From Beijerinckiaceae bacterium (lineage in GTDB: Bacteria > Bacteroidota > Bacteroidia > Chitinophagales > Chitinophagaceae), in NCBI GenBank assembly GCA_903970475.1, contig CAJCIQ010000163.1, positions 1-64,000 of the forward strand: 64,000 nucleotides of DNA. The letters run 5' to 3'. Below the pieces are notes generated by a model. That model was given only the letters and a program-made list of their open reading frames with translations, was not told the origin of the DNA and searched no databases. Below are positions 1 through 64,000 of this stretch, piece by piece; position 1 is the stretch's first letter, and every line of letters starts with the position of its first letter. The position numbers and the translations under genes were made by a program.

Positions 1-352
1 CGTACATTTCTGTGGAGGTTAGGCTGCCACTACCTGCCACGTCTCTCAATAACAGGCCCCCCAACCCTAACCATCCGTTATCAAATTTATTCCTAAGTAC
101 CTGGGCATCCCCGAATACACTCATCGTTTGATAAGGAACCGCCATGATGGAGCTCCATTGATTGCGGTAATTGGCTCCTAAACGGTAATCCGCATCGGGG
201 AGGAAGCCTGTATTGGCGGGATTTACCACAAGAGGCGCATTCCAAAACTGGGAGAATTGCAGGTCCTGGGCGTGCAATAGGTTATAGGGTCCTTGCGTAA
301 AGAACAGCCCCAATACCCACAAAGCGCTGGTAAACCGCGCAGCCTTTTTCAT
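1..352 (-). CDS. PorP/SprF family type IX secretion membrane protein (3' part outside window)
   Basis: The reading frame begins at the ATG ending at 352 and runs off the left edge, so only about 117 N-terminal residues are visible. A basic, hydrophobic signal peptide is followed by AQDLQFSQFWNAPLVVNPAN and then by LGANYRNQW and a PYQTMSVFGD-like stretch. This is the typical start of PorP/SprF family beta-barrel proteins, which in Bacteroidota accompany type IX secretion and outer-membrane attachment of large adhesins. It lies 19 bases downstream of the giant secreted protein at 372-4112 on the same strand, the usual order for such a substrate and its dedicated PorP-like partner (the SprB-SprF arrangement). 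Family assignment is firm. The partnership is inferred from position. Confidence 0.85.
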   Translation of the reverse strand, partial: MKKAARFTSALWVLGLFFTQGPYNLLHAQDLQFSQFWNAPLVVNPANTGFLPDADYRLGANYRNQWSSIMAVPYQTMSVFGDAQVLRNKFDNGWLGLGGLLLRDVAGSGSLTSTEMY

Positions 353-371
353 AATGTTTTGTCTTTTGAAC

Positions 372-3300
372 TCAACGCAGTAAGGTTATATCTCCCGTTT
401 TTGTTGTTTTCGTTCCATTGGTAAACTCCACACTTAAAGTATACGCATAAACATCCATGGCCTGGAGGACACCTTTATAGGTCCCGTCCCATCCATCATC
501 CGGATTGTTAGATTGATAAACGACCTGTCCCCAACGATTATAGATTCTCCATTCCATTTTTCCAATACCAAAACCCCTGACCTTGATGATCGCATTCACA
601 CCAAATCTTTGGGGGGTAAAAGCATTGGGCACATCTAACTCGGGAACGATGATGGCACTTACCGCCTGACATACGGTATCCGTACAACCATTTGCGTTGA
701 AAGCGATCAGACATGCATTATAAGTCGAAGAGGAATTGTACTGATGTTGCACCGTATCCCGGCTGGTTGTAACCAGGCTATCCCCGTCCCCGAATATCCA
801 TTCAAACTTAACGGCATCGGAGGAGGAATTATTGGTAAATATGACAGGCGTATTCTGAGTAGGCGGATTAGGAGCCCAGGTATAGGCAGCCGTTGGTTTA
901 GCAAATAGGTTAATGGTTTGGGTCGTAGAATCGAGCTTGTTACAAGTAGACGTATCTGTAACGACCAGTTTTACCGTATAGGCTCCTGGATTGGGATACA
1001 AATGAGTAGGGCTTTCTAAATTGGACGAATCCCCATCTCCGAAATACCATTCCCAGGTCATTCCACCCTGAGAATCGTCAGTAAATATCGCATTATAAGG
1101 TGTGCAGCCCGTGGGAGGCGTGGTAAACTGTGCTTTCACCAATGCCGATACGTGCAATATAGTCGAAACCGTATCAGGCGCATTGCAATAATTGGTATCT
1201 GCAAGTATCAGCTGTACCGTATAGACCCCAGCTGTCGGATAGGCATGTGTCTGTGAATTTAATCCAGCCCGTACCAAAGCACTATTATCCCCAAAACTCC
1301 AGGTAAAAGAAGTATCGCTGAAAGGTGGCGCACTTGGAGCCAAGGTGGATGTATTGGTAAAAACATAGGCCAGATCCGTACAAGGCGGGATTTTAACATC
1401 CGTGAAACTTGGGGTGGCCCTATTGTCGGCAGCCCTGATATAGGTATAAGAAGTATCCGATACATTACAAGCCGATGAATCCACCGAGATCAGCATGATC
1501 TTATAGACGCCTATATTGGTATAGGTATGGCTGGTATTGGGGACAGCCGTAGTTACCGAAGGGCTGCCATCGCCGAAATTCCAGATATAGGTAACCGCAT
1601 TACCTATGGTATCGGTAAAGTTGACCAGCAATGGAATACAACCCAGGTTAGAGAAGGCTTTACCCTTAATCGAAGCCTTCGCACCGCTGCCCACCCCCGC
1701 CAGGTTAAAGGCAATCTTTACCCCAGCCTCATTACACCCACCTTCGGGTCCGGTAAGCGATCCTGTCCCCAACGTACCATTGACAGGCGCAAAGGCCCTG
1801 GCTGTAGTTGGAAAATAAGCGCCTCCATAGCAGTTGGCGCAGATCCCCTCATATATAACACCATTCTGGTCGAAGCGGCTTGTCCCTCCGTCTACGTGCT
1901 CCTGAAAACGTCCCCCGAATTGGCCAAAATAGGTACCATAGAGCTGGGCGGTAGCATCCTTTTTCATCACGAAAAAGTAAAAGTCACTACCATCAGTGGT
2001 TTTTTGAACCGCGTCTACTGTTATAGGCAGGTTGATTGTTCCAGAGGAAGGATATCCTTCTCCTTTGTCCACAATACCTCCCCATCCTGCTACATATACG
2101 TTTTCACACCTATCCACCAGGAAGGCTGTTGGAGATATATTTGGACCGGCAGCAGAATAGGGCGTACCAAAGGTGGTAGAATATATATAGGCAGAGAGAT
2201 CAGGCTGCAATTTACAGATAAACTGTCCGGCCGATTGCGTACCATAGGTGGCATTGATGATGGGCCAGCTATTACTGGTCGTAGTCCCCATGATGTAAGG
2301 GAATCCCTTCTTATCAAATTTAAGGCCATAAACCTGGTCAATATCATTTGTCCCTATATAGGTCGTTTTATTGATGCTTACGCTAGTGCCGTTATCATTG
2401 AGCCAGGTCACAAACCCATCGATGCTGCCTGCATTGGCCGACTGAATGATTCCTGAAGGAGGCACTTCGGGAAGGTTATTGCTCATCGTGCCTCCTCCTA
2501 CATACAACTGCCCCGTCAAAGGACTTACGTCAATGACATAACAGGCATCATCATACTGCCCACCGAAATAAGAACTCCAGAGGACACTATTAACGGCTGC
2601 ACTCACCTTTAAAATTAACCCATCCTGACCTCCGGCGTTGCTGCTTTGGAAGCCACCCGTGGTTGGGAAGTCAGAAGACCTGGTGCAGGAAACCATGTAG
2701 ATATTATCGTTTGCGTCCAGAGCCGCTTCACCCCTGGCATCATCCCCGTAATTCTGTTTGATGGATTGAGCACCCGGAGGTGTTTCATAGTTGTCTGTTA
2801 TGTTAGATCCATCAGAACCTGTTCCTCCAATGACGATGGAGCCCATCAGGGTGGTTCCATCGTTAGAGATTTTGGAAATAAAGATGTCCCAGTTGCCACC
2901 GCTGCCTACCATAGGCACCGTTTTTGGAAAATCCCCCGACAGCGTATGACCAACCACCACCAGGTCCCCGTTATGGTTCTCAATCAGAGAAGTGGGTAAT
3001 TCCACATCTTGTGCTCCGCCCAGGTAAGCGCCCCATTCCTCAGTGCTTCCATTGGAAGACAATTTAATGATGGCTATATCGGGTGGGTAGAGGGTGATAT
3101 GCCCTCCAGGTCCATGGAAACCCGGAGAAAAAGAAGTGCCCGTCGTCAAAAATCCAGCTTGAGCAACCCCTCCCATATACATGCTTCCATCCGAGCCATA
3201 GGTGGCTGTAAATCCCCAGTTATCGCCTTTACTACCCGTAAAGGAGCAAAACACCAAATTGGGATCGATGATTAAGGTTTTGGAATGATCATACTCGTCG

Positions 3301-4112
3301 GCTGAAAAGGTGACGATATGCCCCTTTACCTTATAGTGTACGTTGATGGTTGTTCTACCTGAATCTCCGGGGACGTAGGAATCCGGCTCCAATTCCAGGT
3401 TTTCACCAACAGGGGTTACTACGTGGAGCTGCTCTCCTTTTACATAGAGCCTGCTAACCGAATCATATTGAAGCTTGACCTGAGAGAGATCTGCTCCTGG
3501 GTGAACGATGAGTGTATATTTCAACAAACCTTTTTCAGAATAATACCGGACATCTATCCCAGGATACATCTCTTTGTAGATAACGCCGTTGAATATGCGG
3601 CAACGCGAGGCCCATTTGGACGGATCGTTGCCGATAAAATAGCTATTGTAGCGGGTAGCCATCTTATCAGGGACAATCTCCGGAGAGGCATTGGCGCCCT
3701 GAAAGGTCACATTATAGACTTGGGTATTATACGCCACCGCTCCTTCATTGGGTGTCTCCAGACCGGTACCGGAGGAAACAAGCGCACCAGTACCGTTCAC
3801 AAACCCTGCTCCATGAGGTGTAGCCGTTTGATGCATGTTATTATACAAGGCATGGGTAGTAACCTGTCCGGTGATGGGCTTTCCTGTTTTGGGATCTATA
3901 GGTTGGCGCAAAAGCACCGTATACCCATTCTTTCCCAGGAAAAAACCACTTTCCTGCATGTCTGCGCTAAAAAGTACCGAGGATACCCACTGCCCTTTGT
4001 TTTCTATAAATTGTAAACTGTTCGGGGATTGAGCCCTGAGCAAGGTGGTAGGTCCTATTATAGCAAGCAATAGGAAAAAAAAGATCTGCCTGGTTTTAGA
4101 CATTGTGCTCAT
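372..4112 (-). CDS. Giant secreted PKD-repeat protein with gliding-motility type C-terminal sorting domain
   Basis: This 1246-residue protein starts with a signal peptide (two near-adjacent Met starts, residues 1 and 4). The sequence NSLQFIENKGQW follows, which marks the N-terminal domain common in DUF7948/SBBP-type Bacteroidota proteins. SBBP-like beta-propeller repeats fill roughly residues 280-770. Several PKD domains follow at about 820-1150, recognised by repeated YIWNFGDGSP / WEWYFGDGDSS motifs. The end, from LDVPNAFTPQ through WRIYNRWGQVVYQS to GDITLLR, is a type B C-terminal sorting signal of the type IX secretion system (CHU_C / gliding motility-associated domain). It is therefore expected to be exported and attached to the cell surface, probably with the PorP/SprF protein encoded just downstream. 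Its ligand is unknown; adhesion or glycan binding is an inference. Confidence 0.88.
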   Translation of the reverse strand: MSTMSKTRQIFFFLLLAIIGPTTLLRAQSPNSLQFIENKGQWVSSVLFSADMQESGFFLGKNGYTVLLRQPIDPKTGKPITGQVTTHALYNNMHQTATPHGAGFVNGTGALVSSGTGLETPNEGAVAYNTQVYNVTFQGANASPEIVPDKMATRYNSYFIGNDPSKWASRCRIFNGVIYKEMYPGIDVRYYSEKGLLKYTLIVHPGADLSQVKLQYDSVSRLYVKGEQLHVVTPVGENLELEPDSYVPGDSGRTTINVHYKVKGHIVTFSADEYDHSKTLIIDPNLVFCSFTGSKGDNWGFTATYGSDGSMYMGGVAQAGFLTTGTSFSPGFHGPGGHITLYPPDIAIIKLSSNGSTEEWGAYLGGAQDVELPTSLIENHNGDLVVVGHTLSGDFPKTVPMVGSGGNWDIFISKISNDGTTLMGSIVIGGTGSDGSNITDNYETPPGAQSIKQNYGDDARGEAALDANDNIYMVSCTRSSDFPTTGGFQSSNAGGQDGLILKVSAAVNSVLWSSYFGGQYDDACYVIDVSPLTGQLYVGGGTMSNNLPEVPPSGIIQSANAGSIDGFVTWLNDNGTSVSINKTTYIGTNDIDQVYGLKFDKKGFPYIMGTTTSNSWPIINATYGTQSAGQFICKLQPDLSAYIYSTTFGTPYSAAGPNISPTAFLVDRCENVYVAGWGGIVDKGEGYPSSGTINLPITVDAVQKTTDGSDFYFFVMKKDATAQLYGTYFGQFGGRFQEHVDGGTSRFDQNGVIYEGICANCYGGAYFPTTARAFAPVNGTLGTGSLTGPEGGCNEAGVKIAFNLAGVGSGAKASIKGKAFSNLGCIPLLVNFTDTIGNAVTYIWNFGDGSPSVTTAVPNTSHTYTNIGVYKIMLISVDSSACNVSDTSYTYIRAADNRATPSFTDVKIPPCTDLAYVFTNTSTLAPSAPPFSDTSFTWSFGDNSALVRAGLNSQTHAYPTAGVYTVQLILADTNYCNAPDTVSTILHVSALVKAQFTTPPTGCTPYNAIFTDDSQGGMTWEWYFGDGDSSNLESPTHLYPNPGAYTVKLVVTDTSTCNKLDSTTQTINLFAKPTAAYTWAPNPPTQNTPVIFTNNSSSDAVKFEWIFGDGDSLVTTSRDTVQHQYNSSSTYNACLIAFNANGCTDTVCQAVSAIIVPELDVPNAFTPQRFGVNAIIKVRGFGIGKMEWRIYNRWGQVVYQSNNPDDGWDGTYKGVLQAMDVYAYTLSVEFTNGTKTTKTGDITLLR

Positions 4113-4154
4113 CGAGATGAATTAAATAACGGCAGGTGGCGTCTAAATCTTATA

Positions 4155-6260
4155 CTAAGATATCTTACTCCAGGCAGTTTTACCCTTTTGCGACAAAAGG
4201 AATTCCTTTATTATCCTGTTTTCAGAAGTCGAGAGATCGGGATCTTTTTCGGCGATACTGAAAGCCTCCTGTTTGGCCAGCTCCAAAAGGTGCTTGTCTT
4301 GGACTATAGAAGCCAGCTTAAAGTTTAACAACCCGCTCTGGCGAGTTCCTTCAATATCACCAGGGCCCCTTAATTCCAGGTCTTTCTCAGCAATGTCAAA
4401 GCCATTGTTGGTCGATGTCATGATTTGCACCCTTTCCCTGGCCTCGTTTCCCAGTTTTGGGCCCGTCATCAGGATACAATAACTCTGTTCAGCACCCCTT
4501 CCTACCCTTCCCCTGAGCTGGTGCAACTGGGACAAACCAAACTTTTCGGTGCTTTCAATGACCATTACACTGGCATTCGGAACGTTAACACCCACTTCTA
4601 TGACAGTAGTAGAGACCATAATGTGGGTATCTCCGTTGATAAATCGCTGCATGTTGGTCTCCTTTACTTCCGCCTTCTGGCGTCCATGAACCATACTGAT
4701 CCAGTACGCAGGCTCCGGGAAGTAGGCTTTGACGTTCTCATACCCCTTCATCAGGTCCTCATAGGCCAATTTCTCGGATTCTTCTATGAGGGGGAAGATA
4801 ATGTAAGCTTGCCTCCCTTTGGCGATTTCGGCTTTGATAAAATCCATGACCTGGGGTCGCTTGGACTCATATCTGTGGACCGTCTTGATAGGTTTTCGAC
4901 CGGGAGGCAGTTCGTCCATGACGCTATAATCCAGGTCTCCGTAGGCTGTCATGGCCAGGGTACGGGGAATGGGGGTAGCTGTCATGACCAGGACATGGGG
5001 CGGAATGGCTGCCTTTTTCCAGAGGCTGGCCCTTTGGGCGACGCCGAACCGATGTTGCTCATCAATCACGGCCAGGCCCAGTTTTTTGAATTGGACATGA
5101 TCCTCAATCAACGCATGTGTCCCGATAACAATGTCAATGCTCCCTTCTTCCAAACCTTTCAACACCTCCTTTCTCCTGGCGGATTTGGTGGAACCAGTAA
5201 GAATGGCCACTTTAACCGGAAGGGGTTCCAACATCTTGGCGATCCCCTCGAAGTGCTGTTGGGAAAGGATTTCTGTGGGCGCCATCAGACAGCCCTGATA
5301 ACCATTATCTACTGCCAGCAATAACGAAAGAAGGGCTACAATAGTTTTACCGCTACCAACATCCCCCTGAAGTAATCGATTCATTTGGTGCCCCATTCCT
5401 GTGTCCTGCCGGATTTCCCTCAGCACCCGTTTTTGAGCACCCGTTAATTCAAAAGGCAATAGGTCCCTGAAAAAACCATGAAACAAATCCCCCACCTTTT
5501 CAAATACGGGACCTTTGGACCCTTGGTGGCGTTGAAGCTTTATTAATTGCAGGCGCAATTGGGTAAAAAAGAATTCTTCGAATTTAAGGCGATCCAGGGC
5601 CTTTTGGAATAAATCGGGTCTGGCCGGAAAGTGGATCTGTCTGTAGGCATCATACCTGGGTAAAAAGCCATGCCGGGCCATCATGGAAGGGGGCAGGTTT
5701 TCCGGAAGGTCCTGAGGACTCAGCATCTCAAACAATTGCCCTACCAGTTTTCCGATTTGCCTTCCATTGAGGGCCCTGGCCTTCAGCTTTTCTGTAGAAG
5801 GATAAACGGGCTCTAAAAATGGCTTCCCATTTGTCTTTTCCGGAACAAACTCCTCCAGTTCCGGATGCACAATCTGGGGCTTGCCCATGAAAAAAGTAAC
5901 CTTTCCGAATACCAGGTACCTGGCCCCTCTCTGAATCCGTTTTTGCGCCCAGGCCATGCCCTGAAACCAGGTTAATTCCAAAGGTCCTGTACCATCATTT
6001 AAGGTAGCCACCAGGCGCCTGGACCTTTTGTCCCCCTGTTCCTCCAAACTCATGATCATCCCCGAAACCTGCACAAAATCCGACTGGGGATGCAGTGAGG
6101 CTATGGGAACCACCTTCGTTCTGTCAATATGCCGGAATGGAAAATGCTCCAACAGGTCCCTGAAAGTAAATATCTGTAACTCCTTTTGCAGCAGTTCCGC
6201 TCTTTGGGGTCCAACGCCCTTCAGGTACTCTATGGGGCTAGTCAATATCGAGGAGCTCAT
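4155..6260 (-). CDS. recG: ATP-dependent DNA helicase RecG
   Basis: This 701-residue protein matches the normal RecG length (about 690). It has an N-terminal wedge/OB region (first 200 residues, with the helix-hairpin-like EYLKGVGPQRAELLQ), Walker A GDVGSGKT near residue 300, a DEQH box (VIDEQHRFGVAQRA) near 400, the TATPIPRTLA motif, and the C-terminal helicase motif QLRGRVGRGAEQSYC. RecG remodels stalled replication forks and branch-migrates Holliday junctions. It begins 18 bases after the MgtC-type gene on the same strand and is probably cotranscribed. A TAnnTTTG match at 6267-6274 directly before the ATG could give a near-leaderless transcript but may be chance. Confidence 0.97.
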   Translation of the reverse strand: MSSSILTSPIEYLKGVGPQRAELLQKELQIFTFRDLLEHFPFRHIDRTKVVPIASLHPQSDFVQVSGMIMSLEEQGDKRSRRLVATLNDGTGPLELTWFQGMAWAQKRIQRGARYLVFGKVTFFMGKPQIVHPELEEFVPEKTNGKPFLEPVYPSTEKLKARALNGRQIGKLVGQLFEMLSPQDLPENLPPSMMARHGFLPRYDAYRQIHFPARPDLFQKALDRLKFEEFFFTQLRLQLIKLQRHQGSKGPVFEKVGDLFHGFFRDLLPFELTGAQKRVLREIRQDTGMGHQMNRLLQGDVGSGKTIVALLSLLLAVDNGYQGCLMAPTEILSQQHFEGIAKMLEPLPVKVAILTGSTKSARRKEVLKGLEEGSIDIVIGTHALIEDHVQFKKLGLAVIDEQHRFGVAQRASLWKKAAIPPHVLVMTATPIPRTLAMTAYGDLDYSVMDELPPGRKPIKTVHRYESKRPQVMDFIKAEIAKGRQAYIIFPLIEESEKLAYEDLMKGYENVKAYFPEPAYWISMVHGRQKAEVKETNMQRFINGDTHIMVSTTVIEVGVNVPNASVMVIESTEKFGLSQLHQLRGRVGRGAEQSYCILMTGPKLGNEARERVQIMTSTNNGFDIAEKDLELRGPGDIEGTRQSGLLNFKLASIVQDKHLLELAKQEAFSIAEKDPDLSTSENRIIKEFLLSQKGKTAWSKIS

Positions 6261-6278
6261 TCCTCACAAAATTAAGGA

Positions 6279-6923
6279 TCAGTTGCTAAAGCATATGATG
6301 CGATCCTCACCCACCAGCCAGTTGTCCAGCCGGGTGAAATAGGCCTGGTTCCCATACAACTCATACCATACCGTCACCTCTTTATGATCCCTGCTTTCTT
6401 TCCTTTTCATGAATTTGATTTTATGCCGCTGGAAATCCTTTTCCAGGGATTCTATGCTAAGACTACCCCCATGCTCGTAGGTGAGCTTATAAATGCGATA
6501 CTGATGCCATGTATCAATGCGCGCCTGTACATACTCAAATCCCGCCAGCACCACCAAGGCTGCACCCGTCGTGATTAAGGCCAACAGGTAGTTGCCCGAT
6601 CCCACCGCCATCCCTATGGCGGAAGCCACCCAGATAGCCGTTGCCGTAGTCAGGCCGGATACCGACAGGTTGTCTTTGAAGATAACCCCAGCCCCCAGAA
6701 ATCCTATTCCCTGCACAATGTTAGAGGCAATCCTGTCCGGATTGTTGGGTCCACCCAGGTACTGGGATGTGATCGTGATCAAACAGGCCCCCACACTGAT
6801 CATGGTCAGGGTCCTGAAACCCGCAGCCTTACTGCGGTATTCACGTTCTATTCCCATGGCCGCACCCAGGGCCATGGAGATCAGGATTTTCATCAAATCC
6901 ACGTTAGCCAAAAAGAAATGCAT
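6279..6923 (-). CDS. MgtC/SapB family inner-membrane protein
   Basis: The 214-residue protein opens with four or five hydrophobic segments and carries the family core motifs GAAMGIEREYRSKAAGFRT, GIGFLGAGVIFKD and GLTTATAIWVASAIG. A soluble C-terminal domain of about 75 residues follows. MgtC/SapB proteins are inner-membrane proteins; the best-studied member modulates F-type ATPase under magnesium limitation, but most environmental homologues have no proven role. It lies 4 bases after the ThuA-like gene and 18 bases before recG, all on the minus strand, suggesting one transcript. Family assignment is secure and physiological function is open. Confidence 0.9.
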   Translation of the reverse strand: MHFFLANVDLMKILISMALGAAMGIEREYRSKAAGFRTLTMISVGACLITITSQYLGGPNNPDRIASNIVQGIGFLGAGVIFKDNLSVSGLTTATAIWVASAIGMAVGSGNYLLALITTGAALVVLAGFEYVQARIDTWHQYRIYKLTYEHGGSLSIESLEKDFQRHKIKFMKRKESRDHKEVTVWYELYGNQAYFTRLDNWLVGEDRIICFSN

Positions 6924-6927
6924 ATCC

Positions 6928-7731
6928 TTATTTTTTCTTTCCGATTGCGTAATCTATCCCCCCCAGCACGTGTTGGAGGAACAAAGGGTCGGACCAACTC
7001 TCATCCGTATGTCCCAGCTCCGTGTAAAAAGCCCTGCCTCCATCATAATTGTGCTTCCAGGCCATGGGATGAACGGTAGATCTGGGCATGTTGTTCTGGT
7101 ATGAGCTTTCATCAATGGTGATGAGCACATGCAGGTCCGGTTGGATATCCCTGAAGTTGTACCACTCATCAAACCTGGACCAGGTGGTCGGCAGTTGACG
7201 GGTGGAAATATCTGTGGAATCCACAATGTGCAGGGTTGCCTGCTGCTGGTTGGGATGCTTCACGAAATAAGCGCCTACCAGCTTTCCATACCAGGTCCAC
7301 CCATACTCCGTATCCGTAGCAGCATGGATACCCACAAACCCCTTCCCTTTTTCAATGAAGTGCTGAAAAGCCAATTCCTGGGCACTGTCCAGAAAATCAC
7401 CTGTTGTACTCAGGAAAACAATGGCGTCATACCGGGCCAGGTTTTGATCCGTAAATACGGAAACATCCTCTGAGGTATCCACCTCAAAACCGTTAGCGGC
7501 TCCCAGTTGCAGGATAGCCAGTTTGCCGACGCCAATAGAGCCATGCCGGTATCCAGCGGTTTTACTGAACACCAGTACACGGGGTTTATGCACGGCGGCC
7601 ATGTTTAACGACGGCTGGCAGGCAGCATATGCCGACGTTAATGAAAAGGAAGACGCAAGTGCTGCCTGCGTCTTCAGCGCAATAGCGAATAATGCGATAC
7701 AAACGAAACGAATAAGGTTATACATGGGCAA
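6928..7731 (-). CDS. Secreted ThuA-like domain protein
   Basis: The 267-residue protein has a signal peptide of about 25 residues. The motifs KPRVLVFSKTAGYRHGSI, YDAIVFLSTTGDFLDSAQ, GFVGIHAATDTEY and a C-terminal GGRAFYTELGHTDESWSD belong to the ThuA family, a glutamine-amidotransferase-like fold. ThuA proteins are linked to trehalose or sucrose utilisation in rhizobia. In Bacteroidota, exported ThuA domains are common and occur alone or fused to glucose-dehydrogenase and cytochrome-like domains, with unproven function. Here the domain stands alone. It is first in an apparent unit with the MgtC-type gene (4-base gap) and recG. Confidence 0.9.
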   Translation of the reverse strand: MPMYNLIRFVCIALFAIALKTQAALASSFSLTSAYAACQPSLNMAAVHKPRVLVFSKTAGYRHGSIGVGKLAILQLGAANGFEVDTSEDVSVFTDQNLARYDAIVFLSTTGDFLDSAQELAFQHFIEKGKGFVGIHAATDTEYGWTWYGKLVGAYFVKHPNQQQATLHIVDSTDISTRQLPTTWSRFDEWYNFRDIQPDLHVLITIDESSYQNNMPRSTVHPMAWKHNYDGGRAFYTELGHTDESWSDPLFLQHVLGGIDYAIGKKK

Positions 7732-7812
7732 TCGTATTGATTGCTCAATTTACGCATAAACCCTTATCCCTGAAACCATCTATATTTCTGGCCGCCCCAG
7801 GGGCAACCCCTC

Positions 7813-8865
7813 TTAAAACCTCCATTTAAACCCAAGGTTCAGGCCCAGGCCTCCGATGTTGATATAGGACTTCAAATCATTGGACGGCGCGTTGTCGTTT
7901 TGATAAGAGGGATGAAGGTTGGTCTGGGGATTATCTGTCGGTGTATTGGAACTAGCCGTAAGGGTCGACACATAAGTGGTATACCTTTCTGCTGTAGATA
8001 ACCCACTGAGGCCGACAGTTGAAGTCGCAACAGTGGCGCCTGTGGAAGGGTTAATTACCACATCTGTTTCATTATACTTAGTCACTTCCTTAGACTTGCT
8101 TTCTACCGGTACATTCCTGTACTCTGCTTCCAGGTATACCTCCAGTTTATGGCAAAGCGGATAAGACACCCCAAATGCACCCTGGAACCCCAAAGTTGCA
8201 TTGGGCTTCACTTCCTCATCCCTGTGGAAAACAGCCTCTGTCGGAAAGAGTGATCCGCCCACCTCTGTTTCTCCGGCGGCCATTCCATCGGTATGGATTT
8301 TCAGTCTCCCATACACAGGAATAACCAGTCCAAAGCGTACATATGGATTCAGCCCCTCCTTGTGCCCTGCATTGATGACAACGGCGGGAGCCACGTCAAT
8401 ATCATCGACATATCCCCTGGATGTAAGGTTCAATAAGGTAGTGGCCGCACTCGGTGTTTGCCCTTCTTCATACCAAACCTGGTTGGTCATCAGGTTCTTA
8501 TTGCTCTGAAAATAGTGGGCCGCGATTTCGAAGCTCACATACTTACTCACGTCCATGCCTATGGTCAATCCGGTCCTCCAACCCGCACCATAGGAGCCCG
8601 TTAATATCTTGTTGGAGATGATGGACGTTTGTTGCCCGGTACTAGGGTCAACATAAGCAACGGTCTGATAAGGGCCAAAGGGACCGACATTCGGAAATTC
8701 TCCAGGGGAAACATTGAAAAAGTTTCCTCCATTGATAGCCAGATAGAACTTGGGCCACTGATGATGGCGGCCAGACGCTTCATGGGGTGTGTTCGTCATT
8801 TGCTGGGCCATGGAGCTGGAGCCCATGGCGGTGCATAGCATGGCAATTGCAATCGTTTTCTTCAT
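7813..8865 (-). CDS. Predicted outer-membrane beta-barrel protein
   Basis: I do not recognise a specific family. The 350-residue protein has a clear signal peptide (MKKTIAIAMLCTAMGSSSMA) and alternating amphipathic strands such as YVSFEIAAHYFQS and KLEVYLEAEYRNVP. It ends in GGLGLNLGFKWRF, with the terminal aromatic typical of Bam-inserted beta-barrels. It is probably an outer-membrane protein of 10-12 strands. A Ser/Thr-rich loop (about residues 265-320) looks surface exposed. It is monocistronic, with its own promoter-like element at 8895-8925 and a divergent neighbour at 9004. Substrate and role are unknown. Confidence 0.7.
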   Translation of the reverse strand: MKKTIAIAMLCTAMGSSSMAQQMTNTPHEASGRHHQWPKFYLAINGGNFFNVSPGEFPNVGPFGPYQTVAYVDPSTGQQTSIISNKILTGSYGAGWRTGLTIGMDVSKYVSFEIAAHYFQSNKNLMTNQVWYEEGQTPSAATTLLNLTSRGYVDDIDVAPAVVINAGHKEGLNPYVRFGLVIPVYGRLKIHTDGMAAGETEVGGSLFPTEAVFHRDEEVKPNATLGFQGAFGVSYPLCHKLEVYLEAEYRNVPVESKSKEVTKYNETDVVINPSTGATVATSTVGLSGLSTAERYTTYVSTLTASSNTPTDNPQTNLHPSYQNDNAPSNDLKSYINIGGLGLNLGFKWRF

Positions 8866-8894
8866 AGTCTTAATTCGTTAGGTTTACTGTTGGT

Positions 8895-8925
8895 CAAATT
8901 AAGTAAAATAGTCCTTAAGCGCAAA
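8895..8925 (-). promoter_or_regulatory. Bacteroidota-type promoter for the 7813-8865 gene
   Basis: Reading the minus strand, TTTG at 8925-8922 is followed by exactly 19 bases and then TTAATTTG at 8902-8895. The known Bacteroidota consensus is a -33 TTTG/TTG, about 19-20 bases, then TAnnTTTG, so this matches the -33 element and spacing, with one mismatch in the -7 box. Transcription would start near 8889, leaving a leader of about 24 bases before the ATG at 8865. Confidence 0.55.
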
Positions 8926-8972
8926 TTTTTCGCCCCTACCGGGCACCTGGCATAACCTCCGCAAGTATTGGC

Positions 8973-8980
8973 TACATTTG
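8973..8980 (+). promoter_or_regulatory. TAnnTTTG -7 box before the GT39 gene
   Basis: TACATTTG is a perfect match to the Bacteroidota -7 consensus and lies 23 bases before the ATG at 9004. The matching -33 TTG is not obvious. The box overlaps the in-frame TTG at 8968 that would otherwise extend the gene, which argues that translation begins at 9004. Confidence 0.45.
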
Positions 8981-9003
8981 CAGCCAAACAGGGAATAAAT
9001 CTC

Positions 9004-10584
9004 ATGGAAAGAAAGGCCGCGCTCAATAAGGTCCTCCTACTGATGTTCTGCTCATTGTTACTGCGCCTGGTCGTCGCTTCGTCCATAGAGCTGGGTAATG
9101 ATGAGGTCTATTACTGGCTCTATCCCCGGTATCTGTCCTGGAGCTACTTTGATCATCCGGCCATGATCGCCTGGGTCATCCGGCTTTTTAATCTGGGCCA
9201 TGTACCCACCGTTACCTGGGCTATGCGTATTCCTGCCCTTGTATGCGGCACCCTCAATATTTACCTGGCCTTCCTGTTGGGCAGCCGGCTTCGTGATACG
9301 AGAACGGGGTATTACACAACCTTATTGTATACGAGTTCCATTTATGTATCCGTTATCTGCGGTATATTTATCCTTCCCGACACCGCCCAGTCCTTTTTCT
9401 GGTTGTTGTCCCTGCTCATAGCTGCGCATATATTTACCGCTTCCCCCGGAGCCCCTTCCCGCAAAACAAACTGGGTCCTTTTTGGCATTACCGCCGGTCT
9501 ATCCATATTATCCAAATACCATGGGGTATTTCTTTGGGGCGGGGTCGGCTTATACCTTATCATTAAAGAGCGCAAAGAATTTGCCAATCCGTTTTTATAC
9601 GTAGGAGGTCTACTTACTTTGGCTTGTTTATATCCCATCATTCATTGGAATATCCAGCATGAATGGATCTCCTTTACTTATCATGGGGGTCGCACCCTGC
9701 ACAATGAGGGTATACACTGGGACAATGTCCTTCAGGAAATATTGGGTGAGTTTTTTTACAATACCTTACCTGTTGTTGCCTTAATTTTTATCGCCCTGTT
9801 CACTTACCGGAAAAACCCCTACCTAAAATCAGGGAATTTTCTTTTCTTACTCTGCATGAGCATACCCCTGATCGCCTTTGTATGGGCCATGAGCGGCACC
9901 CGGGAAACCCTTCCTCACTGGACAGGGCCTTCCTATTTATCCCTCATGGTACTCCCCGCGGCCTGGCTTTCCAGACGACAAGAGCAAAGACAAAAATCAA
10001 ATACGCCAATCATCCTTTGGATCTGCTTGAGCTTTACGGCACTCATACTCGTTTTGGGGTTGATCGAAATAAAAACCGGTTGGCCAGACCTGACCGGGGA
10101 CAAACCTGCGCTTACCAAAGATTTTCATAAAGACGACTTTTCCCTGGATATGTATGGATGGAATAAAACCATGAAGGCTACCGACAGTTTATGCAACACG
10201 TTGATAGCAGCCGGAGCGCTAAAACCCAATTATCAATTCCTTCAGGTCAATTGGTTTAATGGCGCCCATGTAGACTTCTACATTGCCCGGCCCTTACAAA
10301 AAAACACCCTCGTCCTGGGGCCCCTTAAAGACATTCACCAATTCTACTGGGTGAATCAATACCAGGACTGGACTTCCATTTCCGATTATTGCATGGTGAC
10401 CAACAGCAGGGAATACCAAAGCCTCGACAGGTTGCCCTTGTTTTTTCAGCAAGCCGTCCATCGCACCGACACCCTGCCCATTTATAGGAACCATCAACTG
10501 GCGGAAGTCGTGTTCGTCACTACCTTCAGGGACGTCCCCGCAGATTCTGTACACGCTTACGTTTACCAATCCATCCAGCCATGA
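9004..10584 (+). CDS. GT39-type (PMT_2/ArnT-like) membrane glycosyltransferase
   Basis: The 526-residue integral membrane protein has about ten hydrophobic segments and a soluble C-terminal third. The motif GNDEVYYWLYPRYLSWSY followed by FDHPAM is the acidic first periplasmic loop of the dolichyl/undecaprenyl-phosphate-mannose transferase and ArnT superfamily, which transfers a sugar from a polyprenyl phosphate to a lipid or protein acceptor. The ATG at 9004 is preferred over the TTG at 8968 because the promoter-like TACATTTG overlaps the latter. The stop overlaps the GtrA start (ATGA at 10581-10584), so the two are translationally coupled. GtrA proteins help move polyprenyl-linked sugars across the membrane, which fits donor supply for this transferase. 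The acceptor is unknown. Confidence 0.87.
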   Translation: MERKAALNKVLLLMFCSLLLRLVVASSIELGNDEVYYWLYPRYLSWSYFDHPAMIAWVIRLFNLGHVPTVTWAMRIPALVCGTLNIYLAFLLGSRLRDTRTGYYTTLLYTSSIYVSVICGIFILPDTAQSFFWLLSLLIAAHIFTASPGAPSRKTNWVLFGITAGLSILSKYHGVFLWGGVGLYLIIKERKEFANPFLYVGGLLTLACLYPIIHWNIQHEWISFTYHGGRTLHNEGIHWDNVLQEILGEFFYNTLPVVALIFIALFTYRKNPYLKSGNFLFLLCMSIPLIAFVWAMSGTRETLPHWTGPSYLSLMVLPAAWLSRRQEQRQKSNTPIILWICLSFTALILVLGLIEIKTGWPDLTGDKPALTKDFHKDDFSLDMYGWNKTMKATDSLCNTLIAAGALKPNYQFLQVNWFNGAHVDFYIARPLQKNTLVLGPLKDIHQFYWVNQYQDWTSISDYCMVTNSREYQSLDRLPLFFQQAVHRTDTLPIYRNHQLAEVVFVTTFRDVPADSVHAYVYQSIQP

Positions 10585-10961
10585 ACCTCCCCTACTATGA
10601 AATAGCCCGATTTTGTCTGGTAGGCCTGAGCGGAATGGTGATTGACTTTTCCGTTACTTATTTGCTCAGGGAAAAAGCCAAATGGAACCAATACGTGGCC
10701 AACTCCATTGGTTTTTTATTGTCTGCCACCAACAATTTCATTTGGAATAAATTCTGGACTTTTCACAATACCAGCCAGGACTATATAAGGCAATACGGCC
10801 TATTTATGCTGATCTCCCTGGGAGGGTTACTCATCAGCAATGGGGTCCTATGGTTCTGCCATAAAAAATTGCGCATCCCCTTTTATACCAGCAAGGCCAT
10901 TGCCATCGGAGTGGTGGTTATCTGGAATTACCTGCTCAATAAGTTTATCGCATTCAAATAG
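10581..10961 (+). CDS. GtrA family small membrane protein
   Basis: The 126-residue protein has four predicted transmembrane helices. Family-typical stretches are ARFCLVGLSGMVIDFSVTYL, SATNNFIWNKFWTF and the final VVIWNYLLNKFIAF. GtrA-family proteins are thought to help translocate undecaprenyl-phosphate-linked glucose or similar donors for cell-surface glycan decoration. Its ATG overlaps the stop of the upstream GT39-type transferase by four bases, indicating a two-gene operon and a shared task in envelope glycosylation. Confidence 0.92.
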   Translation: MNLPYYEIARFCLVGLSGMVIDFSVTYLLREKAKWNQYVANSIGFLLSATNNFIWNKFWTFHNTSQDYIRQYGLFMLISLGGLLISNGVLWFCHKKLRIPFYTSKAIAIGVVVIWNYLLNKFIAFK

Positions 10962-11084
10962 CGCCCCTCTGACAACCGCCGCGCGGTATAGCTTACTCCC
11001 AAGTTTTATGCTGCTGAGGTTCCGTAGTGGCGGATACTTTGAAATTCTTCCTCTTTGGAAAGGTATTCTTCCTCAATATCATAG

Positions 11085-11219
11085 TCATCCTGTAAGCCTA
11101 GCATCCCTATCTCTCTTCAATTTCTCCAGTTTATCAGATGGGGGTATCAACAAATCATTCATATCCTGAGCGTTGTTGATCATTCTCCGTTTCCTACGCC
11201 CGATTTCCTGGACCTCATT
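11085..11219 (-). pseudogene. Relic of a HigB-type (RelE/ParE superfamily) toxin
   Basis: Directly behind the eda stop, on the same strand, lies a 44-codon open stretch containing IGRRKRRMINNAQDMNDLLI, then PPSDKLEKLKRDRDARLTG and a TGA. This resembles the middle of HigB-family toxins, where a basic helix, an N-A-x-D-hh-D-L-x-h-P-P segment and L-x-x-L-K-G-D-R precede the ribosome-binding strands. The N-terminal part is replaced by eda coding sequence, and the C-terminal strands (normally SIRINDQYRI-like) are cut by the stop. No HigA antitoxin is visible. A 32-codon acidic frame (11006-11104, minus) overlaps its end and has no recognised family. The rest of the gap from 10962 to 11005 shows nothing. 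Identification is by motif memory only. Confidence 0.5.
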
Positions 11220-11901
11220 AGGCAATTTGGGAACCCTTACCCCTGATCTCAGCAATCATATCCAATACCTTAACCGTCAAATCTGTGATCTTGGTATAAT
11301 CACCGCTCTTCAGAACGGAGGGACTGATCAAACGACTACCCATGCCCACACCTACGACCCCTGCCTTAAACCAGGCATCCAGATTGGATTTTTCGGGTTC
11401 AGCGCCACCGGTGGGCATGAAGGCCATTTCCGGAAACAGGTCCTTGACGCTGGAAACAAAAGCCGGCCCCAGGAGATTGCCTGGAAACAATTTTACAAAG
11501 GTGCAACCCAGGCTCTCGGCGGCTATGATTTCTGAAGGTGTCATGCAGCCTGGTACCCAAAAATGATCGTGCTGGGCAGCCAATTTGCCAACCTCCGGCA
11601 CCATCCCAGGAGATATGAGAAAATCAGCACCTTCCGCCATGAACTGTCGACCCTGCTCTGCCGTTTTGATGGTACCTATCCCTAAGACCAGATCCTTCAT
11701 TTCCTGATCTCGGAGGCGTACCAATGTTGAAAAATTCTGAAGGGCCTGCTCTCCGCGATTGGTAAACTCTATGGTTCGGATACCGGCGGCATACAAGGCC
11801 CTTACTACGGCCTCGCAGACTAGCACGTCGGGGTGGAAGAAAAGGGGCAACAAGCCCTGAGACTTGATCCGCCCGAGTATGGGGTGAATTTTATTATGCA
11901 T
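11218..11901 (-). CDS. eda: 2-dehydro-3-deoxy-phosphogluconate (KDPG) aldolase
   Basis: The 227-residue protein starts at the ATG ending at 11901. An in-frame extension to 11991 exists but overlaps kdgK and adds no family sequence. Eda motifs are present: IRTIEFTNRGEQ with the catalytic Glu, DFLISPGMVPE, and CTFVKLFPGN with the Schiff-base Lys. It cleaves KDPG to pyruvate and glyceraldehyde-3-phosphate, the last step of hexuronate and Entner-Doudoroff degradation. Its ATG overlaps the end of kdgK by eight bases (ATGCATAA), so kinase and aldolase are translationally coupled. The uxaC gene precedes them in the same operon. Confidence 0.95.
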   Translation of the reverse strand: MHNKIHPILGRIKSQGLLPLFFHPDVLVCEAVVRALYAAGIRTIEFTNRGEQALQNFSTLVRLRDQEMKDLVLGIGTIKTAEQGRQFMAEGADFLISPGMVPEVGKLAAQHDHFWVPGCMTPSEIIAAESLGCTFVKLFPGNLLGPAFVSSVKDLFPEMAFMPTGGAEPEKSNLDAWFKAGVVGVGMGSRLISPSVLKSGDYTKITDLTVKVLDMIAEIRGKGSQIA

Positions 11902-12925
11902 AACGTTGTACGATGGCTTCGATTTGTTGTTGGGTTTGACGGGTGGAATCCCCCTGTTCCTGTAGTTTACCAAAGGCAGCCGCCGCCGCATAATGGATCA
12001 CTTTGGAAGGAGTCCATTCCTTGGTCAGGCCAAAGATCAGGCCTCCCATAAAACAATCTCCGCTTCCAACCTTATCCACTATTTGTTCGGTTTTGAAATC
12101 TCCGGTAGCATAGAGGGTCCCATTTGCGCTGTGCTCCTTATCGAAGAGGGTCGCAAAATAAGTCAGCCCCTCTCCGGATCGCTCAAAACGGAAAGTATGG
12201 GCCACTTTGTTACAGCGGGGAAAACGCCCCATGATGGCTTCAGAAGTTTCCAGGGAATGATCCAGGTAACCCTGGCGCCCTCCGCCCTGGTGCACATCCG
12301 CTCTGACGGGAATACCAAGCAGGCTTTCTGCTGCCCAAAGGTTACCCATGATAACGTCACAGTGTTGCACCAGATCCGCCATAACTTCCACGGGAGATGC
12401 CCCATATTGCCATAGCTTAGGCCTGAAATTCAGGTCTACAGACACTTTAATTTTCTTCCTGGTGACCGCATCCAGGGCTTCTTTACACACCGCAGCCACT
12501 TCCCTGTTTAAAGCCGGGCTTATGGCGCTGAAATGAAACCAATCTATGCCCTCCAAAAGGAGGTCCCAATCCAACATACCTGGCTTCAGGGAGGAAAATG
12601 AGGACTGGGCTCTATCGTAGATAACCCCTGCATTTTGCAAGTCAGATCCTTGAGGAAGGTAATAAGTCCCGATCCGGTGGCCCGTCCAGTAGATGGGATC
12701 GGTATCAATGCCTTTGGCAGAGAAATAAGCCGCTATTTCTTTTCCTAAATAATGATCCGGCATGGCCGTGCAATAAGCCACGGGTTGACCCCATCCAGCC
12801 AGGGCACAAGCCACATTGGCCTCGGCGCCTCCGGCATATACGGGCATTTGGGCTTCCTTCAGCCACGCACCTCCCAGCATGGGAGACATCCTAAGCAAGA
12901 CCTCCCCAAAACATAATATTTTCAT
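11894..12925 (-). CDS. kdgK: 2-dehydro-3-deoxygluconokinase (PfkB family)
   Basis: The 343-residue ribokinase/PfkB-type kinase begins MKILCFGEVLLRMSP. It contains GGAEANVACALAGWG near the N-terminus and the signature DKVGSGDCFMGGLI near the C-terminus, with the catalytic Asp of GSGD. It phosphorylates 2-keto-3-deoxygluconate to KDPG. Genomic context, between uxaC and eda, supports this over a generic sugar kinase. In-frame starts a few codons upstream (ATG ending at 12934) are possible. The gap to uxaC is 21 bases, and the gene overlaps eda by eight bases. Confidence 0.93.
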   Translation of the reverse strand: MKILCFGEVLLRMSPMLGGAWLKEAQMPVYAGGAEANVACALAGWGQPVAYCTAMPDHYLGKEIAAYFSAKGIDTDPIYWTGHRIGTYYLPQGSDLQNAGVIYDRAQSSFSSLKPGMLDWDLLLEGIDWFHFSAISPALNREVAAVCKEALDAVTRKKIKVSVDLNFRPKLWQYGASPVEVMADLVQHCDVIMGNLWAAESLLGIPVRADVHQGGGRQGYLDHSLETSEAIMGRFPRCNKVAHTFRFERSGEGLTYFATLFDKEHSANGTLYATGDFKTEQIVDKVGSGDCFMGGLIFGLTKEWTPSKVIHYAAAAAFGKLQEQGDSTRQTQQQIEAIVQRYA

Positions 12926-12946
12926 ATGCTTCATAACAAACAATCC

Positions 12947-14344
12947 TTACCACCCAAAGTAATTCCGGGCATTGGCATAACAAATATCGCTGATAACCTT
13001 TCCAATCCATGGAAGATCTTGAGGTAATTCCCCAGCCTCCATTTCAGCACCGAACAACCGGCAAAGTATCCTACGGAAATATTCGTGCCTGGGGTAAGAG
13101 AGAAAACTCCTTGAATCCGTAAGCATTCCTACAAACCGGCTCAGCAATCCCATGTTGGAGAGGGCATTCAACTGCTGGGTCATCCCCTCCTTTTGGTCCA
13201 GGAACCACCAGGCCGACCCGAATTGCATTTTCCCCGGATAGGAACCATCGTTGAAGTTGCCTATCATGGTCGCAAATAAGGCATTATCGGCTGGATTGAG
13301 GTTATACAAAATGGTTTTGGCCAGCTTCCCCTTTTTGTCCAGCCTATCCAGGAAGGCGGACAGGGCCTGTCCTTGAGAAAAATCCCCTATGGAATCCCAC
13401 CCCGTATCAGGGCCCAATTCCTGAAGTAGTCTGGAATTATTGTTCCTCAATGCCCCCAGGTGGTATTGCTGCACCCAACCCTTTTCCGCATCCCACTCAG
13501 CCAATTGATGCAACAGGGCCGATTTAAACAAACGAGCCTCCGGTGCTGAAGGTGCCGCACCCTTCCTGGCTTTGGCAAACACGGCTGCCGCCTCGGCTAA
13601 GGTAAAATCCGAGGCATACATTTCTTCCAATCCATGATCGGAAACGGTGCATCCGGACCCAGCAAAGAAGTCATGCCTGGATTTGAGGGCATCCAGTAAA
13701 TCGGTGTACGTACCAATGGAAACGTTCGAAGCGGCTTCCAATTTTGACAGGTAAGCAGCATATGCCTTTGGCTTATCTACCAACAAAGCATTATCCGGGC
13801 GAAAAGCGGGTAGAATCCGGACCTCAAATCCAGACTCCCTGATGGCCTTATGGTGTTGCAGGTCATCGGCAGGGTCATCTGTGGTACAAATCACCTCCAC
13901 TTTCATTTTTCTTAAAAGACCCCTTACAGAATATTCAGGAGATGCCAGCATTTCCGAAGAACGGCTATATATCATGGAGGCGCTGGCAGGACTCAGTAAA
14001 TCCATTATCCCAAAATAACGTTGTAATTCCAAATGGGTCCAATGATAAAGCGGATTCCGCAGTGTATAAGGAACGGTATAAGCCCATTGCTTAAATTTTT
14101 CCAGGTCCGGTTGAGCACCGGTGCAATAAGCTTCGGGCACACCATTGGCCCGCATGGCCCTCCATTTATAATGATCCCCATCCAACCAGGCCTGGGTCAG
14201 ATTGGTAAACTGGTGATCCGCTGCAATCAGAGCGGGAGATAGATGACAATGGTAATCTATGATAGGTTGGGTCTCTGCATATTCGTGGTAGAGACGCCCG
14301 GCCGTCTTGGTATTGAGGAGAAATTGTTCATCCAAAAACTGCAT
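12947..14344 (-). CDS. uxaC: Glucuronate/galacturonate isomerase
   Basis: The chosen start, the ATG ending at 14344, gives 465 residues beginning MQFLDEQFLLNTKTAGRLYH, which aligns with the normal UxaC N-terminus; upstream in-frame Met codons add 25 atypical residues. The metal-binding DYHCHLSP motif and ICTTDDPADDLQHH are characteristic of this amidohydrolase-superfamily isomerase. It converts D-glucuronate to D-fructuronate or D-galacturonate to D-tagaturonate. It heads the operon uxaC-kdgK-eda and diverges from the ECF sigma gene at 14441 across a short AT-rich gap. The intermediate reductase (UxaB/UxuB) and dehydratase (UxaA/UxuA) are not in the window. Confidence 0.95.
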   Translation of the reverse strand: MQFLDEQFLLNTKTAGRLYHEYAETQPIIDYHCHLSPALIAADHQFTNLTQAWLDGDHYKWRAMRANGVPEAYCTGAQPDLEKFKQWAYTVPYTLRNPLYHWTHLELQRYFGIMDLLSPASASMIYSRSSEMLASPEYSVRGLLRKMKVEVICTTDDPADDLQHHKAIRESGFEVRILPAFRPDNALLVDKPKAYAAYLSKLEAASNVSIGTYTDLLDALKSRHDFFAGSGCTVSDHGLEEMYASDFTLAEAAAVFAKARKGAAPSAPEARLFKSALLHQLAEWDAEKGWVQQYHLGALRNNNSRLLQELGPDTGWDSIGDFSQGQALSAFLDRLDKKGKLAKTILYNLNPADNALFATMIGNFNDGSYPGKMQFGSAWWFLDQKEGMTQQLNALSNMGLLSRFVGMLTDSRSFLSYPRHEYFRRILCRLFGAEMEAGELPQDLPWIGKVISDICYANARNYFGW

Positions 14345-14440
14345 CTCCGAAGATAATGGAAAACGTATCACGTAGCCCCTCATGAATAAATTATTAATTC
14401 TTCCATTTATCCTGTACATTTATTTACTATACTTTCTGCT

Positions 14441-14992
14441 ATGATATCTGCGTGGGATGACGCTGCCTTAGTCTGCGCCCTTCAAGAAGGGAGTAAAGAA
14501 GCGTTTTCCGAAATCTACCGACGCTATAGCAGAACACTTTTTCTGCAAGCCTACGCTAAGGTTGGTGTTAAAGAAATTTGCGAAGATGTATTACAGGATG
14601 TTTTTTCCGCATTGTGGATAAAAAGAGACACGATTAATCCCCATAAATCAATCAAGGCTTATCTGGAAGGTATGCTCCGGCATAAAGTGATTGATTATTA
14701 CCGGGTATCCTGTCAAAAGCTCAGGCACCTGGATGCCCTCACGGAAATGTTGGATAAGCCAGAAGCCTCCCTGGCAGAAGTTATACAGACCCGGGAGCAG
14801 GAATCCGTCCTCAAGCAACACATTCACAGCATGTCGGAAGGCATGCGCACTATATTCCAATTAAGCCGCTACGAAGGCCTTTCCGTGGAGGACATCTCCC
14901 AACACCTCCAGTTATCCAACCAAACCGTACGAAACCAGATCAGCAGGGCTTTGAAAGCCCTTAGGCTGAAATGGCAGGATACCATGGAATAA
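14441..14992 (+). CDS. ECF-type RNA polymerase sigma-70 factor
   Basis: The 183-residue protein has region 2 (FSEIYRRYSRTLFLQAYAK, then CEDVLQDVFSALW) and region 4 with a helix-turn-helix (LSVEDISQHLQLSNQTVRNQ), and lacks regions 1 and 3, as expected for extracytoplasmic-function sigma factors of the Bacteroidota SusC/D-linked group. It is followed by a FecR anti-sigma gene (66-base gap) and a SusC with an N-terminal STN domain. This is the classic transenvelope signalling cassette in which substrate binding at SusC releases the sigma factor. A near-consensus TACATTTA at 14415-14422 could be its promoter. Confidence 0.95.
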   Translation: MISAWDDAALVCALQEGSKEAFSEIYRRYSRTLFLQAYAKVGVKEICEDVLQDVFSALWIKRDTINPHKSIKAYLEGMLRHKVIDYYRVSCQKLRHLDALTEMLDKPEASLAEVIQTREQESVLKQHIHSMSEGMRTIFQLSRYEGLSVEDISQHLQLSNQTVRNQISRALKALRLKWQDTME

Positions 14993-15058
14993 AATTTTCC
15001 AAAAAAATATTAGCGACCTCCATGGTACATTTTTTCCCCTCAACCGACTATATATTAT

Positions 15059-16039
15059 ATGCAGATCGATGACTTGGCGGATTTGTTGGACAGGTACAGA
15101 CTGGACAAGTGCTCCCTTGAGGAAAAACGAGTGGTAGAAGAATGGTATGAATCCCTTAGGACCCATCCCTCCTTGCCCCAGGAAACCGACATACAGGCAA
15201 GCTTGGATAAGGTATCTGCCAGACTGGAGCAGCATATAAGTACCCCGGACATTGTATGTATTGAATCCAGAACTTATAAGCCCTACAAACGGGCCCTTGT
15301 CGCGGCGGCGGGCGTTCTATTGATATTGGGCTGCTGGAAATTCTGGTGGTCGTCCCGCCAGTGGGCTAATCCCCTGAACAGTCCCGCAGAGGACAGCATA
15401 TGGGTGACGACAACGGCCGGTGAAACTAAGAAAATGGTGCTTCCCGATGGAACCCTCGTTCAATTAAATGCAGGTACGCGCTTTGGATATCCTGTTTCCT
15501 TTGGACAGGAACGGAAGGTAAGGCTGTTGACAGGAGAAGCTTTCTTCCAGGTAGCGCCCGATGCCAAAAGGCCTTTTGAAGTATTGGCGGCACAAACACA
15601 AACCAAGGTATTGGGCACCTCCTTTAATATCCGTGCATATGAAAGGGACCATGGGGCAAACATCGCCCTGGTATCGGGTAAGGTATCCGTCAGTATTCCT
15701 TATGCCTCCGTACCCATAACCCTGACGCCCCATTTGAGGTTATCCTACGATAGCAGCACCAACAGCTATGATACGGCTCACTTTGACAAAGAAGCAGATG
15801 TCGCAGCATGGAGGCAAAGGGCCATGAATTTTCAGGACGCAGACTTCGGCGAAATAGCTTTCCAACTGAAGAACATGTACAATATAGATGTCGTCAACCA
15901 TAGTAATCGGAAGCACTGGAGTTATACAGGATATTTCGCTTCAGAAAACGTATGGGAAATTGTAAAAACCATTTGCATTACTGAAAACCTGAGTTACACC
16001 TTCCACCAAAACAGCATCATTATTATCAACAAAAAATAA
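15059..16039 (+). CDS. FecR family anti-sigma factor
   Basis: The 326-residue protein has a cytoplasmic N-terminal part of about 75 residues that would hold the sigma factor, and a single transmembrane helix at about 78-96 (ALVAAAGVLLILGCWKFWW). A periplasmic FecR domain follows (LPDGTLVQLNAGTRFGYP, GEAFFQVAPDAKRPFEV, VLGTSFNIRAY), and the C-terminal DUF4974 domain (FGEIAFQLKNMYNIDV) would contact the STN domain of SusC. Gene order sigma-FecR-SusC supports control of the following import operon. The next gene starts eight bases downstream. Confidence 0.95.
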   Translation: MQIDDLADLLDRYRLDKCSLEEKRVVEEWYESLRTHPSLPQETDIQASLDKVSARLEQHISTPDIVCIESRTYKPYKRALVAAAGVLLILGCWKFWWSSRQWANPLNSPAEDSIWVTTTAGETKKMVLPDGTLVQLNAGTRFGYPVSFGQERKVRLLTGEAFFQVAPDAKRPFEVLAAQTQTKVLGTSFNIRAYERDHGANIALVSGKVSVSIPYASVPITLTPHLRLSYDSSTNSYDTAHFDKEADVAAWRQRAMNFQDADFGEIAFQLKNMYNIDVVNHSNRKHWSYTGYFASENVWEIVKTICITENLSYTFHQNSIIIINKK

Positions 16040-16047
16040 GTGGACAC

Positions 16048-19000
16048 ATGGGAAAATTGACTGCACCCCCGGGCATTGCCCCCGGAAGGGCATGGGTATC
16101 CTTGCTCTTATGCTTCCTGAGCATTTTATGTACATCACCAACCAAATTACTGGCGGACGGCCTTCATCCTGCCCTGACGCCCGCAGCTCAGGATCACAAC
16201 AGCATCAAGATCTCTATTCAAAATCAACCTGCTGAAAAAGCATTTCACATCATCGAAAAACAGTCGGGGGTAACGTTCCATTTTGACAAGACCGAAATAG
16301 ATCCTGGCAAAACCGTATCCCTTCATTTCAACAACGCCCCGCTGAGTGCCATCCTGGAGGCCCTGGCTCACCAAACGGGATGGACTTTTCAGGAAAGAGG
16401 AGATAAGGTGCTGGTCCTGGGAAAAGAAACGCCTCCCGAGCCGGGTGATCAAACAGCCTTAGAAACTGTTGCTCCGGGCCTGGTTAAGGGAAGGGTAACC
16501 GATGCAAATGGCAACCCTTTACAAGGCGTAACCATCCAGGTGAAAGGGACCAACGCTGGGACACAGTCGGACGCCAACGGGCATTTTACTATAGATGCCC
16601 CTCCAGGAACCCTTTTGGTCATATCCTATGTAGGTTACCAGAATCAGGAACTAAAAATCTCCAATAAAGAAGAAATCATAGTGGTGCTCAAGGATCTGAG
16701 CAAAACCATGAACGACGTAGTGGTAACAGCCCTGGGCATCAAACGACAGGCAAAAGAGCTGGGTTACTCCACGGCTAAGGTAGGCCAAGCTGAACTCAAC
16801 CAAACCAGGCAAACCGATCTGGCTACCGCACTGTCGGACAAAGTTTCCGGACTCCAGATCAATACCAACGACAATAGTGTTGATCCCACTACACGCATCG
16901 TGCTCCGTGGAAACCGCTCCTTCCTGGGAAACAACCAGGCTTTGCTGATCGTCGATGGCGTGCCCGTAGACCTTTCCTATATCAATTACATTAATCCAAA
17001 TGAAGTCGATAACGTAACCGTACTGAAGGGCGCCAATGCGGCGGCCCTCTACGGTTCCGACGCCTCCAATGGGGTGATCATCATCACCACTAAAAAAGGC
17101 AGCAAAGGCAAGCCGTCTATAACCATCAGCTCAACCGTTACCCAGGATAAGGTGGCTTATCTGCCCCAACTCCAAAATACATTTGGACCGCATGCCGGTG
17201 AATACCAACAGGGATATGCCCTGTTCACCGATTTCTATGGCAACCGGTTAGCCATCCCCTGGGAGCAACAGGCCCAGGGTCCCGCCTTCAATGGAGATAC
17301 CACCATCGTAGGTTTCCCACAACCCGATGGTAGCGTACTCATGGGACCTTACAAAGCCTATCCCAATGCCAAATATGACTTTTTCAATAAAGGGTATACC
17401 TACCAGAATGACATCTCCTATTCTTCCGGGGACGAAAAGGGCTCTTTTTATCTTTCCGCACAAGACGTAAGTACCAATGGAACCGTACCGGAAGACAAGT
17501 CCAGGAGGACGGGATTCCGCTTCAACGGCAGCCGCAATTACGGCAGGTTCAGCGCCAATGTGGGTATTGCCTATAGTCAGTTCAATGCCAATATGGACGG
17601 GGACTGGACGGATACCTATACCAGCGTGATGGGCTTTCCACCCAACATCAACATCCCTGCCTTCAAGGACGTCAATAACTATGTGAATGCCTCCATCAAT
17701 GGTTTCCCCATTCCCTGGTCCCTGAACCCCTACTGGTATATCAACAATAACCGGAACATCTATACCAATTACAACTTTACCCCTGTCGGAGACCTGAGCT
17801 TCAAGATAACCCCCTGGCTAACGGCCCTGTATAGGGTAGGTGTGAACTTGTTTGTCAATGATGGCAAGAATACGGTGGCAGGAAAAACATATTCTACCGC
17901 CGCCCAGCAGTACAATAACTACTCCTTCAGTGGAAACAATTACGTGTCTAACCCTCCAGGTCCAGGAGCCGTGTACGATAACTTTGGCATTCAGACCAAC
18001 CTCAATACCACCGCTTTGCTGACAGCCGACACCTCCTTTGGAGACTTCTCCACTAAACTGATCGTGGGATATACGACCAACAGCAATTATCAGCGGTATT
18101 CCAGCCAAAACAGCACTTCCCTGGCCTTCTCCGGTTTCTACAATATAGGAAGCGGTACGCAGACACCGGGCGTAAGCGATAACCGCCAAACCGTGAGAAC
18201 CACCGGCGCTTTTGCGGATGGTACAGTGGGCTATAAGGAATGGATTTTCCTGCATGCTTCTGTACGCAGGGATCAAAGCTCCTTGCTGGCAGAACAATTC
18301 AGGACCTTTTATTATCCAGGTGTGGACGCCGCCTTCATCCCCACGGAGGCCATCCCAGCTTTAAAAGATAATAAGGTATTGTCCTTCCTGAAACTCAGGG
18401 CAAGCTGGACAAAGGTGGGAAACATCAATATCCCCCCTTACTCACTCCAGAATACGTATGTCCTGTCCTCCACGGCCAATAATGGATTCCCCTTTACCAG
18501 CGGCGGCACCACCAGCTATGCCATTAATCAGACCATCTATAACCCTTTGCTCAAACCCGAGTTTACCACAGCCAAAGAGGTAGGTGCCGAATTCGGTTTC
18601 CTGGGTAACCGCATCAACGCGCAACTGGCTTATTATATTGAAAATACGACCAACCAAACGGTGCCCATTCAAATCTCCACAGTTACCGGTTATCAGGTTC
18701 AATATACCAATGTAGGGGAAATGCAGAATAAGGGGCTTGAGGGAGACCTTAACATTACCCCCTTGTTGCAACTCGGAAAATTCCGCTGGAATGTAGGTGG
18801 TAATGTCAGTTTCAACAACAATAAAGTTATCAGCCTGATGCCAGGCACCACGGAACTCAACGTAGGTAACTCCGTTGGTTCAAAAGGCACTATTGGAAAC
18901 GACTATGCCATTGTAGGGCAAGCCTATCCTTATATGAAGATCATCGATTGGGCCAGGGATCCCCAAGGGCATGTCATCGTCGATCCCGTTTCAGGGCTAC

Positions 19001-19587
19001 CCAGCCAGGATCCTAATCCCAGGCCATTCGGGCAACTCAATCCCAAGGTCAACCTGGGCCTCAACACCTCCTTTCAGTACATGGGCTTTACCCTATCAGC
19101 CAATGGGGAATACAGGGGAGGCAATGTCGTGTTCAACAACTCTCCTTACATAGATGAGTTTGGGTTGACGCCCCGTTCGGCTACCAGTGGACATCAGCGC
19201 TTTGTTTTTCCCAATTCCGTCATACAGGAAGGAAACAAGTATGTACCCAACACCACCACTACGATCAGCGACATATTCCTGTTCTGGGGACAGGATGGAT
19301 TTGCCTACCTGCCTCCTTCCATGTTTGTCAGCAGCGCAGCCTTCTGGAAGATCAGGGAGATATCGCTGAATTACGATATACCCCAATCGTTGCTGCATCA
19401 CCTTAAGGTGGTCCGCAAAGCTTCCATTACCCTGATCGGAAGGAACCTGTTTGTAAGAAGACCCGTTGACAATATCTGGACCGATCCCGAATTCAATGAC
19501 GACAACTCCAATGCGACCGGGCAGAACTCTCCTTCTCAGGCGCCTCCGGTAAAAAGCTACGGAGCCAATCTCACCTTAGTATTTTAA
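16048..19587 (+). CDS. SusC/RagA TonB-dependent receptor with STN signalling domain
   Basis: The 1179-residue outer-membrane protein has an N-terminal signal region, an STN/secretin domain at about 50-110 (VTFHFDKTEIDPGKTVSLHF), a carboxypeptidase-regulatory-like domain at about 150-225 (VKGRVTDANGNPLQGVTIQV), a plug domain (TALSDKVSGLQIN, IVLRGNRSF, LLIVDGVPVD) and a C-terminal barrel ending YGANLTLVF. It imports oligosaccharides in a complex with the SusD protein encoded 11 bases downstream. The STN domain and upstream sigma/FecR pair indicate signalling as well as transport. Substrate is not evident from sequence; the divergent uronate operon hints at a uronic-acid-containing glycan. Confidence 0.96.
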   Translation: MGKLTAPPGIAPGRAWVSLLLCFLSILCTSPTKLLADGLHPALTPAAQDHNSIKISIQNQPAEKAFHIIEKQSGVTFHFDKTEIDPGKTVSLHFNNAPLSAILEALAHQTGWTFQERGDKVLVLGKETPPEPGDQTALETVAPGLVKGRVTDANGNPLQGVTIQVKGTNAGTQSDANGHFTIDAPPGTLLVISYVGYQNQELKISNKEEIIVVLKDLSKTMNDVVVTALGIKRQAKELGYSTAKVGQAELNQTRQTDLATALSDKVSGLQINTNDNSVDPTTRIVLRGNRSFLGNNQALLIVDGVPVDLSYINYINPNEVDNVTVLKGANAAALYGSDASNGVIIITTKKGSKGKPSITISSTVTQDKVAYLPQLQNTFGPHAGEYQQGYALFTDFYGNRLAIPWEQQAQGPAFNGDTTIVGFPQPDGSVLMGPYKAYPNAKYDFFNKGYTYQNDISYSSGDEKGSFYLSAQDVSTNGTVPEDKSRRTGFRFNGSRNYGRFSANVGIAYSQFNANMDGDWTDTYTSVMGFPPNINIPAFKDVNNYVNASINGFPIPWSLNPYWYINNNRNIYTNYNFTPVGDLSFKITPWLTALYRVGVNLFVNDGKNTVAGKTYSTAAQQYNNYSFSGNNYVSNPPGPGAVYDNFGIQTNLNTTALLTADTSFGDFSTKLIVGYTTNSNYQRYSSQNSTSLAFSGFYNIGSGTQTPGVSDNRQTVRTTGAFADGTVGYKEWIFLHASVRRDQSSLLAEQFRTFYYPGVDAAFIPTEAIPALKDNKVLSFLKLRASWTKVGNINIPPYSLQNTYVLSSTANNGFPFTSGGTTSYAINQTIYNPLLKPEFTTAKEVGAEFGFLGNRINAQLAYYIENTTNQTVPIQISTVTGYQVQYTNVGEMQNKGLEGDLNITPLLQLGKFRWNVGGNVSFNNNKVISLMPGTTELNVGNSVGSKGTIGNDYAIVGQAYPYMKIIDWARDPQGHVIVDPVSGLPSQDPNPRPFGQLNPKVNLGLNTSFQYMGFTLSANGEYRGGNVVFNNSPYIDEFGLTPRSATSGHQRFVFPNSVIQEGNKYVPNTTTTISDIFLFWGQDGFAYLPPSMFVSSAAFWKIREISLNYDIPQSLLHHLKVVRKASITLIGRNLFVRRPVDNIWTDPEFNDDNSNATGQNSPSQAPPVKSYGANLTLVF

Positions 19588-19598
19588 ACCCCAAAAGG

Positions 19599-21152
19599 AT
19601 GAATATGTTACCAACATATATAAGGAAAGGATGGATACTGGCACTGGTGGCGCTCACCTGTTCCTGTTCCAAGTCCTGGCTGAACGTCAATAGCCCCAAC
19701 CCTAACCAGGTTACGGGTCTTTCTCCCTCTCTGCTTATGGCAGGAACACTCAATACCACGGCCTCCATTGTCACCACCGATTTTCCCTTCCTGGGATGCT
19801 ACCAGGGTTACTGGACCATTACACAAGGGTTCTCCGATATTACAGATTACGCCAATTATAATTACAGCACCAGTTTTGGCCAGAATATCTGGACAGATAT
19901 ATACGGCAACCTGGGTAACCTGCACCAGATAGACCTGGCTGCGGCCCAGGACAGCACCCTGGTCTTGTTTGCCGCCATGTCCAAAATGCTGGAGGCGGTC
20001 AACTTTCAGATGTTGGTGGATGTGTATAATAATGTGCCCTATTTCCAGGCTTCTAATCCATTGATCATTTACCCCAAATACGACTCAGCTCAGGTTATCT
20101 ATGAGAACCTGATACTGAAAATCGATTCGGCTATTGCGTTGATCAATACGGCCAATCCCAATGCGGTACAGCCTGACAACACGGAAGACATCATGTTTGC
20201 GGGCAACATGACGCTGTGGAAGCAGTTCGGCAATACCCTGAAGCTCCGTATGCTTATCCACATGGCAGGTATGCCTTCCCAATCAGGTTATATACAGCAG
20301 GTATTGCAGGACATCGCCGCCGAAGGGGATGGATTCCTGACCACCCAGGATGCCACCGTCAATCCAGGGTATTCCCAGAACACCAATCAGCAAAATCCCT
20401 TCTTTGCCGCCTTTGGATTTAATTCAACGGGGGGATTTTCCAATAACTACACCAGCTTTAAGCTCAATAGCTATACGCTGAATTTCTTTAACAACACCAA
20501 TGACGTACGCCTGGGCTATGACTATGCCCCCCTTACCGGTTACTCAGGTAACCCACCTTACTTATATGTTGGCGCCCCCTTTGGTACCATAGGCTTGCCC
20601 TCTCCGTCATCGGCCTCCTCCATCGGGGCTTATATGCCCGCTTCAGCGACCTCGCCTGCTGGCCCAAGGGTAGGATTACTCCAAAGCGATGCACAGTCTT
20701 GCCCTATTTTAACAGTTACGGAGAGCTATTTCCTTCAAGCTGAAGCCGCTCAAAGAGGATGGTTATCGGCCAGCACGCAAACGTTGTACCAGCAGGCCAT
20801 CACTGCTTCTTATACCTACCTGTTGGTCAACAATCCAGATAGTGCTGCCCAGGCCTATTATTCCCAAAACATTGCCAATGTCGGATGGGCAGCCTCTTCT
20901 AATCCCCTGGAGGCCATCATCGTTCAAAAGTGGGCCGCCCTCAATGGCATAGACCTCTTAGAGGTGTGGTCTGACTATAGAAGGACACATTACCCTTCAG
21001 ACCTGCCCATTTCCAATTCTCCCGACGTGGTATCCAAAACGCCTCCCGTACGTTTGCTTTACCCTCAACTAGAATACCAGACCAATGAAGCCAACGTAAA
21101 TGCGGAAGGGAATATTAACCAATTCACTTCCAAAATATTCTGGATACCTTGA
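19599..21152 (+). CDS. SusD/RagB-type glycan-binding lipoprotein
   Basis: The 517-residue protein has a lipoprotein signal ending LTCSCSKSWLN, which places it on the outer membrane after acylation of Cys. The fold is that of the SusD-like subset with internal tetratricopeptide helices (SusD/RagB_2 type), and it ends with the characteristic tail TSKIFWIP. It pairs with the SusC protein immediately upstream and acts as the lid and binding protein for the imported oligosaccharide. Confidence 0.93.
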   Translation: MNMLPTYIRKGWILALVALTCSCSKSWLNVNSPNPNQVTGLSPSLLMAGTLNTTASIVTTDFPFLGCYQGYWTITQGFSDITDYANYNYSTSFGQNIWTDIYGNLGNLHQIDLAAAQDSTLVLFAAMSKMLEAVNFQMLVDVYNNVPYFQASNPLIIYPKYDSAQVIYENLILKIDSAIALINTANPNAVQPDNTEDIMFAGNMTLWKQFGNTLKLRMLIHMAGMPSQSGYIQQVLQDIAAEGDGFLTTQDATVNPGYSQNTNQQNPFFAAFGFNSTGGFSNNYTSFKLNSYTLNFFNNTNDVRLGYDYAPLTGYSGNPPYLYVGAPFGTIGLPSPSSASSIGAYMPASATSPAGPRVGLLQSDAQSCPILTVTESYFLQAEAAQRGWLSASTQTLYQQAITASYTYLLVNNPDSAAQAYYSQNIANVGWAASSNPLEAIIVQKWAALNGIDLLEVWSDYRRTHYPSDLPISNSPDVVSKTPPVRLLYPQLEYQTNEANVNAEGNINQFTSKIFWIP

Positions 21153-21175
21153 TTCCCTGATCAAATACCTGAGCT

Positions 21176-22066
21176 ATGAAGCAGAAAATGAATTTCCGAC
21201 ATATGTTCCTCACAGTGACCGGGCTGCTGTTATTGGGAAGCGCCTGTCTGAAGCCGGCCAATTATTATACGAACTTCTCTGACATCAATCCCATAGCCCA
21301 GTTTTCTATGGGGGGGAGTACCCTATCCAACGCCTGGATAACGGTACAGCCAGGCACGACCGAATATCCCATCAATGTCAACGTGGCTTATCCCAATCCC
21401 CTTAATAAGCCTACTACTTTTACCCTGGCATTGGATACGGCAGACTTCAATTCCCTGGTGGCGCCCAATGGATACACTATACTCCCTGATAGTGTTTATT
21501 CTGTAAAATCCTGGACGGTAACCATACCTGCGGGTCAGGATACCGGAACCTTCTACATTGAGGTCAACAGTGCCAAACTAGGCGCTAATACCAACTTTGT
21601 ATTACCCTTACACATCGTTAGTGCTTCGGGGTTGGCCATCAGCAACAACTTTGGTTATGGATTCTGGCAAGTACGCAACGGAAACGCATGGACTGGAATG
21701 TATCATTCTGTTGGTTACAGAAAAGAAGTGGGTGTCACTTTTACCATCAATGAGGATAAATATTTGTATTATGCAGACACAACAGGGGGGTTATATCCAG
21801 CCAACACCGTTATCGCCCAGGCGGGGGACCAGGTCACCTACATCGATTACGGCATAGGCATGGACCTGACGGTAGACCCGACTACCAATCTGGTAACCGT
21901 CACCTCTGATCCCTACCAGGGGGCCAGCGGAAAGATCCCCCTCAATAATATGGGTGTGTGTCAGTATGATCCAGCGAACCGGGTATTTACCCTTAATTAT
22001 AGCTACGTGAATGCCTATGGCAACACCGACACCTTGCAGGAAGTGTTAACATACATACCATTATAA
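21176..22066 (+). CDS. BT_3987-type (DUF1735) surface lipoprotein
   Basis: The 296-residue protein has a lipoprotein signal ending LLLLGSACLKPANYY. Its N-terminal half contains PTTFTLALDTADFNSLVAPN with YTILPDSVYSV and a VTIPAGQDTGTFYIEV strand pattern, typical of the DUF1735/BT_3987 domain found in SusC/D loci, often as surface glycan-binding proteins. The C-terminal half resembles the beta-sandwich partner domain. It starts 23 bases after SusD. An auxiliary glycan-binding role is inferred from family and operon position. Confidence 0.85.
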   Translation: MKQKMNFRHMFLTVTGLLLLGSACLKPANYYTNFSDINPIAQFSMGGSTLSNAWITVQPGTTEYPINVNVAYPNPLNKPTTFTLALDTADFNSLVAPNGYTILPDSVYSVKSWTVTIPAGQDTGTFYIEVNSAKLGANTNFVLPLHIVSASGLAISNNFGYGFWQVRNGNAWTGMYHSVGYRKEVGVTFTINEDKYLYYADTTGGLYPANTVIAQAGDQVTYIDYGIGMDLTVDPTTNLVTVTSDPYQGASGKIPLNNMGVCQYDPANRVFTLNYSYVNAYGNTDTLQEVLTYIPL

Positions 22067-22088
22067 TATAAAGCACGAAACCCAAACT

Positions 22089-23210
22089 ATGCCACAAACC
22101 ACACAGCGATTTTTGCCATTGGATGTGTTCAGGGGAATGACGATCTGTTTCATGATCATCGTCAATACGCCTGGAGGCCCTTCTTACTGGCCGCTGGAGC
22201 ATGCTGCCTTCAATGGCTTCACGCCCACCGACCTGGTATTCCCTTCCTTCTTATTTGCCGTGGGTAATGCCATGAGCTTTACCCTTCCTAAGTATGAGGC
22301 GATGGGACAGGCGGCTGTACTCAAAAAAATTCTGAAAAGGACGGCACTGATCTTCCTGATCGGTTACCTGCTGTACTGGTTCCCCTTCGTTCATCAGACT
22401 GAAAATGGGAGCTGGGCCTTCAACGCCATTTCCCATACCCGTATCCTGGGTGTACTGCAACGAATAGCCCTGTGTTACGGGATTGCTTCGCTGATGATCT
22501 ATTTCTGTAGTAAAAGAACCGTTATCGCCTTAAGTGTCGTTTTCCTGTTAGGGTATTGGTTTCTGGCCTGGTACTTTGGAGACCCTGGCGCCCAGTATAC
22601 CCTTCACGGAAATGCAGACCTGAAGTTGGACCGATTGATCATGGGTGACAATCACCTCTACCACGGAGAAGGGTTTGCCTTTGATCCGGAAGGAATTTTA
22701 TCTACCATTCCTGCCATCGTCAACGTGATTGCGGGTTACCTAACAGGTGTTTTTATCCAAAAAAATGGGAAGAACAAAACTGCCATCCTCAAAATGATGG
22801 GTATTGGCGCCTTGTTGGTTGTCCTGGCCTGGGCCTGGAATCCCTTATTCCCAATAAACAAGAAAATCTGGACCAGCTCTTTCGTGCTGAACACCGTTGG
22901 ACTGGACCTGTTGATCCTGGGCTTCCTGATCTATGTGATCGACTTCTGGAGTGTCAAAGGTTGGACAGGGTTTTTCACCACGGTGGGCAAGAATCCGCTG
23001 GCGGTCTACATCCTGAGCGAGCTACTGATTGAAGTACTGGACATGATTCCAGCCGGTGGGGGCAGCCTTACGGAATGGGTCAACAGTCATACTTTCCAGC
23101 TCATCCATCCCGTTGAGGTAGGATCGCTCTGCTTTGCCATTGCCTACATGCTGGTATGCTGGAGCTTTGGGAAGTTCCTGGAATGGCGGAATATATATAT
23201 AAGAGTTTAA
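22089..23210 (+). CDS. HGSNAT-like / DUF5009 multi-pass acetyltransferase
   Basis: The 373-residue integral membrane protein has about ten hydrophobic helices. The opening LPLDVFRGMTICFMIIVNTP and the loop GFTPTDLVFPSFLFAVGNAM are typical of the heparan-alpha-glucosaminide N-acetyltransferase (HGSNAT)/NagX group, which moves acetyl groups across a membrane to amino sugars. It is the last gene of the sigma-FecR-SusCD operon and is followed by a strong terminator. Family is well supported. The acceptor, possibly a glucosamine released from the imported glycan, is inference. Confidence 0.88.
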   Translation: MPQTTQRFLPLDVFRGMTICFMIIVNTPGGPSYWPLEHAAFNGFTPTDLVFPSFLFAVGNAMSFTLPKYEAMGQAAVLKKILKRTALIFLIGYLLYWFPFVHQTENGSWAFNAISHTRILGVLQRIALCYGIASLMIYFCSKRTVIALSVVFLLGYWFLAWYFGDPGAQYTLHGNADLKLDRLIMGDNHLYHGEGFAFDPEGILSTIPAIVNVIAGYLTGVFIQKNGKNKTAILKMMGIGALLVVLAWAWNPLFPINKKIWTSSFVLNTVGLDLLILGFLIYVIDFWSVKGWTGFFTTVGKNPLAVYILSELLIEVLDMIPAGGGSLTEWVNSHTFQLIHPVEVGSLCFAIAYMLVCWSFGKFLEWRNIYIRV

Positions 23211-23233
23211 GGTTGCTTAACCCACTTCTGGAA

Positions 23234-23266
23234 GCCTCCGGCACTTCATACGCCGGGGGCTTTTTT
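23234..23266 (+). terminator. Rho-independent terminator after the first SusC/D operon
   Basis: GCCTCCGGC (23234-23242) pairs with GCCGGGGGC (23252-23260), with one G-T wobble and a nine-base loop, and is followed by six T. It lies 24 bases after the acetyltransferase stop. The convergent gene ends at 23283. Confidence 0.9.
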
Positions 23267-23282
23267 GTGCCGCACGCCGGCC

Positions 23283-25247
23283 CTATTGATAATTCAGGTA
23301 TAGCGGCCTGCTTAAGGGGAAGATGTTGAATCTGAAATCACTGATGGACGTAATCTCGAAAAACCAGTTCTGTCTCATACCCGGAGGCACGCTGGGATAG
23401 TAGTTTCCATCGATTTTCAGGGTATTGAAGGCCAGGTTTTCATTGCGGATCATACATCCCAGTCCGAACCCGGAATAAAGTCGATCTGCATATAATTGGC
23501 CCTGGGTCCTGCCCAGTTGGGAAGTTTGAATGGTTGCATCAAAGTTGAACTTGAACCCGTACACCTTAATGGGACTGTAAAAGTTTGTCTGGGACCTTAC
23601 GTTAATGCGCTGAAAGCCGTTGATCTGGGTATTCTCTATCCCATAGATCCCAAATTGCTGGTTGATCTGTAGCGGCTTATAGAAATAAGGATTGGGGCAA
23701 TCCAGGTAATCTATAGAGAGAAATTGCCGCATCCTTCCCCAATTAAAATTGATCAGGCGGCTGTAGTAATCGACCTCCGCGTGAAAAACGGCGTCCTCAG
23801 ATGACCCACCATGATAGAAACTACTGACGCCAATCGATGTGTTCAGCAGTCCTTTGAGGGGGGTAACCCAATACTTTTGCATATTGATGGCCCCATAGGC
23901 CCTTTGCCGCGCATCCCAGGTTTCCTGCCCCGCATACAAACCAATATTGTATCCCAGGGGAATATCCTCCGTACGGCCAAACTCAAAGAAATAGTGGGAT
24001 TTAAAGAAGGATTGTTTATAGATGGCCAGCTCACCCAATAAATAACGCCGGTTGTTGTATGTCTGATCTATCCTGTAAATGTAGGGAGTGGGTTGTTCAG
24101 TAAAATACAGGTTGTAGTGCCTGAGCAGCAACGCAAGGCTGGGCTTATCGGTTATCACACCACTACGTTTTTGCTGGGGCCTGAAGTTCCAGCCCACCCA
24201 TGCATCCACGATATTATACCTATAATCCCTAAACAGGCTGTCGTCCAGGCTATGGATATTGATGGAATAATTATTGGCTACATACAGACCACCAATCAAT
24301 GCGGTTACAGACCTGTATAAGGGACGGTTGAACATGAAATACCGTGAACCTTCGTAGACACCGGAATCAATGGTTGTATAGCTGTTCATGGTGGAATAGC
24401 CTATAGACCCATCTATGAAACTACCGGCAATATTGCTTTTGGTGAATTGCACCTGGGTACCCATTGTCGGACGGTAGGTATTATCCCATAGGTATCCCAC
24501 CGTCAGGGACTGGCCACCGCCAAAGAGGTCATTGTTGTATACCTTGAGTTTTGCATTGGACGTACTGAGCTCATCCATTTCCCCTCCGTACTCAAAGACG
24601 TCTTTGGTCACCACATTGACATCAACCGAATCCCCCTTGTCGGAAACCTGGGTAACGTAAATACGGGCATCCTGAATGAAGGGGAGGTTACGGAGATACC
24701 TTTCGTTGTCTGCCAGCATATAGGCATTCACCGAGTCTCCTTTTTTGAAAAAGAGCGATTGCCTGATAACCCATTGCCTGGAATCATAGTGCATGTTGTT
24801 GGCAATTTTCAACAGGCGATTGGTGCTGTAAAATCCCGTATCGTAAATGTCGTTGGGGCCAAATACCTGAACCCTCCTGAAATAAATGCGCCGGATCACC
24901 TTTCCTTTATCTGCCATGAAAAAGTGTTCACTTTTGTTCATGGAGGTATCGTCTCCAGGAGCAGGCACATTCTCCCTGGACAAGACAGACAATACAGAAT
25001 CCCGGTAATGTTTGTTTCCGATCTCGTGCATGCTGCGCTTGAACCAGGAAAGTGTCTTCGCGGGTGCGGCCGGGGAAACACTATCGGCATGTTTATCCGC
25101 GGGAAGCGTATCGGTATGGGTCTGTAGGAATGCCTCCCCGGTCCCAGGGACCGGAGCACGCACGGGACCAGCGGCTACAGAGGACAACCCACCCCACACA
25201 CAGCATATCACTAAGGCCCAACCCCCTATTTTTTGTAACGCACTCAA
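23283..25247 (-). CDS. POTRA-domain outer-membrane beta-barrel protein (Omp85-like)
   Basis: The 654-residue protein has an N-terminal signal peptide, a Pro/Ala-rich stretch, and at about residues 110-215 a POTRA-like region (IRRIYFRRVQVFGPNDIYD, LFFKKGDSVNAYMLADNERY, LRNLPFIQDARIYV, VDVNVVTKDVFEY). The remainder is strand-rich (SLTVGYLWDNTYRPTMGTQV, YFFEFGRTEDIPLGYNIGLY) and ends SRPLYLNYQ. This architecture is that of BamA/TamA-like Omp85 proteins, although the end lacks the usual terminal aromatic. It is last in a minus-strand series after an ABC exporter pair. A role in outer-membrane export or assembly is inferred. Confidence 0.7.
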   Translation of the reverse strand: MSALQKIGGWALVICCVWGGLSSVAAGPVRAPVPGTGEAFLQTHTDTLPADKHADSVSPAAPAKTLSWFKRSMHEIGNKHYRDSVLSVLSRENVPAPGDDTSMNKSEHFFMADKGKVIRRIYFRRVQVFGPNDIYDTGFYSTNRLLKIANNMHYDSRQWVIRQSLFFKKGDSVNAYMLADNERYLRNLPFIQDARIYVTQVSDKGDSVDVNVVTKDVFEYGGEMDELSTSNAKLKVYNNDLFGGGQSLTVGYLWDNTYRPTMGTQVQFTKSNIAGSFIDGSIGYSTMNSYTTIDSGVYEGSRYFMFNRPLYRSVTALIGGLYVANNYSINIHSLDDSLFRDYRYNIVDAWVGWNFRPQQKRSGVITDKPSLALLLRHYNLYFTEQPTPYIYRIDQTYNNRRYLLGELAIYKQSFFKSHYFFEFGRTEDIPLGYNIGLYAGQETWDARQRAYGAINMQKYWVTPLKGLLNTSIGVSSFYHGGSSEDAVFHAEVDYYSRLINFNWGRMRQFLSIDYLDCPNPYFYKPLQINQQFGIYGIENTQINGFQRINVRSQTNFYSPIKVYGFKFNFDATIQTSQLGRTQGQLYADRLYSGFGLGCMIRNENLAFNTLKIDGNYYPSVPPGMRQNWFFEITSISDFRFNIFPLSRPLYLNYQ

Positions 25248-25289
25248 TACAGTATATACGTGTGATATTATAACAAAAACAGGCCCTTT

Positions 25290-26987
25290 TTATTGCTCGA
25301 GCTTTTCCCAGGGCATTTCCCGGTATTTGGAATAGACCATCCAAACCAAGGCCAGCGATAATACCAGGAAAATCCACATCACCGGGGAAGTAGCCGGTAA
25401 CCAATGCCGGATGGCATAATGCCCAAATCCTATGGTACCGGGTACAGCCAGGATAACCATCCCCCTGAAAAACCTGCCTGAACCAGCGTCAACCGTCGCC
25501 GGAGCAGAAAAAGGCATCCTTTTCAAATAGATAAAACCCATAATGTATCCAAACAGGATGACATTGACCAGTCCCAGGACCAGGTCCATGATGACCGATG
25601 AACCCCAAATATATATTGCCAGGGCAGATACGGCCAGGTAAAAGGGAATAAAATATTTGACAAGCATGGCTTTGATGGCCCCGGACAATACTTCCCCCGG
25701 CACTTTGGTGGGTGCGGCAAAAAATATCCAGGCGGCTTTATACCTGTCAGAATACATAACATTGGTGATGGCGGTAACCATCGCAAAGGAACTCAGGTAA
25801 ATCAACAGCACATACATTTGCGTCTGTGGAAGGGAGCCCCACTTTTCAGACAGACTACCCTTTTGATTGAAGACCCAATAAAAGAAGTAGATCGGAACGT
25901 AGGCGAAGGACGGGTAAACCCTCATCCTGAAATCCCTGCTTCTGCCCGAAATCAGCCAACTGACTTCAAAACCGGACTCTTCCGCACTACCTTTATTGAT
26001 CCATCCGGAAAGGAATTGATAGATGGGTTTGCGACCAGGTTTTCCAGTCCCCACCCCAGGGGATACCTCTTTTTGAGGCGGAGCGGATCCCGCGCCTAAA
26101 CTACCCAGTTTTTTGTCAAAACCAGGAGCCAGGTAGCGGATCACCAACCAGACACCCAAAAAGGGCGTAACCAATCCGATAAGGCCCATGATCCAGACTA
26201 CCCTAGGCTGCTCATGCGGATAAACCAGGGTATTCCATAAGCTGGATAACCATAATTGGGGAATTATATAGGCATAGCGTTTGGCCAACAAGTCCGCCCC
26301 TGTTAGTTTAATATTCCCCATCATACGGGGTCCCAGGTAGAACAGGGCAAATATGAACACGGAAAAAACGACCTGCACATTGGAAATAATATCCTTAAAC
26401 CGCTCTGCGGAGGCGAGTTTTAGAATAAGCAGGTATAAGGCATTGATCATGAAAATGCAGAGACCGGTGGCCAGGAACAAAACCAGGGCAAGTACCAGGC
26501 CTCCCCATGGGCCTACTGCAATAGCTATATACACGAGGCCCGGAAGGGACATAGGAATAACCATTTTAGCCAGGTGTATGCCGATATGCAGCAAACGGGA
26601 TAGTAATATAGTCCGGGAGTTAACGGGTTTGGGAAGGATGATGAAATTATCCTTTACATCAATGAGTACGGAGCTGAAGTCGGAGATCAGCGTCATACAG
26701 AGTAAGGAGGTAAACATTACAAAGTAGAGTGAAAACCCGAAAAGATAATCCGGCGCCATGAAGGAAACCAGGGTAACCAATCCAAACAGCAGGGAAAGAA
26801 TGACCAAGGTAGTGGACGAGTTTTTGACTTCCTTATTCCGCTGGTGCTTGTTAAAACTAGCGAGGGGGCGCCTATCGTCCATGATGAGCTTCGTTTCCAA
26901 TATAGTCCTTAACTGATCTACATCAGCACCCAATCGCTCATAAAGGGAAGAAAATGCCATGATCACCTTGAGTAACCATTTGTTCAT
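25290..26987 (-). CDS. ABC transporter permease
   Basis: The roughly 565-residue protein begins MNKWLLKVIMAFSSLYERLG, with an alternative start seven codons upstream that would overlap the ATPase gene. It has at least ten hydrophobic segments interrupted by a long soluble loop around residues 320-380. No narrower family motif is recognised. It follows an ATPase gene of the multidrug/lipid exporter (ABC-2-like) type at an interval of ten bases or less, so the two form one exporter. The substrate is unknown. Confidence 0.8.
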   Translation of the reverse strand: MNKWLLKVIMAFSSLYERLGADVDQLRTILETKLIMDDRRPLASFNKHQRNKEVKNSSTTLVILSLLFGLVTLVSFMAPDYLFGFSLYFVMFTSLLCMTLISDFSSVLIDVKDNFIILPKPVNSRTILLSRLLHIGIHLAKMVIPMSLPGLVYIAIAVGPWGGLVLALVLFLATGLCIFMINALYLLILKLASAERFKDIISNVQVVFSVFIFALFYLGPRMMGNIKLTGADLLAKRYAYIIPQLWLSSLWNTLVYPHEQPRVVWIMGLIGLVTPFLGVWLVIRYLAPGFDKKLGSLGAGSAPPQKEVSPGVGTGKPGRKPIYQFLSGWINKGSAEESGFEVSWLISGRSRDFRMRVYPSFAYVPIYFFYWVFNQKGSLSEKWGSLPQTQMYVLLIYLSSFAMVTAITNVMYSDRYKAAWIFFAAPTKVPGEVLSGAIKAMLVKYFIPFYLAVSALAIYIWGSSVIMDLVLGLVNVILFGYIMGFIYLKRMPFSAPATVDAGSGRFFRGMVILAVPGTIGFGHYAIRHWLPATSPVMWIFLVLSLALVWMVYSKYREMPWEKLEQ

Positions 26988-26997
26988 AGGTAGTGGG

Positions 26998-27780
26998 TTA
27001 GGATTCAAAAGCGTTCACAAACTTGTCTGCGGCATCTTCCAGGTTGGCGTCTCCGGTCAGGTGTGCAAATATCTTTTCCAGGGATTCTCCGCTTTGCGCC
27101 TGGAGTTCGGTAAAGGTACCATTGGCTACAATAGCACCCTGGTTGATCAGGATAATCCGGTCTGAGACCTTTTCTACTACGTCCATCATATGGGAGCAAT
27201 AGAAAATGGTTTTCCCTTCTTTGGCCAACCGGCTCATGATTTCTTTTACGACAATGACGGCATTTGCATCCAAGCCGCTCAATGGTTCATCCAGTATAAT
27301 GATGGAAGGGTTATGCATTAACCCGGAAGTAATCAGCACTTTTTGCTTCATGCCTTTGGAGAAGGTATCCATACGGTTATTCAGGTTGCCCGATAACCCG
27401 AAAGCGTCCATCATGCGTTCTGTCCTTTCCCGGATGGTCGCTGTATCCATACCATAAAGCTTCCCTACGAAGTTCAGGTATTCCATGGGGGTGAGCACGT
27501 CGTATATTTCGGCATTCTCTGGAATATACCCTATTTGCCTTTTGATCTCCAGGCTATGGGTGCGCATATCCATTCCCATGACGCTGACATCTCCTTCATA
27601 ATCGTCAATGAGCCCCGTCAGGATCTTCACCGTTGTAGACTTACCAGCTCCATTTGGGCCGATATAGCCGATGATCTGCCCTGGGTAAATCTCCAGGTTG
27701 ATGTTATCCAGCACCCGTTTGGCGCCGTAATTTTTATACAGGTTGTTGATGCGTATTACTGCGTTGGTATGGGAAATCAT
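26998..27780 (-). CDS. ABC transporter ATP-binding protein
   Basis: The 260-residue protein has Walker A GPNGAGKSTT, a Q-loop (GYIPENAEIYD), the signature region FSKGMKQKVLITSGLM, Walker B IIILDEPLSGLD and an H-loop (FYCSHMMDVVE). It belongs to the CcmA/NatA-like ATPases that drive ABC-2 type exporters. The next gene encodes the membrane partner, and the CE1-like esterase gene lies 29 bases upstream. Confidence 0.95.
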   Translation of the reverse strand: MISHTNAVIRINNLYKNYGAKRVLDNINLEIYPGQIIGYIGPNGAGKSTTVKILTGLIDDYEGDVSVMGMDMRTHSLEIKRQIGYIPENAEIYDVLTPMEYLNFVGKLYGMDTATIRERTERMMDAFGLSGNLNNRMDTFSKGMKQKVLITSGLMHNPSIIILDEPLSGLDANAVIVVKEIMSRLAKEGKTIFYCSHMMDVVEKVSDRIILINQGAIVANGTFTELQAQSGESLEKIFAHLTGDANLEDAADKFVNAFES

Positions 27781-27809
27781 AGGATTATGATGAGCTTTAC
27801 TACAATATA

Positions 27810-28703
27810 CTATTTCTGGGTGAAACTCTCTGAAATGAACTTGAGTGCATCAGTGATACCCGTGCGCCAGTAAGTCCAGTTATGCCCCCCGTCCCTGACG
27901 CGGAACTCATGGGGTACTTTTTTATGCATAAGTGCTATATGAAGTAAACAATTCCCTTCCGATAGTCCATCATCGTCCCCGCAATCTATCCAATACCTGA
28001 CCTTACTCAATGCTTCGGTGGGCTTGGCATCCACGATGGCCAGCGGGGAATAGGCATTCCAGGCCTCCGTTATCCGGTCTGCGCCCTTTAAATCCCGTCC
28101 GAACAAAGGCCCATACACAAGCTGCCAGGCCCCGTCCGGCATGGATTTAATGATATCGTCGGTGGCAACCCAGGCGCTGAGTGGTGCGGAAGCAGCAAAT
28201 AAATCAGGGTGTTTTAAACTATAGATCAGGGCGCCATATCCACCCATGGACAAACCTGCAATTCCTCTATACCTCCTATCGGCTTTAATACGGTATTTCT
28301 TTTCAATCGCTGGCATAAATTCCTTAATAAAAAAATCCTCATAGGATTCTTTACCATCATACGAATTGATATAGAAGCTCGAATCTCCGTTAGGCATAAT
28401 AATAATCATGGGGGGAAGTACACCATCGGCAATGCCCTTGTCCATATAGGTGTTGATCTCTCCAAATTGAAGCCAACCGGTATTGTCGTCCGAAAACCCA
28501 TGAAGCAGGTAGACTACCGGATAGCTTCTCAGGGAATAGTCGTAATCAGGAGGCAGGTAGACCGTATAATGCACGTCCTTATGCATGAGGGAGGAGTGGA
28601 TGTTCTCCTGCTCCAGCACCTTTCCAACTGTCTGGGATTTTCCGCACACGGACAGGGTAAGGCAACACAACATTACCAGGGATCTGATCAAAAAAGGTTT
28701 CAT
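27810..28703 (-). CDS. Secreted alpha/beta-hydrolase esterase (CE1 / esterase D type)
   Basis: The 297-residue protein from MKPFLIRSLVMLCC has a signal peptide. It contains YPVVYLLHGFSDDNTGW, the nucleophile elbow GLSMGGYGALIY, an acid region CGDDDGLSEGN and a final catalytic-His region RDGGHNWTYWRTG, as in the PF00756 esterase family that includes feruloyl and acetyl-xylan esterases. The start at 28703 is preferred over one at 28736, which overlaps the GH79-like gene and adds 11 non-signal residues. The neighbouring glucuronidase suggests removal of esters from plant cell wall glycans, an inference. Confidence 0.87.
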   Translation of the reverse strand: MKPFLIRSLVMLCCLTLSVCGKSQTVGKVLEQENIHSSLMHKDVHYTVYLPPDYDYSLRSYPVVYLLHGFSDDNTGWLQFGEINTYMDKGIADGVLPPMIIIMPNGDSSFYINSYDGKESYEDFFIKEFMPAIEKKYRIKADRRYRGIAGLSMGGYGALIYSLKHPDLFAASAPLSAWVATDDIIKSMPDGAWQLVYGPLFGRDLKGADRITEAWNAYSPLAIVDAKPTEALSKVRYWIDCGDDDGLSEGNCLLHIALMHKKVPHEFRVRDGGHNWTYWRTGITDALKFISESFTQK

Positions 28704-28732
28704 ATAGCGAAGCTTGATGAAACGAATATACG

Positions 28733-30145
28733 TCAATGGATAATCACTATTGCAGCCGATCCGGCCCGGACATTGACGATAAAGGAGGAGCCGCCGCCAT
28801 ATTGTTCCGGACTTCCAGGTGTAAAACTGCCGTCTGCTCCCACTTGGCTATTGCACCATTGCACACTGTCTGCCAAAGAGCTATAAGAAGGGGCTATCAA
28901 ACGCATGACGCTAACCGATTGGGACTGCTTACCCGGAGCGACCGTAAAAGCTATATCGGTACTGTCTTTATTGATCAAGGTCAGGTATTCTGTTTGAGAC
29001 TGGATAGAGGCATATGCGGTTGCATTCAGATTAGTGCCGGACAGGCTCACCGGAATCAGGCTACCCTGCCCCCCTTCTTTAAAAGCCAGCATGGCGTAAT
29101 ACGCCGGTTGAGCCAACCAGCTAGATCCGGACTGGATAATAGGTGAATAGGCGTTCGTCAGCCCTCCGTGAAAATTGATGCCCAACCCCTGGTGTTCGGC
29201 CACCGTCCACATAAAATCCAATGCCCATAAGGCTGATGCAAATACGTTGCTTACACCGGACTTTCCACCATCGTATACGCTGTTGCATTCCGAAACCCTG
29301 TAACCCAACTGATGAGTTGCGGCTGCACTTTGCAGGGTTTGCAAATAGGAACCCAGATTAGCATCTAAGGCAAGCAGGGTATGATAAGTGATGCTGGGGC
29401 TGGATGCGGGGCCCGTGCGGTAGTAATGCCCATCGACCATACGTACCGAAGCGCCCTCATTTGTGCCGAAAGAATCAATCCAGGCCCTGGAATCTGCCAC
29501 GTCTGGTCCCGCGAATAAGACCGATTTCAGCCCGGCCTTAACCGCATCATTATAGGCCTTCCATTGGGCCTGATAGGCATCATACGTATAGGAGCTGGTT
29601 CTGATCCCGTTATCGTGAAAAAGGTCGGGTTCATTCCCAATCTGAAACGCCCATAAGCTGGAGCCTAGGTCACCCGAAACATACACCGCTTCTGAGGCAG
29701 CCAGGCCAGGATTGTTTTCTCCCAGGTTCAGCCCAAACAATACGGGCCAGCCCGTAGCATGGGCAAATGCGGCAAAACGGTCCACATCTGTTGTGGTCAG
29801 GGTATCCTTCCCCGTCTTTGCACTACGGGGCTGCCCCGACCAGGTATATTCATCACTGCTGTTTCCCCCTACCCTGATCATACCGGTGCCCAGGTTCTTA
29901 TATAATTGGAGCAATACGGCATTACCTGACCAGAGAAAATCGGAATCTGGCAAGGCGTCTATTTCATAACTGAATCCGAGGAAATTAACAGGTATAGCCT
30001 GGCCTACGGACTGGGGTTCCAGGGCTACTGTCACCGAAGAGCCCACAGGAGCGGGAAAAGGGAGGACGGATGAAGGAACATGGGTAGCCTTTTGACAGGA
30101 GTAGAGGGCCAGGGCCAGTATCCCGTAAACATAGGTGTACTTCAA
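28733..30145 (-). CDS. GH79-like beta-glucuronidase lipoprotein
   Basis: The 470-residue protein has a lipoprotein signal ending LALALYSCQK. It carries the clan GH-A signatures WAFQIGNEPDLF (acid/base Glu about residue 172) and GYRVSECNSVYDGG (nucleophile Glu about 286), plus a C-terminal beta-sandwich (AFKEGGQGSLIPVSLSG, TEYLTLINKDSTDIAF) like the Glyco_hydro_79C domain. GH79 enzymes release glucuronic acid or 4-O-methylglucuronic acid from glycans. This fits the uronate catabolic genes at 11-14 kb, although they are not adjacent. It is followed by a CE1-type esterase. The 137-base gap upstream to 30283 is AT-rich and holds the divergent start region. Confidence 0.82.
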   Translation of the reverse strand: MKYTYVYGILALALYSCQKATHVPSSVLPFPAPVGSSVTVALEPQSVGQAIPVNFLGFSYEIDALPDSDFLWSGNAVLLQLYKNLGTGMIRVGGNSSDEYTWSGQPRSAKTGKDTLTTTDVDRFAAFAHATGWPVLFGLNLGENNPGLAASEAVYVSGDLGSSLWAFQIGNEPDLFHDNGIRTSSYTYDAYQAQWKAYNDAVKAGLKSVLFAGPDVADSRAWIDSFGTNEGASVRMVDGHYYRTGPASSPSITYHTLLALDANLGSYLQTLQSAAATHQLGYRVSECNSVYDGGKSGVSNVFASALWALDFMWTVAEHQGLGINFHGGLTNAYSPIIQSGSSWLAQPAYYAMLAFKEGGQGSLIPVSLSGTNLNATAYASIQSQTEYLTLINKDSTDIAFTVAPGKQSQSVSVMRLIAPSYSSLADSVQWCNSQVGADGSFTPGSPEQYGGGSSFIVNVRAGSAAIVIIH

Positions 30146-30282
30146 ACTGTTTTTTCAAAAATGCACAAGAATTACACCGCATTAGCGTAGTAGGTTAATT
30201 ATTAAAAATATTTAATTCAGAAAGGGCGAAAATATATTCGTCATAATGGATTCATATGTATCTTGAAAATTAGTAGTAATTC

Positions 30283-31182
30283 ATGTACACTCCTCTGTCT
30301 ATCAACCTTACCACTAATGGGCGTCCACTACGCCTGCATTTATTGTCAACAGGATCCGTTGCCGTCAAACGTCGTTACAGGGAAGCCCGGGGTAGAGGAT
30401 TCGGCGCGTTGCTTGACTTTATCATCGATTCCCGCTTTACAGAGTGGTTACCCATTTGGGTATTGGTGGTGGAACACCCAGAAGGCATTTTTTTGATCGA
30501 TACAGGGGAAGTAGCTGCCATCATGCGCAAGGACTATTTCCGTTCCTCGGGCTGGATACCCTCCTGGTTTGATAAAACCCAATTTCACTTTAAAGTAACC
30601 AGGGAGGATGAAATAGACGTCCAATTAGAAAAACTAGGTATTTCCACTACCCAGATCAAGACCATCGTACTGACCCATCTTCATTTTGATCATACCGACG
30701 GGCTACTTCATTTTCCAGATACCAGGGTATTGGTGAATCAATTGGAATGGGATAAACCCTTTGGCGCCATGAAAAGATTATGGCCTCCCCATTTCCAACC
30801 AGTAACCGTCAACTTAGACTGTCCGTACGACATGTTCGAGCGCACCTATGCCCTCACGGGGGGAGAGGACCTGGTCCTGGTGCATACACCTGGTCATACG
30901 TATGGGCATTGTTCCGTATTAATAAAAACCGATGCGGGACATATCATGTTTGCCGGTGACGTATGCTATTCTCAGGAGCAATTATTAAATGATGCCTATA
31001 CCGGGGCCAATGCCTCCCATAGGATGGCCCACGATACCTATGAAAGGATTAAGGATTTTGCCCAGCATCAGTCCCTGATCTTTATGCCCGCCCATGATCC
31101 TGAATCAGCCTACCGGTTGGCCTCCTGGACGCCCGTTTACAACCTGCCTTCAGAAGGTTTGACGGCTTTGGAAGACGAGTAA
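30283..31182 (+). CDS. Metallo-beta-lactamase fold hydrolase, N-acyl homoserine lactonase-like
   Basis: The 299-residue protein has the metal motif HLHFDHTDG (His133, His135, Asp137, His138), HTPGHTYGH, the bridging Asp in FAGDVCYS and a final His in MPAHDPES. This layout and length resemble the AiiA-type lactonase family within the MBL fold. Lactone hydrolysis (quorum-signal quenching or a sugar lactone) is plausible but unproven. It has no signal peptide and is alone on the plus strand. Its last 46 bases overlap the 3' end of the GH3 gene on the other strand, so the two C-termini are coded by the same DNA. Confidence 0.85.
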   Translation: MYTPLSINLTTNGRPLRLHLLSTGSVAVKRRYREARGRGFGALLDFIIDSRFTEWLPIWVLVVEHPEGIFLIDTGEVAAIMRKDYFRSSGWIPSWFDKTQFHFKVTREDEIDVQLEKLGISTTQIKTIVLTHLHFDHTDGLLHFPDTRVLVNQLEWDKPFGAMKRLWPPHFQPVTVNLDCPYDMFERTYALTGGEDLVLVHTPGHTYGHCSVLIKTDAGHIMFAGDVCYSQEQLLNDAYTGANASHRMAHDTYERIKDFAQHQSLIFMPAHDPESAYRLASWTPVYNLPSEGLTALEDE

Positions 31183-33482
31183 GTAATATGCAAGCGTTGA
31201 TCCCCCACCATTAAGGTAAAGTCTCCGGGTTCGGTTACGCTTTTTCCCTCATCATTGGTAAAAGACAGATCGCCAGGTCTGATGGTGAAGCTCACCGTCT
31301 GCTTTTCTCCGGGATGGAGGTTTATTTTTTGAAAGGCCCTGAGGCGTTTGGTATCTGGTGTGATGCTGGCATACCACTGGGCACTGTAAAGCAGCACCGA
31401 TTCTTTCCCGGCCAACTGTCCGGTATTTTGGATGTCTACGCTTACGTGTATAGATCCATCTTCTGTCAATGCCGTTTGGTCGGCTTTGAGATTGGAATAA
31501 GTGAAGGTGGTATAGCTCAAACCTGTACCGAATTCATAGAGTGGATTGTATCCCATTTTATCATCGGGGTTTCCATTTTCCAGGTTTTTACGGTAATAGT
31601 TCACCAGCGCATTGTCGTAGCGGGGATAAGTAAAAGGCAGCCGCCCGCTGGGATTGACGTCTCCCACCAGGATATCGGCCAGGGCTTGCCCGCCCTCATT
31701 TCCTGGGTAATAAATCGTCAGTGTAGCGCTGGCTAATTGATCTGCCTCCGTTGCTATCCGGGGCCTTCCTTCTGCCAGCACCAATACAACCGGTTTGCCC
31801 GTTTTAGCCAGGGCCCTTGCCAATTTGAGCTGGGCTTCCGGAAGGTTAAGGTCGTTTATATTCCCAGGGTTTTCTGCATAGGAAAGTTCTCCCAGGCATA
31901 ACAAAACCACGTCTGCCTTTTCCGCCGCTTCTACGGCGCTATCTACATTGAGTAAGGAGTCGTAGGTTGATCCTGCGACATAGGTAACATTCCCCAGCTT
32001 TTGTTGTAAAGACTGCAATAGGGTATGATGGGTCGCCCCCCCATAATAATCATCTACGTCTCCTTGCCAGGAATAACTCCAACCTCCATCCAGGGACCTT
32101 AGGGTATTGGCCGTAGGACCAGTGACCAGGACCTTAGCGCCCTTTGAAAGGGGTAATAAATTCCCGGTGTTTTTTAAGAGCGTGATCGATTCCCTGGCTG
32201 CGTCCAGGCTTACCTGCCTATGGGCTTCCGATCCGAAGTCCGGATAGTCGTCGGTATGCGGCACCGGTAAGGTGAACAATCCCAGCTCATCTTTTAGCCT
32301 TAAAATTCTTTTGACGGAAGCGTCTATCCTGCTTACGGAAACCTTTCCTTTTTTTACCAGGTCTATCAAATAATTATAGAAAGAATAATCATAGGGCACC
32401 ATGCTCATGTCGATGCCGGCATCAATGGCCAAGCGTACAGCATCTTCCTGGGTAGCGGCAACATGGTGCCTATCGTGCAAGTATTTAATATCCTGCCAAT
32501 CTGTTACAATCACCCCCTGAAAGCCCAGTTCTCCCCTGAGCACATCGGTCAATAAATACTTACTGGCATGAACGGGGACCCCATTGATTTCAGAAGAATT
32601 GACCATGACCGTCCTGGCTCCCGCTTTTACCGCTGCCCTGAAAGAAGGCAGGAAATATTCCCTCATATACCTATCCGGTATCCAGGCCGGAGTCCTATCT
32701 TTTCCGCTAAGGGGATAACTATATCCCAGATAGTGCTTCATGCAGGCAGCCACGTGATACTTATCGAAAGGATCTGTTCCCTGATATCCCCTTATGGCAG
32801 CAGCCCCCATGGTGGCACAGAGATAAGGGTCCTCCCCATAGGTTTCATACATGCGGGGCCAAAGGTGGGATTTTCCCAGGTCCAGGACGGGAGAAAAGTT
32901 CCAGGGTACATATCCAGCCCTGGTTTCATAGGCAGTTATCTCTCCTGCCTTTTGCACCAGGTCAGGATTAAAGGTTGCCGCTTGTGCAATCTCCTGAGGA
33001 AACAAAGTAGCCCCTAACAGGTAATTATCTCCGTGTATGGCATCTATCCCATAAATCACAGGAATCTTCAGCTTTGTATGTCCCGTGGCTTCCTCTTCGA
33101 TGGTAGTAATCAACTCCTTCCATTTTTCCCTGCTCAGGGCATGTCCTGCGGTATTGAGTATGGACCCCACGTGGTAAGTTTCCAGCGCCTCCTTCAGTTT
33201 AGCGGGATCAATCTGTACCGGATCGGAAGCATCCACCGAAGTACCCGTCTTCAACACCACATCCAGGGTAACCTGGGTCATCTGACCCACTTTGTCTTCC
33301 AGGCTCATCTTAGCCATCAAGGCATTAATCCTGGCTTCCCTGGCGGGGTTCAGTTTATAGGCGGCTGGAGCCGCCTTCATGGCTGGCTTTAAGGTCGGCG
33401 CCTGCTGAGTCGTCTGGGCAGCAGCAGCCGTGGCGAGCATGGCCCCCCAAATGATAGCCATCGCGGTGGTTGGTCTGAACAT
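31137..33482 (-). CDS. GH3 beta-glucosidase (BglX-like)
   Basis: From the ATG ending at 33482 the protein has 781 residues and a signal peptide (FRPTTAMAIIWGAMLATAAA). It contains GIDAIHGDNYLLGATLFPQE, KHYLGYSYPLSGKDRTPAWI, and GVIVTDWQDI with the nucleophile Asp near residue 328. The C-terminal fibronectin-III-like domain has YEFGTGLSYTTFTYSNL. It removes terminal beta-glucose (or xylose) units in the periplasm. The upstream neighbour on the same strand is a GH9 cellulase, matching a cello-oligosaccharide pathway. The 178-base gap upstream contains a GGGCCC palindrome (33517-33531). Its 3' end overlaps the lactonase-like gene. Confidence 0.95.
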   Translation of the reverse strand: MFRPTTAMAIIWGAMLATAAAAQTTQQAPTLKPAMKAAPAAYKLNPAREARINALMAKMSLEDKVGQMTQVTLDVVLKTGTSVDASDPVQIDPAKLKEALETYHVGSILNTAGHALSREKWKELITTIEEEATGHTKLKIPVIYGIDAIHGDNYLLGATLFPQEIAQAATFNPDLVQKAGEITAYETRAGYVPWNFSPVLDLGKSHLWPRMYETYGEDPYLCATMGAAAIRGYQGTDPFDKYHVAACMKHYLGYSYPLSGKDRTPAWIPDRYMREYFLPSFRAAVKAGARTVMVNSSEINGVPVHASKYLLTDVLRGELGFQGVIVTDWQDIKYLHDRHHVAATQEDAVRLAIDAGIDMSMVPYDYSFYNYLIDLVKKGKVSVSRIDASVKRILRLKDELGLFTLPVPHTDDYPDFGSEAHRQVSLDAARESITLLKNTGNLLPLSKGAKVLVTGPTANTLRSLDGGWSYSWQGDVDDYYGGATHHTLLQSLQQKLGNVTYVAGSTYDSLLNVDSAVEAAEKADVVLLCLGELSYAENPGNINDLNLPEAQLKLARALAKTGKPVVLVLAEGRPRIATEADQLASATLTIYYPGNEGGQALADILVGDVNPSGRLPFTYPRYDNALVNYYRKNLENGNPDDKMGYNPLYEFGTGLSYTTFTYSNLKADQTALTEDGSIHVSVDIQNTGQLAGKESVLLYSAQWYASITPDTKRLRAFQKINLHPGEKQTVSFTIRPGDLSFTNDEGKSVTEPGDFTLMVGDQRLHITYSSSKAVKPSEGRL

Positions 33483-33516
33483 GTAGCGCTTATTGATAAA
33501 TACGGGTTGCAAATTA

Positions 33517-33531
33517 GGGCCCTCAGGGCCC
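33517..33531. repeat. GGGCCC-TCA-GGGCCC palindrome upstream of the GH3 gene
   Basis: Two GGGCCC hexamers are separated by three bases, giving a near-perfect 15-base palindrome 35-49 bases before the GH3 start codon at 33482. It could be an operator or a strong hairpin in the leader. The rest of the 33483-33659 gap shows no ORF or terminator I can support. Confidence 0.35.
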
Positions 33532-33659
33532 AATATCTAGCACATTTCTGTACAATGTCGGTACTTTTTTATCAGGCGCCTGCTCACCAGATCGCAGACA
33601 CGCCTCCGGAACGACCACCATCCCATGTATCACTCAACGGCAGCCGCCCCGGCCATTAT

Positions 33660-35495
33660 CTACCGAGGCTGGTCAGCTTCCAGCGCCCAAACGAGGTATA
33701 CCAGCGGCGCATTCCAGTTGATGGCAATCTCATTGCAAGCGTACGCAGGCGTCAGATCCGTATAAGCCTGGTTGGGAATGGCCGTGGGATAAACGCAACC
33801 ATCCTGTCTGCCTGGATTAGGGCCCCCCACTAACCAACCAGGCACCGGGGCAATAATCCCATCGGCTTCGGATATACGATGATGGGGATGCAAGGGAGAA
33901 TGGCTTCCTACGCCTGTGATGAAACAATAACCAGTAGCATTCCTACCCAATAAATAATCCAGGTTATCCAGGGCTAACCAATAATAAGCTCTGTCCCCAC
34001 TGATCTTCCAGGCTTCCAGCAGCAAGACCCCCTGATTGGCTGCCACAGCATTGCTGCCCCATACATATTCCCGTGGGTTTTCTCCCATGACAGCATGGTA
34101 GCCGGTCTGGGCAACCGCAGAGGCCCAACGCCCGGCTTGGGCCAGAATGCCCCTTTTGATGGAGGCCAGCAGGGCGGGTGGGACCGCGCTCGGCACCCTC
34201 AATAATGAATATAGTCCGAGTGTCCTTACATCCGACCAGGAAGGTATGCCCACGGCGTCCACGTGTAAAGTATCCACCACAGGCTTGTATTGAAGGCTGC
34301 CGGTGCTCAGGTACAATTCAATGCCAGCCCATACAAATTCATCTGCGCTTTGTCTGTCACCATAGGCGCCCGTACCTATAGCGGGCGTATATTGCTGAGA
34401 AATACCCGTCTGATCATAATAAACCTGTGGGTGTGCGACAGCCCAGGTCCAGGCCTTAGCTGCCGCCTGTAAACAGGAATCTTTCAAACCCGGACAAGCG
34501 CCGGGATACTTATCCAATACCCTTGCAGCCTGAGCCATTACCGCTGCAAAGTCCAGGGTAGCGCAGGTTCCTTTAGCCACCACATAACGGGTAGTCCTTG
34601 CTTCCGCCGGCATGATGAAGGGATCAAACTGGGCATTGGTCAGTTTATGATAAACACCTCCATCACCAGGGTCCTGCATAGTGAGCATCCAACGCAGGTT
34701 ATAAAGTATCTCCTCCAATAGATCAGGTATACCTTGATCCGTCAAAGGAATTCCGGTTTTTAACTTTGCGGCCAGGTCCGGAAAATCTTCACAAACAGAA
34801 AGCAAAGTCCCCATGGTGATACCGCTGTTTACAATATACTTGTTGTAATCTCCCGCGTCGTACCATCCTCCGGGGCAAGACAGCACCGAACCCGCTGGCC
34901 TACCTGCCGAAGCCGCAGATCCATGCACTAAAACATGATCATCAGGATGACCTTCCGGTCGGCTCCAGGGCCCGGCATAAGCCATGGATATGGGCATGGA
35001 GGCCCGTTGGTAATAATAGGCTTTGGCTACCGTAAGCGCCAAAGGCCCGAAGGCTCCATAACCGATATGAAAGGGATAGGAGTATCCGATACCCGGGATC
35101 CAAAGCACGAAATTCCCTGTATCCTTAAAGGCAGAAAAGTCTGCCAAACGCGTCTTCTGTGTAGATATGGGATCGGTCTGCGGGAGATCCAAACTACCCT
35201 TATACGCCCTATCCTTCAAATCTGGACTGCATATATAAAAAACCAGGTCCCTGGTCCCTGTGTCGCCAGACCCCGTTTGATACCCGCCTGTATCAATGGT
35301 AACCAACACAGCCCGCTTAGGTCCGTCCGGATAAAACCCAACCTGGTTCAAACGTATGGCCTGGGAAAGGTGCTTCCCATAGCTCAATGGAGCAGGCGCA
35401 TCGGGCGATGTGCCAGACTGCCCGGCAACCCCCGAAGTCGCCGCCAAGGCGGCTAACCCCATCAAGATCCTGTAAAATCCCATAGAACGGCGCAT
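33660..35495 (-). CDS. GH9 endoglucanase/cellulase with N-terminal Ig-like domain
   Basis: The 611-residue protein has a signal peptide (GFYRILMGLAALAATSGVAG) and a CelD-type Ig-like domain to about residue 150 (AIRLNQVGFYPDGPKRAVLV, FHIGYGAFG). The (alpha/alpha)6 catalytic domain has GGWYDAGDYNKYIVNSG at about 209-225 with the paired catalytic Asp residues, and a C-terminal YACNEIAINWNAPLVYL with the acid Glu. It attacks beta-1,4-glucan. It is the last gene of the minus-strand series that begins with the APC permease at 39411. Confidence 0.94.
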   Translation of the reverse strand: MRRSMGFYRILMGLAALAATSGVAGQSGTSPDAPAPLSYGKHLSQAIRLNQVGFYPDGPKRAVLVTIDTGGYQTGSGDTGTRDLVFYICSPDLKDRAYKGSLDLPQTDPISTQKTRLADFSAFKDTGNFVLWIPGIGYSYPFHIGYGAFGPLALTVAKAYYYQRASMPISMAYAGPWSRPEGHPDDHVLVHGSAASAGRPAGSVLSCPGGWYDAGDYNKYIVNSGITMGTLLSVCEDFPDLAAKLKTGIPLTDQGIPDLLEEILYNLRWMLTMQDPGDGGVYHKLTNAQFDPFIMPAEARTTRYVVAKGTCATLDFAAVMAQAARVLDKYPGACPGLKDSCLQAAAKAWTWAVAHPQVYYDQTGISQQYTPAIGTGAYGDRQSADEFVWAGIELYLSTGSLQYKPVVDTLHVDAVGIPSWSDVRTLGLYSLLRVPSAVPPALLASIKRGILAQAGRWASAVAQTGYHAVMGENPREYVWGSNAVAANQGVLLLEAWKISGDRAYYWLALDNLDYLLGRNATGYCFITGVGSHSPLHPHHRISEADGIIAPVPGWLVGGPNPGRQDGCVYPTAIPNQAYTDLTPAYACNEIAINWNAPLVYLVWALEADQPR

Positions 35496-35510
35496 ATACT
35501 AGTGGATTTA

Positions 35511-37580
35511 TTAAGCTGTCCTTTTTTTGCGGTACATAAAGATCAACAACCCTACCAATCCTATCAGGATAATGGCCTCCAGCCTATCCACATTGGGATG
35601 GGAAGTCGAAGGCGTATCCGGGGTATCAGAAGGTTCATCAGACAGTGTCATATTCTGAGTCAACTCATACCCCAACTCATCCTGAATCTTATCAAGGGTC
35701 GTTGCTGCTTCCCCTATCTTATCAGCGGGTACATGATCCTGTAGTGCCTTGTACTCATAGGTAAGGTCTACGGTATTGGGCGTTGAGGACGCTGAAGTGT
35801 GAAAGGTAAATTGGCTGGTATGGAATTCCTTGTCCTCTGATCTCAATTTCCAGGGTTCAGGCAACCTTATTTCCAGCCTCTCCTTATAATGCTCCGGATA
35901 GTTGATTTCAAAGGGAGTCTCCCGTGCTTTGTCCTTTATATCCGGAAGAATGCTGGATACGGACAAGGCATTAAAACTTGCCTTTATCCCCATTTCATTT
36001 CTGACCCACAGTTTCCCAAGGGTGTAGGATTCGTGAGTGACCATACTTCCATCCTGAGCCCCATCCTCTACTTTTAGGCTATCGGCAACCTTCATCTCCT
36101 TATAAAAATCGCTATAAAATTTCAGATAATTTTTTTGAATATCACTAAGGCTACTGGTATTTACATCCGCTCTAAGGTCATCGGCATAACTACCCCTGAA
36201 GGTAGTCGTTACCTCCAAGCGGCCAGGTCCCGATAAATTATCCATCGTAACTACTTCTGATATATCCATTATACTTTCACCCTGAAGGGGAATATAGGAT
36301 AACGATTGAGTAGTGTCGCTCAGGACCAACCCACAACGGTAGTCAGGAAACGACAAATCCTTTAGCCTCCCCCGTTGAAACGATATTGTTGGGTCCAACC
36401 AATAAGACTTATCCTCCAATACCACTTTTACCGTAGCATGATCAAAATCATTGGGAGAAGGTAACTCCTGTTCCAACCTATCCTTGTCATCTGTATTAAT
36501 TAAAACAGGATAAGCTTGCACACCTAAGGCTCTTATCATAGTACAGAGCAACAGGGACTTATCCTTGCAATCCCCGAAGCGTTGTGCAAAAACTTTGGAA
36601 GGATTATGCGGTTGATGTGAATTAGGTCCCATTTCAATCCCCATATACCGGATATCATCCTGGACAAAGCGGAGGGCTGCCAGTACCCGCTGTTCAGGAT
36701 CGGAACTGGAGGCCCTTATTTGGGCAATTTTGTCTGCTAATCCACCCTCAGGCGCCTGGTTAGCGGCAAACAAGGTGCAGGCCCAATCATTGACTTGTTT
36801 CCATGATTCATATTCACTCAAACAAATCCATCCATATGGGTCATACCAACTGGGCATATGATTTTCTCCCTGGACCGCAGCCAAATCCTCCATACTCCAT
36901 TCGTACACGGTATTTCCATTTTCAGTACCAACCGTAGGATCAGGAGCCGGTCCTTTTTTCAGCAAGTGCAAGACCCTCCCGGCAGGCATGAGCACCCTGT
37001 ATCGCAGGTGTTTCACCGGAACGGAAAATCCGGTTTCCAGTTCTCCAAAGAATTTTGAACCAAACACAGGGTTTCTTCCAATCAAAGTATAAGCATATTC
37101 TATACGATCCCCCTTTCTGGTATCTTCCAGAATAATCAAGGCTTTAAGCGCCCCATTATAAATGCTCATATCTATGTCCTCTTCCTGGTGTAGGACTTTT
37201 ACTTTGTTTAACGCCAACCCATTGATCACTTTTCCATCCCTTATAATATGTATGTAATGAAAGACAACCCTTTGGTAGGTTGGATCAAACGCAATGGACA
37301 CCTGGGAAGCCTTTTGTACACCCGCTTCTGTTTTGATATCGAGCAACGTATGGGTATAAAAGGAAGACAATCCGATATTCCATTGTTTTTCATGGAAAAG
37401 GCGGACCACCCCTTCATCCAGGTCTTTATTGGTACTGAGGTTTGAAGAAATGCTGAAAGGCTTTACCCATTGAGGAACAGGAGCAATGGTCGGCTTCTGG
37501 GCATACGTAATGACAGCACTAAGGAAAGTCAACCCGCCAACCGACAGGCAGGTGAGGATTACGGAATGTTTTGGTCTCAT
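35511..37580 (-). CDS. DUF3857 / transglutaminase-like exported protein
   Basis: The 689-residue protein has a signal peptide, a DUF3857 domain at about 60-220 (VRLFHEKQWNIG, YAYTLIGRNPVFG) and a transglutaminase core with RFGDCKDKSLLLCTMIRALG (catalytic Cys), FDHATVKVVLED (His) and SYWLDPTISF (Asp). A beta-rich C-terminal region follows, with a final transmembrane helix and basic tail (LVGLLIFMYRKKRTA). This architecture is common and poorly characterised in Bacteroidota, where it may process or crosslink envelope proteins. It is tightly spaced with the haem-binding protein (16 bases) and the GH9 gene (15 bases). Confidence 0.88.
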   Translation of the reverse strand: MRPKHSVILTCLSVGGLTFLSAVITYAQKPTIAPVPQWVKPFSISSNLSTNKDLDEGVVRLFHEKQWNIGLSSFYTHTLLDIKTEAGVQKASQVSIAFDPTYQRVVFHYIHIIRDGKVINGLALNKVKVLHQEEDIDMSIYNGALKALIILEDTRKGDRIEYAYTLIGRNPVFGSKFFGELETGFSVPVKHLRYRVLMPAGRVLHLLKKGPAPDPTVGTENGNTVYEWSMEDLAAVQGENHMPSWYDPYGWICLSEYESWKQVNDWACTLFAANQAPEGGLADKIAQIRASSSDPEQRVLAALRFVQDDIRYMGIEMGPNSHQPHNPSKVFAQRFGDCKDKSLLLCTMIRALGVQAYPVLINTDDKDRLEQELPSPNDFDHATVKVVLEDKSYWLDPTISFQRGRLKDLSFPDYRCGLVLSDTTQSLSYIPLQGESIMDISEVVTMDNLSGPGRLEVTTTFRGSYADDLRADVNTSSLSDIQKNYLKFYSDFYKEMKVADSLKVEDGAQDGSMVTHESYTLGKLWVRNEMGIKASFNALSVSSILPDIKDKARETPFEINYPEHYKERLEIRLPEPWKLRSEDKEFHTSQFTFHTSASSTPNTVDLTYEYKALQDHVPADKIGEAATTLDKIQDELGYELTQNMTLSDEPSDTPDTPSTSHPNVDRLEAIILIGLVGLLIFMYRKKRTA

Positions 37581-37596
37581 CTGGATTGGGTTAAGC

Positions 37597-38067
37597 CTAT
37601 AGGGCTGCTTTTGTCGTATCTTCTATTTGGTGGTGGAGGCTATCCGACCAGGTTATGATTAATTTCTTTTGGCTTGCTGTTAATACAGCTTCGCTATGCA
37701 TCCATGTATAAGAGGAAATGGGCATGGTCCCCTCTTCAACGGATTCTGAAATATCCTTTAAGCGCTTCAATTTCCTTTTTACAGGATAGGCCTCAAATTC
37801 GTCAAAATTGAGGTGTTTTTTGCCCCTGGATACGTGGTAAGCTACAAACCAGGAAACGGGCGCTACCTGATCATACCAGGGATAGGAGGTGTTATTGGAA
37901 TGGCAGTTGTAACAAGCCACCTTCAAGGCGGTCAATACGCTATCCGGAACTGTATAGTGTGCCGTTAAAGCCTGTGGGGAGGGCGCTTCGGTCTTGTTGG
38001 CCCCTGGACGAATCAGTTGAATCAAGATCAACACCCCCACTATGGTCAGAATAACTTTTTTATTCAT
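37597..38067 (-). CDS. Haem-binding domain protein (Haem_bd, CxxCH)
   Basis: The 156-residue protein has an N-terminal membrane anchor (KVILTIVGVLILIQLI) followed by a periplasmic domain. It contains one c-type haem motif ACYNCHSNNTSYPWYD, with the YPWYDQVAPVSWF signature of the Haem_bd family, and KHLNFDEFEAYP. It is probably a membrane-anchored monohaem cytochrome-like protein of unknown electron partner. It lies three bases from the permease gene and 16 bases from the DUF3857 gene. Confidence 0.9.
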   Translation of the reverse strand: MNKKVILTIVGVLILIQLIRPGANKTEAPSPQALTAHYTVPDSVLTALKVACYNCHSNNTSYPWYDQVAPVSWFVAYHVSRGKKHLNFDEFEAYPVKRKLKRLKDISESVEEGTMPISSYTWMHSEAVLTASQKKLIITWSDSLHHQIEDTTKAAL

Positions 38068-38070
38068 GCG

Positions 38071-39411
38071 CTAAATATAATCGATTTTACCAGTCCTGGC
38101 TCTCCACAGGCGGATACCTTCATAAAGGACTGGGGCTGTCCCTAAAACAGCCAAAGCAAAAATAGCGGGCTTCCAGGTCTCCCCCGTATCAGACAACGCC
38201 CCACCAAGGGCAAAAAAATAAACACCCACCGGCAAAATAAATAACATCAATAATCCGGGCACCCCCATCGGGATTCTAAAAGGACGATTCGTCAGGGGCT
38301 CCCGTATGCGCAAGATGACCAGGGTGATGAACTCTAGGAACAACCCGGCCCCATAAAGCGTGATGTCGATAATGATCAGATCCATAAAAGTCCATAGGAC
38401 CATAGCGCTGACAACCACAGCACATACAATAATGGACAGATAGGGTGTGCCGAAACGTGGGTGAGATGCACTCAGCGCCTCCGGTAACATTTTGTCATCC
38501 GCCATTACTTTGGGCACCTGACATACACTGAGCAGAACGGCTGCAAACAAGCCCAGGGCACTGGCCATGCCTCCTGCGGCTATGGCCACCCCCAACCATT
38601 TTCCGCCCATGAGTACCCCCAAAGCGGGGAATCCCTGATCCTGAAGGACCTTGGAATCTATACCGGAGGTACTGGCAAATTGAATGGCACAAGTATACAC
38701 CAGCAGGATCAATACGAATGCCACTACTGTGGATAGGATATAGGTGCGTGCAGGTCTTTCTACCCGATCTGCATAAGTGGTGGTATTATCCCAACCCAGC
38801 ATATTCCACATCACGGTATAACAGCCCATGCCTATAGCCGTTGGACTCAGCCCTCTTAAGGAAAGATCGTGCATGCTGGCTAAAGAAAACCCATGGTGGC
38901 CCGCTCCAATTCCAAACAAGACCAGAAAGGGTATCAATACAGCTATACCTAATAACAGGCTTACCCTGCCTACCGGTACAATACCCAGTATATTCAACCC
39001 GGCACAGGACCAGATAATAGCCAGGCAAATGGGGATTTTATAGGCTATTAATCCAGGTAGGAAAAAGGCAGCATACTGAACAAACAATACCGGATAAATA
39101 GCCAGGTCTACAAAGGTGTACAACCAGGTCCACCAACCTTCATAGAAGGCCCAGCGTTGCCCCATCGCTTTTTTCACCCATTGGTAATAGCCGCCTGCCA
39201 CGGGCATCATCGCGTTCAATTCCAATACAGTCAACACCGTGGGAATATCCCATAAAATGGGTGTAATAAGGAGCAACAGCAAGGCACCTTGGCGCCCCCC
39301 ATAAGACAGAAGGGGCTCCAGCCCATAAGGTCCTCCGGAAACAGTAAAGAAAATCACAGCAACCAGAGCCAGTGGGCGCAACAATTTTTTGGGGGGATGG
39401 GGCTTACTCAA
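38071..39411 (-). CDS. APC-superfamily amino acid permease
   Basis: The 446-residue protein has about twelve transmembrane helices. The first helix region (FFTVSGGPYGLEPLLSYGG) carries the APC-type unwound substrate-binding glycine motif, followed by LELNAMMPVAGGYYQWVKKA. It likely imports an amino acid or polyamine by cation symport. The start is a TTG; the frame is closed by a TAA four codons upstream and no in-frame ATG lies nearby, so the exact start is uncertain. It is first of a four-gene minus-strand series and divergent from the pseudo-receiver gene. Confidence 0.88.
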   Translation of the reverse strand: MSKPHPPKKLLRPLALVAVIFFTVSGGPYGLEPLLSYGGRQGALLLLLITPILWDIPTVLTVLELNAMMPVAGGYYQWVKKAMGQRWAFYEGWWTWLYTFVDLAIYPVLFVQYAAFFLPGLIAYKIPICLAIIWSCAGLNILGIVPVGRVSLLLGIAVLIPFLVLFGIGAGHHGFSLASMHDLSLRGLSPTAIGMGCYTVMWNMLGWDNTTTYADRVERPARTYILSTVVAFVLILLVYTCAIQFASTSGIDSKVLQDQGFPALGVLMGGKWLGVAIAAGGMASALGLFAAVLLSVCQVPKVMADDKMLPEALSASHPRFGTPYLSIIVCAVVVSAMVLWTFMDLIIIDITLYGAGLFLEFITLVILRIREPLTNRPFRIPMGVPGLLMLFILPVGVYFFALGGALSDTGETWKPAIFALAVLGTAPVLYEGIRLWRARTGKIDYI

Positions 39412-39454
39412 GGCCCAATATTAATCATAACTTCGTTAACTGTAAACAAAGGCT

Positions 39455-39814
39455 ATGGAAGATTCCCCTCAAAATTCCTCATGGAAAATCCTGGTCATCG
39501 GCTCAGATCCCGCCATTCTGGCTACCGTTCTTAGGCTGCTGAATAATTTTAAAGCAACCAGGTATACGGCATCCGGAGCAGATACCCCTGATACGGCCAA
39601 ACAGTTATTTGCCGCCCAGGAATTTGACCTTGTATTGGTAACCAATGGCATAGACCAGGGCCAAACCAAAGAACTGGCAGCCTGGTTCAGGAACCAGAAG
39701 GCCGGCATTCCTGTCATTCAGCACTATGGCGGCGGCAGTGGTCTACTCTTTGGAGAACTTAATTATTTTTTAGTACAAAACAAGGACCAACATGGCACAC
39801 ACCATCCTGCATAA
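39455..39814 (+). CDS. Receiver-like protein lacking the phospho-acceptor Asp
   Basis: The 119-residue protein has the secondary-structure pattern of a response-regulator receiver: beta1 SSWKILVIGSDPAILATVLR, helix 1, beta2 around TASGADTPDTAK, and beta3 EFDLVLVTNGIDQG. At the end of beta3, where the phospho-accepting Asp should be, there is Thr (VLVTNG). The acidic pair after beta1 is SD, and the later Lys is replaced in IPVIQHYGG. It would therefore be a pseudo-receiver acting by protein contact. The last 23 bases overlap the pirin gene in another frame, so both are probably made from one transcript. The assignment rests on pattern, not on a strong motif. Confidence 0.6.
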   Translation: MEDSPQNSSWKILVIGSDPAILATVLRLLNNFKATRYTASGADTPDTAKQLFAAQEFDLVLVTNGIDQGQTKELAAWFRNQKAGIPVIQHYGGGSGLLFGELNYFLVQNKDQHGTHHPA

Positions 39815-40505
39815 AGCCTCAGACCGGTTTGAGATCATCTCCGACAGAGGTAGTTCCTATTTCTCCTTCAGCTTTGGTGACAAGTACAGGGAAGACCGCC
39901 TTGGATTTGGGGCCCTCCGTGTCATCAATGACGACGTTATTTTCCCCGGGGAAGGCTTTGGAAGCCATCCCCACGACAATATGGAAATCATCTCCATCGT
40001 GCAGGAAGGCGCCCTTACCCATAAAGACAGTGCAGGCAACGAAGGGCAGGCTACCCCCGACAAGCTTCAGATTATTTCTGCGGGATCAGGTATCTTTCAC
40101 AGTGAATACAACACCAGTACCTCCCATGTTTGCCGCATTCTACAGATCTGGGTATATCCAAACGTCCTGAATCAGCCGCCCAGTTATCGTCAAAGCGAAT
40201 ACACCTATCCTTCCCCATTAAATCAATGGCAACTGCTGCTCGAACCTGGTCTTATTCATCAAGATGCGTGGTTCAGCCTGGGCAGCATAGGGAAAGGCGC
40301 TACGCTTTCTTACCAATGGATGAATCCTTCAAATGGGGTCTATGCCTTTGTGATCGACGGCTCCGTTGAAGTGGAAGGTCATCACTTAGGATCTAAGGAT
40401 GCCATAGGCATTACCGGTATTAAAGAAGTGTCCTTCCATGCCGAGACCCAGGTTGAGCTCTTGATCATGGAAGTGCCGATGATCGATCCATACGCGCCCC
40501 TGTAG
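39792..40505 (+). CDS. Pirin-family bicupin protein (YhhW-like)
   Basis: The 237-residue protein has the pirin metal-site sequence GFGSHPHDNMEIISIVQEG (His-x-His and Glu) with GSGIFHSEYN, followed by a second cupin half (YAFVIDGSVEVEGHHLG). YhhW-type pirins show quercetin 2,3-dioxygenase activity in vitro; others act as redox-sensing co-regulators. The natural role is not deducible here. The start overlaps the end of the pseudo-receiver gene by 23 bases, suggesting coupling. It converges with the arabinofuranosidase gene across a 77-base gap in which I see nothing. Confidence 0.92.
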   Translation: MAHTILHKASDRFEIISDRGSSYFSFSFGDKYREDRLGFGALRVINDDVIFPGEGFGSHPHDNMEIISIVQEGALTHKDSAGNEGQATPDKLQIISAGSGIFHSEYNTSTSHVCRILQIWVYPNVLNQPPSYRQSEYTYPSPLNQWQLLLEPGLIHQDAWFSLGSIGKGATLSYQWMNPSNGVYAFVIDGSVEVEGHHLGSKDAIGITGIKEVSFHAETQVELLIMEVPMIDPYAPL

Positions 40506-40582
40506 CGTATCCACTGCCTGATCCGGCGAGGCTGTCAGGACCCGGTGAACCCAGGCTGGAAACCGAGGTCACGGGCTCAAAA

Positions 40583-42619
40583 CTAAAAGGTAACCTGGCG
40601 CAAGATAGTCTTGCCCATAGGCACAAGGCTTACCTGCTCGTCTCTTCCCGAAACCGGATCGGTCATGAGCGCCTGAAACTCCGGGAACCGTTGGGCGGAG
40701 CCGCCATTGATAGCGGTCTCCTTTGCCCATGGAAACACACCGTAGGCTCCTCCCTTATAAACATATCGCAGGAGGGAATCAGGTCTGTAGGCATAATCAT
40801 GAAACCCCGCCAGGGGGTAATTTTTCGTGACCGTAAAAGTGGAGGGAATCGGATGGGCCAGCACCAAAGGTCCGTAAGTAAAGTAGGGCTGACCTTTTCT
40901 GTCATGGGTCACCTCCATTTTCGGATCCAGGTCCAGGCGAACAATGTCCCCCTTTGTCCAAACCCTGCGGACCACCATAAAAGCAAAGCGATCTTCTATG
41001 GTATCCGGCCGCCCATTTACCGAAATCACTGGTCGGGTGACCCATTCCGGCATGCGGATACACAGAGAAAAACTTCCCCCAGGAGCTTTGTCGACCACAA
41101 AATCCACACGCCCGCCGTAGGGGTATTCCGTATGCTCTGAAATACATACCGAATCACCCTTATAGACGGTGCGTACCGTTGAGGGACCAAGGAGGGTAGC
41201 CGCCAAAGCATCCCCATTTTTCATCCACATACTGGCCACATAATAAGGAGCAATACGACCTGCGTTCGGCACGCAACATACGGCCGCATCCTGGTGCACA
41301 GGTGAATAAGAATAACGTGTTTGATGATGCTGGGTACTATCTCCGTTTTGAGGACCCGTCATATAATAGGAATTATCCGTTTTCAGATAAGCTATACACC
41401 TGTGTTGCGCATCTACAGCACCCTGGGCCGCATTGAAAAACAACCGTTCCGTTTTATCCCCCCATTCCTTGTGACCTGTCTTTGCCAACAAGTCAGTATA
41501 GGAATGGAGTAATTCCTGTAACGAACAATATTCGTAACCCGTTAGCGTAGGATCTGCCGGTCTACCTCCAATCCATTCATCGCCCGCGGGGCCACCGGAA
41601 GGGTTGATTTCGCGGGAGACCTTGACCAAAAACTGATCGAGCGCATTGTCCAACATAGGGTTTCCTGAAGCATAAGCCGCAGCGGCTAAGGCCCGGATAT
41701 GCTCATAGGTATGCACCCCATGTCCTTTGAGCTGGTAAGTGGAGTCCATGAGTTTAGCATATTGCGCATCTTCATTGAGGACTTCCGTTGAAAAATTTCT
41801 GTATAAAAAAACAATGTATTCCTGATATTCCCGCTTCCCGGTTAATCTATACAGCGTCTCCAGAACATCTGTAAATACCAGCCCATGAGATAGCCCGCCC
41901 ACATTAGGATGGATAGAATAAAAGGGCCTGGAGGTATCGGGTGGATAACCCTTCATGACATTGAGGGTTGCCTTTTCTACGGCCTGCAATACGGAAGGGT
42001 CCCGGGAATATTCATACCAGGCCAATAACCCCCTGAGCAGGGTTGTCTTGGACCAAAGCTCTCCATTTTCATCCCGGAAATGATAGCGTAGGTCTCTGTC
42101 GTAAATGCCCAGGTATCCATCGCTGTCCTGCGTACGCAGGATACGCCTGACATAGGCTTCCGCCTTGGCCAGCGCATCAGAATCACCCACCAAAATGGCC
42201 GAACGAAGGAATCCATCCCACCAATTGCTTTGGGTTTCACTATTCCACCACAAGTACTGCACCAGAGCCGCATCGTTATCCGTCAAGGCGCCCACCTCTT
42301 TTTTATGCACTTTCCTGGTGAGCCTGTCTTTCCCATATATATCATCTTTAACCACCAGGACGGGACATAAGCTGTCCAGGTGACCGGTAAACCCTGCGAG
42401 GTTTTCTTGTATCTGCACTTTCAGCCAGCCCGTAGGCCGCACCGATGAAAAAGGAAGTGGTTCCCATGCTGGAGACAGGGGCTTCAGCAGGACAAAAGGA
42501 TCTGTCACCGGCCGTCCGTATCCAGGCGATCCCCCTTCCTGAGCCAGCGAAGGCGTGGCTTCCAGCACCCCACTCAGCAGCAGTGCCATAAGCATTCCAA
42601 ACAATAAAAAACTACGCAT
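40583..42619 (-). CDS. GH127-type (DUF1680) beta-L-arabinofuranosidase-like enzyme
   Basis: The 678-residue protein from MRSFLLFGMLMALLLSG has a signal peptide; the in-frame extension to 42688 overlaps the PhyH gene and is rejected. It has an (alpha/alpha)6 barrel with GLSHGLVFTDVLETLYRLTG, then the Glu-x-Cys pair in TGYEYCSLQELLHSY and adjacent cysteines in AAVCCVPNAGRIAP. In GH127 the equivalent Glu and three Cys residues form the zinc-thiolate catalytic site, so the enzyme looks competent. It would release beta-L-arabinofuranose or a related sugar. It lies 19 bases after the PhyH gene, and the AraC regulator diverges from that pair. Confidence 0.87.
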   Translation of the reverse strand: MRSFLLFGMLMALLLSGVLEATPSLAQEGGSPGYGRPVTDPFVLLKPLSPAWEPLPFSSVRPTGWLKVQIQENLAGFTGHLDSLCPVLVVKDDIYGKDRLTRKVHKKEVGALTDNDAALVQYLWWNSETQSNWWDGFLRSAILVGDSDALAKAEAYVRRILRTQDSDGYLGIYDRDLRYHFRDENGELWSKTTLLRGLLAWYEYSRDPSVLQAVEKATLNVMKGYPPDTSRPFYSIHPNVGGLSHGLVFTDVLETLYRLTGKREYQEYIVFLYRNFSTEVLNEDAQYAKLMDSTYQLKGHGVHTYEHIRALAAAAYASGNPMLDNALDQFLVKVSREINPSGGPAGDEWIGGRPADPTLTGYEYCSLQELLHSYTDLLAKTGHKEWGDKTERLFFNAAQGAVDAQHRCIAYLKTDNSYYMTGPQNGDSTQHHQTRYSYSPVHQDAAVCCVPNAGRIAPYYVASMWMKNGDALAATLLGPSTVRTVYKGDSVCISEHTEYPYGGRVDFVVDKAPGGSFSLCIRMPEWVTRPVISVNGRPDTIEDRFAFMVVRRVWTKGDIVRLDLDPKMEVTHDRKGQPYFTYGPLVLAHPIPSTFTVTKNYPLAGFHDYAYRPDSLLRYVYKGGAYGVFPWAKETAINGGSAQRFPEFQALMTDPVSGRDEQVSLVPMGKTILRQVTF

Positions 42620-42638
42620 ATGGTATCCCTGGAACCAG

Positions 42639-43466
42639 TTAATACTCGAATAAAAGCGGATTGGACGCCGAGTGGATAGACTCTCCAATCAGAGACCCCG
42701 GCAACCACCTGCTCCAATCCTCGATCTGGTTCTGGTTTTCGGGTGACTTTAGCCTCATATCCTTATCCATGTAGATCATGGTCATCACCTTACGCATCCG
42801 ATCTGTTTTGTTGGCCCCGGCTCTGTGGAAGGTCCACCCCAAATGAAAACTTACTTCGCCTAACTCAAAAGGTTCCACAACGTGCCTATATCCACCAGAC
42901 TTCAATGCATCCTGTAGTTTTTGCTGGCTCTCATCCCCAATCTGAAGGTCCCTGCCCGTTTGCAGGCCAAAGCTTCCGGCGCTGAACTCCAGCGGTCCCA
43001 ATTCCATGGGCGTAGCCTGCAAAGGTATCCAAACCGTAACCGTCCTGTCGGAGGCCAGGGGCCAATAGTATTGGTCTGCATGCCAGGGAGTGATGCCTCC
43101 CCCCGGCTCCTTATACAAGGCTTGATCATGATACAGGCGCACACCTTCCACTTCTAAGAGATCCGTAGCCAATTTGGCCAGGCGCTCACTAAAAACAATT
43201 TCCCGTACGCTTGGAGAATAGACCCATATATTCATGATCTGTAGAAAAGCCTTTCCGTAGGTATCCCTTTGTTCCAAAGGTAAGTGTTGGGTATTGAGCC
43301 TATGCACCTCCCTGGTAATGGTCTGATCCATATAGGTCAATAGGTCCGGGGATAAAACCTGTTTGAGTTTAATAAAACCATTTTCCTTAAAAAAGGTTAC
43401 CTGCTCTTGCGTAAGGTCAAAGGGTTCATCCAGTTCCCTGAGCACTGAGTGCGTAATGTCCACCAT
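42639..43466 (-). CDS. Phytanoyl-CoA dioxygenase (PhyH) family oxygenase
   Basis: The roughly 275-residue protein begins MVDITHSVLRE; a Met 17 codons upstream (43517) is also possible. It is an Fe(II)/2-oxoglutarate dioxygenase with the metal motif PWHADQYYWP (His129, Asp131) and a distal His in EVSFHLGWTFHRAGANKT. LTQEQVTFFKENGFIKLKQV is the typical PhyH N-terminus. The substrate is unknown. It is cotranscribed with a GH127-type enzyme and faces an AraC regulator, so it may modify a carbohydrate or a small molecule connected with that pathway. Confidence 0.9.
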   Translation of the reverse strand: MVDITHSVLRELDEPFDLTQEQVTFFKENGFIKLKQVLSPDLLTYMDQTITREVHRLNTQHLPLEQRDTYGKAFLQIMNIWVYSPSVREIVFSERLAKLATDLLEVEGVRLYHDQALYKEPGGGITPWHADQYYWPLASDRTVTVWIPLQATPMELGPLEFSAGSFGLQTGRDLQIGDESQQKLQDALKSGGYRHVVEPFELGEVSFHLGWTFHRAGANKTDRMRKVMTMIYMDKDMRLKSPENQNQIEDWSRWLPGSLIGESIHSASNPLLFEY

Positions 43467-43569
43467 ACCACCAAACCTACTTACTCCAGGAGCGCCACCC
43501 GCGCACAATTCTACCATAAACCAACACTATATTGACATTTTTTGGATAATTTAGTGTACATATTGTGCA

Positions 43570-44472
43570 ATGCGGGCCTCATATGAAGACATAAAAGCCA
43601 AAAAAGGTGAAGACTCCTACCTGGTTTACCAGTATGAAGTTTCCCACTTTCCTTTTCAATGGCATTATCACCCGGAATATGAGCTAACCCTTATCCTGAG
43701 TGGATCTGGAGGCCGAATGGTGGGCGACTGCCACGAATCCTTTTATGCAGGCGACCTTGTCCTCATCGGGCCGGACCTGCCTCATACCTGGGTCAGTGAC
43801 AAAAAACAAGGTGAAACGGCATCCGCTGTCGTCATACAGTTTTCAGAGGAATTCATTGCTACCTTCTATCAGCATACCGAATGTGAGAAGATCCATAAGC
43901 TCCTGAGTCGTTCTACCCTGGGCCTCCAGTTCCCCATTCGGAACCGCGGAACATTGTGGAAGGACATCCTGAACCTACCCCAAACCAAAGGAGTGGATAG
44001 GATCACGGGGCTGCTCCAGGTCCTTAATCAATTGTCCGGCAAAAGAAGCAAGGTGCTGGCCTCCTCCTTTTTCCAACCTGCCAAAAGTAGAATGGCAGAA
44101 AGCAGGATCAACAAAGTCTGCGGATACCTGCAACGCCACTCCTCAGAGGATATTAGGCTTCCTAAGGTCGCTTCACTGGTGAATTTATCGGAAAGCGCTT
44201 TTTGTAAATTCTTTAAACGGACTACCGGCAAAACGTATTCGGACTACCTGGGAGACATACGCATTGGACATGCCTGCCATTTATTAACGGAATCCGACAA
44301 CACTATATCTGTGATTGCTTACCAGAGTGGATTTGACAGCCTGACCTATTTCAACCGGGTATTCCTGAGAAAGAAGGGACTGAGACCCGGGGAGTACCGG
44401 AAACGGTTTAGTCCTAATATCCAGAATAGTAGTGGTGGTGGTAAGGTTCCCGTACTACAACGCAAGAACTAA
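43570..44472 (+). CDS. AraC-family transcriptional regulator with cupin sensor
   Basis: The 300-residue protein has an N-terminal AraC-type cupin (FPFQWHYHPEYELTLILSGS, FYAGDLVLIGPDLPHTW) and a C-terminal double helix-turn-helix (LPKVASLVNLSESAFCKFFK, ISVIAYQSGFDSLTYFNRVF). It diverges from the PhyH-GH127 pair across a gap of about 50-100 bases that must hold both promoters, and so is the likely regulator of that pair in response to a sugar. The 3' end overlaps a tiny lipoprotein gene on the opposite strand. Confidence 0.93.
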   Translation: MRASYEDIKAKKGEDSYLVYQYEVSHFPFQWHYHPEYELTLILSGSGGRMVGDCHESFYAGDLVLIGPDLPHTWVSDKKQGETASAVVIQFSEEFIATFYQHTECEKIHKLLSRSTLGLQFPIRNRGTLWKDILNLPQTKGVDRITGLLQVLNQLSGKRSKVLASSFFQPAKSRMAESRINKVCGYLQRHSSEDIRLPKVASLVNLSESAFCKFFKRTTGKTYSDYLGDIRIGHACHLLTESDNTISVIAYQSGFDSLTYFNRVFLRKKGLRPGEYRKRFSPNIQNSSGGGKVPVLQRKN

Positions 44473-44521
44473 AAGCGGCGCAAAGCGCAAGGACGATTAA
44501 GGCAACTTTAATGTGTTTCAT
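44414..44521 (-). CDS. Tiny lipoprotein (35 residues), His/Tyr-rich tail
   Basis: A 35-codon frame from the ATG ending at 44521 encodes a complete small lipoprotein. A basic, hydrophobic signal (KHIKVALIVLALCAAFSSC) with a lipobox ending at Cys20 is followed by VVVREPYHHHYYSGY. Such a signal is unlikely by chance in so short a frame. The mature product would be a 16-residue lipopeptide with three His and four Tyr. The last 59 bases overlap the end of araC in antisense. No family name is known to me. The remainder of the gap 44522-44635 is AT-rich with no further ORF. Confidence 0.6.
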   Translation of the reverse strand: MKHIKVALIVLALCAAFSSCVVVREPYHHHYYSGY

Positions 44522-44635
44522 AAAATAGATATTTGCATATTAGAGCTATCATATGCTTTTCCGTTTACACGTTTATTTCACTTTATAGCTTAATTAACAC
44601 TAGGCAGCCCAAAAAATTAACTTATCTTAATACCC

Positions 44636-44977
44636 GTGAAGAAGGTTGCCTCCATATTATTGGCCTGCACACTCTGCCTATCTCAGTATGGGCGCTTCTT
44701 TTCCTATATTCAATGCGAAATCGGCAACTGGATACAAGCCTCAGATGACCAGCCTTGCGATTGCCGTCAGCAAAACGCTTCTCCCTTATCCGGGGATGCA
44801 AAGGACCTGCCTCCATCCAAAAACGGAGGCCTTTCCTTCGAAGAATACGAAGTTCCTCTCCTCCCGAAAGTATACAGCATACCGCCGGTAAAGGCGCTCC
44901 CTTTGACAGATACCTACCAGTGGAACTACGATTATACCGTACTGTCCGGCATAGATCATCCGCCGGAAATAGCCTGA
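44636..44977 (+). CDS. Small exported Cys-containing hypothetical protein
   Basis: The 113-residue protein starts at a GTG. The first 23 residues (KKVASILLACTLCLSQYG) form a signal peptide or membrane anchor. The mature part has Cys in YIQCEIGN and CDCRQ, then a Pro-rich low-complexity stretch and an aromatic end (YQWNYDYTVLSG). I do not recognise the family; the Cys spacing could bind a metal. The 132 bases to the next gene contain two small hairpins (45009-45023 and 45062-45077) without T-tracts and nothing else visible. Confidence 0.5.
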   Translation: MKKVASILLACTLCLSQYGRFFSYIQCEIGNWIQASDDQPCDCRQQNASPLSGDAKDLPPSKNGGLSFEEYEVPLLPKVYSIPPVKALPLTDTYQWNYDYTVLSGIDHPPEIA

Positions 44978-45109
44978 CATATTTAATTGACCATGTAAAA
45001 TCTTACCCATCCTGGGTCAGGATATCTGTTCCTATTGGTCACACTTTTTGAACTTCAGTAACCCGCCTTGCGGCGGGGAGCAAATGTTTTTACCTAAATC
45101 AAAACTAAG

Positions 45110-46045
45110 ATGAAACTTACATATGGTTACGTAATCGGCAGCGCATTGCTGCTACTGACGGCCTGCGCCCATACACGCCAAAATGCAAATGCCACCGCTC
45201 ATTACAACGGCATAACGTCTACCGATGCCAATGGAAATATAATGCTGCTCGGTCCTCATCCGGCGACTGACTTAAGCAAATCCCCATTTTCCAAATGGTT
45301 CACACCCAACTATAACAACTATAGCGTCGACGATAGCACCGTAGATACCTTGAAGCCATTATTAACCGCTTATCACTTTCAGATCTTCATGGGTACCTGG
45401 TGCGGGGACTCTAAAAGAGAGGTGCCCCGCATACTGAAAATCCTGAGTGCTTGCCAGGTTCCTGCCGACCATATTCAAATCGTCATGGTAGACAACCGGG
45501 ACAGTGTGTACAAACAAAGCCCTACACATGAAGAAAAAGGAAAAGAGATCCATCATGTGCCCGATCTGCTGGTATTAAGCCAGGAAAAAGAAGTGGGCCG
45601 TATTGTGGAACAGCCCATAGTGAGTCTGGAAAAAGACCTGTTGTGCATTTGTAAGGGCGGCTCCTATACCACGCATTACCCCGATTTGTATTGGCTCAGT
45701 GTCCAATTCAAACAGTCACCCCTGACGGAGTTGCAGTTTAAGTTTGAAGACCTGGCCGATACCTTAAAAACCGAATCGGAAAGTCCCGGAGATCTGGCTG
45801 CGTATAGTCGCATACTGCTCCTGAATGGAGATACCGCGAAAGCCCTTTTTGCCTCTCGCCTGAATACCGCAGTTTATCCCAAAAGCCCCTATTCCTATTG
45901 GTTCCTGGGAAGAACCTATGCCTATATCCGGGATATGGACAAGGCCCGGCAGGCCAACCTTACAGCCTTAGCAGTGGACAGTACCTTTAAGCCGGCAAAG
46001 GATTGGCTGAAGGCCCATCCACAGGACACACCTGCGCTGCCATAG
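45110..46045 (+). CDS. Thioredoxin-fold lipoprotein with TPR-like C-terminus
   Basis: The 311-residue protein has a lipoprotein signal ending LLLLTACAHTRQ. Its thioredoxin-like core is centred on FMGTWCGDSKREVPRILKIL. The active site is WCGDS, with one Cys (about residue 98) instead of CxxC, and the cis-Pro strand HHVPDLLVLSQ is present. The C-terminal part (about 215-300: GDTAKALFASRLNTAVYPKS, DKARQANLTALAVDSTFKPA) resembles tetratricopeptide helices. With one Cys it cannot be a standard disulfide reductase; thiol capture or a structural role is likely. It is followed by a strong terminator and appears monocistronic. Confidence 0.8.
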   Translation: MKLTYGYVIGSALLLLTACAHTRQNANATAHYNGITSTDANGNIMLLGPHPATDLSKSPFSKWFTPNYNNYSVDDSTVDTLKPLLTAYHFQIFMGTWCGDSKREVPRILKILSACQVPADHIQIVMVDNRDSVYKQSPTHEEKGKEIHHVPDLLVLSQEKEVGRIVEQPIVSLEKDLLCICKGGSYTTHYPDLYWLSVQFKQSPLTELQFKFEDLADTLKTESESPGDLAAYSRILLLNGDTAKALFASRLNTAVYPKSPYSYWFLGRTYAYIRDMDKARQANLTALAVDSTFKPAKDWLKAHPQDTPALP

Positions 46046-46076
46046 CGCAAACATGAGAGGCGCAGCCATAGCATAG

Positions 46077-46110
46077 AAAGGGGCTACTAAAATAATCAGT
46101 AGCCCCTTTT
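46077..46110 (+). terminator. Rho-independent terminator after the thioredoxin-like gene
   Basis: GGGGCTACT (46080-46088) and AGTAGCCCC (46098-46106) form a perfect nine-base stem with a nine-base loop, followed by TTTT. The preceding AAA extends the pairing. It lies about 30 bases after the stop at 46045. Confidence 0.9.
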
Positions 46111-46189
46111 CGTATCGATTCTTATCTAGAAAAACTAAACGGTGGTGATGAAGGAAATTTTGGCTGGTGAAAATTTGTATCTTTTACCC

Positions 46190-47797
46190 ATGAGAAAGTT
46201 AGCGCTCCTCCTTTGGATGCTATTGGTTACTTGGATCAGCACAAGCAGCAGAGCCGAGCAAGAGGCTCCCCCAATGCAGCCTGCCGGAGTTGTCCAGCCT
46301 GTTAATGCCCATCCCCTGAGCGTTCAGGCCATAGACAGCTTGGTAGAAAGAAGCCTGAAGACCTTCCGGGTACCTGGGATAGCCGTAGCCGTTATTAAGG
46401 ACGGAAAGGTAGTGCTGGCTAAGGGCTATGGGGTGAGGTCCATTCGTACCAATCTCCCCGTGGATGAGCATACTTTATTTGGAATAGCCTCCAATACCAA
46501 AGCTTTTACGGCGACCGCCCTGGGGATGTTGGTCGATGAAGGGAAGATCCATTGGGACGATAAAGTCAGGGATTATATTCCGGAGTTTCAACTCTATGAT
46601 CCTTACGTCACGGAAACATTCACCATCCGCGACCTGCTTACACATAGGAGCGGTATGGGATTGGGCGCAGGAGATTTAATGCTGTGGCCGGATTCCAATT
46701 ATTTTACCCTTCAGGATATCATACATAACCTACGTTACCTCAAGCCGGTCAGTGGATTCAGGGCTCAATATGCCTATGACAATAACCTTTACATCGTAGC
46801 AGGAGAAGTCGTTCACCGGGTTAGCGGTCAGACCTGGGAAGATTTTGTGGAGCAACATATCCTTCAACCCCTGGGCATGAACCAAAGTGCGCCTTGTTTT
46901 GATATGCTCAAAGACACGTCCAATATCATAGACGGCCATGAACTGGTTGAGGATAAACTTCAGGTAGTCAATAGAGATAAGCTACATGCCTCCCATCCGG
47001 CAGGAGGGATGAATGCCAACGTAGTGGATTTGAGCAAATGGGTACTCATGCACCTGGCCGGTGGAGCATATGAAGGCGGAAGGCTGATTTCTGTTGATGC
47101 CCACAAGGAACTTTGGACCCCTCAAACCATTATCCCAGTTAACGGACCTGGATTATACAACACCCATTTTATGGACTATGGACTGGGTTTTGTCCTTTCC
47201 GATGTCATGGGCTACAAACAAGTTACGCACAACGGAGGCTTAAGTGGAGTGGTTACTCAAATTACCATGATTCCTGAATTGCAATTAGGCATTATCGTTT
47301 TGACCAACCAGGACGATGTAGGGGCCCTCAATGCGATTACCAACCAGATCAAAGATGGATACCTGGGCATTCAGGGCGCTGATAGGGTCGCCTTTTATGC
47401 GCAGGCCGAACAGCGCGCCCACAATAATGCCGATAAGGTCACCGATTCCGTCTGGGCTTATATTCATGCTCAGGCCAGTACTACCCCACCAGAGCCGGGC
47501 CATTTCCTGGGAACCTATAGTGACCCATGGCTAGGGCAGGCCACCGTCAGCCTGAAAAATGGAAAACTTTGGCTGGACGTGAAAAAATCCCCCGACCTCT
47601 CAGGAGAATTGATCTGGTATAAGGGGAATACCTATGCGGCCCGTTGGACGGACAGGGCCATGGAAGCTGATGCTTTTGTCCTGTTCCGGTTGGATGAAGA
47701 TGGTAATGGAGCTGGGTTCACCATGAAACCCATTTCACCCCAGACCGATTTCAGTTACGATTTTCAGGACGTGAATTTCAGCCGGGCCAAGCCATAG
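46190..47797 (+). CDS. Secreted serine hydrolase of the class C beta-lactamase / EstB family
   Basis: From the ATG at 46190 the protein has 535 residues, beginning MRKLALLLWMLLVTWIS (signal peptide); the GTG at 46142 adds 16 residues without signal character. The catalytic SxxK is SNTK (Ser101, Lys104) in LFGIASNTKAFTATALG, the Tyr-x-Asn is in QYAYDNNLYIV, and the third motif is THNGGLSG. The C-terminal extension (FLGTYSDPWLGQATVSLKNG) is a DUF3471-type domain. This family comprises esterases and D-amino-acid peptidases more often than true beta-lactamases, so resistance should not be assumed. Confidence 0.92.
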   Translation: MRKLALLLWMLLVTWISTSSRAEQEAPPMQPAGVVQPVNAHPLSVQAIDSLVERSLKTFRVPGIAVAVIKDGKVVLAKGYGVRSIRTNLPVDEHTLFGIASNTKAFTATALGMLVDEGKIHWDDKVRDYIPEFQLYDPYVTETFTIRDLLTHRSGMGLGAGDLMLWPDSNYFTLQDIIHNLRYLKPVSGFRAQYAYDNNLYIVAGEVVHRVSGQTWEDFVEQHILQPLGMNQSAPCFDMLKDTSNIIDGHELVEDKLQVVNRDKLHASHPAGGMNANVVDLSKWVLMHLAGGAYEGGRLISVDAHKELWTPQTIIPVNGPGLYNTHFMDYGLGFVLSDVMGYKQVTHNGGLSGVVTQITMIPELQLGIIVLTNQDDVGALNAITNQIKDGYLGIQGADRVAFYAQAEQRAHNNADKVTDSVWAYIHAQASTTPPEPGHFLGTYSDPWLGQATVSLKNGKLWLDVKKSPDLSGELIWYKGNTYAARWTDRAMEADAFVLFRLDEDGNGAGFTMKPISPQTDFSYDFQDVNFSRAKP

Positions 47798-47890
47798 CCC
47801 TCGGTCAGCGCAATACCCCTCGGACAGCCCAATACCCCATGGACCGCGCGATACCCCACAGACCACGCAATACCCCACGGACCACATCCC
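47798..47890. repeat. Imperfect 19-bp tandem repeat, 4.9 units
   Basis: Units start at 47798, 47817, 47836, 47855 and 47874. The first four are 19 bases and end in AATAC or GATAC; each begins CCC, with a core like ACGGACCACGCAATAC. The last unit is cut after about 17 bases. The array starts exactly after the stop of the serine hydrolase gene and ends before the signal peptidase promoter. It has no spacer structure and is not a CRISPR. It could be a VNTR or a repeated protein-binding site. Confidence 0.85.
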
Positions 47891-47928
47891 AAGCTAGGGC
47901 CTCCAAAAATTTCCCGACCCGGGTGTAA

Positions 47929-47936
47929 TATTTTTG
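47929..47936 (+). promoter_or_regulatory. TAnnTTTG -7 box for the signal peptidase gene
   Basis: TATTTTTG is a perfect match to the Bacteroidota -7 consensus, 27 bases before the ATG at 47964. Transcription would start near 47943. It contains the TTG that would otherwise be an upstream start codon, so the ATG is preferred. No clear -33 TTG is seen. Confidence 0.45.
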
Positions 47937-47963
47937 CCAAGTCTCCGACCCATAGGTAAATCG

Positions 47964-49460
47964 ATGTTACCCATGGGTTGGATAACCTTTCTATTAGGTT
48001 TAGGTTTAGCAGAATATGGCCTTTACGGCATGTTCCGGAAAGCAGGCATAACAGATTGGAAGGCGTGGATACCTTATTATAATACCTGGGAGATGGTTAA
48101 AGTCTCCCAGAAAAGGAAATGGATCTTTTTCTGCCAGTTCATTCCCTTTGCGGGCCCCTTTTTTACCTTGGCTATAACCATAGACTTTGTAAAACTATTC
48201 GGCCGCTTCAGCCTGATTGATCATGCACTGGCCGTATTCGCACCCTTTGCGTATTTGCCATATCTGGGGTTTAGCGCCAGCATCAAATACACGGGCGTGG
48301 TCCCACACACCAAAGGTGTGGTGCGGGAATGGATAGATGCAGCCGTATTCGCAGTCGTGGCCGCTACCCTGATCCGCATCTTCATCTTCGAGCCCTTCGA
48401 GATTCCTACCCCTTCCATGGAAAAAAGCTTACTGGTGGGCGATTATTTATTTGTCTCTAAGATGAGTTATGGGCCCCGTTTACCCAATACACCGATGGCC
48501 ATTCCCTTTGTTCATAACACCATTGGCAGTATTAAATCGTATGCAGAATGGATACACTGGCCCTACAGGAGGGTATGGTCTTCTCCCATAAACAGGGGAG
48601 ATGCCGTCGTCTTCAATTTTCCTGTCGGGGACACCAGCATAGACCTGCCCAACTTTGGCTCCCAGATTACTTATTACCAGCAATGCCGGTCCATAGGTCG
48701 CCAAGCGGTGCTCAATGATCCGGAAGGCTATCCTTTGGTGATCAGGCCTGTGGATAAAAGAGAAAACTTTATCAAACGATGCACAGGCGTTCCCGAAGAT
48801 ACCCTTCAGGTCATCAATAGGCAGGTATACGTCAATGGGCAACCGACGCTCAATCCCGCTGGTGCAGAATGGAGGTATATGGTCACCACAGCGGCTAACC
48901 CCTTGTCTTATGATTTTCTGTCAGACTCCCTGCACATCAGGGCCGATGAAGATACCAATGGAAATTATTTGCAGATCAGCCGGACACAGGCTTATCTGAT
49001 CATGACGGACGAACAAGTGGAAAAAACCAAAAGGCAAGCCGGCGTAGTTGCGGTCACTCCTTACTTACCAGTAGCCAATGATCCGGATCTGTTTCCCTAT
49101 GACACCGCAAATTACCGCTGGAGCGAGGACAATTACGGCCCTATCTGGATACCGGCCAAAGGAGCTACCATTCAACTCACCTTAAGGAACCTATCCCTAT
49201 ATGAACGTATCATCAACGTCTATGAAGGCAACCACCTGGAAGTAAAAAACGGGCAAGTATTCATCAATGGACAACCCTCCACCCAGTATACGTTTAGGAT
49301 GAATTACTACTGGATGATGGGAGACAACCGGCACAACTCCGAAGACTCCCGGTACTGGGGTTTTGTTCCCGAGGACCATATTGTAGGCAAGGCCATCCTT
49401 ATCTGGATGAGCTGGGACCACGGCCCCCGCTGGAATAGGATTTTCAAAAGCGTTCAGTAA
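47964..49460 (+). CDS. lepB: Signal peptidase I
   Basis: The 498-residue protein from MLPMGWITFLLGL is long for this family. An N-terminal membrane part of about 120 residues (WIPYYNTWEMVKVSQKRKWI, FAPFAYLPYLGFS) precedes a catalytic domain with FEIPTPSMEKSLLVGDYL (nucleophile Ser about 151) and KRENFIKRCTG (general base Lys about 271). The final box is MMGDNRHNSEDSRYWGFVPE. About 150 residues lie between the Lys region and the last box, typical of the large Bacteroidota version. It cleaves signal peptides of exported proteins. Its last 17 bases overlap the convergent sterol-desaturase gene. Confidence 0.95.
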   Translation: MLPMGWITFLLGLGLAEYGLYGMFRKAGITDWKAWIPYYNTWEMVKVSQKRKWIFFCQFIPFAGPFFTLAITIDFVKLFGRFSLIDHALAVFAPFAYLPYLGFSASIKYTGVVPHTKGVVREWIDAAVFAVVAATLIRIFIFEPFEIPTPSMEKSLLVGDYLFVSKMSYGPRLPNTPMAIPFVHNTIGSIKSYAEWIHWPYRRVWSSPINRGDAVVFNFPVGDTSIDLPNFGSQITYYQQCRSIGRQAVLNDPEGYPLVIRPVDKRENFIKRCTGVPEDTLQVINRQVYVNGQPTLNPAGAEWRYMVTTAANPLSYDFLSDSLHIRADEDTNGNYLQISRTQAYLIMTDEQVEKTKRQAGVVAVTPYLPVANDPDLFPYDTANYRWSEDNYGPIWIPAKGATIQLTLRNLSLYERIINVYEGNHLEVKNGQVFINGQPSTQYTFRMNYYWMMGDNRHNSEDSRYWGFVPEDHIVGKAILIWMSWDHGPRWNRIFKSVQ

Positions 49461-50499
49461 CTTGGTTGAATGAAATCGGTGCATCCCCCACCAATGGTCC
49501 ACCCTGGGAAAGTTCGCTTCCTTCTTTTTTAGATTTGAAGAAGGGCCATAGGAACTGAGCATACCATTCCTCTTCCATATAATGCTTGATACCAAAGGAA
49601 GAAGGATACTTCCTGGAAATAATGCCCGTACCAAATATGATATCCCAGAGGAAAAACATGTTCCCAAAATTCCCCTTGTAGTGCCCAACCCCATCACCGC
49701 TTGTATCGGCGTGGTGAGCCTGATGGGTCGCGGGAGTAGAAATCAACCTTTCCAATACCCAGGCCACCGGATGTAAGGCCCTGTATTTATAGAAGGGCTT
49801 GTCCCAGGGAATGCTGGAGTGGGCCAAAGTGGTGATAATACCTTTGATCACCCCAACAAACAAAGCCGCATAGCCTAAGCCCAGGTATACCAGGGCGGCC
49901 GTGAGATAGATCTGAGAGAAAAAGACCGTGTATATCAGGTTCTGGCGGCTGGCCATGGCCATACCCATATAGGGAGCGCTGTGGTGCGTACGATGAAACC
50001 TCCACATAAAGGGCACCTGATGATGCAGGCGGTGATACCAGTATTGAGTCAGGTCGTCGGCCACCGCAATGATGAGAAATCCCCACCAGAAAGGCACCCA
50101 GTTAAACACACCCTTCAAACCAGGAAGGGCATGGGGCAATAGCCACAAGGTAAAGTAGGTCAGGAACGGACGTATAACAACCCTGGGCGCTACGAAACAA
50201 ACGATGTCCAGGATACGCTCGTTTTTCTTCCAGCGGTTTTCGTACAAATGAGCGCCAAACTCCACCAGACCGAGGACCACCATCAAAACAGGAAGTCCCC
50301 AGGTACTAAGGTTTTTAAATATGACCTCTATCCAGACGGGGAGGTTATATTCCCATCCCGGAGCAGTACTATGCAACCAGGGCTTTGCGCCCGTCCAGTA
50401 AAATACCAGAAACATCAGGGCTACAGGAGTGATATACAATAACAGGCTCACCAGGGCATCCCTGGTAATGTGCAGGCCTTTAATGGAAGATGTCGACAT
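49444..50499 (-). CDS. Sterol desaturase / fatty acid hydroxylase superfamily membrane protein
   Basis: The 351-residue protein has several transmembrane helices and the diiron histidine motifs YWYHRLHHQVPFMW, FHRTHHSAPYMG and THQAHHADTSGDG. It is an integral-membrane oxidase or hydroxylase acting on a lipid; the substrate (hopanoid, carotenoid or fatty acyl chain) cannot be told. It lies 18 bases behind the 38-residue membrane protein gene and the sulfatase on the same strand, so it may be the distal gene of that operon. The 3' end overlaps lepB by 17 bases. Confidence 0.9.
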   Translation of the reverse strand: MSTSSIKGLHITRDALVSLLLYITPVALMFLVFYWTGAKPWLHSTAPGWEYNLPVWIEVIFKNLSTWGLPVLMVVLGLVEFGAHLYENRWKKNERILDIVCFVAPRVVIRPFLTYFTLWLLPHALPGLKGVFNWVPFWWGFLIIAVADDLTQYWYHRLHHQVPFMWRFHRTHHSAPYMGMAMASRQNLIYTVFFSQIYLTAALVYLGLGYAALFVGVIKGIITTLAHSSIPWDKPFYKYRALHPVAWVLERLISTPATHQAHHADTSGDGVGHYKGNFGNMFFLWDIIFGTGIISRKYPSSFGIKHYMEEEWYAQFLWPFFKSKKEGSELSQGGPLVGDAPISFNQVTERF

Positions 50500-50517
50500 A
50501 CATAAGGGTTTGTATAG

Positions 50518-50634
50518 TTAGAGTAAATGGCGTACCAGCCAAAGAGCAAGCAGGAATAGGACTAGTGGTACGATCAGTACCACCAGTCCTACGCCTATCT
50601 TTTTGCTAAGGGTATATACATCTTGACGCGTCAT
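50518..50634 (-). CDS. 38-residue single-pass membrane protein, coupled to the sulfatase
   Basis: The ATG (50634-50632) overlaps the sulfatase TGA (50633-50631) as ATGA, a classic translational coupling. The product begins MTRQDVYTLSKKIGVG, continues with one strongly hydrophobic helix of about 20 residues (residues 15-34) and ends LWLVRHLL. It stops 18 bases before the start of the sterol-desaturase-like gene. A conserved tiny membrane subunit or regulator is possible. Without relatives this cannot be confirmed, but the coupling and clean membrane helix support a real gene. Confidence 0.6.
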   Translation of the reverse strand: MTRQDVYTLSKKIGVGLVVLIVPLVLFLLALWLVRHLL

Positions 50635-52463
50635 AATTTTGCATTAGCGTGAATCCTACGGTGGAATACATCTTCCCAATCTATATATGGATAGATATGG
50701 TATTGTTTGGCATCCTGCTCAAACTGAGCCTTGAGTTCAGCCAGCTTCTCCGGATTTTTCTTAGCCAGGTCCACCTGTTCATTGAAATCCGTATTCAGGT
50801 TGTACAATTCCCATACGTCCTTATCCCAGTCCCTGACAACGTGGGTCGTATCTTTTGCCTGACCCGTCAGATCCAGGATATCCGGGTGGTGATAGGTCTC
50901 AGCCTTCCATCCATCTTTATACACAGAGCGGGCTCCGAATATGTAATAGTATTGCTCCGTATGCCTGGAAGGCGCATCCTTATGGTCAAAACTGTACACC
51001 AGGGAAGTACCCTGAAGGGAATCCTGGACAATGCCCCGGATGGAAGCCGGTTGGGGTATATGCAGGAACTCTTCTACGGTTGGCAGGATGTCTATGACGT
51101 GTCCATACTGGGTACGTATTCCACCCTTGTCCGTGATGGATTTAGGATAAAACACGATCAAAGGGTTACGGGTTCCGCCTTCTGAGTTGGCGTCCTGCTT
51201 CCAGTATTTGAAAGGCGCATTGGCGGCCTGGGCCCAGCCCAAAGGGTAGTTGGTATTGTGCCCTGAAGGGGTACCGATTTCCCCAATGCTGTCCAAGTTA
51301 CGCTTTACAGCTACATCCTCGGGATCTGCTTTTCCGAACAAACCCTTGTTGATGGTTCCCTCCAGGGTACCTTCTTTGGACGCGCCATTATCTCCTATGA
51401 TGACCAGTACCAGGGTATTATCGAGTTGGCCGCTTTCCTTTAAATAGGAAATCAGTCTGCCCACCTGATGATCTGCATATGTCAGGTAAGCCGCATAGAT
51501 TTCCATAAAGCGGGCATACACTTTTTTCTCATCCGGCGTCAGGCTGGTCCAGGCAGCAATATTGGGGTTGCGGGCCGGAAGGGTTGCATTGGCTGGGATA
51601 ATGCCCAACCGCTTTTGATTGGCAAATACCTTTTCCCTGTATACATCCCAACCCTCATCGAATTTACCTTTATAGATATCCCTCCATTCTTCAGGCACCT
51701 GATGGGGAGCATGAGTAGCACCTGGAGCATAATACAAGAAGAAAGGTTTATTGGGAGCGGCTTTATGCTGGGCCTGGATATAGGAAATAGCTTTGTCGGT
51801 AATCTGCTCGTTCAGGTTTCTTCCGTCTGGTCTCACATGCGCATTGTCTTCCACCAGATCCGGTTGATATTGATCCGTCTGGGAACCCAGGAACCCGAAA
51901 TTCCGGTCAAACCCCTTTCCGCTGGGCCAATGGTCGAAGGGGCCAGCATCCGTAGCCTCTTCATCAGGTGTTAGTCCGTACTTGCCTACTGTGAAGGTGT
52001 TGTACCCAGCATTCCTCAGTACCTCAGCAATGGTACCATCCTGGGAAGGTATACGTCCATCCCATCCAGGAAAACCTGCCGACATCACGATATGCGAAAA
52101 ACCACCTTCGTGCACGAAATGGTGATTACGGCCGGTGAGCAGAGCCGAACGCGTCGGCGCACATATGCCTGCCGTATGGAAATTGGTATAGCGTAGACCA
52201 TTTGCCGCCAGGCTATCAAAAGTAGGCGTGGGGATCAGGCCCCCAAACGTAGAGGTGGCGCCGAATCCAACGTCATCCAGCAATATCAGGACCACGTTGG
52301 GCGATCCCGCCGGTGGCTTTACCGGTTGAGGCCACCACTCTTTACTTTCCGCCAGGGTACGGCCTACCGTGCCCCGGTAGGAAGTATCCTGGGCCCGGAC
52401 CTCCAGAGAGGCCCAGGTTCCAAGGATGATCCCAACTGCAAAGGGAATATGTCTTAGGTTCAT
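50631..52463 (-). CDS. Arylsulfatase (formylglycine-dependent)
   Basis: The 610-residue protein has a signal peptide (LRHIPFAVGIILGTWASLEV). It contains NVVLILLDDVGFG with the metal-binding Asp pair, the sulfatase signature GICAPTRSALLTGR (CxPxR, Cys101, to be converted to formylglycine) and VLVIIGDNGASKEG. It belongs to the arylsulfatase A-type (S1) family. An anaerobic-type or FGE-type maturase must be elsewhere. It lies 126 bases behind a SusD gene; that gap shows no terminator or ORF. It probably desulfates a glycan imported by the neighbouring SusC/D pair. Confidence 0.95.
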   Translation of the reverse strand: MNLRHIPFAVGIILGTWASLEVRAQDTSYRGTVGRTLAESKEWWPQPVKPPAGSPNVVLILLDDVGFGATSTFGGLIPTPTFDSLAANGLRYTNFHTAGICAPTRSALLTGRNHHFVHEGGFSHIVMSAGFPGWDGRIPSQDGTIAEVLRNAGYNTFTVGKYGLTPDEEATDAGPFDHWPSGKGFDRNFGFLGSQTDQYQPDLVEDNAHVRPDGRNLNEQITDKAISYIQAQHKAAPNKPFFLYYAPGATHAPHQVPEEWRDIYKGKFDEGWDVYREKVFANQKRLGIIPANATLPARNPNIAAWTSLTPDEKKVYARFMEIYAAYLTYADHQVGRLISYLKESGQLDNTLVLVIIGDNGASKEGTLEGTINKGLFGKADPEDVAVKRNLDSIGEIGTPSGHNTNYPLGWAQAANAPFKYWKQDANSEGGTRNPLIVFYPKSITDKGGIRTQYGHVIDILPTVEEFLHIPQPASIRGIVQDSLQGTSLVYSFDHKDAPSRHTEQYYYIFGARSVYKDGWKAETYHHPDILDLTGQAKDTTHVVRDWDKDVWELYNLNTDFNEQVDLAKKNPEKLAELKAQFEQDAKQYHIYPYIDWEDVFHRRIHANAKL

Positions 52464-52589
52464 TTGGTTGTTATTTTGATTTAAGGAAAAACAAATGCTT
52501 TACTTCTTTAAGGCTTTCTGGATCTCGGGTTTGCTGGGTCTCTGACTCCCTGATTCCATTCATCCGGTTCCCAGGCGCCGGCGTGAAGC

Positions 52590-54080
52590 CTACCATCCAG
52601 GGTTTTGCGTCAGGTAAGGGTCTAACTGCAATTCCGTCAGCGGTATAGGGAACAGCGTGTCTTTGGGTGAGGCGCCACCTCCGTTGGCTATTTGTTTGGG
52701 ACCTACGGCATTCAGGGCATCATAGAGGTAGCTTCCACCCCGGCGCACCAGGTCAAACCAACGATGACCTTCCTGTATGAACTCCTTACGATTCTCCAGG
52801 AATACCGAATCCCTGAAATCTGATTGATTCAACCCCACCGTCAGGTCCGGCACACTAGCCCTTTCCCTGACTTGATTGATGGCCAGGTAGGCTTGAGCGG
52901 TTGGTCCACCATTGAGCTCGTTGAGCACCTCGGCCTCCAGGAGTAGGATTTCTGCGTAGCGGATGACGGGATAGTTCATCCCGCTTTTTGCCTGATTATT
53001 CAGGGGAGACAACGAATAGTCCACAAACTTATTGAAGTAGGGGGTATAAGCCGTTTTATACACGATGGTCTGACCGGTGGCAGCATTATATTGGGTCGTA
53101 TAGAAGGTTACATTATAACGCTTATCCGTAGGGGAAAACAACTGGGAAACGCTGCTGTCTGCCGGCACGTCAATAGGCCAGGTGGCTGGATTGAAGGCCA
53201 AAAAGCTTTCACTCAGGTATTGCTGAGAGTTGAGCGCTCCCAGATTAGATTCGAACTGTACAGAGAAGATATGCTCTATCCCATTTTTGGTAGGCCGCTG
53301 GAAAGCATCCTGATAATTGGGGAATAAGCCGTACTTCCCTGAATTGATTACGATCTGCAATTGGGTCCAGGCGTCCGTCCAGTCTTTACGCGTGACATAT
53401 ACCTTAGCCAACAAAGCATGTGCTGCCCCGCTGGTAGCCCTTCCTACATTGGCCCCTGTATAGGATGCAGGCAGGTTAGTAGCATCGTTCAGGTCTGAAA
53501 TAATCTGGTTATAGATGCTGTCTACCGAAGTGCGGCCTACCAGCAATGCACTTACTTCTACGGTAGTAGGGTCGTGCAATACCAGGGGAACGGCCCCAAA
53601 GAGGCGCACCAGGTTGAAGTACAACAAGGCCCTGATGAACTTTGCTTCCCTGATCAACCGGGGCTGTGTAGTGGTATCCGTAAACTGGGAGGCAGGAATA
53701 TTGGGGATATTATCGATGGCAACATTGGCCCTGCTGATCCCATAATAATGCTGCTCCCAGGTTTTATGTACCCGGTCATTGGAGGATACGTAAGTGGCCG
53801 TACCCAGGGCCCTTACGTCCGGATTGGTATTGGAAGGGCTGTATATCTGGTTATCACTTCCGTTCTCGACCAGCAGGTTCAGGTTCCTGCCGTAAATGGG
53901 GAAGTCATTGGCCGGATCAGAGTTGAGGGCACTATATGCCGCCGTTACCGCAGCCACTGCATCGGAGGACGTTTTATAAAACTGACTGCTCACGATGGTG
54001 GCGCTGGGATTCTCCGATAGTTTATTGCAGGAGGACAGCACCAGCGCTGGTAGTGCTATCCCTAATAAGAGCTTTTTCAT
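52590..54080 (-). CDS. SusD/RagB-type glycan-binding lipoprotein
   Basis: The 496-residue protein has a lipoprotein signal ending LPALVLSSCNKLSE. SusD features include QFYKTSSDAVAAVTAAYSAL, REAKFIRALLYFNLVRLFGA (TPR helix), RYAEILLLEAEVLNELNG and the C-terminal DTLFPIPLTELQLDPYLTQN. Its start lies two bases from the stop of the SusC gene at 54082, and the two would form one outer-membrane import complex. The following sulfatase suggests a sulfated substrate. Confidence 0.95.
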   Translation of the reverse strand: MKKLLLGIALPALVLSSCNKLSENPSATIVSSQFYKTSSDAVAAVTAAYSALNSDPANDFPIYGRNLNLLVENGSDNQIYSPSNTNPDVRALGTATYVSSNDRVHKTWEQHYYGISRANVAIDNIPNIPASQFTDTTTQPRLIREAKFIRALLYFNLVRLFGAVPLVLHDPTTVEVSALLVGRTSVDSIYNQIISDLNDATNLPASYTGANVGRATSGAAHALLAKVYVTRKDWTDAWTQLQIVINSGKYGLFPNYQDAFQRPTKNGIEHIFSVQFESNLGALNSQQYLSESFLAFNPATWPIDVPADSSVSQLFSPTDKRYNVTFYTTQYNAATGQTIVYKTAYTPYFNKFVDYSLSPLNNQAKSGMNYPVIRYAEILLLEAEVLNELNGGPTAQAYLAINQVRERASVPDLTVGLNQSDFRDSVFLENRKEFIQEGHRWFDLVRRGGSYLYDALNAVGPKQIANGGGASPKDTLFPIPLTELQLDPYLTQNPGW

Positions 54081-54081
54081 A

Positions 54082-57000
54082 TTACAGAGTAAGGTTTATA
54101 CCAGCCAGGAAAGTCCTGGTAGGAGGATAAATGCCATAGTCGATTCCGGCCTTCGTATTGTCTGTGTCGTAGAAGTTGGCTTCGGGATCGTAGCCCGTAT
54201 ATTTGGTCAAGGTCCACAGGTTCTGCACGGACACATACACCCTGATTTGTTTGGTTTTCACCGTACCCGTTCCGTTGGGGAAGGTATAGCCAAGGGACAG
54301 GTTCTTCAACTTGAGGTAAGAGCCATTTTCTATGTAACGATCTGTCACTTGCGGAACCGGAGAATCGGTCGCCCTGGCGACGGTACCATTAGGATTTGAA
54401 GGGCTCCAGCGATTCAACAAAGTAGAAGACACGTTCAAAGAAAGGGTGGGTCTTTCCAGCGTCTGCTGAAGGAGGTTGAAGATCTTGTTCCCATAAGAAC
54501 CCTGGAACAGGAAGGAAAGGTCAAAATGTTTGTACGTAATCGTATTGGAGAACCCATAGGTCCATTTAGGCTGAGAGCTACCCAGATTATGTTTATCGGC
54601 AGTAGTGATTTTGCCATCATTGTTCCAGTCTACATACTTCGTGTCCCCTTCCTTCTGAGGCACACCAGCTAGCGTAGGAACACCTTTGGCAATGTCGGAA
54701 GCTGTGAGCAGCCCATTGGTGGAATAGCCCCAGAAAGTACCCACGGGCAAGCCCACTGCGACGTTCACGGGAGACACCTGTCCGGTGGGAGCCAGGGGAA
54801 AATAGCTACTTACCCCAGGTCCCAGGTTGAGTATTTTATTTTTATTGGTGGCCAGTATAAGCGTTGACTTCCAGGAAAAGTCCTTAGCCCTGATGTTTTC
54901 CGTATTGACGGAAAATTCAAATCCTTTGTTGGATACGCTGCCCACATTTTCCAGCTCACTGGCATAGCCCGTATACAAAGGAAGGGGTACATTCAACAAG
55001 AGGTCCGTTGTTTTCTTGGTATATACATCAGCCACCACGTTGACCCTGTTATTCCATAATCCGAGGTCAATACCTGCATCATACTGGGTCGTGGTTTCCC
55101 ATTTCAAGTCGGGATTAGCCAGTTGAACAGGTGCAATACCTGTTACCAGGGTTGAGTTGAAGTAATAGTTACTGGGAGCCAAAGCCGCCAATGAACTGTA
55201 AGGGGGTACTTCAGAGTTACCCGTTTGCCCGCCGGTCAGGCGTAGCTTCAGGTTAGAGATGGTATGTTTGGCCCTTTCAAAAAAGGACTCCTGGTTCACA
55301 TTCCAGCTTAATCCCACAGAAGGGAACAAGCCCCATTTATGGTTGGCGCCAAGCACGGAACTTCCATCGGCACGACCGGAAACGGTGACATTATACTTAT
55401 GGTTATAGGAGTAGGAAACCCTGGCCAGGTAAGAGTTCAGGGCAGAAGTATGGGCATTGGAGGAACCCAGTACCGGCGTTCCTGCATAACCCAGGTCATT
55501 GAAAGATGTCAGGTTATTGGGGAATTTCTCCGCATTGGTCACCACGGACTGATCCTTTTCTGCCTGGGTTGTATACCCCACCAGGGCAGTCAGGAAATGG
55601 AGGTCCCTGAAAACATGATCATACGTTACCGTATTCTCATTGACCCAAGTTGTCACCGACGCGTTGCCAATGGAAGCATATCCCGAAGCAGGATAGCCCG
55701 CAGAAGTAAAGGTGGGTGCATAGTAGTTCTGTTTGGTATTGATCAGGTCAGCCCCAATGGTAGACTTCAACGTCAGGTCGGGGAAAAGTTTATATTCTGC
55801 CGCAAAATTGCCCAAAGTCCTGGTCAGCAGGCTCTGGTTAGTCGTAGCCGTGATGTCCTGGAGCGGATTGGTCGGCGTCGTCAGGTAGGGACTATTGGTA
55901 TTGTAAGTCCCGTTGGCATTGTAAATGGGGACCACAGGCGTTGTCGTCAACAACGTAGAATAAGCATTACTGAATTGAATGCTCTCATAACTACTGCCCT
56001 GGAGTTCATCCTGAATGGAACGGCTTCCAAAGGCATTCACAGACACCTTGAACCGGTCTGTAACGTTGCGTTCATAGTTGATCCTACCTGAATACCGTTT
56101 GAAATCAGAAGCCACAATGACCCCATCCTGGTCAAAATAATTGCCAGAGATCAGGTACCTGGATTTATCGTCCCCACCGGAAACGGACAATTCATGGTTT
56201 TGTTCCGTAGCTGTCCTTAAGGCTGCGTTCTGCCAGTTGGAACCTGTTCCCAAAGCAGCAATCTGAGCAGCCGTATATGTTTGTGGGACCCCATCGCTGA
56301 TATTGACATCATTGATCAGCGATCCCCATTGGGAGGCATCCATCAGGTGCAATTGCTTAGACACCTTCTGCGTGCCCACATAAGGACTATAATTTACTTC
56401 AGCGCCATTTTTCTTACCCTTGCGGGTCGTGATGATCACTACTCCATTGGCGCCCCTGGAACCATATATAGCAGTAGCTGAAGCATCTTTGAGCACTTCA
56501 ATAGATTCAATGTCCGAGGGATTGATGGTGGATAAAGCATTCACTGAGGCCCCGGAAGTGGCGCCCGTATTTACATAGTCATTGTCATTATACACAATGA
56601 AGCCATCTATCACATACAGAGGCGCATTGCCAAAAGAAATGGAGTTTCCACCCCTTACCCTGATCGTGGCCGTACTCCCAGGTTGCCCATTGCTTTGGGT
56701 AACCGATACACCGGAAACCCCACCCTGGAGCAGATTATCGAAGGAGACAGCCGGTTGAGTCAAGAGGTTTTTAGAAACCGTAGCAACCGATCCCGTCAGG
56801 TCACTCTTGCGTTGGGTACCATAACCCACGATCAATACTTCACCCAGGGCGCCATTGGTTGAAGTGAGCTGAATATCCACGTGCCCATAGCTCTGGATGT
56901 TGACCTCTTTGGTCTTATAACCCGTATAGCTTATGCTGTAGGTAACCGGAACGCGTTGTCCCGTGATAAATTTGAATTCCCCATCCTGATCGGCCACTAC

Positions 57001-57312
57001 CTGGTGGGTGGTGCCAAGGATATGAATAACGGCTCCAGGTAAAGGTTCCTTTGTTTTGTCATCAATGACCCTTCCGACAAGCCGGACATTATTGTTTGGA
57101 TTGGAAGCTTCGCCCTCCCCCCCGTTGGATTTTACAGGCGAGGAGCCCGCGCCATTTGTAGTTTGACCTCCGCTGGTTTGGCTACCGCCATTTGTGGTTT
57201 GACCGCCGCCGTTTGTAGTTTGACCCAGGCTGGACAAGGAGTTAACGCCCAGGCTGGACACTATCAGGCACCAGGGAATAATACTTTTTCGATACCTTTG
57301 AAAAAGATGCAT
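54082..57312 (-). CDS. SusC/RagA TonB-linked outer-membrane receptor, N-terminal GQTTNGG repeats
   Basis: The protein has 1076 residues from the ATG ending at 57312 (or 1083 from 57333). The signal peptide (SIIPWCLIVSSLGVNSLSSL) is followed by a low-complexity GQTTNGG-like repeat and then a carboxypeptidase-regulatory-like domain (VRLVGRVIDDKTKEPLPGAV). The plug contains IVGYGTQRKSDLTGSVATVS, TATIRVRGGNS and APLYVIDGF, and the barrel ends TRTFLAGINLTL. It lacks an STN domain and has no sigma/FecR neighbour, unlike the first SusC in this window, so control must differ; a possible antisense RNA covers its start. It pairs with SusD two bases downstream. Confidence 0.95.
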   Translation of the reverse strand: MHLFQRYRKSIIPWCLIVSSLGVNSLSSLGQTTNGGGQTTNGGSQTSGGQTTNGAGSSPVKSNGGEGEASNPNNNVRLVGRVIDDKTKEPLPGAVIHILGTTHQVVADQDGEFKFITGQRVPVTYSISYTGYKTKEVNIQSYGHVDIQLTSTNGALGEVLIVGYGTQRKSDLTGSVATVSKNLLTQPAVSFDNLLQGGVSGVSVTQSNGQPGSTATIRVRGGNSISFGNAPLYVIDGFIVYNDNDYVNTGATSGASVNALSTINPSDIESIEVLKDASATAIYGSRGANGVVIITTRKGKKNGAEVNYSPYVGTQKVSKQLHLMDASQWGSLINDVNISDGVPQTYTAAQIAALGTGSNWQNAALRTATEQNHELSVSGGDDKSRYLISGNYFDQDGVIVASDFKRYSGRINYERNVTDRFKVSVNAFGSRSIQDELQGSSYESIQFSNAYSTLLTTTPVVPIYNANGTYNTNSPYLTTPTNPLQDITATTNQSLLTRTLGNFAAEYKLFPDLTLKSTIGADLINTKQNYYAPTFTSAGYPASGYASIGNASVTTWVNENTVTYDHVFRDLHFLTALVGYTTQAEKDQSVVTNAEKFPNNLTSFNDLGYAGTPVLGSSNAHTSALNSYLARVSYSYNHKYNVTVSGRADGSSVLGANHKWGLFPSVGLSWNVNQESFFERAKHTISNLKLRLTGGQTGNSEVPPYSSLAALAPSNYYFNSTLVTGIAPVQLANPDLKWETTTQYDAGIDLGLWNNRVNVVADVYTKKTTDLLLNVPLPLYTGYASELENVGSVSNKGFEFSVNTENIRAKDFSWKSTLILATNKNKILNLGPGVSSYFPLAPTGQVSPVNVAVGLPVGTFWGYSTNGLLTASDIAKGVPTLAGVPQKEGDTKYVDWNNDGKITTADKHNLGSSQPKWTYGFSNTITYKHFDLSFLFQGSYGNKIFNLLQQTLERPTLSLNVSSTLLNRWSPSNPNGTVARATDSPVPQVTDRYIENGSYLKLKNLSLGYTFPNGTGTVKTKQIRVYVSVQNLWTLTKYTGYDPEANFYDTDNTKAGIDYGIYPPTRTFLAGINLTL
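57151..57226. repeat. Short in-frame repeats coding GQTTNGG/SQTSGG in susC
   Basis: Four degenerate repeats of 18-21 bases, seen on the plus strand as variants of GCCATTTGTAGTTTGACC, encode the Gly/Thr/Asn-rich linker at about residues 30-55 of the second SusC, between signal peptide and first domain. Such arrays can vary in copy number by slippage. Confidence 0.7.
57293..57300 (+). promoter_or_regulatory. TAnnTTTG -7 box of a putative antisense transcript
   Basis: TACCTTTG is a perfect match on the plus strand, inside the first codons of the minus-strand susC. It points outward through the susC start codon toward the terminator at 57391-57423. No -33 TTG at the usual distance is evident, so support is partial. 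Confidence 0.35.
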
Positions 57313-57423
57313 GTGAATGATTTTATCGTTCATGTAATTCCGATGAACTTCAGTAGGTGATTGGCGTTACGTTACTGGATTCATCTTCCCGCCGGTAAGG
57401 ATCGCTCCTTACCGGCCTTTTTT
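57307..57423 (+). ncRNA. Putative cis-antisense RNA to the second susC start
   Basis: This is a predicted plus-strand transcript of about 117 nt, beginning about seven bases after the -7 box at 57293-57300 and ending at the strong terminator at 57391-57423. It would be complementary to the susC start codon and 5' leader and carries no ORF of note. Antisense RNAs at the 5' end of susC homologues that repress polysaccharide-use loci are established in Bacteroides (the DonS type). Assignment here is by position and terminator only; both transcript ends are estimated. Confidence 0.4.
57391..57423 (+). terminator. Strong plus-strand intrinsic terminator facing away from susC
   Basis: GCCGGTAAGGA (57391-57401) and TCCTTACCGGC (57406-57416) form a perfect 11-base stem with a TCGC loop, followed by CTTTTTT. 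The T-tract is only on the plus strand; on the minus strand the hairpin is followed by GGGAAG. No plus-strand protein gene ends here, so an unannotated plus-strand transcript is implied. Confidence 0.85.
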
Positions 57424-57453
57424 CTTCATTTGTTCGGTTGGAAAACTGGACTG

Positions 57454-57576
57454 TCAACAACAACAACAACAATCCTTTTCAGAAGGGCAACAATCGGCGG
57501 GAACGTCCATGGACTCACGGGCGGCATAATGAATAAAGAGGGGCATGTAGGCCCTCAAAGAGGGAATGACTTTCAT
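57454..57576 (-). CDS. 40-residue Cys-rich ORF ending in five cysteines
   Basis: The frame from the ATG ending at 57576 encodes 40 residues: MKVIPSLRAYMPLFIHYAAR, then ESMDVPADCCPSEKDCCCCC and a TGA. Seven of the last twelve residues are Cys. The last five codons are TGT, a CAA/TTG microsatellite on the plus strand, but the CC pair in PADCCPSEKD is coded by TGT TGC outside that repeat. No signal peptide is seen. It could be a metal-binding peptide or a modified-peptide precursor; no family is known to me. It is on the same strand as, and 188 bases behind, the decayed moaA-moeA fusion. Reality as a gene is uncertain. Confidence 0.45.
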   Translation of the reverse strand: MKVIPSLRAYMPLFIHYAARESMDVPADCCPSEKDCCCCC

Positions 57577-57626
57577 AACAGTCTTATTGCAGTTAATCAA
57601 TAATGGTACAAATTAAAGGTAAAATT

Positions 57627-57659
57627 ATTAGTCTACATAATTAGTAGAGTAATTTTTTT
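57627..57659. terminator. AT-rich hairpin with T-tract, possibly bidirectional
   Basis: ATTAGTCTAC (57627-57636) and GTAGAGTAAT (57644-57653) pair with one mismatch around a seven-base loop, followed by six T on the plus strand and a weaker AATTTTA on the minus strand. It could end transcripts from the moaA-moeA remnant. The remaining sequence from 57577 to 57763 is AT-rich and has no other feature that I can support. Confidence 0.4.
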
Positions 57660-57763
57660 ATGAATTGTAGCACGAACCATCGTTCGTCCTTGCAGCACCT
57701 ACCGAATGTCGTATGCAAGTTCCATCCTTATTGGATGGGTAAAAAGTGCACTCAGACCTGCCT

Positions 57764-59635
57764 CTATGGATTGGGCAACAAGTGCACTTCGACAGGTGCT
57801 CCCGCCGGGCAATGCATAGTCTCAGCATCCACCTGTACGAGGCAATTAGCCTGGGCAAAGGAGCTTAGACGATAAGACTCCTGAGCGACCAGGACACGCA
57901 CTGATTGGTCATTGTAATTATAAATAGCCTTGAGAAATTGAGTCAATCCCCTAGGCTTGGAAAAGGGTTCCTCCAGTGGGGCTTTAAATACCTGCAAGCC
58001 GGTTTGCCTGCCCGTCAGGGCGCACAAAGCAGGTAGGACATATTCATAAAAAGCCACGAGGGTGGAAGCCGGGTTTCCCGGCAAACCGAAAATATATTTT
58101 TCGCGGGGGGCCTCCTTTAACCGCCCGAAGAACAATGGTTTGCCGGGCTTCTGCGCTACCCAGTGAAACACCGTTTCTATACCCAGGTTGGCGGCGGCTT
58201 GGGCTACATAATCAAAATCCCCCACACTAACCCCTCCAGTGAGTAATACCATATCATTTTCCCTTAGCGCGCGGATCAGGTTCCCTTCGATGACATGGGG
58301 GATATCTTTTAGGTGGCTAATGGATAGTTTATTAAATCCGTACTGTTTAAGGCCCGAATGTAATGAGTAGGGATTAGCTTCATATACCTCCCCAGGTTCC
58401 AAGGGCAAGCCAGGCTTTTCAGTTCGTTCCCCGTTAGCAGCACACCGCGCCAGATCCCCTGCTTTAATTTCCGCACCTCGTGGTCTTACGTTAATTCCCC
58501 TGGCCAGGTGTTCATCGTTGATAAACAATGTCCCCTCTTCTATTCTGACCTTTTCCTGCATGACAACCGTGTCCGCGCCCTCGGGTAAAGCTCCGCCTGT
58601 AAAGATGCGCGCGGCCTGCCCTGGCTGCAAAGCAACGCCGGAAGGCCGGCCTGCCGGAATGAACCCCTGGATGATAAGGCCACCGGAAGCACCCAGGCTA
58701 CCCTGCGGGCTCAGATTGTCCGATACGCCAGGACCATCCGATACGCCCAACTCGTCCTGCGGGCACCTGGTCCCTCTCTCCTGAAAGTCCTGAAAGGATA
58801 GGGCGTAGCCATCCATGGATGATTGGTCAAAAGTACCCGTCGGTCCGGATTCAACAGTACCCATAAGCCCGGGTTCAACAGTACTCGCCGACCCTGATCT
58901 ATATGCGCCCACCGACCTTGATTCAGAAGCACCTGACGGGGCGAGCACCCTATAAACTTTAGCCGTCGCATTGACATCCCCGTGGAGTGGCTCAATTGCA
59001 TACCGGGCTTCAATGGTTTCCAATATTTCTGGAGTGGTTACTACCTTATTACTGGTCCACCCATTACCCTCAAAGGGCATAAATTCTATAAACCGGACAT
59101 TCACAGGGACCCGGGTTGTCCAATGAACGAAATCCATCACTTCATCATCATTCACCCCTTTCATCACCACCATATTGACCTTAACATGGTAACCTTTCCC
59201 GATGGCTTTGTCAATATTCCCTTTGACCAACCCAAATTGATCCCTCCTGGTGATGGAGGCAAATCGCCAGGCTGTAAGGTATCCAAACTTATATTCAGAC
59301 CGCAATCCCGCAAAGTCCAGTACCTCCCAGAACTCGTGAAGTCTGGTACCATTAGTGGTCATGGTTAAAGAAACCGGGAGTACAGACAAGCAACGGATGA
59401 TATCGGCCGCATCTTTTCTTGCCAAAGGTTCTCCTCCTGTCAAACGAATTTTCGTGACCCCTTGCTGGAAAAATACCTTCGCCAGTGTTTCTATCTCGTC
59501 CGGTTGCATCAGGCGGGAGGTGGGTGAAAAGGGGTAAACATCCTAGGGCATGCAGTAAAAACAGCGCAGATTACAGTTATCCGTGAGCGATATCCTCAAA
59601 TAGTCTTGGGTCCTGTGGTAGCCGTCTTGGAGCAT
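57764..59635 (-). pseudogene. Decayed moaA-moeA fusion (molybdenum cofactor synthesis)
   Basis: The frame from the ATG at 59635 reads as MoaA ([19 protein letters not shown], the radical-SAM CxxxCxxC) but meets an in-frame TAG at 59545-59543, where MoaA normally has Glu. It then continues with GVTKIRLTGGEPLARKD. Around 59269-59300 the expected NISLDTLQP is in another frame, implying two compensating indels. MoaA then stops short after NATAKVYRV, before its C-terminal Cys cluster. A repetitive linker leads into MoeA from SSMDGYALSF, without the first MoeA residues. MoeA retains IFTGGALPEGADTVVMQE, TGGVSVGDFDYV and FGLPGNPASTLVAFYEY but lacks about 35 residues after AEIKAGD. These lesions together indicate a non-functional remnant. 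A MoeA-like C-terminal product made from an internal start is possible. Confidence 0.8.
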
Positions 59636-59732
59636 CCCTAAAAATACAACTCCCTGAAGTAACAATTATATAACCCCGAATATTTGCCTTCCCGGAGACT
59701 TATATGGTGATTTGTTAAAATACCTCGAACAC

Positions 59733-61154
59733 ATGTCCATGATTTTTGCCTTGATACGGCTCCCGTACATCGGGGACGTAAATCTCAGCACACCCATCAC
59801 GATCATCTTCATCCTTTGCCTTGTGGCGGTAGTAGGCTTTGAGTTCGTGAACGGATTTCACGACACGGCCAACGCCGTGGCCACGGTGATCTATACCAGG
59901 GCCCTAAAACCCATGGTCGCAGTTCCCTGGTCGGGCGCCTTCAACTTCCTGGGTGTACTAGCCGGGGGTGTTGCGGTGGCCATGGGCATCCTCAAATTAT
60001 TACCCCTCAACGAAATCATGTCCCTCCCTGTAACAGTAGGAGCGTGTTTTGTTCTGGCCGTACTACTGGCTTCCATTGTCTGGAACCTGGGCACCTGGTA
60101 CCTGGGCATTCCCTGTTCCAGCTCCCATACCCTGATCGGCGCTATGATCGGAGCGGGGCTGGCCTTTACCCTATACTACGGAGGGCCGGGCGTAAACTGG
60201 AGCAAAGCAGGCGAAATAGGCATGTCCCTGATCCTGTCCCCCCTGTTTGGGTTCTTCGCGGCAGTTTTGCTCATGTTTTTCCTTAAAAATGTATTGAAAG
60301 CCAACTCCCTTTTTCACGTACCCCAGGGAGAGGACGATAAACCGCCCATACTGATCCGTTTGCTGCTGATTACCACCTGTACGCTGGTGAGCTTTTTCCA
60401 CGGCAGTAACGACGGACAGAAAGGGGTAGGATTGCTGATGCTGATCCTGATAGCCTTTTTGCCGGCCAGCTTTGCCATTGACCGTACGGTGAGCGATACT
60501 ACGCTGCTGACTTACGTAAACAATTCAGAGCAAGTCATCCAAAGGACCCTCAGCGCCCATCCCGGAGACGCTACTTTTATGTCCCTGGATTCTTCTATGA
60601 CTAATCTTCGCACGCAGATCGAACACAAATCCGAAGCAGGCAACACCGCTGTTTTTGGTATCAGGAAACAGATTCAGAAGGTAGCCAAACAAACGGCTGC
60701 GGCTATTGCAGCCCCCAACAGCCCCTTAAGCGCTGAGGATAAAGCCACCCTTTCCAAGTCTGGAAAGGATTTGAATAAAACCACGGAATACGCACCTATC
60801 TGGGCAATAGCCACCATCTCCTTATCCCTGGGTATTGGTACCATGATTGGATGGAAACGCATAGTGGTGACCATCGGTGAGAAAATAGGTAAGGAACACC
60901 TCAACTACGCTCAGGGCGCCACTGCCGAAATCGTGGCTGCGTCCACCATCGGATTGAGCACCTGGTTTGGTCTTCCAGTGAGCACTACCCACGTGTTGTC
61001 CAGCGGTATTGCCGGGGCCATGGTTGCCTCCAAAGGATCAGGCAACCTCAACAACGGCACCCTGCGCAATATTGCCATGGCCTGGATACTGACCCTACCT
61101 ATTTCCCTGGGTCTGGCGTTTGGCCTGTTTGCTTTATTTCACCTATTTGTATAA
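59733..61154 (+). CDS. Low-affinity inorganic phosphate transporter (PiT family)
   Basis: The roughly 473-residue protein has N-terminal GFEFVNGFHDTANAVATVIY (the PiT signature) and a second inverted repeat with FFHGSNDGQKGVGLLMLIL and GLPVSTTHVLSSGIAGAMVA. It has about ten transmembrane helices and a soluble central loop at about 270-340. It moves phosphate (or metal-phosphate) with a cation. An in-frame TTG at 59712 is possible, but the ATG codons at 59733 or 59739 are preferred. It is followed 40 bases later by a universal stress protein gene; the moaA-moeA remnant diverges upstream. Confidence 0.95.
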   Translation: MSMIFALIRLPYIGDVNLSTPITIIFILCLVAVVGFEFVNGFHDTANAVATVIYTRALKPMVAVPWSGAFNFLGVLAGGVAVAMGILKLLPLNEIMSLPVTVGACFVLAVLLASIVWNLGTWYLGIPCSSSHTLIGAMIGAGLAFTLYYGGPGVNWSKAGEIGMSLILSPLFGFFAAVLLMFFLKNVLKANSLFHVPQGEDDKPPILIRLLLITTCTLVSFFHGSNDGQKGVGLLMLILIAFLPASFAIDRTVSDTTLLTYVNNSEQVIQRTLSAHPGDATFMSLDSSMTNLRTQIEHKSEAGNTAVFGIRKQIQKVAKQTAAAIAAPNSPLSAEDKATLSKSGKDLNKTTEYAPIWAIATISLSLGIGTMIGWKRIVVTIGEKIGKEHLNYAQGATAEIVAASTIGLSTWFGLPVSTTHVLSSGIAGAMVASKGSGNLNNGTLRNIAMAWILTLPISLGLAFGLFALFHLFV

Positions 61155-61194
61155 TTTATAGAATATTCTTCTCATCCAACAAAATGGATCATAC

Positions 61195-62016
61195 ATGAAA
61201 AAGATCTTAGTCGCTACCGATTTTTCCTCCTGCGCGGCAAACGCCATGGAATATGCCATGGAACTTGCCAAATTGCTCGAATGGGAAATCTGTGTCATAC
61301 ATGCCATCGGGGTGCTGGAAGGGGTTAACAACAATACCTATAGTGCGCTATATATCAGTGATTACCAAAATCACAAAAAGGAAGCCCTGGATGCCTGGGC
61401 TGCCACATTCCGTACCAGGGATGGATTCAAAAAAATCCCCATTACCACCGTATGTGAGGTTGGTTCTGTCTCCTCCGTACTGGGTAAGTACATAGACAAC
61501 AATCCGGTTGAATTACTGGTCATGGGAAATATGGGCTCTACAGGTATCATCGGGCTGTTTGGTTCCAACGTAAGCTCCATGATTGAAAAGACAAAGACAC
61601 CCATTTTAATTCTTCCTTTAGAAAGCAAATTCACCTACACGCCTACCCTTACACTGGCTACGGACTTCTCGACCAAACTTTCTCCCGAAGACACTACCGT
61701 GCTGGGCGATTTAGCCCAGGCTTTCAGGTCACCTACCGTTACGGTATTAAACGTTATAGAAGGCTCCGATTGGAATACAAAACCAGAAGGGGAAGCCGCG
61801 CTGAGGAGTGCTATCCCAGGTGTTGATTTAGATTTCCATTACATCAGCGAGGAAAATACCATCGAGGGAATCATGAATTTCGTGGTCAGCAATGAAATCG
61901 ACATCCTGTGCCTGGTAAAACATCACCATAACGTGGTCTACAGGTTATTTAACAGGAGCACGGTTAACCAGGTGATGAATCGCTCCGTGAAAGCGATATT
62001 GGTATTGCACGAGTAG
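61195..62016 (+). CDS. Tandem-domain universal stress protein
   Basis: The 273-residue protein has two UspA domains. The first (KKILVATDFSSCAANAMEYA) ends in MGNMGSTGIIGLFGSNVSSM, which matches the G-x2-G-x9-G-S/T ATP-binding motif. The second (TPTLTLATDFSTKLSPEDTT) is degenerate at that site (LVKHHHNVVYRLFNRSTVNQ). Tandem Usp proteins are common in Bacteroidota and help in stress or starvation. It probably shares a transcript with the phosphate transporter. The 51 bases after it hold no terminator. Confidence 0.93.
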   Translation: MKKILVATDFSSCAANAMEYAMELAKLLEWEICVIHAIGVLEGVNNNTYSALYISDYQNHKKEALDAWAATFRTRDGFKKIPITTVCEVGSVSSVLGKYIDNNPVELLVMGNMGSTGIIGLFGSNVSSMIEKTKTPILILPLESKFTYTPTLTLATDFSTKLSPEDTTVLGDLAQAFRSPTVTVLNVIEGSDWNTKPEGEAALRSAIPGVDLDFHYISEENTIEGIMNFVVSNEIDILCLVKHHHNVVYRLFNRSTVNQVMNRSVKAILVLHE

Positions 62017-62067
62017 TGCTGCCAGGTCGCGCAGGATAGCCGCTGCATGAGTCGCGGGCCGCGCAGC

Positions 62068-64000
62068 CTACTGGCCCATCCGCTTATTCATAATGATCTG
62101 CAACTGCTTTGCTACTTCCCGGTCATTTGGATGTTCCAGGAATGTTTTATGGTCACCAGGCAAATTCCAGATATGCAAACGATGGGGCGCAAAGGCGCCC
62201 CATCCTAAATATTGGGGGTCTGCAATAAAATAAATGCGGGTCCTGACCCTGAACAGATCAACATCTCCGTCAAAGTCGAAGACAACTTTATAATTTTCCC
62301 TGGCTGTGTGCAGGGCATTTTTCACCGGTTTTGAGATCCAGTCATTTTCCGGACCTTCTTCTATTTCCCAATCTTCGAGTACAGGCAAGCCCACAAACCT
62401 GCGGAACCGTTTGCGGATCGTGTACCATTGATAATCCACGGTGAGCTTGGGTTGGCGTATGAGTGAATTAAATATGAATGCCACCTTTTTGGGCTGGCGC
62501 ATAATTTTAGCCAGTATCCTTTTGGCTCCTGAAACATCGGGCGCCACATCCCCTGCATAAGTATCCATCAGCACGAGCATATTCACAGGTTTACCCAGGG
62601 CTCTTAGTTGTCTGGCCATTTCATAAGCAATAATTCCGCCCAAAGAATAACCAGCCAAATAGAATGGGCCATCGGGGTTTTGTTCCAGGATTTCCGATAT
62701 ATACTGGGCTGCTACTTCTTCAATGCTATTGGGTGGATCCATGTCTCCATCTATCCCCCTGGCCTGTATGCCAAATACAGGCTGGTCTGCATCCATATAC
62801 TCCGCCAGCGAATGAAATATCATGACCGTCAAACCAATACCATGCACCACATACAGGGGGGCTTTGTTCCCTTGAGGTTTTATAGGTACCAGGGCTTTTG
62901 CGTAGGTCCTTCCTTCATGCGTATCCAGAATCCTGCCCATCTTTTCGATGGTAGGCGCCTGAAATAGCGCAGCCATGGGTAGCCGGAATCCTGTCCTTTT
63001 TTCCAGGGTCACCATCATGCGGACGGCAATCAAAGAATGACCGCCCAAGGCAAAGAAGTCCTCGTCTACCCCAATATCCTGTTGACCTAAAACTTCCTTC
63101 CAAATATCGGATAGCAGTCTTTCGTTATCTGTAACCGGCGCCCGTTTACCACCGGATACCGTAGCATACTCCGGCATGGGCAATGCCTTCCGGTCTGTTT
63201 TACCGGTAGGGGTTCTGGGCATCCGGTCCACAAAAACGTACGCAGAAGGGACCATGTAGGCAGGTAGGTGTTTGTTCAATGTATCCTGCCAACGCCTGCC
63301 TAAGAGAGGTTGCTCCTGTGGGGAAACCATATGCTCTGGAACTACATAAGCTACTAATCGTTGGTCATCTGGCCTGTCTTCCCTGAGCAGAACCACCACT
63401 TCCTTGATACCACCCAACCTTATGAGGTTATATTCGATTTCCCCCGGCTCTATTCTGTGTCCCCTGAACTTAAATTGCTGATCTGCCCTGCCCATAAATT
63501 GGAGGTTGCCATCAGCCATGATCATTCCTAAATCTCCTGACCGATACATCCTTGCACCGGGAATAGGGGAGAATGGATCAGGCAAAAACCGTTGAGCCGT
63601 TAGCTCCTCTCTCTGTATATATCCTTTGGTAACCCCATCTCCACCGATCACAATTTCTCCTATATTCCCATCGGCCACGGGTTGGAATAAATCATCCAGA
63701 ATATAGATCTGCGTATTGGCTACGGGGCCGCCCAAAGAAATGGGTTCATCTTCAAAAATCTGGGTAGCTGTTGAATAAACGGTCGTTTCAGTCGGGCCAT
63801 ACATGTTGTATAACCCCAGGCATCTGGGTAATAAACGATCTGCCACATCTTTGGGTAATGCTTCCCCTGCGCTGATGAACTTGGCATCCAGCTTGTCTGT
63901 CCACTCCCCATCCAGGATCAGCTTCCAGGTAGAAGCGGAGGTTTGGATATAGGTCACTTTCTCCCTTCTGGCTAATTCCAGGATTTCCCTCCCATCTCTC
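62068..64000 (-). CDS. Non-ribosomal peptide synthetase, C-terminal part (A-T-TE), N-terminus outside window
   Basis: The frame is open to the right edge, with adenylation-domain sequence continuing past 63957 (DGREILELARREKVTYIQ), so this is the 3' end of a longer gene. The visible order is: second half of an adenylation domain (NMYGPTETTVYSTA, GEIVIGGDGVTKGY, MYRSGDLGMI, FRGHRIEPGEIE, PTGKTDRKAL), a carrier domain (DFFALGGHSLIAVRM, with the Ser for phosphopantetheine), and a type I thioesterase (YLAGYSLGGIIAYEMARQL) for release. A5-A10 motifs look intact. The selectivity pocket residues lie partly outside the window, so the amino acid cannot be named. Confidence 0.95.
   Translation of the reverse strand, partial: RDGREILELARREKVTYIQTSASTWKLILDGEWTDKLDAKFISAGEALPKDVADRLLPRCLGLYNMYGPTETTVYSTATQIFEDEPISLGGPVANTQIYILDDLFQPVADGNIGEIVIGGDGVTKGYIQREELTAQRFLPDPFSPIPGARMYRSGDLGMIMADGNLQFMGRADQQFKFRGHRIEPGEIEYNLIRLGGIKEVVVLLREDRPDDQRLVAYVVPEHMVSPQEQPLLGRRWQDTLNKHLPAYMVPSAYVFVDRMPRTPTGKTDRKALPMPEYATVSGGKRAPVTDNERLLSDIWKEVLGQQDIGVDEDFFALGGHSLIAVRMMVTLEKRTGFRLPMAALFQAPTIEKMGRILDTHEGRTYAKALVPIKPQGNKAPLYVVHGIGLTVMIFHSLAEYMDADQPVFGIQARGIDGDMDPPNSIEEVAAQYISEILEQNPDGPFYLAGYSLGGIIAYEMARQLRALGKPVNMLVLMDTYAGDVAPDVSGAKRILAKIMRQPKKVAFIFNSLIRQPKLTVDYQWYTIRKRFRRFVGLPVLEDWEIEEGPENDWISKPVKNALHTARENYKVVFDFDGDVDLFRVRTRIYFIADPQYLGWGAFAPHRLHIWNLPGDHKTFLEHPNDREVAKQLQIIMNKRMGQ

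Follow-up and report, generated by a model that had tools for sequence, protein, structure and literature searches.

A predicted cis-antisense RNA gene opposite the start of a susC-susD-sulfatase unit with a cysteine-run leader peptide in Chitinophagaceae

The DNA analysed here, called the window below, is a stretch of 64,000 nucleotides from contig CAJCIQ010000163.1, in a genome whose GTDB lineage ends in the Chitinophagaceae. Its minus strand carries a unit of four genes: a susC gene (TIGR04056, 54082..57312), a susD gene (52590..54080), a sulfatase gene (PF00884, 50631..52463), and, last in the unit, a gene of the FA_hydroxylase family (49444..50499). The order susC-susD-sulfatase-FA_hydroxylase is found again in genomes G001 and G007; several sulfatases follow susC and susD in G029 and G016. 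The substrate of the susC importer probably consists of sulfated compounds. Translation of susC starts more probably at the ATG at 57310-57312 than at 57333, where the longest ORF begins, because in the genes of the same leader subtype in G001, G310, and G082 no in-frame ATG lies farther upstream. A search of eight neighbouring genes (49444-63957) found no sigma/FecR pair, in agreement with the initial annotation, which had described the unit as lacking one.

The susC leader region of the minus strand contains two further features that the initial annotation had overlooked, a leader peptide and a promoter element. An ORF for a leader peptide of 40 residues (MKVIPSLRAY...EKDCCCCC*, 57454..57576) ends in five Cys codons and a stop (57454..57471). 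Upstream of it lie a palindromic operator/promoter element found by pattern search, CTACTAATTATGTAGACTAATA (57626..57647), and the probable -7 region of the susC promoter, ACCTTTAATTTG (57609..57620), which has no exact TAnnTTTG and whose position was taken from relatives in which TAnnTTTG is clear. Two peculiarities of the adjoining coding regions may be recorded. After its signal peptide and before its first domain, the susC protein contains a repeat rich in Gly, Thr, Gln, and Asn (QTTNGGG-like, about 57080-57260, minus strand), which is missing from the susC relatives in G001 and G007. A single minus-strand ORF at 57764-59509 joins a radical SAM/MoaA-like part of about 190 residues, without the first 27 positions of the Radical_SAM profile, to MoeA domains; it is either an unusual molybdenum-cofactor fusion or the result of a frameshift near its start.

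On the plus strand, opposite the 5' end of susC, is an apparent intrinsic terminator (57391..57423), a perfect 11-bp stem with a loop of four (GCCGGTAAGGA-TCGC-TCCTTACCGGC, 57391-57416) followed by C and six T (CTTTTTTCTT). It faces away from susC, and no credible plus-strand gene ends at it; opposite susC there are only mechanical ORFs, and an 80-residue ORF starting with TTG (57361-57603, plus strand) runs across the stem. Ninety bases 5' of the stem is TACCTTTG (57293..57300, plus strand), which lies opposite susC codons 5-7 and fits TAnnTTTG, the -7 consensus described in PMC7366714. The initial annotation had pointed out both the stem and the box, and had predicted from them an RNA of about 115 nt complementary to the start codon and leader of susC. 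Stem and box are both confirmed, and the span from -7 box to U-run gives a predicted RNA of about 118 nt (57307..57424, plus strand), which covers either candidate start codon. Three hairpins are predicted: a 5' hairpin (57311..57335, from folding) over the susC start codon, a middle hairpin (57342..57385, from folding and alignment) with a conserved GTGATTGGCGTTAC region, and the terminator. The predicted RNA was aligned across G000, G001, G310, and G082; the position of TACCTTTG is kept in G001 and G310, and G082 has TACCTTCG, with one change. No -33 box was seen upstream of the antisense -7 box in the window, and in Flavobacterium johnsoniae a -33 box was likewise not found globally (PMC7366714).

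Boxes of this kind are loose, and terminator-like sites are common: the interval 50000-64000 has 22, compared with 14.6 +/- 3.8 expected from shuffled sequence. A palindrome that happens to follow an accidental match to a promoter box must accordingly be considered. The antisense stem has the most pairs of the 22 sites, however, 11 against ten for the runner-up. The plus strand of 57307-57424 folds at -46.4 kcal/mol (z -6.39, none of 200 shuffles as good), and the minus strand, representing the susC leader, at -33.5 (z -3.60, one of 200 shuffles as good). The plus-strand fold, together with the conservation with compensatory change, the G-U bias, the placement at long ORFs, and the susC matches outside the family that are documented below, contradicts chance and makes it hardly credible.

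Other identities of the locus were also examined. A plus-strand ORF of 17 codons (57307-57360, found by eye) is shortened to six codons in G001, and the antisense RNA, which is probably non-coding, was therefore treated as such. A dispersed repeat was rejected, as the stem pattern occurs at a single place in the genome. Rfam returned no match in the window at the gathering score, and only tRNA for seven loci at E up to 5, so that no known RNA family was recognized in the antisense RNA. Plasmid records gave nine weak matches, none with 80% coverage. The first susC gene of the window (16048, plus strand) has a terminator on neither strand and no antisense -7 box.

The arrangement recurs among relatives of this susC, which include genes from Chitinophaga, Niastella, and Segetibacter. 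Two of them, from Chitinophaga filiformis DSM 527 (L132) and Segetibacter koreensis DSM 18137 (L130), share the anatomy seen in the window. An antisense terminator of -12 kcal/mol or better, lying -200 to -60 from the start, precedes 18 of 31 relatives and 16 of 133 distinct other susC genes, where kinship among the relatives inflates every count, and start codons set by a hydrophobicity rule leave some control positions off. In 17 of the 18, the terminator sits between -117 and -75. The 31 exclude L238, which has an internal stop, and L130, which is the same gene as L213 (Segetibacter), and include both L221 (Niastella) and L131, again one gene; the 133 controls derive from 141 rows in which eight genes occur twice. 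Over the interval -260..+40, with L018 skipped, the relatives have 19 antisense and 9 sense terminators at -12, and the first 101 controls have 14 and 8 (12 and 4 at -14). Terminator-like hairpins on the sense strand were found in 8 of the 31 relatives. Thirteen relatives have no antisense terminator, and seven of these have a Cys leader; L221, L224, L225, L228, and L233 combine the absence of the terminator and a Cys leader with a different, long structured leader. Several of the long hairpins in these five contain a GGTGGTTGG-like loop word.

Presence of the promoter box goes with that of the terminator. An antisense -7 box at -20..+25 of the ATG is present in 13 of the 18 relatives with a terminator, and the exact box is absent in five; it is found in one of the 13 relatives without a terminator (Fisher 7e-4, or 8e-4 once the duplicate L131 is removed) and in 9 of the 133 other susC genes (Fisher 2e-9). 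Its offset from the ATG varies by subtype (-8, -7, or +12), and a place that depends on subtype is not readily explained by ribosome-binding context.

A covariance model, R1, was built on the antisense strand from an alignment of ten members (A2). A search of 294 family genomes with it, at E up to 0.05, yielded 43 matches in 40 of them, against a chance expectation of about 15. The 30 matches with E of 0.0034 or better (about one expected by chance) were aligned with L132 and L184, giving 32 members, of which ten had built R1 and 22 were new; the 13 matches outside this set include two later loci, L341 and L343. Thirty-one of the 32 members (21 of the 22 new ones) lie where a long ORF begins on the opposite strand, 27 of them within 5 nt of the ORF start and four between -51 and +67. 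TAnnTTTG stands at the 5' end of 23 of the 32, the exact box being missing in nine, and a crude susC motif was recognized behind 23 of the 32. All five proteins searched behind model matches have susC-type Pfam domains (Plug, CarbopepD_reg_2). Applied to 296 genomes of the phylum, R1 matched five genomes that belong to two other families of the class, with E of 0.001-0.02; all five matches are at susC starts (by Pfam for two), although about six chance matches were expected. By contrast, model R2, built from G000, G001, G310, and G082, found no additional strong member in the 294 family genomes, and the six examined of its 24 weak matches were all at no long ORF, which is the picture of chance matches.

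This fixed placement bears on a further explanation, in which the terminator only halts stray or read-through plus-strand transcription running toward the upstream gene, and there is no dedicated small RNA. Antisense RNAs in Flavobacterium psychrophilum are described as arising mostly through imperfect termination and non-canonical initiation (PMC9723704), a precedent for such an origin. Transcription of this sort does not call for a conserved -7 box, for further conserved hairpins from box to terminator, or for a position fixed at a long-ORF start in nearly all model members, and in the window the plus strand opposite susC offers only its mechanical ORFs as a source. We regard this explanation as distinctly improbable.

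Not every R1 match has the sense-strand features of the window. Some are at susC genes with the operator and a Cys leader; others, L297, L299 of the genome of the window itself, L303, and L306-L309, are at susC genes with neither. An STN domain is present in L299, L303, and L306, the three that were searched. By this distribution, the antisense RNA and the Cys leader are separate modules that are joined in the window.

The hairpins might instead belong to the mRNA leader of susC and serve, with the Cys-run peptide, in ribosome-mediated control, the antisense terminator being then just a sense hairpin seen from the other strand. A Cys-run leader is indeed directly upstream, the sense fold of the window also beats chance, and Cys leader peptides without obvious terminators have been predicted in Actinobacteria (PMC1262725). 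For the region from stem to ATG, folded in 16 of the 18 relatives (all but L227 and L234) and in 90 of the 141 control rows, the antisense strand has a mean z of -2.37 in relatives against -0.15 in controls (p 7e-8), and for the sense strand the means are -1.44 and -0.19 (p 2e-4). The strands differ with p 0.01, and in five of the 16 relatives (L212, L132, L223, L218, and L229) z is more extreme on the sense strand. Stem energies alone, in 17 relatives, do not differ significantly between strands (Wilcoxon, p 0.08).

The strands can also be compared by pairs that are G-U on one strand and A-C on the other. In the stems of 17 relatives (without L234), G-U pairs number 15 on the antisense strand and 4 on the sense strand. 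Alignment A2 gives 6 antisense and 0 sense for the terminator, and 6 and 1 for the second hairpin. In alignment A3, the four members of the window subtype, the three stems have 22 antisense and 0 sense (11 and 0 in the 5' hairpin), counts to be read with caution as the stems were predicted on the antisense strand. The terminator in the 32-member alignment (A4) has 30 and 1, with similar caution since A4 had been aligned to a model of the antisense strand. This asymmetry indicates selection on the fold of the antisense transcript rather than on that of the susC leader. In the sense direction, moreover, the stem comes after an A-run and has no U-run behind it, the RNA is also found at the susC genes listed above that have neither Cys leader nor operator, and the antisense -7 box would be left without explanation. 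The mRNA-leader explanation is therefore, in our estimate, improbable.

Covariation of the terminator stem in relatives, named at the outset as a check on the prediction, was found. In the model alignment of the 32 members, 96% of the cells in the structure are paired, and both sides have changed in nine of the 11 terminator pairs. None of 500 shuffles scored as well, and the structure scored above all slid structures, with the caveat that related sequences may reach such scores without structure. As a separate matter, ATTGGCGTT is on the antisense strand in the window, in the middle hairpin, and in a sense-strand hairpin in L230, L231, and the Pedobacter leader L167, as if a U-turn, an established loop motif, were usable by either partner.

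Cys-run leaders, defined as stop-terminated ORFs with three consecutive Cys close to the end, precede 21 of 30 susC relatives (L131 removed) but only 2 of 133 distinct other susC genes (2 of 141 rows). Leu runs, which a TTG repeat would encode in another frame, occur in 9 of the 30 relatives and in 17 of the 141 control rows. Cys-run leaders were also found upstream of PhyH genes (L087, L089, and L107), a sulfhydrylase gene (L098), and a glutamate-dehydrogenase family gene (L039). Two leader peptides searched against NCBIfam had no match. No sense-strand terminator was found after the Cys leader of the window, which is therefore not a classical attenuator. Among six non-susC regulon genes, five with Cys leaders, an antisense terminator-like hairpin precedes one (L107) and an antisense -7 box none, so that Cys leader and antisense RNA are again separable. 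In 14 relatives, between 26 and 322 nt separate the Cys-run stop from the terminator, a variation that speaks against a fixed steric link between the two. In L338, L339, and L340, from another family, a second mini-ORF (MKKLMCCR*, MKKRMCSK*, and MKKRMCCR*, respectively) adjoins the antisense terminator before the A-run; its equivalent in the window, judged by eye, is MKKKGR*.

When up to two mismatches are allowed, the operator/promoter element is matched 86 times across 59 related genomes and its reversed pattern 23 times; in the genome of the window, the counts are 10 and 0. All counts are sums in which near-palindromic places are counted twice. An earlier pattern that joined operator and Cys run by a short gap matched three genomes and missed the window, and the operator by itself was used instead. 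Of the stretches listed, 60 had their sites read. The genes searched behind the operator include those for O-acetylhomoserine/serine sulfhydrylase, CysD, nitrite/sulfite-reductase-like and YeiH-like proteins, arylsulfatase, PhyH dioxygenases, and FA_hydroxylases, as well as acyl-CoA dehydrogenase, a phospholipase-B-like protein, an M28 peptidase, and a porin; numerous others look by eye like susC. We infer that the operator-linked genes form a sulfur regulon. In four other genomes, FA_hydroxylase or OlsE-like genes lie 9-481 nt behind the operator (L111, L119, L122, and L125), which ties the family of the last gene in the window unit to the same regulon. An unexpected member of the sulfur set is the glutamate-dehydrogenase family gene of L039 (12666-13937, minus strand, genome G016), preceded by an operator with two mismatches and a Cys-run leader (SCCCC*).

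The closest known counterpart of the antisense RNA is DonS, which itself has an intrinsic terminator and for which Cao et al. 2016 is reportedly the original paper. RNAs of the DonS type are divergent to a susC homologue, measure 78-128 nt, and have a negative effect on it (PMC7366714, PMC10994844), so that the statement of the initial annotation that cis-antisense RNAs repress susC homologues in Bacteroides agrees with published descriptions; for antisense RNAs of B. thetaiotaomicron, both correlation and anti-correlation with susC are described (PMC10994844). The predicted RNA of the window falls within this length range, lies opposite the 5' end of susC as its model relatives lie at long-ORF starts, and ends in an intrinsic terminator. 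The likeness is one of position, length, and terminator. The predicted RNA differs from DonS in occurring in Chitinophagaceae and two other families, and in its association with a sulfatase unit and a Cys leader and no sigma/FecR pair nearby. FopS of B. thetaiotaomicron binds near the start codon of susC mRNAs and blocks translation (PMC11697453), but FopS and GibS act in trans, whereas the RNA described here is encoded opposite its own target.

The leader peptide resembles Cys leader-peptide attenuators, such as mycobacterial polycysteine ORFs and uORFC-8-2, in being a short upstream ORF with clustered Cys codons at cysteine or sulfur genes (PMC4633059, PMC9031893, PMC8632094), and cysteine-sensitive control is reported for the mycobacterial ORFs (PMC9031893, PMC4633059). 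Leaders of the window type differ in belonging to Bacteroidota, in preceding susC, OAH/OAS sulfhydrylase, and PhyH genes, and in sharing an operator-like element; uORFC-8-2, furthermore, ends in an intrinsic terminator, of which the sense strand of the window shows none. A flavobacterium is described as having 287 antisense transcribed regions and, ahead of amino-acid operons, attenuation by leader peptides (PMC9723704). Among the matches listed in the open-access literature, there was no report of Cys leader peptides in Bacteroidota or of susC antisense RNAs outside Bacteroides.

The terminator, the -7 box kept among relatives, the conserved fold on the antisense strand, and, on the sense strand, the shared promoter element and Cys-run leaders make it quite probable, in our view, that 57293-57424 (plus strand) is a gene for a short cis-antisense RNA, most likely one that represses a susC unit under sulfur-responsive sense control. 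The RNA originally predicted over the susC start is thus supported by the terminators of the relatives, the covarying stem, and the strand bias of its G-U pairs. As judged from sequence comparison, the best reading is a DonS-like cis-antisense RNA on a SusCD-sulfatase unit for sulfur starvation, with putative additional control by a cysteine leader. The antisense RNA would start at the susC start codon and end at its own terminator within the susC leader. Given its complementarity to the start and leader of susC, repression is its most likely effect: full pairing would block ribosome binding and open the duplex to RNases, and repression would extend to the susD, sulfatase, and hydroxylase genes behind susC. 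The Bacteroides precedents and the start-codon blocking by FopS make translation repression and loss of the duplexed mRNA the likeliest mechanism. As no operator is seen at the antisense promoter, expression of the RNA is probably constitutive; it would set a threshold that strong sense transcription alone exceeds. Shortage of sulfur would turn on the sense promoter, and a further step, sensitive to cysteine, would come from the Cys-run leader. Since the sense transcript has its promoter element in common with sulfur genes and first encodes a five-Cys peptide, sense output should rise when sulfur and cysteine are scarce.

A more elaborate form of this proposal joins the two modules in a cysteine-gated antisense switch. 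Ribosome stalling at the Cys run would govern the pairing or shielding of the leader against the antisense RNA, or else whether the sense polymerase overrides the antisense promoter. We give this form an outside chance. If true, charged tRNA-Cys would gate the antisense repression of a nutrient importer, in the service of sulfur scavenging, in more than one family of Bacteroidota.

The simpler reading, a cis-antisense RNA gene opposite susC and next to a cysteine-rich leader peptide, already suggests that sulfur supply adjusts the importer at the level of RNA. The comparative evidence extends beyond Bacteroides the view of susC start codons as a conserved site for antisense RNA genes, and the covariance model provides a means to find such genes. 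In bacteria of the Chitinophagaceae type, a group of sulfur genes appears to share one promoter element and to carry Cys-run leaders, and how these bacteria may switch to organic sulfate esters has become a testable matter.
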